From positions 1 through 32,130 of the forward strand of contig CAJXOB010000013.1 of NCBI GenBank assembly GCA_913057955.1: 32,130 bases of DNA. Direction: 5' to 3'. A program made the position numbers and the translations under genes. The notes beneath the pieces are model-generated. The model ran no database searches. It worked only from the letters and a program-made list of their open reading frames with translations, and was not told the origin of the DNA. This stretch comes from an uncultured Gammaproteobacteria bacterium. GTDB taxonomy: Bacteria; Pseudomonadota; Gammaproteobacteria; PS1; Pseudothioglobaceae. Positions 1-32,130 of the stretch are shown piece after piece; the first letter of the stretch is position 1, and each line of letters begins with the position of its first letter.

Positions 1-2
1 AA

Positions 3-266
3 CTTAATCACTGTTGGAGCAAGGTTTTCAACTGGACTAACCCATAACTCTTGTAACTTGAGACGAGGGTAGGTGTACTTAGCTATCTCTTTATAACAGT
101 TAATTCTTTGGTCAATGCTTGCCTCATCGGATTCAGCTATCTCAATAAGCTTCTGGATTGGATTGATGTCCAACTTAAGGAGTAAGTCATCAGCCCTGAT
201 AAGGGTAACTTTGTTAGGTGTGCCCTTCTTTCTACCGCCTATTTTTGAGTGTCCTTCTTCAAACAT
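3..266 (-). CDS. Phage-like small protein with GRKKGTPNK motif, cut by the window edge (3' end missing)
   Basis: An open frame starts at an ATG (264-266, minus strand) and runs off the left edge after 88 codons. The N-terminus carries GGRKKGTPNKVT at residues 10-21. It is followed by a charged helical stretch (NPIQKLIEIAES) and a YTYPRLKLQE segment at about residues 68-77. Glycine/lysine-rich GTPNK starts and a later Y-x-YP-[KR]-LK motif are familiar from small terminase subunits and related phage DNA-binding proteins, so a phage origin is my inference. Its 3' end points away from the tRNA-Met gene, which is a common phage integration target. It could instead be a small chromosomal DNA-binding protein. 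The function is not established. Confidence 0.5.
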   Translation of the reverse strand, partial: MFEEGHSKIGGRKKGTPNKVTLIRADDLLLKLDINPIQKLIEIAESDEASIDQRINCYKEIAKYTYPRLKLQELWVSPVENLAPTVIK

Positions 267-331
267 AGTGAAACAATAGTATTAAGTTAGTAAATAGCCG
301 CCATAAAACCTCTCTAGACATATTCTGTATT

Positions 332-372
332 TTACGCTAATTTTATTAAAAGCGTAATCCCAGCGTAATCCC
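332..372. repeat. Short repeat cluster built on AGCGTAA(TCCC)
   Basis: An 11-base unit AGCGTAATCCC occurs twice in direct tandem (351-361 and 362-372). An inverted copy of its first seven bases, TTACGCT, lies at 332-338, so one arm can pair with 351-357 around a 12-base AT-rich loop. The cluster sits between the phage-like gene and the 3' end of tRNA-Met. Arm-type sites of a tyrosine recombinase or a protein-binding site are possibilities. No integrase gene is visible in the window to support either. Confidence 0.45.
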
Positions 373-419
373 GAGTGTTATTTTGATTTAAGTGAAATGG
401 CTTAAAGCCTTATGATATA

Positions 420-496
420 TGGTGGTTATGGGTGGACTTGAACCACCGACCCCAGCATTATGAATGCTGTGCTCTAACCAGCTGAGCTACATAACC
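420..496 (-). tRNA. tRNA-Met (CAT), elongator type
   Basis: The reverse complement folds as a complete cloverleaf. The acceptor stem is GGTTATG/CATAACC, discriminator A and an encoded CCA (420-422). The D arm reads AGCTCAGCTGGTTAGAGC. The anticodon stem CAGCA/TGCTG closes a TTCATAA loop with anticodon CAT, and the T arm has GTTCAAG. It lacks the 1-72 mismatch and the GGG/CCC anticodon stem of initiators, and it resembles the E. coli elongator tRNA-Met. A tRNA-Ile2 read through lysidine also has CAT in the gene, but the overall similarity favours Met. Confidence 0.93.
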
Positions 497-638
497 AAAA
501 AGAGCGCCTATTATCGAAATTTTTCTTGAAAAAGTCAAGCTAAACCAGCAAATAAGAATCATATTATTGTCATTCTTCCGGTATCAACTAAATTTCAATA
601 TAAAATTTAGTTACTTTTATTCATTTAATTTAATTTTA

Positions 639-1253
639 ATGGCACACAAAGTTCTTAAGATTGCGCTTACAGGTGGTATAGCATCAGGAAAAACTCTAGT
701 AAGTGATTTATTAGGAATTCATGGATGTCATATCGTAGACCTAGATATTATTTCTCGGGAAGTTGTGTTGCCAGGATCAGAAGGCTTAAAAGAACTTGTT
801 GCAAATTTTGGGCAATCAATACTTCTACCTGATGGGACTCTTGATAGGCAAAATCTTCGTGATGAGCTCTTTAAAAAAGGAAGAAATAGAGCAAAAATTG
901 AGGAGATATTGCATCCAAAGATACTTCAAAAAATGAAATCTGAGATGGATGACTGTCAAGAAGGAATAATGATTGTTGTCATTCCTCTCCTAGTAGAAAA
1001 AGAGCTATGGGGTCCATTTGATAGAGCCATAGTTGTTGATTGTGAAACTGAGATGCAGTTAACACGATTAATGTCTAGAGATAATGTTGACAAAGAAAAG
1101 GCTCAGATAATGCTACTTACTCAAACAAGTCGAGAACAACGCCTTCAATTAAATAGTCATATTCCTACTGACATTATTGAAAATAACTCAAAAATTAGCA
1201 CGCTAAAGGACAAGATAAAAGACCTTAATCAAAAACTACTTGGGCTCATTTAA
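639..1253 (+). CDS. coaE: Dephospho-CoA kinase
   Basis: This enzyme phosphorylates the 3'-OH of the ribose in dephospho-CoA, the last step of coenzyme A synthesis in the cytoplasm. A P-loop GGIASGKT lies at residues 12-19, followed by IVDLDIISREVV (about 32-43), which contains the conserved acidic pair of CoaE. The LHPKI segment near residue 93 is also typical. A start at the ATG at 639 gives 204 residues, the normal length. An upstream in-frame TTG at 567 would add 24 residues with no counterpart in the family and was not used. No clear Shine-Dalgarno sequence precedes the ATG; the upstream bases are almost all A and T. The gene stands alone between tRNA-Met and the convergent ybbP, which ends 28 bases away. 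Confidence 0.93.
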   Translation: MAHKVLKIALTGGIASGKTLVSDLLGIHGCHIVDLDIISREVVLPGSEGLKELVANFGQSILLPDGTLDRQNLRDELFKKGRNRAKIEEILHPKILQKMKSEMDDCQEGIMIVVIPLLVEKELWGPFDRAIVVDCETEMQLTRLMSRDNVDKEKAQIMLLTQTSREQRLQLNSHIPTDIIENNSKISTLKDKIKDLNQKLLGLI

Positions 1254-1281
1254 AGCCTAAACTAAAAAAGAAGTCAGGTAT

Positions 1282-3813
1282 CTATTCATTACGAATAAGT
1301 GGGTATACCTTTGGGCTAAATATACTTTTATTAGCTATCAAGATCATTACAAAAGACACCAGGGCTGTTGTCAATAAAATCCAAAGCGTCAATCCCAAAT
1401 CAAACCTCCAGGTCAACTGGAGCGTGTTCTCAACAATAAGGTATGAGCCTGCTATTGCAACAGAGAGCGCAAAGAAAACTAAGGTCAAATAAATTAAAAC
1501 AAACTCAATCGTCATCGCCCTTAGGATTGTTGGAAAGTCTACGCCCAGAATTTTATAAATCAAATTGTTATACCTCCTGAATGTGGTTTGAACCAATACA
1601 GCGCTGACAATAACAATCAGCCCAATAACAATAACAATTAAAGATATCCCAGTCACAGCGATAAATATTTTATTTAGTACGCCACTAACCTGAGACAAAA
1701 TTCTGTCGACTTTAATCGCAGAGACATTTGGAAATTGTTCAACGACCCTTGCCAGGATGTCGTTGGATGACACGTCCGACTTAAGTGTTCCAATATACTC
1801 ATATGGCAGTTTATTAGCAAACGCCTTATTTATAATAATTGCAAAGTTAATCGAGATATCTCGGTAGTCAACCTCCCTAAAATTCTTAATTGTCCCTGTG
1901 ACATCTCGACCTAAAATATTGAGTGTAATCTTGTCATTGATACTCATTCCAAGGTCATACGCAGCCCTACTATCCATTGAAATGAACATCTCATTCTCAT
2001 TGCCAGGCTCCCACCACTCACCCTCTATAATCGGGTTGTCTGGGTTTGGTTTTTCTGACCATGAAATTCGCCTATCGCCCCTAACAACCCATGCAGACCT
2101 GTTATTCTCAGAAACAAGCTCTTCTATTGGGGTTCCATTTAGTGAAATAAATGATGCGCTCGCCATAGGGCTAAACTCGAGCATTACCTCGGGATCAATA
2201 CTTTTAATAAAGCTTTCTAGGTCAGGCTGAATATCTCTGTCAATACTGACAAAAAATAAATCTGGGGCCATTGAAGGGATGGTGTCTGATATCTCTTGCT
2301 TTAAGTTATTAGCCACAAAACTTAAGGTCAGAAGAAGTGTCAGACCTATACCTAAAGACACCGTCATAATTGGCGCAAGTGATTTCTTAGCAATAATATT
2401 TCTGTGGGCAATCCTGTAGCCATTACTAGAAAATTTGTGAAACTTTTTTAGAAATGAAATTAATAGTCTAGAGACACCATAGAATATTAGCATCGTAATA
2501 AAAAATGCCACAAAATATAAAACGGTGTAGAACTTTTGCTCAGTCTGGAGAACGAAATAGGTGGTCAAAATTACAACTAAGATGAACAACAAAACTATGT
2601 TCTTTAAAGAAAAATTTAAACTCACGGGTTGAAAGGTATTGCGAAACAAAGCAACTGCTTTTATCTCACTGATGGAGTATAAAGACGGTATTGAAAAAAT
2701 CAAAACAACCAACAGCCCTATGAAAAAAATATTTAGATAGCCTATCAAACTGACGGTAGGTTGGAGATCAATTCCTAGTGACTTGGGCAGAAGTTCATTG
2801 GCCAATAATGGACTGAAAACCCCAAATAGATAGGCAATTATTGAGGTGGTAATCAATATTAGAATAATTTCATAAAAGTACATCAGCTGGATAAAGTTTG
2901 AAGAAAACCCAATCGATTTTTTAACCGCAATGCTCGTATTTCTCTGATTAACAAAAGAGAGCAAGGTGTTACTAATGCCGATACCAGCAATGATCATTGC
3001 ACTAACAGAAACAAGATTTAGAAAGTTAGAAAAGTTGTCTATTACCCTGCCTAGCCTTTGGCCACTTTCACCTGGAAGCCTAGTTTCAATAGTGTCATCA
3101 TAAGCAACGATTGACTCTACTATTTTATTCTGCTCATTGGCATTACTAGGATTACTAAACTTTAAGCGATACTCATAATCAAGAAAACTACCGCCTGAGC
3201 TAAGCTCAAATTTGTCATAACTCGCCTTACCAATTATTGCAAATTCACCAAAAACTGCACTCTCAGCAATATCAGGAACGGACACAACTAGGCCCGCAAC
3301 TTCAAACGTTTTACCCATAATTAACACGTCGTCACCCACCTTGACTTTAAGTAAATTTTGGATGCTCTCATTAATCAAAACCATTGGCTTTGTCGTAGAG
3401 AATATTTTTTCAGCGGAGCCCGGCGGGCTCGAAACGATCTCCCCATAAAGTGGATAATGATCATCAACTGCTCTTAGTTCAGTAAAGACAGGAGCCATAT
3501 CTATTGATGAGACCATGGTTGCAAGTTCAATTGCTGTGCTAACTACACCTAAAGTTTTTAACTCATCGACGATCAAGTCAGGCAGAGGATCAATGCCGGT
3601 AGAGAGCTGGATATCACCCCCTAACAGCTCTTTAGAGTTTGCTGTAATTTCATTGTTAAGCGCTTCCTTAACCGAGAAGGTTAAAGAAAGCAAAAGTAAG
3701 CTAATAAAGAGAGTACTTGCTATGACCCATAGCTTTTTATAGCTTCTAGAAAAATCCCTTATTGCATACTTATTTATTAAACGAAGCTGCTGAGTATCAA
3801 ACAATTTGACCAT
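1282..3813 (-). CDS. ybbP: ABC transporter permease, YbbP/FtsX family
   Basis: A large inner-membrane protein of 843 residues with FtsX-type permease domains. A membrane segment near the N-terminus (WVIASTLFISLLLLSL) is followed by a long periplasmic region, a central cluster of membrane helices, a second periplasmic region, and a C-terminal group of three helices (ITGISLIVIVIGLIVIV and onward). E. coli YbbP (about 804 residues) has this arrangement and belongs with the LolCE/MacB-type exporters that move lipophilic or envelope substrates; the actual substrate is unknown. An ATG at 3813 gives the start MVKLFDTQQ, with AAGG just before it. A GTG at 3837 would add eight residues. It overlaps the end of the ATPase gene by 17 bases, so translation is probably coupled. 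Confidence 0.88.
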   Translation of the reverse strand: MVKLFDTQQLRLINKYAIRDFSRSYKKLWVIASTLFISLLLLSLTFSVKEALNNEITANSKELLGGDIQLSTGIDPLPDLIVDELKTLGVVSTAIELATMVSSIDMAPVFTELRAVDDHYPLYGEIVSSPPGSAEKIFSTTKPMVLINESIQNLLKVKVGDDVLIMGKTFEVAGLVVSVPDIAESAVFGEFAIIGKASYDKFELSSGGSFLDYEYRLKFSNPSNANEQNKIVESIVAYDDTIETRLPGESGQRLGRVIDNFSNFLNLVSVSAMIIAGIGISNTLLSFVNQRNTSIAVKKSIGFSSNFIQLMYFYEIILILITTSIIAYLFGVFSPLLANELLPKSLGIDLQPTVSLIGYLNIFFIGLLVVLIFSIPSLYSISEIKAVALFRNTFQPVSLNFSLKNIVLLFILVVILTTYFVLQTEQKFYTVLYFVAFFITMLIFYGVSRLLISFLKKFHKFSSNGYRIAHRNIIAKKSLAPIMTVSLGIGLTLLLTLSFVANNLKQEISDTIPSMAPDLFFVSIDRDIQPDLESFIKSIDPEVMLEFSPMASASFISLNGTPIEELVSENNRSAWVVRGDRRISWSEKPNPDNPIIEGEWWEPGNENEMFISMDSRAAYDLGMSINDKITLNILGRDVTGTIKNFREVDYRDISINFAIIINKAFANKLPYEYIGTLKSDVSSNDILARVVEQFPNVSAIKVDRILSQVSGVLNKIFIAVTGISLIVIVIGLIVIVSAVLVQTTFRRYNNLIYKILGVDFPTILRAMTIEFVLIYLTLVFFALSVAIAGSYLIVENTLQLTWRFDLGLTLWILLTTALVSFVMILIANKSIFSPKVYPLIRNE

Positions 3814-4462
3814 CCTTGATTTCAATAATACGGTCACATCGTTCTGCTATTGAGTTGTCATGTGTCACCATCACTAGAGAGGTTTTGCTTTTTTTAGTGT
3901 ACTCAAAAAGCAGGTCCATCATGCTTTGCGAGTTAGCACTATCAAGGTTTCCAGTTGGCTCGTCGGCTAAAATGATTTTTGGTTTATTGATTAGAGCGCG
4001 TGCAATTGCTACTCTTTGTTGTTCGCCACCAGAAAGCTCACTTGGAAGATGGTCTAACCTGTGTGAAAGGCCAAATTCTGAAAGAAGCTTTTTAGCCTCT
4101 TCTTCTTGGTTGTATTTCTGATTTGCCTCGAGAGACAACAAGACGTTTTCTGTGGCTGTAAGATTGGGAATAAGATAAAAAGATTGAAAAACAATACCAA
4201 TATTTTTTCTCCTAATTTCTGAAAGGTTATTTTCTTTTAGCCCTACTATTTCTTGGCTATTAATTTTAATGGAGCCCTCGGTAGCTGTCTCAAGACCAGA
4301 GGCAAGCATGATGATTGATGTTTTTCCTGAACCACTCGGACCAATAATTGAGACAATTTCTTCACTACTTACTGAAAAATTAATCCCTTTTAAGACCTCT
4401 ACTGGGTCAACTTTTGAACCATAACTTAACGAAACATTATTGAATTGTATTGCTGCATTCAT
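3797..4462 (-). CDS. ybbA: ABC transporter ATP-binding protein, YbbA/LolD type
   Basis: The 221-residue ATPase partner of the downstream YbbP permease, in the LolD/MacB-like family (type VII ABC systems). The Walker A motif GPSGSGKT lies at residues 41-48, a Q-loop in FQSFYLIPNLT near 102, the signature LSGGEQQR at 143-150, and Walker B ILADEPTGNLD near 164-174 with an H-loop VTHD after it. The GNLD ending is typical of this family. It is divergent from the esterase gene, with only 27 bases between the two starts. The tesA-ybbA-ybbP layout is the one known from E. coli, which supports both assignments. Confidence 0.92.
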   Translation of the reverse strand: MNAAIQFNNVSLSYGSKVDPVEVLKGINFSVSSEEIVSIIGPSGSGKTSIIMLASGLETATEGSIKINSQEIVGLKENNLSEIRRKNIGIVFQSFYLIPNLTATENVLLSLEANQKYNQEEEAKKLLSEFGLSHRLDHLPSELSGGEQQRVAIARALINKPKIILADEPTGNLDSANSQSMMDLLFEYTKKSKTSLVMVTHDNSIAERCDRIIEIKDGQIV

Positions 4463-4489
4463 TGCTTAATCTAATATAAAATTTGGGCG

Positions 4490-5134
4490 ATGATTATCTC
4501 AAAAAAAACAATGCTTAAAGCACTTTTTATGTGTTTGTTGTGCGTATTATCATTTACAAGGGTGTATGCAGAACAAACCATAAAGGTTATGCTTTATGGG
4601 GACAGCCTGATGGCCGGTTATGGACTAACTCAAAATGAGAACTTAGCGTCAGAACTTTCCAGAAATTTTGAGGCTGACAATCTTGAGGTGAGCATTATTA
4701 ACGCGAGCATTTCAGGAAACACTTCTAAAAATGGCTTGTCCAGGGTGGATTGGTCTCTTGGAGACAAGCCAAATATAGTCGTGGTATGTCTCGGTGCTAA
4801 TGATATGTTAAGAGGTCTTGATCCTGCTCTCACTATGGAAAACCTCGACGCCATAATTACTAAATTTAATCAAAGTGGCTCGGTCGTAATACTTGCTGGA
4901 ATGCAATCTTCTGAGAGTATGGGGCCAGATTATCAAGCTCAATTTGATGGAATTTATCCAAAACTTGCCATCAAGCACAACTTGATTTTTATGCCTTTTT
5001 TGCTGAAAGATGTTGCTCTAGAAAAAGACAAACTACAAGCCGATTATAAGCACCCTAATGAAGAGGGAATCAAAATAATAGCAAGCAATTTGTACCCATA
5101 CCTCCTCGAGGGGTTGGCTCGACTTGGGAAATAA
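4490..5134 (+). CDS. tesA: Periplasmic GDSL/SGNH esterase, TesA-like (arylesterase / thioesterase I / lysophospholipase L1)
   Basis: A secreted SGNH hydrolase of 214 residues. The first 27 residues form a signal peptide with a VYA cleavage site before EQ. Block I is YGDSLMAGYG with the nucleophilic serine, block III is GANDMLRG, and block V is DYKHPNEEG with the catalytic Asp and His (Asp-x-x-His). The E. coli homologue cleaves acyl-CoA, lysophospholipid and aryl esters in the periplasm; the substrate here is not shown by the sequence. Placement opposite ybbA matches E. coli. An internal ATG seven codons later would also leave a working signal peptide, so the exact start is open. Confidence 0.9.
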   Translation: MIISKKTMLKALFMCLLCVLSFTRVYAEQTIKVMLYGDSLMAGYGLTQNENLASELSRNFEADNLEVSIINASISGNTSKNGLSRVDWSLGDKPNIVVVCLGANDMLRGLDPALTMENLDAIITKFNQSGSVVILAGMQSSESMGPDYQAQFDGIYPKLAIKHNLIFMPFLLKDVALEKDKLQADYKHPNEEGIKIIASNLYPYLLEGLARLGK

Positions 5135-5140
5135 TTAAAC

Positions 5141-5455
5141 TTATTTTAGTAGAAGTCGCTCAACTACCCTGCCTTCCTCAAGGTGTGACTTAAGAATCTC
5201 GTCAACATCCTCTTCATCAACATATTGGTACCAAATATTATCAGGATAAACAACTGCAACGGGTCCATCCTCACACCTTCCTAAACAGCGTGATTCACTA
5301 ACGCCAAGCTGGCCTTTGCCTAATGTAGAATTTGCACGACATTGATCTTTAGCATAGCGGTAAAGCTCTTTTGCACCATTTTCAGAGCAGCACTGCTTTC
5401 CGTCTGCTCGAACGTTGTTACAGAAAAAAATGTGGTGTTTGTAAAAATTACTCAT
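5141..5455 (-). CDS. Small (2Fe-2S) ferredoxin domain protein, thioredoxin-like fold
   Basis: A 104-residue cytoplasmic protein with cysteines at 12, 22, 23, 39, 57 and 61. C12, one of C22/C23, and the CLGRC pair (57 and 61) fit the C-x(n)-C ... C-x3-C ligand pattern of thioredoxin-like 2Fe-2S ferredoxins (as in NuoE C-terminal domains and Shethna-type proteins). The following GPVAVVYPDNIWYQYV is the usual continuation of this family. The start overlaps the stop of rsmI as ATGA, so the two are translationally coupled. The electron partner is unknown. No role in rRNA methylation follows from being in the same operon. Confidence 0.82.
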   Translation of the reverse strand: MSNFYKHHIFFCNNVRADGKQCCSENGAKELYRYAKDQCRANSTLGKGQLGVSESRCLGRCEDGPVAVVYPDNIWYQYVDEEDVDEILKSHLEEGRVVERLLLK

Positions 5456-6282
5456 AACTCTATCGCCCTATTGTAGCAATGTTTTTTATCGATACCGGTA
5501 ATTTTGGAAGCCAATTTAGAAGCTTTTGATGCTCCCATTTCAGCGCAAAGGATTGGTAAAATTTTTGCCAATTGATTTTCAGCATCGACTAAATCTATTT
5601 TATCAGTTGAAGAGACTAATATTACAAACTCGCCTTTTTGATGGGCTGGATCTGAAGTGAGGTATTCAATTAAGCTTGGTATTTCATCGGTACGAATTGT
5701 CTCAAAGGATTTAGTCAGCTCTTTAGCAAGACAAACCTTACGCTCATCTCCAAATACTTTAAGCATATCATTTAAAGTTGCCAGTATTCTCTTCGGTGAT
5801 TCATAAAAAATAATTGTTTCATTAAGGTCAGCTCTATTTTGGAGGTATTTAATTCTAGCTGTTTGTTTTGAGGGTAGAAACCCAAAAAAAGAAAAGCTAT
5901 TGCTTGCTAAGCCAGATGCCGATAGTGCTGTAATTATCGCACTAGGTCCAGGGATAGGAACGACCTCAATACCTTCTTTTTTTGCATGTGAAACTAGAAA
6001 GTAGCCGGGGTCACTTATTAAAGGAGTTCCAGCATCACTTATAAGTGCAATTGAGACGCCAGAATTTAACTCAGAAATAATGGATTGGGTTTTTTCTCTC
6101 TCATTGTGCTCATGAAAAGCTTTTAGCGGCGTTAAAATTTCAAAGTGTGTAAATAATTTTTTGCTATGCCTAGTATCTTCAGCTAATACCATATCAACAT
6201 CTTTCAGAGTTTCGATAGCCCTGTAAGTAATGTCATTCAAGTTTCCAATTGGGGTCGCTACAATAAAAAGCTTTCCAGTCAT
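5452..6282 (-). CDS. rsmI: 16S rRNA (cytidine-1402-2'-O)-methyltransferase
   Basis: This enzyme transfers a methyl group from S-adenosylmethionine to the 2'-OH of C1402 in the ribosomal decoding centre. The protein is 276 residues, close to the usual 280-290. The N-terminal LFIVATPIGNLNDIT (5-19), AEDTRH (34-39), SDAGTPLISDPGY (82-94) and PGPSA (111-115) are the tetrapyrrole-methylase-fold motifs of RsmI. A C-terminal helical tail (GASKASKLASKITG) is present. It starts a two-gene minus-strand unit with the ferredoxin-like gene and is divergent from the DolP-like gene, a pairing also seen around yraL-yraP in E. coli. Confidence 0.95.
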   Translation of the reverse strand: MTGKLFIVATPIGNLNDITYRAIETLKDVDMVLAEDTRHSKKLFTHFEILTPLKAFHEHNEREKTQSIISELNSGVSIALISDAGTPLISDPGYFLVSHAKKEGIEVVPIPGPSAIITALSASGLASNSFSFFGFLPSKQTARIKYLQNRADLNETIIFYESPKRILATLNDMLKVFGDERKVCLAKELTKSFETIRTDEIPSLIEYLTSDPAHQKGEFVILVSSTDKIDLVDAENQLAKILPILCAEMGASKASKLASKITGIDKKHCYNRAIEL

Positions 6283-6449
6283 ACTAAAGTCTTAGCCTAG
6301 ATTCATAAATATGACTACCATTATGCTTTATTAACGCCATCTATTATCAAAATTTATCTACGTCTTTAGCTTAAAAAAACACCGATTCTGCTTTAAAATA
6401 TAGGGATATCTTTTTTGAAGCTTTGGCTAACTAGAAACAAGGAGTATTA

Positions 6450-7172
6450 ATGAAAAAAGCATTTATCTTATTGGCGCTTCTATTATCATCTACTATCTTG
6501 AGCTCATGTGTACCAATAGTTCAAGGCGCTGCTGCAGTAACTACTGTCGCTACCATGTCGAATGATCGCCGCACAATGGGTGAAATTTTAGATGACAAGA
6601 CCCTGTACATGAATTTAGGAAATATTGTCAGTAAGGACTCGATGCTTGACGATACGCACATTAACTTCAATGTATTCAGCAAATCTGTACTCATGACTGG
6701 TGAAGTGCCAACTGATGACCTTAAAAATTATCTAGAAGAAATGATTAAGAAAAAAGCTCCAAAGATGAGCCAACTCATTAATGAAGTTGCAGTGATGGAA
6801 AATAGTAGCTATTTAAATCGCGCTAGAGATGGAGTCATTTCTATTCAGATTGAGGCTCTATTCCTTGACCAAGAAGTATTTCATCCTGCACATGTTTCAG
6901 TTCTTACTGAAAGGGCGACAGTCTACTTAATGGGCGCTGTAACAAAAAGAGAGGCAGAGCATGCTACCAACGTTGCCAGCAAAGCAAAAAATGTTAAAAA
7001 AGTTGTTAAGCTATTTAACTACCTGTTGGTAAGGCCTGCAGAGGAAATTGAAAGGGACAACAAGAAAAGAGAAGAGGCAGAGAAAAGGGCCATCCTTGAG
7101 GCAAAAAAAGCAGAGCTTGTGGCTGCTCAAAATGAACTTCAGCAACAAATCTACGAACTGGAAACAGACTAA
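6450..7172 (+). CDS. dolP: BON-domain outer-membrane lipoprotein, DolP (YraP)-like
   Basis: A 240-residue exported lipoprotein. The signal peptide ends in the lipobox LSSC (17-20), giving an acylated Cys20. Two BON-like modules follow at about 45-115 and 120-190 (for example INFNVFSKSVLMTGEVP and VSVLTERATVYLMGAVTKREAEHATNVA), matching the dual-BON layout of DolP/YraP, which supports outer-membrane integrity. After the second module a charged coiled-coil tail (about 192-238) rich in E, K, A and Q extends beyond the E. coli protein, which ends near residue 191. A good ribosome site, AAGGAG at 6439-6444, lies five bases before the ATG. Its stop overlaps the stop of convergent rnhB by three bases. 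Confidence 0.85.
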   Translation: MKKAFILLALLLSSTILSSCVPIVQGAAAVTTVATMSNDRRTMGEILDDKTLYMNLGNIVSKDSMLDDTHINFNVFSKSVLMTGEVPTDDLKNYLEEMIKKKAPKMSQLINEVAVMENSSYLNRARDGVISIQIEALFLDQEVFHPAHVSVLTERATVYLMGAVTKREAEHATNVASKAKNVKKVVKLFNYLLVRPAEEIERDNKKREEAEKRAILEAKKAELVAAQNELQQQIYELETD

Positions 7173-7747
7173 TAAAATTTAATTGGCGCAAAGGTGTATC
7201 GATGCTGACCAACAATTGGGCCGAACTTTGATAGGGCAGCAAGGTGTTCTTTCGTGCCATATCCTTTGTGATTTTTAAATCCATACTCAGGAAATCTTAA
7301 ATCCAACTTCTTCATTTGCCGATCTCTTGTAACCTTTGCGATAACTGATGCAGCGGATATAACTGGCTCGATCAAATCTCCCTTAACTATTGCACGGCAA
7401 TTAGCAACATCTGGACATCGATTACCATCAACTAGAACCTTAAATACTTCGTTTTGGTTTTGGCTTATTAACTGGTGCTGTAAATTATTTATAGCTCTTG
7501 TCATTGCAAGCATTGTTGCCTGCAAAATATTAAGCTCATCAATTTCAACACTGCTCGCTTCAGCTACTGACCAAAAACATTGCTGCGTAATCTTAGAGAA
7601 GAAATCTTCGCGCTTTTTTTCTGTTAATTTTTTTGAGTCGGTTAGGCCTTCTAGATAAAAATTAGCAGGAAAAATTACTGCTGCTGCAACCACATTACCA
7701 ACTAATGGGCCTCTTCCAGCCTCATCTACCCCAATAATATTCAACAC
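7169..7747 (-). CDS. rnhB: Ribonuclease HII
   Basis: This enzyme removes ribonucleotides from DNA and RNA primers from RNA-DNA hybrids. The opening IIGVDEAGRGPLVG contains the first catalytic Asp-Glu pair, LTDSKKL follows near residue 36, and ISAASVIAKVTRD holds the late catalytic Asp. I chose a GTG at 7747 because AAAGG lies seven bases before it and it begins just after the purD stop, giving 192 residues. A TTG at 7768 would add seven residues, overlap purD by 20 bases and lack a ribosome site, although the E. coli protein has a similar-length extension. It is the last gene of the rimP-nusA-infB operon. Confidence 0.92.
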   Translation of the reverse strand: MLNIIGVDEAGRGPLVGNVVAAAVIFPANFYLEGLTDSKKLTEKKREDFFSKITQQCFWSVAEASSVEIDELNILQATMLAMTRAINNLQHQLISQNQNEVFKVLVDGNRCPDVANCRAIVKGDLIEPVISAASVIAKVTRDRQMKKLDLRFPEYGFKNHKGYGTKEHLAALSKFGPIVGQHRYTFAPIKFY

Positions 7748-7748
7748 C

Positions 7749-9014
7749 CTATAGGCCTTTAAATCCAATATCAGTTCTATAGTAACTCCCGCTCCATTTA
7801 ACTTTATTAATAAGCAGGTACGCTTTCTCTTGCGCCTCTTTAATGTCGGTTCCTAGAGCTGTTGCGCAGAGAACTCGCCCGCCATTACTGATAATGTTAT
7901 GTTTATCTAACTTTGTTCCAGCATGAAATATTTTGGAGTCATCCTCTTCTAAGGGCAGGTTAATTATCTCCCCTTTTGTATATGAATCTGGGTAACCATT
8001 GGCAGCCATTACAACGCCCAAAGACGTCCTTTCATCCCATTCAGCCGTAACTTCATTCAGTTTGCCTTGAGTTGCAGAAATACATAATTGAGCTAAATTA
8101 GATTTCAAACGCATCATGATAGGCTGCGTTTCAGGGTCTCCAAATCTGCAGTTATACTCAAGCACTTTTGTCATACCTTTATTATCAATCATCAGGCCCG
8201 CATAAAGAAAACCAGTATATGGCATCCCCTCAGCCTTCATTGCTTCAACGGTTGGTTTAATAACTCTTTCCATAGCATCTTCAAAAACCGAAGGGCTTAC
8301 TATTGGTGCGGGAGAGTATGCCCCCATGCCGCCAGTATTCGGTCCCTTATCGCCATTATCTCTTGCCTTGTGATCTTGTGATGTTGCCATTGGCAGTATA
8401 TTGCTGCCATCAACCATGACGATAAAGCTTGCCTCTTCACCCATTAAAAATTCTTCTATTACGACTCTTGATCCCGCTTCCCCAAATCGATTTCCTTGAA
8501 GCATATCATTAATTGCAGCTATTGCTTCATTTAAGGTATTTGCAATAATTACCCCTTTTCCAGCAGCAAGGCCGTCAGCCTTTATAACAATAGGCACGCC
8601 TTTCTCGTGAACATATCTAATTGCAGGATCTGTCTCCGTAAAGACCTTATAAAATGCTGTTGGAATATTATTTCTGTGCAAAAAATCCTTACAGAATGCT
8701 TTTGAGCCTTCTAATTGGGAGGCTAGTTTTGATGGCCCAAATATTGCCAGACCTTGCTCCTGAAAATCATCGACCACGCCCATAACTAATGGAACCTCTG
8801 GCCCAACAATTGTAATATCTATAGAATTGTTTTTAGCAAATGAAATAAGCCCAGGAATATTATTGGAGTCAATCTGAACATTTGATATTTTTTGCTCTAA
8901 ACCAGTGCCAGCATTTCCAGGAGCGACATAGACGTGCTCAACCTCCTCGAATAGAGAGCATTGCCAAGCAAGAGCGTGTTCACGCCCCCCAGAGCCTATT
9001 ATTAAGACCTTCAT
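7749..9014 (-). CDS. purD: Phosphoribosylamine-glycine ligase (GARS)
   Basis: This is the second step of de novo purine synthesis: ATP-dependent joining of glycine to 5-phosphoribosylamine. The protein has 421 residues (E. coli about 429). It begins MKVLIIGSGGREHALAW, has GPEVPLVMGVVD and VIKADGLAAGKGV of the ATP-grasp domain, the family signature RDNGDKGPNTGGMGAY near residue 220, and ends with a C-terminal lid domain. It lies between truB and rnhB in a minus-strand run of translation genes, where E. coli has rpsO-pnp. That placement is a lineage feature and does not imply joint regulation. Confidence 0.96.
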   Translation of the reverse strand: MKVLIIGSGGREHALAWQCSLFEEVEHVYVAPGNAGTGLEQKISNVQIDSNNIPGLISFAKNNSIDITIVGPEVPLVMGVVDDFQEQGLAIFGPSKLASQLEGSKAFCKDFLHRNNIPTAFYKVFTETDPAIRYVHEKGVPIVIKADGLAAGKGVIIANTLNEAIAAINDMLQGNRFGEAGSRVVIEEFLMGEEASFIVMVDGSNILPMATSQDHKARDNGDKGPNTGGMGAYSPAPIVSPSVFEDAMERVIKPTVEAMKAEGMPYTGFLYAGLMIDNKGMTKVLEYNCRFGDPETQPIMMRLKSNLAQLCISATQGKLNEVTAEWDERTSLGVVMAANGYPDSYTKGEIINLPLEEDDSKIFHAGTKLDKHNIISNGGRVLCATALGTDIKEAQEKAYLLINKVKWSGSYYRTDIGFKGL

Positions 9015-9055
9015 AACCCTTTCCTTTTAATCACTAAACTTTAAAGCCTCTCTTC

Positions 9056-9967
9056 TCAAACGAAAACCCTTTTAGGCCAAACTTCAAATAAAACATTGCA
9101 CTCACCAATACCAATAAATTGTTTGTTTTCGTCGTAGAGCTTAATTTTTTGTCCAACATCTAATCCAGGAACGTGCACCTTTCTTCCATGTTTAATGTCA
9201 ATTGTCTGGTCTCCGTCCAAATAGATTCCTTTGATGCTAGGTAACATTTCATCCGCGCCAAGAAGAATTGAATCGAGCGCGTAAAAATTTTCATTTTTAA
9301 GTCCCATAAGATCTTCATATGTATACCCTTGTGATATATCAAAATGGGTGAATCCAATTCTTCTTAATTCAACAACATGCCCACCACATCCTAAAGACTT
9401 TCCTATATCTTCAATCAAGGTTCTAATATACGTTCCTTTTGAACACGAAACCTCTAAGCTTAAAACTTCTCTCTCAAAACCTTTAAATTTTATTTCATGA
9501 ATGTCAACCGGTCTTGGGTCCCTATCGACTTCAATGCCTTTTCGTGCGAGCTTGTAAAGAGGTGTTCCGTTCCTCTTAAGAGCAGAATACATTGGTGGTA
9601 TTTGGTTAATACTGCCAACAAAATCCGGCAAAATATTTTTGATAGCTTGGTCATTGACTTCTTTTGTGGAGCCAAAATCAACCACTTCGCCATCAGAGTC
9701 GCCTGTATCACTGATTTGACCTAATTTCCCACGAACAAAGTAGCGTTTGTCGCCATTAAGTAGGAATTGCGCAACTTTAGTTGCCTGTCCTAAACAGATT
9801 GGCAAGAGTCCGCTTGCAAGGGGATCAAGGCTTCCAGTATGCCCAGCCTTATTGGCATCGAACAAGCGCTTTACATCTTGCAGGGCAGAATTGGAGCTGT
9901 GGCCACTTGCTTTGTCAAGAAGCAAAACTCCGTTGATGTCTCTACCTTTTGGATTGCGTTTGGACAT
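9056..9967 (-). CDS. truB: tRNA pseudouridine(55) synthase
   Basis: This enzyme converts U55 in the T loop of nearly all tRNAs to pseudouridine. The protein has 303 residues. The N-terminal INGVLLLDKASGHSS and the motif AGHTGSLDPLASGLLP (41-56) with catalytic Asp48 are diagnostic. CSKGTYIRTLIEDIG near 180-194 is the second conserved block, and the C-terminal portion fits the PUA-like end. It follows rbfA after 11 bases, as in E. coli and many other bacteria. Confidence 0.96.
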   Translation of the reverse strand: MSKRNPKGRDINGVLLLDKASGHSSNSALQDVKRLFDANKAGHTGSLDPLASGLLPICLGQATKVAQFLLNGDKRYFVRGKLGQISDTGDSDGEVVDFGSTKEVNDQAIKNILPDFVGSINQIPPMYSALKRNGTPLYKLARKGIEVDRDPRPVDIHEIKFKGFEREVLSLEVSCSKGTYIRTLIEDIGKSLGCGGHVVELRRIGFTHFDISQGYTYEDLMGLKNENFYALDSILLGADEMLPSIKGIYLDGDQTIDIKHGRKVHVPGLDVGQKIKLYDENKQFIGIGECNVLFEVWPKRVFV

Positions 9968-9978
9968 TATTTGTGGAT

Positions 9979-10317
9979 TTAAATTTTACTTAAGAGGTCT
10001 TCCATTCTAGCGCCAGCATTTGGAGCCGTATCATAAATAAAGTTTAATGAAGGGGTGTGTCTTAAATCTAAGATTTTTGATAAAGATACTCTAAAGAACC
10101 CACTAGCCTTATTAAGCAAAACTGCGACTGATTTTTGGGAAGATTCTTCGACTGAGAAAAAAACTTTTGCGCTAGTCAAGTCACGAGTCACAATGACATC
10201 CGTTATAACAACCTCCTGCAGTCTAGGGTCTTTCGTTTCTTTTGATAATAGCAGAACAAGTTCACGCTTAATAAGTTCGTTTACTCTTTCGGCTCTAAAA
10301 CTTATTTGTTGTGCCAT
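9979..10317 (-). CDS. rbfA: 30S ribosome-binding factor A
   Basis: A small KH-fold protein of 112 residues that binds the 5' helix region of 16S rRNA in maturing 30S subunits and is needed for cold-tolerant ribosome assembly. It has the expected RVNELIKRELVLLLSKETKDPRL opening (short motif RAERVNELI at 8-16), ITDVIVTRDLTSAKVFFS in the middle and LRHTPSLNFIYD near the end. It sits between infB and truB, with AGG six bases before the ATG. E. coli RbfA is longer by about 20 C-terminal residues that are poorly conserved. Confidence 0.95.
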   Translation of the reverse strand: MAQQISFRAERVNELIKRELVLLLSKETKDPRLQEVVITDVIVTRDLTSAKVFFSVEESSQKSVAVLLNKASGFFRVSLSKILDLRHTPSLNFIYDTAPNAGARMEDLLSKI

Positions 10318-10331
10318 TTAGGGCCTCTCTC

Positions 10332-12773
10332 CTATAAGGTTCGAGCGCGCTCAATGCGCTCAAATACTTCAATTTGGTCTCCTGGCTGCACATCTTTGTA
10401 GTTTAGGACTCCAATGCCGCACTCTGTGCCAGACTTTACTTCTTTTACATCATCTTTAAAGCGCCTGAGAGACTCTAGTTCGCCTTCATAAATTACAACG
10501 CTGTCTCGCAAAACTCGAATTGGACTATCTTTTCTTACGACTCCCTCTTCAACCATGCAGCCTGCTATATCTCCAAACTTAGGCGATCTAAATACATCTT
10601 TAACGCCCGCAATTCCAATAATGTTTTCACTTAATTCTGGACTTAATAAGCCGCCCATAATCGCTTTAATGTCATCAATTAAATTATAAATAATACTGTA
10701 GTACTCAATTTTAACGCCCTCAGTATCTGCAGCCTTCTTAGCAACAGCGTCTGCTCTAACATTAAAACCAAGAACGATAGCCTCTGATGCACTAGCCAAA
10801 GAAATATCAGTATTGTTAATTGCTCCAACGCCTGAAGACACAACCTTAACTTTAACCTCGTCCGTTGAAAGCTCTTCTAAGGCTTCAACTAGCGCTTGTG
10901 CTGAGCCGCGAACATCTGATTTAATTATCACGTTAACCGTAGAAATCTCGCCATCTTCCATAGTCGCAAAGAAGTTGTCCATCTTTTCAGATTGCTGCTT
11001 TTGCAGCTTGGCCTCTCTATCTTTTGATTTTCTAAAGTCTGCCACCTCTCTTGCCTTTCGCTCGCTTCCAACAACAAGAACCTCAGCTCCAGAATCTGGA
11101 ACACCTGAAAGACCTAAAATTTCTACTGGTGTCGATGGCCCTGCTTTATTAATTGGCTTACCATTATCGTCAATAATTTGCTTAACTTTTCCGTACTCCT
11201 GTCCCGCAATAACAATGTCGCCCTTCTTAAGTGTGCCTGACTGAACCAGTATAGTCGTTACTTTCCCGCGTCCTTTATCTAGTCGAGCTTCAAGAACTAC
11301 GCCACTAGCTGGCTTATCAACAACAGCCTTAATTTCTGACATTTCGGCAGTTAACGATATACTTTCTAGAAGCTCATCGATACCCTCTCCTGTATGCGCT
11401 GAAACTCCCACCATTAAAACATCACCGCCCCATTCATCAGAAATAACGTCATGTGTTGAAAGTACCTGCTTCACTTTATCAAGCTCTGCACCCTCTTTAT
11501 CCATCTTGTTAATTGCGACAATAATAGGCACATTTGAATCTTTAGCGTGCTTAATAGATTCAATAGTTTGAGGCATAACGCCGTCATCTGCAGCAACAAC
11601 CAGGATTACGATATCTGTCGCTGTAGCACCGCGCAGTCGCATTTTTGAAAATGCGGCATGGCCAGGAGTATCTATAAACGTAATTAAGTTTCCTTTTTGT
11701 TCAACTTGGTATGCACCAATATGCTGAGTAATTCCGCCTGCCTCAGCAGAGGCTACTTTTGACTTTCGAATATAGTCTAGAAGCGATGTTTTTCCATGAT
11801 CAACATGGCCCATAATGGTTACTATCGGGGGTCTTGGTGTAGACTCGGCATCGTCATATACCTCTTGAACCAAAGTATCTTCAACTGTCTCCTCACTACT
11901 GGCTACAGGAGTATGTCCCATCTCTTCTACCACAAGCATCGCCGTATCTTGATCAATTACATCATTAAGAGTGGCCATTACGCCCATACCCATCATAACC
12001 TTTAGAACTTCACCAGCCTTAGTAGTCATCTTAAGAGCCAACTCAGATATTTTAATTGTCTCTGGAATTAAAATTTCGTGCTTTACCGGTTCAACTGGCA
12101 TATGAAAACCATGTTGAGCCTGCTCATCCTGAGTTTTCTGCGAAATATGTGTTCTCTCTTTTTTCTTAAGTTTACGATTTGGATTATGCCTAGCAACGTG
12201 AAGTTGCCTACGATTCGATCCGGGTGGTGGAGTAGCTCGTAGTCTCTTAGGGCTCTTCTTTGAGTCATTAGATTTTTCTGCTTCTACCTTTTCCTTCTCT
12301 TTTTTAGCTTGCTCTTCCTTTTCGGTTAATTCTTTTTGTGTTTTTTGAGACAACAGCTCTTCATTTTTATTTTTTTGCTGGCGAATCATGTCATTTCTTT
12401 TCGCATCATGCTGCTCATCTTTTTGCTCAGAAAGCCTCCCAGCCTCTAAAGCTTCTTTAGCTTTTAATATTGCCGCATCATCAATTTGTTCAGTTGAAGC
12501 GATTTGAGGAGTCTCACGCTTCTTTTTAATCTGGATCTTTACGCCACCTGAAGATGATGTATTCGCAGCAGGTTTTGTTGTTTTTCTGGAAACAGAAATA
12601 CTTGATTTAGTACTAGAGCGCTTACTCAAACTTGACATTAAAACCTGTCTTTCGTCTGCAGAAATATTCGATTCAGCTGTTTTTCCTGAAATACCGGCTC
12701 CAGATAAGATCGATAAAACCTGATCCGGTGTTTTTTTGAGTAATTTTGATAAACTTTCTACAGTATGTGCCAT
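10332..12773 (-). CDS. infB: Translation initiation factor IF-2
   Basis: A GTPase of 813 residues that places initiator fMet-tRNA on the 30S subunit and promotes 50S joining. The N-terminus (1-55) is an IF2_N module. A charged linker follows (about 100-215, repeated [10 protein letters not shown]-type stretches), then a second IF2_N segment, and the G domain with G1 GHVDHGKT at 322-329, G3 DTPGH, and G4 NKMD. The C-terminal domains 2-4 are complete, ending [12 protein letters not shown]. It follows nusA and precedes rbfA in the standard order. It is shorter than E. coli IF2-1 (890), mostly through the linker. Confidence 0.97.
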
Positions 12774-12823
12774 ATTTTTGCCTATATATTCTAGTTATTG
12801 TTACTTAAAACACCTATATAAAA

Positions 12824-14299
12824 TTAGTCAAACCAGCCTTCTTTTTCTCTGGCTGCCATGATAACAGCAGAAGCGCTATCATTCCCAACATCTTGAATTT
12901 CCAAAAGCTCAACAATTGAAAGCTCAGCTACAGCTTCAACTGTATTAATTTCAGCCTCAACAAGTGCGGTCGCTAGTGAATCATCAACACCCTCAATACT
13001 AAGCAATATTTCTGTAGACTCAGCGTCCGTTAATGCCTTAACTAACTGTGCATCCTGTGCTCTTTCTTGAAGCTCACCCACCATATCAGAGTCAAATTCT
13101 TCAATTTTGGACAATGCATCCGATTCAGCCTCGGCTATTTCATCAAGATTTGTATAGCCTTCGTCAATCAAGACAGCGGCTACTTCTGCATCCACACCGA
13201 GCTTTTCAGCAAGCTTTTCGCCTGTTTTTTGTAGCTCTTTTGCCTGGATCTCATCAGCGTCACTAATAGACATTACATTAAGCTTCCACCCCGTAAGTCT
13301 ACTTGCCAGTTTAATATTTTGACCGCCCCTACCAATAGCAAGCGCTAATTGATCTTCTTCAACTGCAATGTCCATAAAGCCTTTCTCTTCATCAACTACA
13401 ATTGAGCTAACTTCCGCCGGAGCCATTGCATTAATTACAAACTGCGCGGGGTCTTCATCCCAAAGAATGATGTCAACTCTCTCGCCGTTTAACTCATTTG
13501 AGACAGCCTGAACGCGAGCACCTCTCATACCAATACACGACCCAATAGGGTCTATTCGTTTATCTTTTGCCTTAACCGCAAGCTTCGCGCGAAGACCAGG
13601 ATCTCTTGCTCCAGCCTTAATTTCTATTACGCCTTCACTGATTTCAGGTACTTCCATTGTAAAAAGCTCAATCATCATATCGTTAACCGTTCGGCTCAGA
13701 AAAATTTGTGCGCCGCGCGGAGTGGATTTGACTTCTTTAATATAGGCTCTTAATCGGTCATTTTTTCTAATGGACTCATTCGGTATCAAATCGAACTTTG
13801 AAATCATACCGTCAATGCCACCCATATCTACAAACACGTTTCCTCTATCAACTCTTTTGACTGTTACCATGACCACTTCACCAACACGCTGGGTGTAGTT
13901 ATCGACAATAACTGTTCTTTCAGCTTCACGCACCTTTTGAATTATTACTTGTTTAGCAACTTGAGCCGCAATTCTTCCAAACTCTAAAGACTCCATTGGC
14001 TCTTCAACAAAAGCATCAATATCGAGTCCGTTTGCGTCTGCCTGGTAAATATGAAGTTCTGGATCAAACATCTCTCCATCATCATCAACAAATTTTTCAC
14101 CATCCTCAATGACTAACCATTGCCTAAAGGTATTAAACTCACCCGTATGCCTGTCAACCTCAACGCGAACCTCAATATTATTTCGCTTCTTTGTTGCAAC
14201 AGCCAACGCCTCTTCTAATGACTCTATAACATCATCTTTAGTTATATTCTTTTCGTTTGAGATTGCCTCAATCATTAAAAATAACTCTTTACCATCCAT
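12824..14299 (-). CDS. nusA: Transcription termination/antitermination factor NusA
   Basis: An RNA polymerase-associated factor of 491 residues controlling pausing, termination and antitermination. In order: the N-terminal polymerase-binding domain (VIESLEEALAVATKKR), an S1 domain (VGEVVMVTVKRVDRGNVFVDMG motif region near 141-162), KH1 with RIDPIGSCIGMRGARVQAV, KH2 with AIGRGGQNIKLASRLTGW, and two C-terminal acidic helix-hairpin repeats as in E. coli. A GGAG six bases before the ATG overlaps the end of rimP, and only nine bases separate the two genes. There is nothing unusual in the motifs. Confidence 0.97.
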   Translation of the reverse strand: MDGKELFLMIEAISNEKNITKDDVIESLEEALAVATKKRNNIEVRVEVDRHTGEFNTFRQWLVIEDGEKFVDDDGEMFDPELHIYQADANGLDIDAFVEEPMESLEFGRIAAQVAKQVIIQKVREAERTVIVDNYTQRVGEVVMVTVKRVDRGNVFVDMGGIDGMISKFDLIPNESIRKNDRLRAYIKEVKSTPRGAQIFLSRTVNDMMIELFTMEVPEISEGVIEIKAGARDPGLRAKLAVKAKDKRIDPIGSCIGMRGARVQAVSNELNGERVDIILWDEDPAQFVINAMAPAEVSSIVVDEEKGFMDIAVEEDQLALAIGRGGQNIKLASRLTGWKLNVMSISDADEIQAKELQKTGEKLAEKLGVDAEVAAVLIDEGYTNLDEIAEAESDALSKIEEFDSDMVGELQERAQDAQLVKALTDAESTEILLSIEGVDDSLATALVEAEINTVEAVAELSIVELLEIQDVGNDSASAVIMAAREKEGWFD

Positions 14300-14308
14300 G
14301 CGCTTCTC

Positions 14309-14770
14309 CTAAAAATGAGCAACTAAATTTGCTTTTTCGATTAAATCTATTTCCAAAGTAACAGGTCCAAGCTCTGTTACTAATTCTAGTGAATTACTAG
14401 CTTCGCTAACGCTACCAATAGCGCCAGTGAAGTTTCTTCTTCCATCAATTGGCCTGAATGTTCTCAAACGAACATCATGACCCAAAAAACGTTGGTAATG
14501 TGCGACACTAAAAAGAGGCCTTTCGATACCGGGCGACGATACCTCAAGATTATACTGCCCACTTATTGGGTCCTCAACATCCATTATTGCACTTACTTGG
14601 CGAGAAACAATCTCACAATCATCCACGCCAATTCCTTTCTCTGAATCAATATAAAGCCTCAAGGTAGAGTGTTTTCCGCTCGCAACGTACTCAACGCCCA
14701 CCAGCTCATAGCCCAAGTCATTGACACTTGGATTAATTAACGAAACTACTTTATCAGATATCTTGGCCAC
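14309..14770 (-). CDS. rimP: Ribosome maturation factor RimP
   Basis: A 153-residue factor for late 30S assembly. The N-terminal domain has SVNDLGYELVGVEYVASGKHSTLRLYID-type content (short motif LRLYIDSEKGIGVDDC at 38-53), ISGQYNLEVSSPGIERPL near 91-108 is the family signature, and a C-terminal Sm-like domain follows. The start is a GTG at 14770, with AGGA about eight bases upstream. It is the first protein gene of the operon, 12 bases beyond the terminator that follows the initiator tRNA. Confidence 0.95.
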   Translation of the reverse strand: MAKISDKVVSLINPSVNDLGYELVGVEYVASGKHSTLRLYIDSEKGIGVDDCEIVSRQVSAIMDVEDPISGQYNLEVSSPGIERPLFSVAHYQRFLGHDVRLRTFRPIDGRRNFTGAIGSVSEASNSLELVTELGPVTLEIDLIEKANLVAHF

Positions 14771-14782
14771 AAAAAATTCCTA

Positions 14783-14806
14783 ATAAAAACCCCCAAAAGA
14801 GGGGGT
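14783..14806 (-). terminator. Intrinsic terminator between initiator tRNA and rimP
   Basis: On the minus strand CCCCC, loop TCTTTT and GGGGG form a five-pair all-GC stem followed at once by TTTTTATTA. It ends the initiator tRNA transcript. Because rimP begins only 12 bases further on, read-through here may set how much of the tRNA transcript continues into rimP-nusA-infB. E. coli has a comparable terminator after metY. Confidence 0.8.
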
Positions 14807-14812
14807 CTAAAT

Positions 14813-14889
<77 letters not shown>

Positions 14890-14975
14890 CTAAAGAGGCG
14901 AAATTATACGCCCTTAACCTCGCTACTTCAACATATTTTGACGGGCATGTATATTATTAATGAATCTGAATACTT

Positions 14976-14981
14976 TATACT
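14976..14981 (+). promoter_or_regulatory. Candidate -10 element (TATACT) of gshB
   Basis: TATACT ends six bases before the gshB ATG, so a transcript started at the usual distance would begin at or next to the start codon. No good -35 is seen at the correct spacing (ATTATT). No ribosome-binding sequence precedes the ATG. This fits a leaderless mRNA, but it rests on one six-base match. Confidence 0.35.
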
Positions 14982-14987
14982 ATCTCA

Positions 14988-15944
14988 ATGAAGCCAATTA
15001 TACTCGCCGTGCTGATGGATGATATTTCCAGCATTAAGCCAATTAAAGATTCCTCCTTTGCTATGATGCTTGAAGCGCAAAAACGTGGCTGGGAGATTTA
15101 CACTTTTGACAGCCCTGATATGTTTTATGAAGGTGGAAAAGTTGTTGCCAATGCACGAAAGACATTCGTTAGGGATTCTGAGATTGACTGGTATGAATGT
15201 GATGATGAAGAAGTGCTGCCGCTCAATAAGACAGATGTTGTGTTTATGCGCAAAGACCCTCCATTTGATATGGATTATATTTATGCAACGTATCTATTAG
15301 AGCAGGCAGAGGATGGCGGCGTTTTAGTTGTCAACAAGCCCAGCTCACTTAGGGATGCCAATGAAAAGCTTTTTGCTTTAAATTTTCCAGGATGTATCCC
15401 AGAAACGCTTGTCAGCTCGAGTATTCAAAAACTTTCAGATTTTATTTCTGACATCAAAACAGCAGTTGTCAAACCTTTAGATGGTATGGGCGGTACGGAC
15501 ATATTTAAACTTACAAAGGGCGATAAAAACATCGAGGAAGTGCTTCTAAAAATAACCAACCAGGGCAGTCGGTACATCATGGCTCAAGAGTTTTTGCCTG
15601 AAATCAAAGAGGGTGATAAGCGTATTTTATTGATTAACGGCAAGCCTGTTGACTATGCGCTCGCTCGAATGCCAGCAGAGGGAAGCTTCAAAGGCAATCT
15701 AGCGGCTGGAGCAAAGGGTATCGGTCAGCCCCTATCTGAAAGGGATCGGTACTTATGCGCTCAAATTGCTCCAATGCTCATTGAGAAAGGGCTTATCTTT
15801 GTTGGGCTTGATGTGATTGGTGATTACATTACCGAAATTAACGTCACCAGTCCTACTTGCATTCGAGAGTTGGATAGTCAGTTTAACCTCAATATCTCCT
15901 CGATGCTCCTAGATGAAGTCGAGATTAAGTTAGCTCTGCGCTAG
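14988..15944 (+). CDS. gshB: Glutathione synthetase
   Basis: This enzyme joins gamma-glutamylcysteine and glycine, using ATP, in the second step of glutathione synthesis. The protein has 318 residues (E. coli about 315). The N-terminal domain has ILAVLMDDISSIKPIKDSSFAM, then VVFMRKDPPFDMDYIY near 85-100. The ATP-grasp core has VVKPLDGMGGTDIF, YIMAQEFLPEI and GLDVIGDYITEINVTSP, the metal and substrate region at the end. It faces away from the initiator tRNA. Its last 15 bases overlap the 3' end of convergent crcB. No gshA is present in the window. Confidence 0.96.
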   Translation: MKPIILAVLMDDISSIKPIKDSSFAMMLEAQKRGWEIYTFDSPDMFYEGGKVVANARKTFVRDSEIDWYECDDEEVLPLNKTDVVFMRKDPPFDMDYIYATYLLEQAEDGGVLVVNKPSSLRDANEKLFALNFPGCIPETLVSSSIQKLSDFISDIKTAVVKPLDGMGGTDIFKLTKGDKNIEEVLLKITNQGSRYIMAQEFLPEIKEGDKRILLINGKPVDYALARMPAEGSFKGNLAAGAKGIGQPLSERDRYLCAQIAPMLIEKGLIFVGLDVIGDYITEINVTSPTCIRELDSQFNLNISSMLLDEVEIKLALR

Positions 15945-16331
15945 ATTCAAGCCGTATTTTGCAAGCATCACGCCAAGGCTTGCAGCCAATAGTGAAAGCC
16001 CTAAATTTAACACAATATTTAATAGCGCCTGGCTATAGTTACCGCCGCTAAGCATCTCCACGGACTCAATTGAAAGCGCTGACATGGTCGTTAGAGAGCC
16101 GGCCAATCCAACCAGAAGCATTAAACGATAGGTCTCACTCAGAAAGAGCTTTTCTAAGACAAAAACCACCAACAGTCCTGCAATAAATGAACCGATAACA
16201 TTTGAAATTAACGTTCCATACGGAAGCGCTTTGTCAAAGTATTGAAGTGACATAACGCCTATATAATAACGACAAGTGGCTCCGACAGTAGCCCCTATAC
16301 CGATGCTTGCGATGGATGTGATCGTATTCAT
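15930..16331 (-). CDS. crcB: Fluoride exporter FluC/CrcB family protein with altered Phe box
   Basis: A small four-helix membrane protein of 133 residues. It has the family marks GATVGATCRYYIG near the N-terminus, PYGTLISNVIGSFIAGLL (38-55) with the key Asn, and GLAGSLTTMSALSIESVEML (76-95). In characterised Fluc channels the last block reads TTFSTFS, and its two phenylalanines line the pore; here they are Met and Leu. Dual-topology dimeric fluoride channel is the family function, so loss of both Phe residues makes fluoride transport less certain. Its ATG overlaps the rarA stop (ATGA), so it is co-translated with rarA. No fluoride riboswitch precedes it. Confidence 0.85.
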   Translation of the reverse strand: MNTITSIASIGIGATVGATCRYYIGVMSLQYFDKALPYGTLISNVIGSFIAGLLVVFVLEKLFLSETYRLMLLVGLAGSLTTMSALSIESVEMLSGGNYSQALLNIVLNLGLSLLAASLGVMLAKYGLNLAQS

Positions 16332-17581
16332 AAATTTGACCTAAGCTGTTTTAACTTTTCTTTAATTTTAATCTCTAGTCCTCGGTCGGTGGGCTCATAA
16401 TATATTTGTTCACCCATTTCCTCAGGAAAATAAGTCTGGCCTTTGCTAAAGCCATCTGGCTCATTGTGTGCATAGCGATAATCCTTGCCATGGCCTAACT
16501 CCTCCATCAACCGGGTGCTTGCATTTCTAAGGTGGATAGGCACTTCAAGATCACCTGTATTCTTTGCCGCCTCCATAGCCTGATTAAACGCGCTATAAAC
16601 TGCATTAGACTTCGGAGCGCACGCACAAAAAACAGCTGCTTGGGCGATGGCTCTATTTCCCTCTTTATCCCCCAAGCGCTCATAAACATCCCAAGCATTA
16701 ATAGTAATTTGAAGTGCTCTTGGGTCGGCATTACCCACGTCCTCTGATGCAATCGCTAAAAGCCTACGCGCAATCACCTTTGGATCACATCCAGAAACAA
16801 TCATCCTTGCCATCCAGTAAAGCGCCCCATCTGGCGATGAGCCTCTAACGGACTTATGAAATGCCGAGAGCTGATGATAATAAATATCGCCGCCCTTATC
16901 AAAGCTGCTTACCTTCTCCTGAAGCGTTTTGGCAATATCATTTTTATTGATAGTTTTGTTTGATTTTTCAGTTAGCTGCTCTATGATATTAATTAGGCGC
17001 CGAGCATCGCCGTCACTGCTCTTAACGATCAAAGACAAAGATCCATCATCGCTTAGGATGACGCCTTGACTTTCCATCGCCCTTATCGCAATAGTTGTGA
17101 GGTCATCTTCGCTAAGTTTATCAAGAATATAGACCCGAGATCTTGAGAGCAAAGAGGAGTTAATTTCAAAAGAAGGGTTTTCAGTAGTGGCGCCAATTAA
17201 TGTAATTAAGCCAGACTCAATATGAGGCAAAAAAGCGTCTTGCTGCGCTTTATTAAAGCGATGAATTTCGTCAACAAATAGAATGGTGTTTTTATCATGC
17301 TGCTTATATAGGTGGGCATGTTCTATGACATTTCTAAGCTCTTTAATGCCGTCAAGTACGGCGGACATTTGTTCAAAATGGGCGCCCATCTGCGTGCACA
17401 TAATACGAGCCAGTGTAGTTTTCCCAACACCTGAAGGACCCCACAAAATCATTGAATGGAGCTGACTGTCGGCCAAAGCTTTGCCGATCGGCTTGTCGGG
17501 GTCAAGCAAATGACGCTGGCCTATAAATTCACTTAGGTCATTGGGTCTTAGCGTCTCTGCAAGGGGTCTATAGGTTGACAT
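16328..17581 (-). CDS. rarA: Replication-associated recombination protein A (AAA+ ATPase)
   Basis: A 417-residue AAA+ protein of the RarA/MgsA/WRNIP1 family that acts at stalled replication forks. PLAETLRPNDLSEFIGQRHLL at the start is typical. Walker A GPSGVGKT is at 48-55, Walker B LFVDEIHRFNKAQQDAFLP near 101-119, sensor 1 GATTENPSF near 130, and the C-terminal tetramerisation part contains VRGSSPDGALYWMARM and HLRNAST. The start is the ATG at 17581. It is followed without a gap by crcB. In E. coli rarA lies close to ftsK and crcB elsewhere; here ftsK is about 5 kb away. Confidence 0.96.
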   Translation of the reverse strand: MSTYRPLAETLRPNDLSEFIGQRHLLDPDKPIGKALADSQLHSMILWGPSGVGKTTLARIMCTQMGAHFEQMSAVLDGIKELRNVIEHAHLYKQHDKNTILFVDEIHRFNKAQQDAFLPHIESGLITLIGATTENPSFEINSSLLSRSRVYILDKLSEDDLTTIAIRAMESQGVILSDDGSLSLIVKSSDGDARRLINIIEQLTEKSNKTINKNDIAKTLQEKVSSFDKGGDIYYHQLSAFHKSVRGSSPDGALYWMARMIVSGCDPKVIARRLLAIASEDVGNADPRALQITINAWDVYERLGDKEGNRAIAQAAVFCACAPKSNAVYSAFNQAMEAAKNTGDLEVPIHLRNASTRLMEELGHGKDYRYAHNEPDGFSKGQTYFPEEMGEQIYYEPTDRGLEIKIKEKLKQLRSNL

Positions 17582-17750
17582 TAAATTGAAGATTGATTTT
17601 TATAGTTTTATAATTATCTTCTTTATTTGTTATGAATACCGCAGATAATATTAATTAATTTCCAAATAATGTTTTTTTTGCCTGCCATCGCCATCATTAC
17701 AACAAAAAAAGTATTAAAATAAGAACGTATTCACGCACTATAACCTACTT

Positions 17751-18917
17751 ATGTTTTTAAGATTTTTTTGTCTTGTTTTTCTTACAACGAGCGTTCTAGC
17801 CAATTCACATTCTTTTGAAGACTTCCTAGACCAGGTCCGCAAAACTGCAACTGAACAGGGCGTCTCTAAAGCAACCATTGATAAGGCCTTCTTTGAGCTC
17901 AAGCCAAGGCCTTCTGCCATTGAGTCTGATTCAGCTCAAGCCGAGTTTAATCAAAATTTTTGGCACTATGTGAACAAAAGGGTTAGCAAAGTACGCCTCA
18001 ATAATGGTCGTGATTCATTAAAACAAAACGCCGCATTACTTAGCAAAGCCTCTGAAAAGTATGGCATTCCAGCCTACGTTATAGTTGCATTTTTAGGTCT
18101 TGAAAGTAACTACGGAAATTATATGGGCAATGAAAGCCTTGTTCGCTCTTTGGCAACACTTGCCTACGACCCAAGGCGGTCAAAGTTTTTTACAAGAGAG
18201 TTGATTGCTGTTTTGAAGCTGATGGACAATAACACCATACCATTTGATGCAACAGGCTCTTGGGCTGGCGCGATGGGCGCTGTTCAATTTATGCCAACCA
18301 ATGTCATCGCTTATGGCGTTGATGCCAATAAGGATGGCAAAGTAGACCTCTGGAATGAAAAAGCCGATATTTATGCGAGCGCTGCCAATTTTCTTAATAA
18401 ACTTGGCTGGAAAAAAGGTGAAAAATGGGGAAGAGAGGCCTCAATCCCTAAAAACTTTGACTATCGATTGACCGGCCTAAATAAGGAAAAAACCGTTAAT
18501 GAATGGGCATCTCTTGGAGTTCTAAAGGGCAATGGATCAAGCCTGCCAAAGTCCAACTTCAAGGCCTCTTTAATTGTACCAATGGGACACAAAGGACCAG
18601 CATTCTTGGTTTATCGTAATTTTGAAGCAATAATGGGCTGGAACCGCTCAATACTCTATGCGCTATCTGTTGCCCACCTCTCTGATCGAATTAAAGGCGG
18701 CGGAAAGCTTTCAGCAAAATCTATTGATGAGCCGCTTCTTAGTAAAGAAGACATTATGCAAATTCAAAACACGTTGAACTTGTTGGGTTATGATACGGGC
18801 ACTCCAGATGGTATGGCCGGATCTAAAACCAGACAAGCAACACGAATGTTTCAGTCTGACATCGGTCTCGTCGCGGATGGCTATGTTGGCTACGAATTAT
18901 TTCAACAGCTTCAATGA
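17751..18917 (+). CDS. mltB: Lytic murein transglycosylase B-like with C-terminal peptidoglycan-binding domain
   Basis: A secreted or periplasmic enzyme of 388 residues that cleaves the MurNAc-GlcNAc bond to form 1,6-anhydro-muropeptides. A signal peptide of about 17 residues ends LANS. There is no lipobox, so it is probably soluble. The SLT family 3 domain contains GIPAYVIVAFLGLESNYG with catalytic Glu118 and SWAGAMGAVQFMPTN near 168-182. The tail (about 330-386) is a PG_binding_1 module (IQNTLNLLGYDTGTPDG, TRQATRMFQ). It begins a plus-strand unit with ruvX and pyrB; its stop overlaps the ruvX start as ATGA. E. coli MltB lacks this tail, so the gene is closer to the MltB2/SltB-type proteins. 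Confidence 0.92.
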   Translation: MFLRFFCLVFLTTSVLANSHSFEDFLDQVRKTATEQGVSKATIDKAFFELKPRPSAIESDSAQAEFNQNFWHYVNKRVSKVRLNNGRDSLKQNAALLSKASEKYGIPAYVIVAFLGLESNYGNYMGNESLVRSLATLAYDPRRSKFFTRELIAVLKLMDNNTIPFDATGSWAGAMGAVQFMPTNVIAYGVDANKDGKVDLWNEKADIYASAANFLNKLGWKKGEKWGREASIPKNFDYRLTGLNKEKTVNEWASLGVLKGNGSSLPKSNFKASLIVPMGHKGPAFLVYRNFEAIMGWNRSILYALSVAHLSDRIKGGGKLSAKSIDEPLLSKEDIMQIQNTLNLLGYDTGTPDGMAGSKTRQATRMFQSDIGLVADGYVGYELFQQLQ

Positions 18918-19342
18918 CCGTCAAAACCTATCTTGGTTTTGATGTAGGAACTAAACGCACAGGTATTGCTATAGCAAACAGCTTGACCTCCCATGCAAGT
19001 GGAATCGATACCGTCCTTCATCACAAAGATGGGTCTACAAACTGGACGCAACTTGATCTGATTATTAGTCAGCATAAGGCTGATGCATTTATTGTTGGAT
19101 TGCCGCTTGATCTAGAAAACAAAGAACAAGAAATGACCTTTATAGCAAGATCGTTTGGCAGAAAACTAGCGAAGCGATTTAATGTTGATGTGGTTTTTAT
19201 AGACGAACATTTATCCTCTTCAGAAGCAAAAAAACAACTAAAATGGCACTACGCCCATAAGAACGCTGACAGAGGTGATGTAGACAAGCGATCAGCTGAA
19301 CTAATTTTGCAGACTTGGCTCAATGAAACCACACACGATTAG
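18914..19342 (+). CDS. ruvX: Putative pre-16S rRNA nuclease / Holliday junction resolvase-like RuvX (YqgF)
   Basis: A 142-residue RNase H-fold protein. The catalytic Asp is in YLGFDVGTKRTGIA (6-19), VGLPLDLENKEQEM is the middle motif, and DEHLSSSEAKKQL the third. The late acidic motif is in GDVDKRSAELILQTWL. E. coli YqgF trims the 5' end of 16S precursor rRNA. It overlaps mltB by four bases and pyrB by 20. A ruvX-pyrB neighbourhood is common in gammaproteobacteria; pyrR, often between them, is absent. Confidence 0.93.
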   Translation: MTVKTYLGFDVGTKRTGIAIANSLTSHASGIDTVLHHKDGSTNWTQLDLIISQHKADAFIVGLPLDLENKEQEMTFIARSFGRKLAKRFNVDVVFIDEHLSSSEAKKQLKWHYAHKNADRGDVDKRSAELILQTWLNETTHD

Positions 19343-20282
19343 CAACGATTCGCAACTAGACTCAAAGGGCAGGCTAGCCCATCTTCTAGGCTTAAAAGGG
19401 CTTCCAAAAAAACAGCTTGAAAAGATACTAGACGTGGCAGATGATCATGTTGATAAAAAAGGTAAGCTTCAGAAATCTAAAATCTTAAGAGATATGTCAG
19501 TTGCCAACCTCTTCTTTGAGCCTTCAACTCGAACACGAAATACTTTTGAAATAGCTGGTAAGCGCACCAGTGCTAAAACAATTAACGTTGACCTTGCAAA
19601 TTCAGCAACCAAGAAAAATGAAACCTTGATGGATACTATGCATACCTTAAAGGCAATGCAAATCGATATGTTCGTGATTCGTCACAAACAAAATGGACTG
19701 CCACATCATGTTGCAGAAAACATGCAAGGCGTATCCATTATTAATGCAGGGGATGGGATCAATGCACATCCGACACAAGCTTTGCTGGATATGCTAACCA
19801 TAAGGCAACATAAAAAGACTTTTGATAACTTGTCGGTTGCTATTGTTGGTGATATTAGGCATTCTCGTGTCGCTCGATCTGGAATACAGGCCATGCAGAC
19901 ATTGGGCACTACTGATATCCGATTGATTGCGCCAGATACGCTTCATTACAAAGAAGAGACGCCTGGCTTAGAGCGCTTTGACAACCTTCAAAAAGGCATC
20001 GAAGGGGCTGATGTCATCATCTCTTTGAGGCTTCAAAAAGAAAGAATGATCGGCGCGGATATTCCAGATGAGCAGACTTACTTTGAAAGCTTTGGAATTA
20101 CAAATGAAACCTTAAAGTTTGCAAAGCCCGACGCAATTGTCATGCACCCAGGTCCAGTTAATAGGGGAATCGAGCTCGAATCAAGTGTCGCAGATGGAGC
20201 TCAATCGGTTATTCTTCAGCAGGTAACGAATGGCATTGCAGTTCGAATGGCCGTTATGGAAATTTTAGCTGGAGCGTTTTAA
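19323..20282 (+). CDS. pyrB: Aspartate carbamoyltransferase catalytic chain
   Basis: This enzyme condenses carbamoyl phosphate with aspartate, the first committed step of pyrimidine synthesis. The protein has 319 residues. The carbamoyl-phosphate loop FFEPSTRTR is at 64-72, the HPTQALLDMLTI motif near 147, and HPGPVNRGIEL near 280-290 is the aspartate-domain motif. The first 20 bases overlap the end of ruvX. No pyrI regulatory chain or pyrC-like pseudo-DHOase follows, so it may act as the simple trimer or with a partner encoded elsewhere. Confidence 0.96.
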   Translation: MKPHTISNDSQLDSKGRLAHLLGLKGLPKKQLEKILDVADDHVDKKGKLQKSKILRDMSVANLFFEPSTRTRNTFEIAGKRTSAKTINVDLANSATKKNETLMDTMHTLKAMQIDMFVIRHKQNGLPHHVAENMQGVSIINAGDGINAHPTQALLDMLTIRQHKKTFDNLSVAIVGDIRHSRVARSGIQAMQTLGTTDIRLIAPDTLHYKEETPGLERFDNLQKGIEGADVIISLRLQKERMIGADIPDEQTYFESFGITNETLKFAKPDAIVMHPGPVNRGIELESSVADGAQSVILQQVTNGIAVRMAVMEILAGAF

Positions 20283-20284
20283 AA

Positions 20285-20842
20285 ATGAGTCAACCCATAA
20301 ATTATGACCTCGCAAAGGATGCGATTCAAAAACTAAATACTGATGACACAATCTCTTCAGCTCATGGCTTACTGTGTGGATTTTATTGCGTCAAACAGGA
20401 CATTCAATTAGACGACTGGCTCAACGAAGTGATCGTTACTATCGACTTACAAAACCTCCTTGAAAAGGAGTCTCACCAGGTTCTTGCAGAAATTTTTAAC
20501 AATACCAGTGAGCAGCTTGCCGATCCAACCCTCAACTTTTGGCCCGTTATTGCTGACGACATGTGCACACTAAGGGAGCAAGCGAACACTCTAGTTGAGT
20601 GGTGTCAAGGATTCCTAGTTGGGCTTGGGCTGAGTTCGGTTGAAACAACAGACGAAGAAGTACTCGAAATGATCAAGGATATCAGCGAGATAGCTCAGCT
20701 TGATGCCGACCTATTAGATAGTGAAGAAAACACTCAAGACTTGTATGAAATTGTGGAGTTTGTTCGAATAGGCGTGCTTTTTATTCAGGAAACCCTGCAG
20801 CCTTCAAAGCAAGACTTTATCAGCCCCACCCAGCTCCACTAA
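20285..20842 (+). CDS. UPF0149 family protein, YgfB-like
   Basis: A 185-residue acidic, mostly helical protein. SSAHGLLCGFYCVK (about 19-32) near the N-terminus and WCQGFLVGLGLS near 100-111 are the conserved segments of UPF0149 (YgfB/YecA) proteins; the C-terminal SEC-C metal-binding tail of YecA is absent. The cellular role in this family is poorly defined. In Pseudomonas aeruginosa YgfB acts as a regulator, but that cannot be carried over. It starts two bases after pyrB and ends just before a strong terminator, so it is probably the last gene of the mltB-ruvX-pyrB unit. Confidence 0.8.
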   Translation: MSQPINYDLAKDAIQKLNTDDTISSAHGLLCGFYCVKQDIQLDDWLNEVIVTIDLQNLLEKESHQVLAEIFNNTSEQLADPTLNFWPVIADDMCTLREQANTLVEWCQGFLVGLGLSSVETTDEEVLEMIKDISEIAQLDADLLDSEENTQDLYEIVEFVRIGVLFIQETLQPSKQDFISPTQLH

Positions 20843-20852
20843 ATAGCCAAAA

Positions 20853-20888
20853 AAAAACCGAATTAAATTTTCATTTAATTCGGTTTTT
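20853..20888. terminator. Strong bidirectional terminator
   Basis: AAAAACCGAATTAAAT (20853-20868) pairs perfectly with ATTTAATTCGGTTTTT (20873-20888) around a four-base loop. Poly-A on one side and poly-T on the other give a T-run in both directions. It ends the ygfB-like transcript on the plus strand and the tRNA-Phe transcript on the minus strand. Confidence 0.9.
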
Positions 20889-20894
20889 AAAAAA

Positions 20895-20970
20895 TGGTGG
20901 CCACACCTAGAATTGAACTAGGGACACAGGGATTTTCAGTCCCTTGCTCTACCAACTGAGCTATATGGCC
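20895..20970 (-). tRNA. tRNA-Phe (GAA)
   Basis: A 76-base cloverleaf: acceptor GGCCATA/TGTGGCC-type arms (one G-U pair), D arm TAGCTCAGTTGGTAGAGCA, anticodon stem AGGGA/TCCCT with loop CTGAAAA and anticodon GAA, T arm CTAGTTCAATTCTAG, discriminator A and encoded CCA (20895-20897). It ends seven bases before the bidirectional terminator. Confidence 0.95.
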
Positions 20971-21039
20971 AAATCGCGTAATTATACACAAGGCAAATAA
21001 AGATTGAGTTTGAATTTAACTCCTATACGCCTACCTTAT

Positions 21040-24359
<3,320 letters not shown>

Positions 24360-24460
24360 AAACTCATAGATAATGTTTCAAAAAAAACCATTGTTATTCT
24401 GTGTGTAACTAGATGATTTTTTACCTATTATTGTAAGCTTAAAAATAACCTGTAAATACA

Positions 24461-25039
24461 ATGATAAAACCCCTAGCCCTCCTATCTTTATTACTAGTTT
24501 GTACTCAAACTATTGCACATAAGCCAGTTTTAAATGAAAATTCAACTTACCCTGCTGACGCCCCTTACATGATAGAGGAGCCAGAAATATCAAAGGCAAT
24601 CTTTTCAACTCTCTCTGGTGATCCTCATTTTTATCGAATAGATTCTGAAAGTGACTTTAATTTTTATGCCGGTATCCTGGCTGCAAAAATTGGTGACTGT
24701 GAGCTTGAAGAAAAATTTTCATTTGAGGTTCTAGATTCTGAATTTCACTCAATACGTTTGGCGGATGGTGAAAATTTTGAATGGACTCCATGGTATGAAG
24801 AGTATGGAAAACAGTGGTACTGGAACGGCCCCGAGGTTGGTGAAAGCTTTCTATCAAACGAAGTATTTAAAGCTGGCACTTACTATATAAAAGTCTTTAA
24901 TAACTCAAATAGTGGTCAATACGTTATTGCTGTTGGTGACATTGAAAAATTTGGTTTCACTGATATTGTTGGTTTGATTTTTTCGATGGGTAAAATCGAA
25001 GACGAATTTTGGAACCCAAACTTGTGCGTTAAAAGCTAG
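24461..25039 (+). CDS. Secreted protein of unknown function, beta-sandwich-like
   Basis: I do not recognise this gene. The 192-residue product starts with a clear signal peptide (MIKPLALLSLLLVCTQTIA, cleavage before HKP). The mature part has many aromatic and acidic residues (FEWTPWYEEYGKQWYWNGPE near 106-125). It then has a segment FKAGTYYIKVFNNSNSGQYVIAVGD (about 136-160) that looks like the last strands of a PPC-type or similar carbohydrate-protein beta-sandwich. Two cysteines remain in the mature form (in GDCELE and NLCVKS), which could form a disulfide. No lipobox is seen. It stands alone between ftsK and the dpp operon, 147 bases before dppA, without a good ribosome site. Confidence 0.75.
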   Translation: MIKPLALLSLLLVCTQTIAHKPVLNENSTYPADAPYMIEEPEISKAIFSTLSGDPHFYRIDSESDFNFYAGILAAKIGDCELEEKFSFEVLDSEFHSIRLADGENFEWTPWYEEYGKQWYWNGPEVGESFLSNEVFKAGTYYIKVFNNSNSGQYVIAVGDIEKFGFTDIVGLIFSMGKIEDEFWNPNLCVKS

Positions 25040-25073
25040 CATTGATATTCATACTCTCGCATAAAAAATAACC

Positions 25074-25100
25074 TTGACATGCTCATTTCATTACTATAAA
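25074..25100 (+). promoter_or_regulatory. Candidate sigma-70 promoter of dppA
   Basis: A perfect TTGACA (25074-25079) is followed after 15 bases by TATAAA (25095-25100). The spacing is two bases shorter than ideal. It lies 87 bases before the dppA ATG, which leaves room for the hairpin-containing leader. Confidence 0.5.
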
Positions 25101-25109
25101 GTTAAATCA

Positions 25110-25130
25110 AACCAACAACATTAGTTGGTT
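25110..25130 (+). promoter_or_regulatory. Hairpin in the dppA leader
   Basis: AACCAAC (25110-25116) pairs with GTTGGTT (25124-25130) around the seven-base loop AACATTA, followed by TTCTTGTCTT. It begins about where transcription from the upstream promoter should start, so it may stabilise the 5' end of the mRNA or be a weak attenuator. A second small stem, GCAC/GTGC, lies at 25153-25168. Confidence 0.45.
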
Positions 25131-25186
25131 TTCTTGTCTTAACAACATTCTTGCACTGTTAAAGGTGCTCTTAAAAGGAGAAATAC

Positions 25187-26773
25187 ATGAAAAAAACACT
25201 ACTTGCCGCAGGCCTTGGCCTTGGATTGGCATTAAGTGGAGTAGCACAAGCAAAAACTTTAGTTTACTGTTCTGAGGGAAGTCCTGAAGGCTTTACACCT
25301 TCTTTATACTCAGCAGGTACAACGTTTGATGCTTCTTCGCAAACTATATTTAACCGTCTTGTTCAATTTGAGACAGGCACAACTAAGGTAATACCTGGTT
25401 TAGCTGAATCTTGGACTGCTTCTGATGACGGATTAGAATATACTTTTAACCTACGTAAAGGCGTTAAGTTCCATACAACACCTGACTTCACACCGACTCG
25501 CGACTTTAATGCCGACGATATTCTTTTTAGTTACAACAGACAGTGGAAGGAAGACCATCCCTATTATGCTATAGGTGGAGAACATCTATATTTTGGATGG
25601 ATGGGAATGGGTGAATTGCTTTCATCGATAGATAAAATTGACGATTACACAGTTAAGTTCACATTGACTAAGCCTGAATCACCATTTGTTTCAAATCTAG
25701 CGATGGACTTTGCTTCAATATTATCAGCTGAGTATGCTGACAATTTGACTGCTTCTGGGAACCAAGCTGATATAGACTTCAAACCAGTTGGTACTGGACC
25801 ATTTGTCTTTCAGTCTTACCAGAAGGATTCAATGATTCGCTACAAAGCACATGATGACTATTGGGATGGACGCTCTAATATCGACAAATTAGTATTTGCA
25901 ATTACTACGGATGCTAGTGTTCGCTATCAGAAACTTAAGGCTGGTGAATGTCACGTGATGCCTTATCCAAACCCTGCAGATGTTGCAGAAATGCAAGCAG
26001 ACCCAGAAATTAACGTCTTAGAGCAGGAAGGCTTAAATGTTGGATACTTAGCATTTAATACTGAGAAAGCTCCATTTAATCAAAAGGCGGTTCGTCAAGC
26101 TCTGAGCATGGCTATCAATAAGCAAGCAATCCTAGACATCGTTTTTGAGGGTGCGGGAGCTGTTGCTAAAAACCCAATCCCACCAACAATGTGGTCTTAT
26201 AACCATGCTGTTAGAGATTATGCCTACGATCCAGCTGGTGCAAAAGCGATGCTAGATGCGGCTGGGGTGAGTGGCCTTAAAACAAACATTTGGGCTATGC
26301 CGGTTCAACGTCCGTACAACCCAAATGCTCGTCGTATGGCTGAACTAATTCAGGCTGACTGGGCTGCAGTTGGTGTTGATGCTGAAATCGTAACATTTGA
26401 GTGGGGTGAATACCTAAAACGCTCAAATGCTGGCGAACATGACACAGTGCTATTAGGCTGGACTGGAGACAATGGTGATCCAGATAACTTCATGGGTGTT
26501 TTATTAGGTTGTGCAGCTGCTGAATCTGGTGGTAACCGTGCACGCTGGTGCCATGAGGAATTTGACTCTCTCTTAAATCAGGCAAGACAATTAACTGATC
26601 AAGCTGAGCGTACTACTTTGTACGAACAAGCTCAAGTGATATTCAAAGAGGAAGCTCCATGGGTAACTATTGCTCACTCTGTTGCGTTTAAACCTGTTCG
26701 CGCAGAAGTTACAGGGTTTAAAGTTCACCCACTTGGAAGTCACATCTTTTATGATGGTGTCGACCTGAAATAA
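25187..26773 (+). CDS. dppA: Dipeptide ABC transporter, periplasmic binding protein
   Basis: A periplasmic receptor of 528 residues for the DppBCDF importer. It has a signal peptide ending GVAQA before KTL. The mature N-terminus LVYCSEGSPEGFTPSLYSAG follows E. coli DppA almost residue for residue. So do MDFASILSAEYAD, MPYPNPADVAEM, LWAMPVQRPYNPNARRMAE-type sequence and LGWTGDNGDPDNF later. In SBP family 5, this degree of agreement supports DppA (dipeptides, possibly heme or aminolevulinate) over OppA or NikA. A strong ribosome site, AAGGAG at 25175-25180, lies six bases before the ATG. A terminator-like hairpin follows the gene. Confidence 0.95.
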   Translation: MKKTLLAAGLGLGLALSGVAQAKTLVYCSEGSPEGFTPSLYSAGTTFDASSQTIFNRLVQFETGTTKVIPGLAESWTASDDGLEYTFNLRKGVKFHTTPDFTPTRDFNADDILFSYNRQWKEDHPYYAIGGEHLYFGWMGMGELLSSIDKIDDYTVKFTLTKPESPFVSNLAMDFASILSAEYADNLTASGNQADIDFKPVGTGPFVFQSYQKDSMIRYKAHDDYWDGRSNIDKLVFAITTDASVRYQKLKAGECHVMPYPNPADVAEMQADPEINVLEQEGLNVGYLAFNTEKAPFNQKAVRQALSMAINKQAILDIVFEGAGAVAKNPIPPTMWSYNHAVRDYAYDPAGAKAMLDAAGVSGLKTNIWAMPVQRPYNPNARRMAELIQADWAAVGVDAEIVTFEWGEYLKRSNAGEHDTVLLGWTGDNGDPDNFMGVLLGCAAAESGGNRARWCHEEFDSLLNQARQLTDQAERTTLYEQAQVIFKEEAPWVTIAHSVAFKPVRAEVTGFKVHPLGSHIFYDGVDLK

Positions 26774-26779
26774 ATAACG

Positions 26780-26820
26780 TTTGGTGCAGGCTTTCATAGT
26801 CTGCGCCAAATTATTTTTTG
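26780..26820 (+). terminator. Terminator-like stem-loop between dppA and dppB
   Basis: TTTGGTGCAG (26780-26789) pairs with CTGCGCCAAA (26801-26810), ten pairs with one G-U, across an 11-base loop, and is followed by TTATTTTTTG. In transporter operons such elements after the binding-protein gene usually let that gene be expressed more than the membrane and ATPase genes, by partial termination or by 3'-end protection of its mRNA. Confidence 0.75.
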
Positions 26821-26901
26821 TGTTGTTAGACCTAATGGCTACTTCCAATTTTTTGGCCTGTAGCTATTTAGTCTGCCAATCCAATTCTCATAAAAGGTTC
26901 T

Positions 26902-27921
26902 ATGTTTCGCTTTTTAATTAATCGCTTAATGCTAATGGTGCCAGTTTTTTTTGGTGTTACTTTAGTTGCTTTTGGATTTATAAGAGTATTGCCAGGAGAC
27001 CCTGTAGAAGTTTTAGCTGGTGAGCGCGGAGTGAGTCCTGAAAGGCATGCTGAACTTTTAGCTCAACTAGGTTTTGACAAGCCTTTGTGGCAGCAATACT
27101 TCAACTACATAGGGGATATTTTTCAAGGCGACTTGGGCACTTCTCTAATAACAAACAGACCGGTTGTTGAAGAGTTTTTTGAACTCTTTCCTGCTACAGC
27201 AGAGCTTGGTTTATGTGCTATTCTCTTTGCCCTTATTATTGGTATTCCTGCTGGCATAATCGCAGCAATCAAAAGAGGTACCTGGGTTGACCAAGGAATC
27301 ATGAGTATATCTTTGACCGGATATTCGATGCCTATATTTTGGTGGGGACTCTTGCTCATAATTTTGTTTTCAAACACCCTTAACCTTACTCCAGTTTCAG
27401 GCCGTCTTTCTTTTTTATTTGATGTCCCTCCTGTTACAGGCTTCATGTTAATTGACACTCTATTAAGTGATGAGAAGGGGTCATTTTTAAATGCATTACA
27501 CCACTTAATCTTACCTTCTATAGTTTTGGGAACCATTCCGCTTGCCGTTATCGCCCGTCAAACTCGCTCAGCGATGTTAGAAGTTTTAAGTGAGGACTAT
27601 GTTCGAACAGCTCGCGCAAAAGGACTCTCAACATTCAGGGTCGTGGCAATTCATGCACTTAGAAATGCCATGATCACTGTCGTAACTGTTATTGGCCTTC
27701 AAATTTCACTATTGCTTGCAGGGGCGATTCTTACTGAGACCATTTTTGGTTGGCCTGGTATTGGTAAATGGATCATTTTTTCAGTCTTCAGTCGCGACTA
27801 CTTTGCAGTACAAGGAGGTCTATTACTTATTGCCACAAGCATCATGATCGTTAATTTAATCGTTGACCTTCTTTATGGATTTATAAATCCTCGCATCCTT
27901 CATCAAAAGTCTAAATCATGA
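26902..27921 (+). CDS. dppB: Dipeptide ABC transporter permease DppB
   Basis: An inner-membrane permease of 339 residues. It has an N-terminal membrane helix (LMLMVPVFFGVTLVAFGFIRVLPGDPV, short motif LPGDPVEVLAG) followed by a periplasmic segment and five further helices. LSEDYVRTARAKGLS and the inner-membrane binding loop ALRNAMITVVTVIGLQ with GAILTETIFGWPGIG are the BPD_transp_1 EAA region contacting the ATPases. It overlaps dppC by ATGA (27918-27921). The gene is 128 bases after dppA, beyond the stem-loop. Confidence 0.95.
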   Translation: MFRFLINRLMLMVPVFFGVTLVAFGFIRVLPGDPVEVLAGERGVSPERHAELLAQLGFDKPLWQQYFNYIGDIFQGDLGTSLITNRPVVEEFFELFPATAELGLCAILFALIIGIPAGIIAAIKRGTWVDQGIMSISLTGYSMPIFWWGLLLIILFSNTLNLTPVSGRLSFLFDVPPVTGFMLIDTLLSDEKGSFLNALHHLILPSIVLGTIPLAVIARQTRSAMLEVLSEDYVRTARAKGLSTFRVVAIHALRNAMITVVTVIGLQISLLLAGAILTETIFGWPGIGKWIIFSVFSRDYFAVQGGLLLIATSIMIVNLIVDLLYGFINPRILHQKSKS

Positions 27922-28814
27922 GCGCTACTTCTTCTGTTTCAACTTCAATAAGAGCTCAACAATGGAAAGAGTTCTGGTTTTATTTCAGTGTGAGCAAAAC
28001 CGCCGTTGCTGGGTTGGTCTTTTTAATTCTAGTAGTATTAATGGCACTGTTTGCAGATGTGATTAGCCCCCATGGCCCAGCTGAACAGTACAGGGAATTT
28101 GCAAAACTCCCGCCAGCATGGATTGAGGGTGGGCAACTTCAGTTTTTTCTCGGAACTGATTATGCGGGTCGAGATATGTTATCTAGAATTATCCATGGAT
28201 CAAGATTATCTCTTCTTGCTGGGTGTGTCGTAGTAGTCTTATCTATGTCAATTGGCGTTCTATTAGGATTAATAGCTGGATACCGCGGAGGCTGGGTTGA
28301 AACTCTAATTATGAGAGTAATGGATACGATTATGGCTGTCCCGGGGCTATTACTAGCTCTAGTTCTAGTAGCAATACTAGGTCCAGGCCTTCTCAATGCT
28401 ATGGTTGCAATTGCAATTACCTACACTCCATCCTTTGTTCGATTAACAAGGGCGTCAACACTTACTGAATTAAACCGTGATTACGTTACTGCTAGCAAGG
28501 TTGCTGGAGCTGGTCCGGCTCGCTTAATGTTTATTAGCATTCTTCCCAATTGTATGGCGCCCATAATTGTTCAAGGTACTTTGAGCTTCTCAACGGCAAT
28601 TCTTGATACTGCGGCACTTGGATTCTTAGGTATGGGAGCTCAAGCGCCAATCCCAGAATGGGGCACTTTAATTGCTGAGAATAGAGACTTAATTATGAGC
28701 GCACCATGGACCGTTACCTTTCCAGGTATCGCCATTTTATTCGCTGTCCTGGCAATTAATTTAGTGGGCGATGGGCTTCGAGATGCGCTAGATCCAAAAC
28801 TTAAGAGGTCATAG
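27918..28814 (+). CDS. dppC: Dipeptide ABC transporter permease DppC
   Basis: The second membrane subunit, 298 residues. The N-terminal OppC_N helix (KTAVAGLVFLILVVLMALFADVISPHGP in the region 25-52) is followed by HFLGTD-like FFLGTDYAGRDMLSRIIHGSRLSL, the hallmark of DppC/OppC proteins. The EAA region is in ELNRDYVTASKVAGAGPARLMFISILPN, and it ends with DGLRDALDPKLKR, the usual C-terminus. It is coupled to dppB by a four-base overlap, and dppD starts three bases after its stop. Confidence 0.95.
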   Translation: MSATSSVSTSIRAQQWKEFWFYFSVSKTAVAGLVFLILVVLMALFADVISPHGPAEQYREFAKLPPAWIEGGQLQFFLGTDYAGRDMLSRIIHGSRLSLLAGCVVVVLSMSIGVLLGLIAGYRGGWVETLIMRVMDTIMAVPGLLLALVLVAILGPGLLNAMVAIAITYTPSFVRLTRASTLTELNRDYVTASKVAGAGPARLMFISILPNCMAPIIVQGTLSFSTAILDTAALGFLGMGAQAPIPEWGTLIAENRDLIMSAPWTVTFPGIAILFAVLAINLVGDGLRDALDPKLKRS

Positions 28815-28817
28815 AAA

Positions 28818-29807
28818 ATGGCTTTATTAGAAATTGTAAATTTAACTGTTGATTTTGCCACTGCAACTGGTTCTTTAAGGGCAGTTGATGGCATTAACTT
28901 AACAATAGATGAAGGGGAAATTGTAGCGATTGTTGGTGAGTCAGGCTCTGGGAAGTCAGTTGGAATGTTGGCGCTTATGGGTCTCTTGCCCTGGACCTCA
29001 ACTGTGACTGCTGATCGAATAAGTTTTAATGGCCAAGACCTGCTTAACATGACTGATAAGCAAAGACGAAAAATTATTGGCAAAGATATAAGCATGATCT
29101 TTCAGGAGCCCATGACCAGTCTTAACCCTTGTTTCACAGTTGGCTACCAAATAACAGAAGTTTTGTCTCATCACTTTGGTGGTAAGCGCAAAAGTTATAA
29201 CAAAAAAGCTATTGAATTGTTAAATCAAGTTGGCATTCCCGCAGCTGAAAGTAGGCTTAACTCATTCCCTCACCAGCTATCTGGCGGGATGTGTCAAAGA
29301 GTTATGATTGCAATGATGATAGCCTGTAAACCCAAATTGTTGATTGCAGATGAGCCGACAACCGCTTTGGACGTAACCATTCAAGCGCAAATATTAGAGC
29401 TATTAATTGAACTTCAACAAAGTCATGGAATGGCCTTGGTGTTAATTACCCATGATATGGCGGTAGTGGCGGAAACTGCTGAGCGTGTCATTGTTCTTTA
29501 TGCAGGTCAGCAGGTTGAGCAGAGAAAGGTCAAAGAGTTGTTTGAAAACCCAAAACACCCATACTCTGAAGCTCTTCTAAATGCACTACCTGAGAGAGCT
29601 CAAGATAAACATCTCAATGCCATACCTGGTGTTGTTCCAGGGCAAATGGATAGACCCAGAGGATGCTTGTTTAGCCCTCGATGCAATTATGCTCAAGATC
29701 TTTGCAGCCAAGAAAAGGCTCCGCTCAAAGACGGAATATTATGTCACTTCCCATTAAATCTTTCAAAATCAAAAAAGCAAAAAGCTATAAACCTGGAGAC
29801 TGGCTAG
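28818..29807 (+). CDS. dppD: Dipeptide ABC transporter ATP-binding protein DppD
   Basis: One of two ATPases of the importer, 329 residues. Walker A GESGSGKS is at 40-47, the Q-loop in [12 protein letters not shown], signature LSGGMCQR, Walker [15 protein letters not shown] and the H-loop [13 protein letters not shown]. The C-terminal oligopeptide-transporter domain holds [16 protein letters not shown], whose cysteines bind a 4Fe-4S cluster in studied members of this family. Its TAG stop shares its last G with the GTG start of dppF. Confidence 0.95.
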
Positions 29808-30784
29808 TGTCAAAACAACTCATCAAAGCGAGAGACCTTCATAAACACTACACCATAAATGATGGATTCCTTAAATCTTCAAAAAAATTGAAAGCGTTGT
29901 CCGGTGTTGGCTTTGATCTTTACGAAGGTAAAACTCTTGCGGTAGTTGGCGAATCAGGTTGTGGCAAATCTACCTTGGCTCGACTCTTAACTACGATTGA
30001 AGAGCCAACATCTGGTCAATTAAGTATTGATGGTATCGACATGGGAAGTGTTCAAAGTAAAGCCATAACCAAACAGCTAAGACAGACTGTTCAAATGGTC
30101 TTTCAAGACCCTTTTGGATCTCTAAACCCACGACAAAAAGTTGGTGATATATTACAGGAGCCTCTAATAATAAACACTAGCCTAAGTGCCTCTGAAAGAA
30201 AACAAAAAGCACTAGATATGATGAGCCTGGTAGGCTTAAGGGATGAACATTTTCAGCGATACCCTCATATGTTCTCCGGAGGACAGCGACAAAGAATTGC
30301 TATAGCAAGAGCTCTCATACTGAAGCCTAAGGTGGTGGTCCTTGATGAGCCCGTATCTGCGCTTGATGTATCGATTCAAGCTCAGGTCATTAACCTATTA
30401 GTTGAGCTTCAAAAAGAATTAGGGCTCGCCTATGTTTTTATTTCTCACGATCTAAGCATTGTTCGTCATATTGCTGATGAAGTATTAGTAATGTATTTAG
30501 GAAAGCCCGTTGAGCAAGGTCCAAGCGAGGTAATTTTTAATGACCCGAAGCATCCTTACACTCAAGCACTATTGTCAGCAACACCAAGTACTAATATCAA
30601 AAATAAACGACAGCGCATTAAATTAACAGGTGAGTTGCCCTCTCCTATAGACCCTCCAAATGGATGCGCATTCAACCCTCGTTGTCAGCACGCCAATAAG
30701 AGTTGTAAAATATCTGAGCCTGTTATGGATACTTTTGGAAAATCTCGAGCCGCTTGTTTAGCTCTGGATGAAGGTCGTATTTAA
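29807..30784 (+). CDS. dppF: Dipeptide ABC transporter ATP-binding protein DppF
   Basis: The second ATPase, 325 residues. I place the start at the GTG at 29807 because GGAG lies eight bases before it, it overlaps the dppD stop by one base, and the protein then begins at the family start (SKQLIKARDLHKHY). An ATG frame back to 29681 would overlap dppD by 127 bases and add 42 unrelated residues. Walker A GESGCGKST lies near 49-57, signature FSGGQRQR, Walker B VVLDEPVSALDVS, and H-loop VFISHDLS. A C-terminal Cys motif (NGCAFNPRC, later C residues) is present. It ends 12 bases before the convergent DUF917 gene, with no clear terminator. Confidence 0.94.
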   Translation: MSKQLIKARDLHKHYTINDGFLKSSKKLKALSGVGFDLYEGKTLAVVGESGCGKSTLARLLTTIEEPTSGQLSIDGIDMGSVQSKAITKQLRQTVQMVFQDPFGSLNPRQKVGDILQEPLIINTSLSASERKQKALDMMSLVGLRDEHFQRYPHMFSGGQRQRIAIARALILKPKVVVLDEPVSALDVSIQAQVINLLVELQKELGLAYVFISHDLSIVRHIADEVLVMYLGKPVEQGPSEVIFNDPKHPYTQALLSATPSTNIKNKRQRIKLTGELPSPIDPPNGCAFNPRCQHANKSCKISEPVMDTFGKSRAACLALDEGRI

Positions 30785-30796
30785 TATACAAGGTAG

Positions 30797-31312
30797 TTAT
30801 AGTGGCTTATAGTCTATGTCATATTTGAAATAACGAGGCCCAACCATCTCTATAGCCTTTTTACTTTGCCAAATTGGATCGGATGGTAGGCCCAATACAT
30901 TAACTGCTAAGCCATACTTTATTGTTTCGGCTGTAACAGGCGAGCCTGTATTAGCATCAAACATACAAATCAGGTCTGGCGTTGTAGCAAGGACATTATC
31001 TCCCTCGGTAGCAACCAAAAATTCATTTTGAAAATCAACTTTGGCTTCACGATTAGCACAATCATCAACACCCTCAAGCTTAACAATTCCCCTGTTATAA
31101 CCTCCCTCCATTCGCCTCTCAACATCTCTAACTCTTCCTTTAAAAAGATGTTTTCCATTTAGCTCTTTAACTAATATCTCATAAGATTTAAAGCCATTTT
31201 TTTCTATAATAGAGCCAATATGATGGATTAAAGATATACTTCCTTTAATTAAATAATCCTTACATTGTTTAGCTGAAACTGGATAAAGGCTGCACATTGC
31301 ACACCCACCCAT
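30797..31312 (-). CDS. DUF917 family protein (S-methyl thiohydantoin desulfurase-like), C-terminal half only
   Basis: The 171 residues visible are the second half of a DUF917 protein, whose members are normally about 350-370 residues. The match begins at MGGCAMCSLYPVS, where family members have a similar GG..A...YP.(S/T) segment. It continues through IKGSISLIHHIG, TTPDLICMFDANTGSPVTAE, GLAVNVLGLPSDPIW and MVGPRYFKYDIDYKPL at the true C-terminus. Upstream of 31312 the frame gives EIPPSL and then a stop (at 31331-31333), where some 190 residues of the N-terminal half should be, so the gene is cut by the sequence junction. Family members occur beside hydantoinase/oxoprolinase genes and peptide transporters. 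Internal Met at 31312 is not a real start. Convergent with dppF. Confidence 0.75.
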   Translation of the reverse strand: MGGCAMCSLYPVSAKQCKDYLIKGSISLIHHIGSIIEKNGFKSYEILVKELNGKHLFKGRVRDVERRMEGGYNRGIVKLEGVDDCANREAKVDFQNEFLVATEGDNVLATTPDLICMFDANTGSPVTAETIKYGLAVNVLGLPSDPIWQSKKAIEMVGPRYFKYDIDYKPL

Positions 31313-31445
31313 CTCAATAGGGGGTGATAATCATCCTGGACCTTGCCATGCCTATGTAGTCCCTCCTACCATCACGTTACAACAGGGGGCCCTCGAATCC
31401 TACAGTACGGTCCTTCTGACACTCAGAAGTAGTGTCAAAAGTGTC

Positions 31446-31827
31446 ATGAAGCGTGGCGAGTTCGGCTTACACGCCATCGACGACGATGTCATGATCGAGG
31501 CCGAGCTTCGCGGCCCCGCCCAAGGCTACAGCGGCAAGTACGTTGATGACATGTCGAAACAAGTCCTGAAGGACTCGTTGGTACAGGAGGCTCGCGCCAC
31601 GGAGCTCTTGCATTTCAACAGCAAAGGCGTGTGGCGGAAACGGCCTCGATCAGATGCCTCCCAGAAGACCGGGCGCTCTCCTATCACCGTGAGGCGGGTG
31701 GATGTCAACAAAGGCGATGACATTCATACAAACTATCGTTCACGACTCGTAGCCATGCAGCTGAAGGCCACATATACGCCGGGCAAGAGCTACTTCGCCC
31801 CGGCCCCACCTCTAGAGGCACTGCGAT
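31446..31827 (+). pseudogene. Copia-type Pol fragment A (region before the reverse transcriptase core)
   Basis: The frame is open from about 31,320, without a stop, to the frame break; the ATG at 31446 is only the first Met. It includes YVDDMSKQVLKDSLVQEAR, then LLHFNSKGVWRKRPR, GRSPITVRRVDVNKGDD, YRSRLVAMQLKA and FAPAPPLEALR, the conserved run that precedes the polymerase fingers in dinoflagellate copia proteins. After PPLEALR at about 31,824 the frame continues only as unrelated residues to a stop at 31,865. The piece is therefore broken, by deletion or assembly error, before the polymerase core. Confidence 0.75.
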
Positions 31828-32084
31828 CAGATCAGCCTGATCGACGTCAAGCGTGCGTATTTTAATGCGCAAATTGACCCAGAGGAGCCCGATACATACG
31901 TCCAGCTACCGCAGGAGGAGCCGGGCCACGAGAGCATGTGCGGACTGCTACTCCGCCATATGTACGGCACCAGGGCCGCGGCTGACGGATGGCAAGAGGA
32001 ATACAGCACCTCCATGGTCAAGCTCGGTTTCTCTCAAGGTGATGCGTCTCCCAACGTCTTCCGCCACCCCGACAAACGGATCCC
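31828..32084 (+). pseudogene. Copia-type reverse transcriptase fragment B (RVT_2 core, +1 frame)
   Basis: In the frame with codons starting at 31834 the sequence reads SLIDVKRAYFNAQIDPEEPD, YVQLPQEEPGH, MCGLLLRHMYGTRAAADGW and VKLGFSQGDASPNVFRHPDKRI. DVKRAYF contains the first catalytic Asp of the RVT_2 reverse transcriptase. The next expected segment (the VHGDD motif with the paired catalytic Asp residues) does not follow; instead the frame enters adapter-like sequence at 32085. Compared with the family, about 25-30 residues that normally lie between PPLEALR and QISLIDV are missing at the boundary with fragment A. Confidence 0.8.
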
Positions 32085-32130
32085 CGGTCTCTTATACACC
32101 TATACCCCTGCCGCCTACCACCACATCGTT
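32085..32130 (+). other. Sequencing-adapter-like end (Tn5 mosaic end, Nextera)
   Basis: CGGTCTCTTATACAC (32085-32099) matches 14 of 15 bases of the mosaic-end reverse complement CTGTCTCTTATACACATCT, and 16 of 19 over its full length. The next bases contain CTGCCG where the Nextera read-1 adapter also has CTGCCG (11 of 18 bases match over 32100-32117). The reverse-transcriptase similarity stops immediately before it. This looks like untrimmed, error-bearing adapter read-through at a contig end. Confidence 0.7.

Follow-up and report, generated by a model that had tools for sequence, protein, structure and literature searches.

Introduction

In a copia insertion the LTR comes first and is followed by gag, protease, integrase and reverse transcriptase (RT). 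Copia elements have been reported as the most abundant retrotransposons in the genomes of Symbiodinium (PMC5890265). On the technical side, another publication (PMC3842359) describes amplification as a process that forms chimeric reads and amplifies contaminating DNA. Both subjects meet at the end of the stretch of DNA analysed here (32,130 bases, hereafter the window), which covers the whole of contig C13 in a Thioglobus-like genome (G000) of 79 contigs and 1.57 Mb. In our estimate, with a probability of about 0.95, the last ~810 bases of this contig are a laboratory or assembly artefact, in which a fragment of foreign copia DNA was joined inside a native gene and is terminated by a sequencing adaptor.

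Results

The contig consisted of ordinary bacterial DNA until about 31,320; at this locus, marine Gammaproteobacteria and an isolate of Candidatus Thioglobus were the closest of the named relatives. An oligopeptide-type ABC transporter operon, so named on the basis of its ORFs, precedes the native C-terminal part of an S-Me-THD-like (DUF917-type) gene at 30797..31320 on the minus strand (PF20906, E=7.9e-58). The relatives L002, L003, and L004 share 80–85% identity with it over 171 residues. In all three the gene runs 186–192 residues further upstream in frame, while the copy in this contig ends at the junction with ~186 N-terminal residues missing. When the whole genome was searched with a full-length relative, the missing half was absent. 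In genome G032 (L016, which is also the locus of L003) a single match spans from the interior of the transporter gene through the S-Me-THD-like gene to the join; since the two genes adjoin there too, the gene order of the contig is natural up to the join. An ORF called from the internal ATG at 31,312 (30797-31312) would pass as a short complete protein, but it is really the C-terminal half of the longer S-Me-THD-like gene.

The junction between the bacterial and the foreign DNA was placed at 31320..31321 by base-by-base projection on L002, L003, and L004 together with the change point in G+C. Homology to the three relatives persisted to 31,320 and then dropped to chance level, with an uncertainty of a few bases, so that the start of the foreign part at 31,313 given in the preliminary description has to be moved to about 31,320/31,321. 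The abrupt change from AT-rich to GC-rich DNA reported there was confirmed. A recount returned the same numbers of G/C (14 in 31,201–31,260 and 41 in 31,921–31,980), and the maximum-likelihood composition change point was 31,287, with a 2-log-unit interval of 31,269–31,358. The G+C content of the tail was 0.57 versus a genome mean of 0.37 (SD 0.045, 800-base stretches), and the tail ranked as the GC-richest of the 800-base stretches of the 1.57-Mb assembly, almost all of which was taken into the ranking. The composition step at the junction is beyond chance. Further GC-rich stretches in the assembly were inspected and set aside: the one in C7 is an rRNA operon that looks ordinary, and the polysaccharide-synthesis-type gene in C42 and the HMG-CoA-lyase-like gene in C17 look like ordinary genes. 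Separately, a segment at the end of C42 (L070, 13666-14046) reached a maximum G+C of 0.58 in the final 200-base step and contained an open frame with MTKKDKHSTGPKTSKGKAVSSRNSLTHGLTARRW, with a composition unlike that of the genome.

The foreign GC-rich piece (31321..32084, plus strand) was assigned as a putative pol fragment of a copia-type retrotransposon from its G+C content of 0.57, its reading frames, and its match to RVT_2 (Pfam PF07727). One frame occupied 31,371–31,862 and a second ran from 31,834 on, and the residue blocks VDVNKGDDIHTNYRSRLVA, LIDVKRAYFNA, and MYGTRAAADGWQEEYS were carried across the two. The last two blocks, which the preliminary description had reported, were found again in the translation, in the frame of 31,201. 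In a single frame, the RVT_2 match lay at 31834..32061 on the plus strand and covered profile positions ~80–153 of 244, with the remainder past the contig end (E = 1.1e-4, 22.3 bits). With the two frames joined by an X at the break, ~130 residues from the adjoining frames matched positions 13–153 in the order of the profile, as in Ty1/copia LTR retrotransposons (E = 1e-5, 25.7 bits). The block VDVNKGD..YRSRLVA, standing ahead of LIDVKRAYFN and MYGTRAAADGWQEEY, is a further likeness to these elements. The earlier claim of an RVT_2 reverse transcriptase thus holds as far as the match goes, but both scores fall under the Pfam curated cut-off of 31.6 bits and the reading frame is interrupted near 31,830, either through damage to the copy or through an error of sequencing. 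Since neither score reaches the cut-off, the tail is likely, but not certain, to be a copia-type RT of the eukaryotic kind.

In contrast to a Ty1/copia element, the fragment is frame-broken and lacks the rest of RVT_2, and the window carries no LTR, gag, protease, integrase, or RNase H. The order gag-protease-integrase-RT-RNase H was not found, as only ~300 bases separate the junction from the RVT_2 match and no other Pfam domain was detected in them; whatever follows the RT would be past the contig end. Neither an LTR nor a target-site duplication was found at the junction, where pol-type sequence begins within ~130–300 bases and leaves no space for an LTR and gag; the contig does not reach the opposite side of the element. 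Because no LTR, gag, protease, or integrase stands between the junction and the RT, the tail is not an intact retrotransposon insertion.

RVT_2 was surveyed in 145 relatives and in 398 evenly drawn Pseudomonadota genomes, the genome under study being counted in both sets. The domain was present in none of the 144 other relatives and none of the 397 other Pseudomonadota, the sole match being this genome itself, and on these profile searches RVT_2 appears to be foreign to these bacteria. Protein searches of viral contigs and of plasmids recovered no relative of the tail, and no PHROGs family matched it at a meaningful E-value. The viral sequence L029 matched the degenerate DNA pattern for WVD[VIM]NKGD, but the matching site belongs to a structural gene of a phage, not to an RT. 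The sole match among solved structures was a catalase (E=0.089), which was judged to be chance. Among 368 other genomes of the class, no similar DNA was found beyond a 39-base match in G051, likewise judged to be chance. The residue motifs of the tail did not occur in the papers searched.

The contig ends in an error-bearing copy of the Nextera read-1 adaptor (CTGTCTCTTATACACATCTGACGCTGCCGACGA) and the bases following it (32085..32130, plus strand); the Nextera adaptor and index sequences used here are those that we take to be standard. Positions 32,085–32,117 read CGGTCTCTTATACACCTATACCCCTGCCGCCTA, with 8 of 33 bases mismatched and 13 consecutive bases identical. Since the adaptor sequence starts there, about 32,084 marks the end of the retrotransposon part. 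Among the clear adaptor copies this one carries the most damage, with 3 mismatches in the 19-base core and 8 of 33 overall.

Scanning of the whole assembly on both strands showed that all eight matches to the read-1 adaptor with at most 11 mismatches were located at contig ends, and so were all nine matches to the 19-base adaptor core with at most 3 mismatches. In local adaptor alignments of the 155 contig ends and 20,000 internal 130-mers, the maximum internal score was 16 and the end of C13 scored 17. Ten contig ends, including that of C13, exceeded the internal maximum; the nine others scored at least as high as the C13 end, and all the adaptors faced outward. Error-bearing outward adaptors were seen at the ends of C40, C4, C48, and C29 and at the starts of C71, C41, C46, and C10, and the start of C51 and the end of C35 are probably adaptor-capped too; the DNA adjoining these adaptors had native composition. 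At the end of C4 the adaptor was of the i7 side and was followed by TAGGCATG. The 8 bases past the read-1 adaptor were TCTACTCT, a single i5 index, at both the end of C48 and the start of C61, and this common index indicates that the assembly was built from a Nextera library. In its outward adaptor and in adaptor errors that would allow escape from trimming, the end of C13 resembles those of adaptor-bearing draft assemblies with chimeric ends, and the index shared between ends of this assembly is a further likeness. All surviving copies bear errors, as would be expected had a trimmer taken the clean ones.

A further end deserves mention. Contig C61 (L089, 1-~800) starts with an error-bearing Nextera adaptor including the i5 index AGAGTAGA, followed by ~600–800 GC-rich bases (0.57) with a weak match to WS_DGAT_C (E=1.6e-4), and this start is probably a second foreign chimeric end. 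Foreign sequence was found at one adaptor-capped end of the genome and is suspected at one more.

Discussion

The adaptor at the end of C13 is new relative to the preliminary description and is decisive. Alone, it is no proof of an artificial junction 764 bases further in, because most of the other adaptor-capped ends have native composition (G+C 0.33–0.40). Taken together, an outward adaptor at the contig end, a gene that is interrupted at the join and whole in relatives, and an element so truncated that its 5' parts are missing strongly support the assembly chimera that had been suggested earlier. The cut gene, the composition jump, the RT fragment, and the adaptors at this and other contig ends were directly observed. 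In the mechanism that we propose, a fragment of foreign, eukaryote-type copia DNA would have been joined to bacterial DNA within the native S-Me-THD-like gene, either during amplification, during library PCR, or at assembly, and the contig would then have been extended through the foreign piece as far as the Nextera adaptor that terminates a library fragment. The exact joining step was presumably an amplification or PCR chimera rather than an assembler join.

A variant of the same explanation is that the assembler made the join purely through a shared k-mer, with no chimeric molecules involved. The poorly cleaned contig ends of this assembly would agree with such an origin, but the two sides would need a common k-mer of ~20 bases or more, nothing suggests one, and the bacterial homology ends at 31,320, give or take a few bases. 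A shared k-mer as the sole cause is rather unlikely, and less likely than a chimeric molecule.

It is very improbable that the join is artificial but that the tail comes from a mobile element of a bacterium or phage and merely resembles RVT_2. The RVT_2 score would allow this, as it stays under the curated cut-off even with the frames joined. The match nevertheless continues from one frame into the next in the correct order with E = 1e-5, no meaningful PHROGs family, plasmid match, or viral-contig relative was found, and the 368 other genomes of the class held no similar DNA save the 39-base, chance-like match.

Least credible of all is the real transfer of a retrotransposon fragment from a dinoflagellate or other eukaryote into the bacterial chromosome, by which a eukaryotic (perhaps dinoflagellate) copia fragment would have broken the S-Me-THD-like gene and the contig would have acquired its adaptor end as other contigs did: the junction is sharp and lies within a gene, as that of an insertion would, but the ~300 bases from junction to RT hold no LTR, gag, protease, or integrase, the RT frame is broken, the other half of the interrupted gene and the far junction of the element are absent from the assembly, the relatives have no RVT_2, and the adaptor follows directly on the foreign piece at the contig end.

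Under the artefactual reading, the source of the foreign DNA is a separate matter. The motifs of the tail would fit dinoflagellate copia elements, and a dinoflagellate source is plausible as a lead. The suggestion that a dinoflagellate was the host or culture partner of the bacterium does not follow, as stray or co-amplified library DNA explains the tail.

The tail of this contig matters mainly as a warning and is not a gene transfer. In a public genome listed as 97.5% complete with 1.4% contamination, about ten contig ends still bear Nextera adaptor that was not trimmed off, and at least one tail is foreign and chimeric. Mining of the contig ends of such drafts could mistake a tail of this kind for a eukaryote–bacterium gene transfer.
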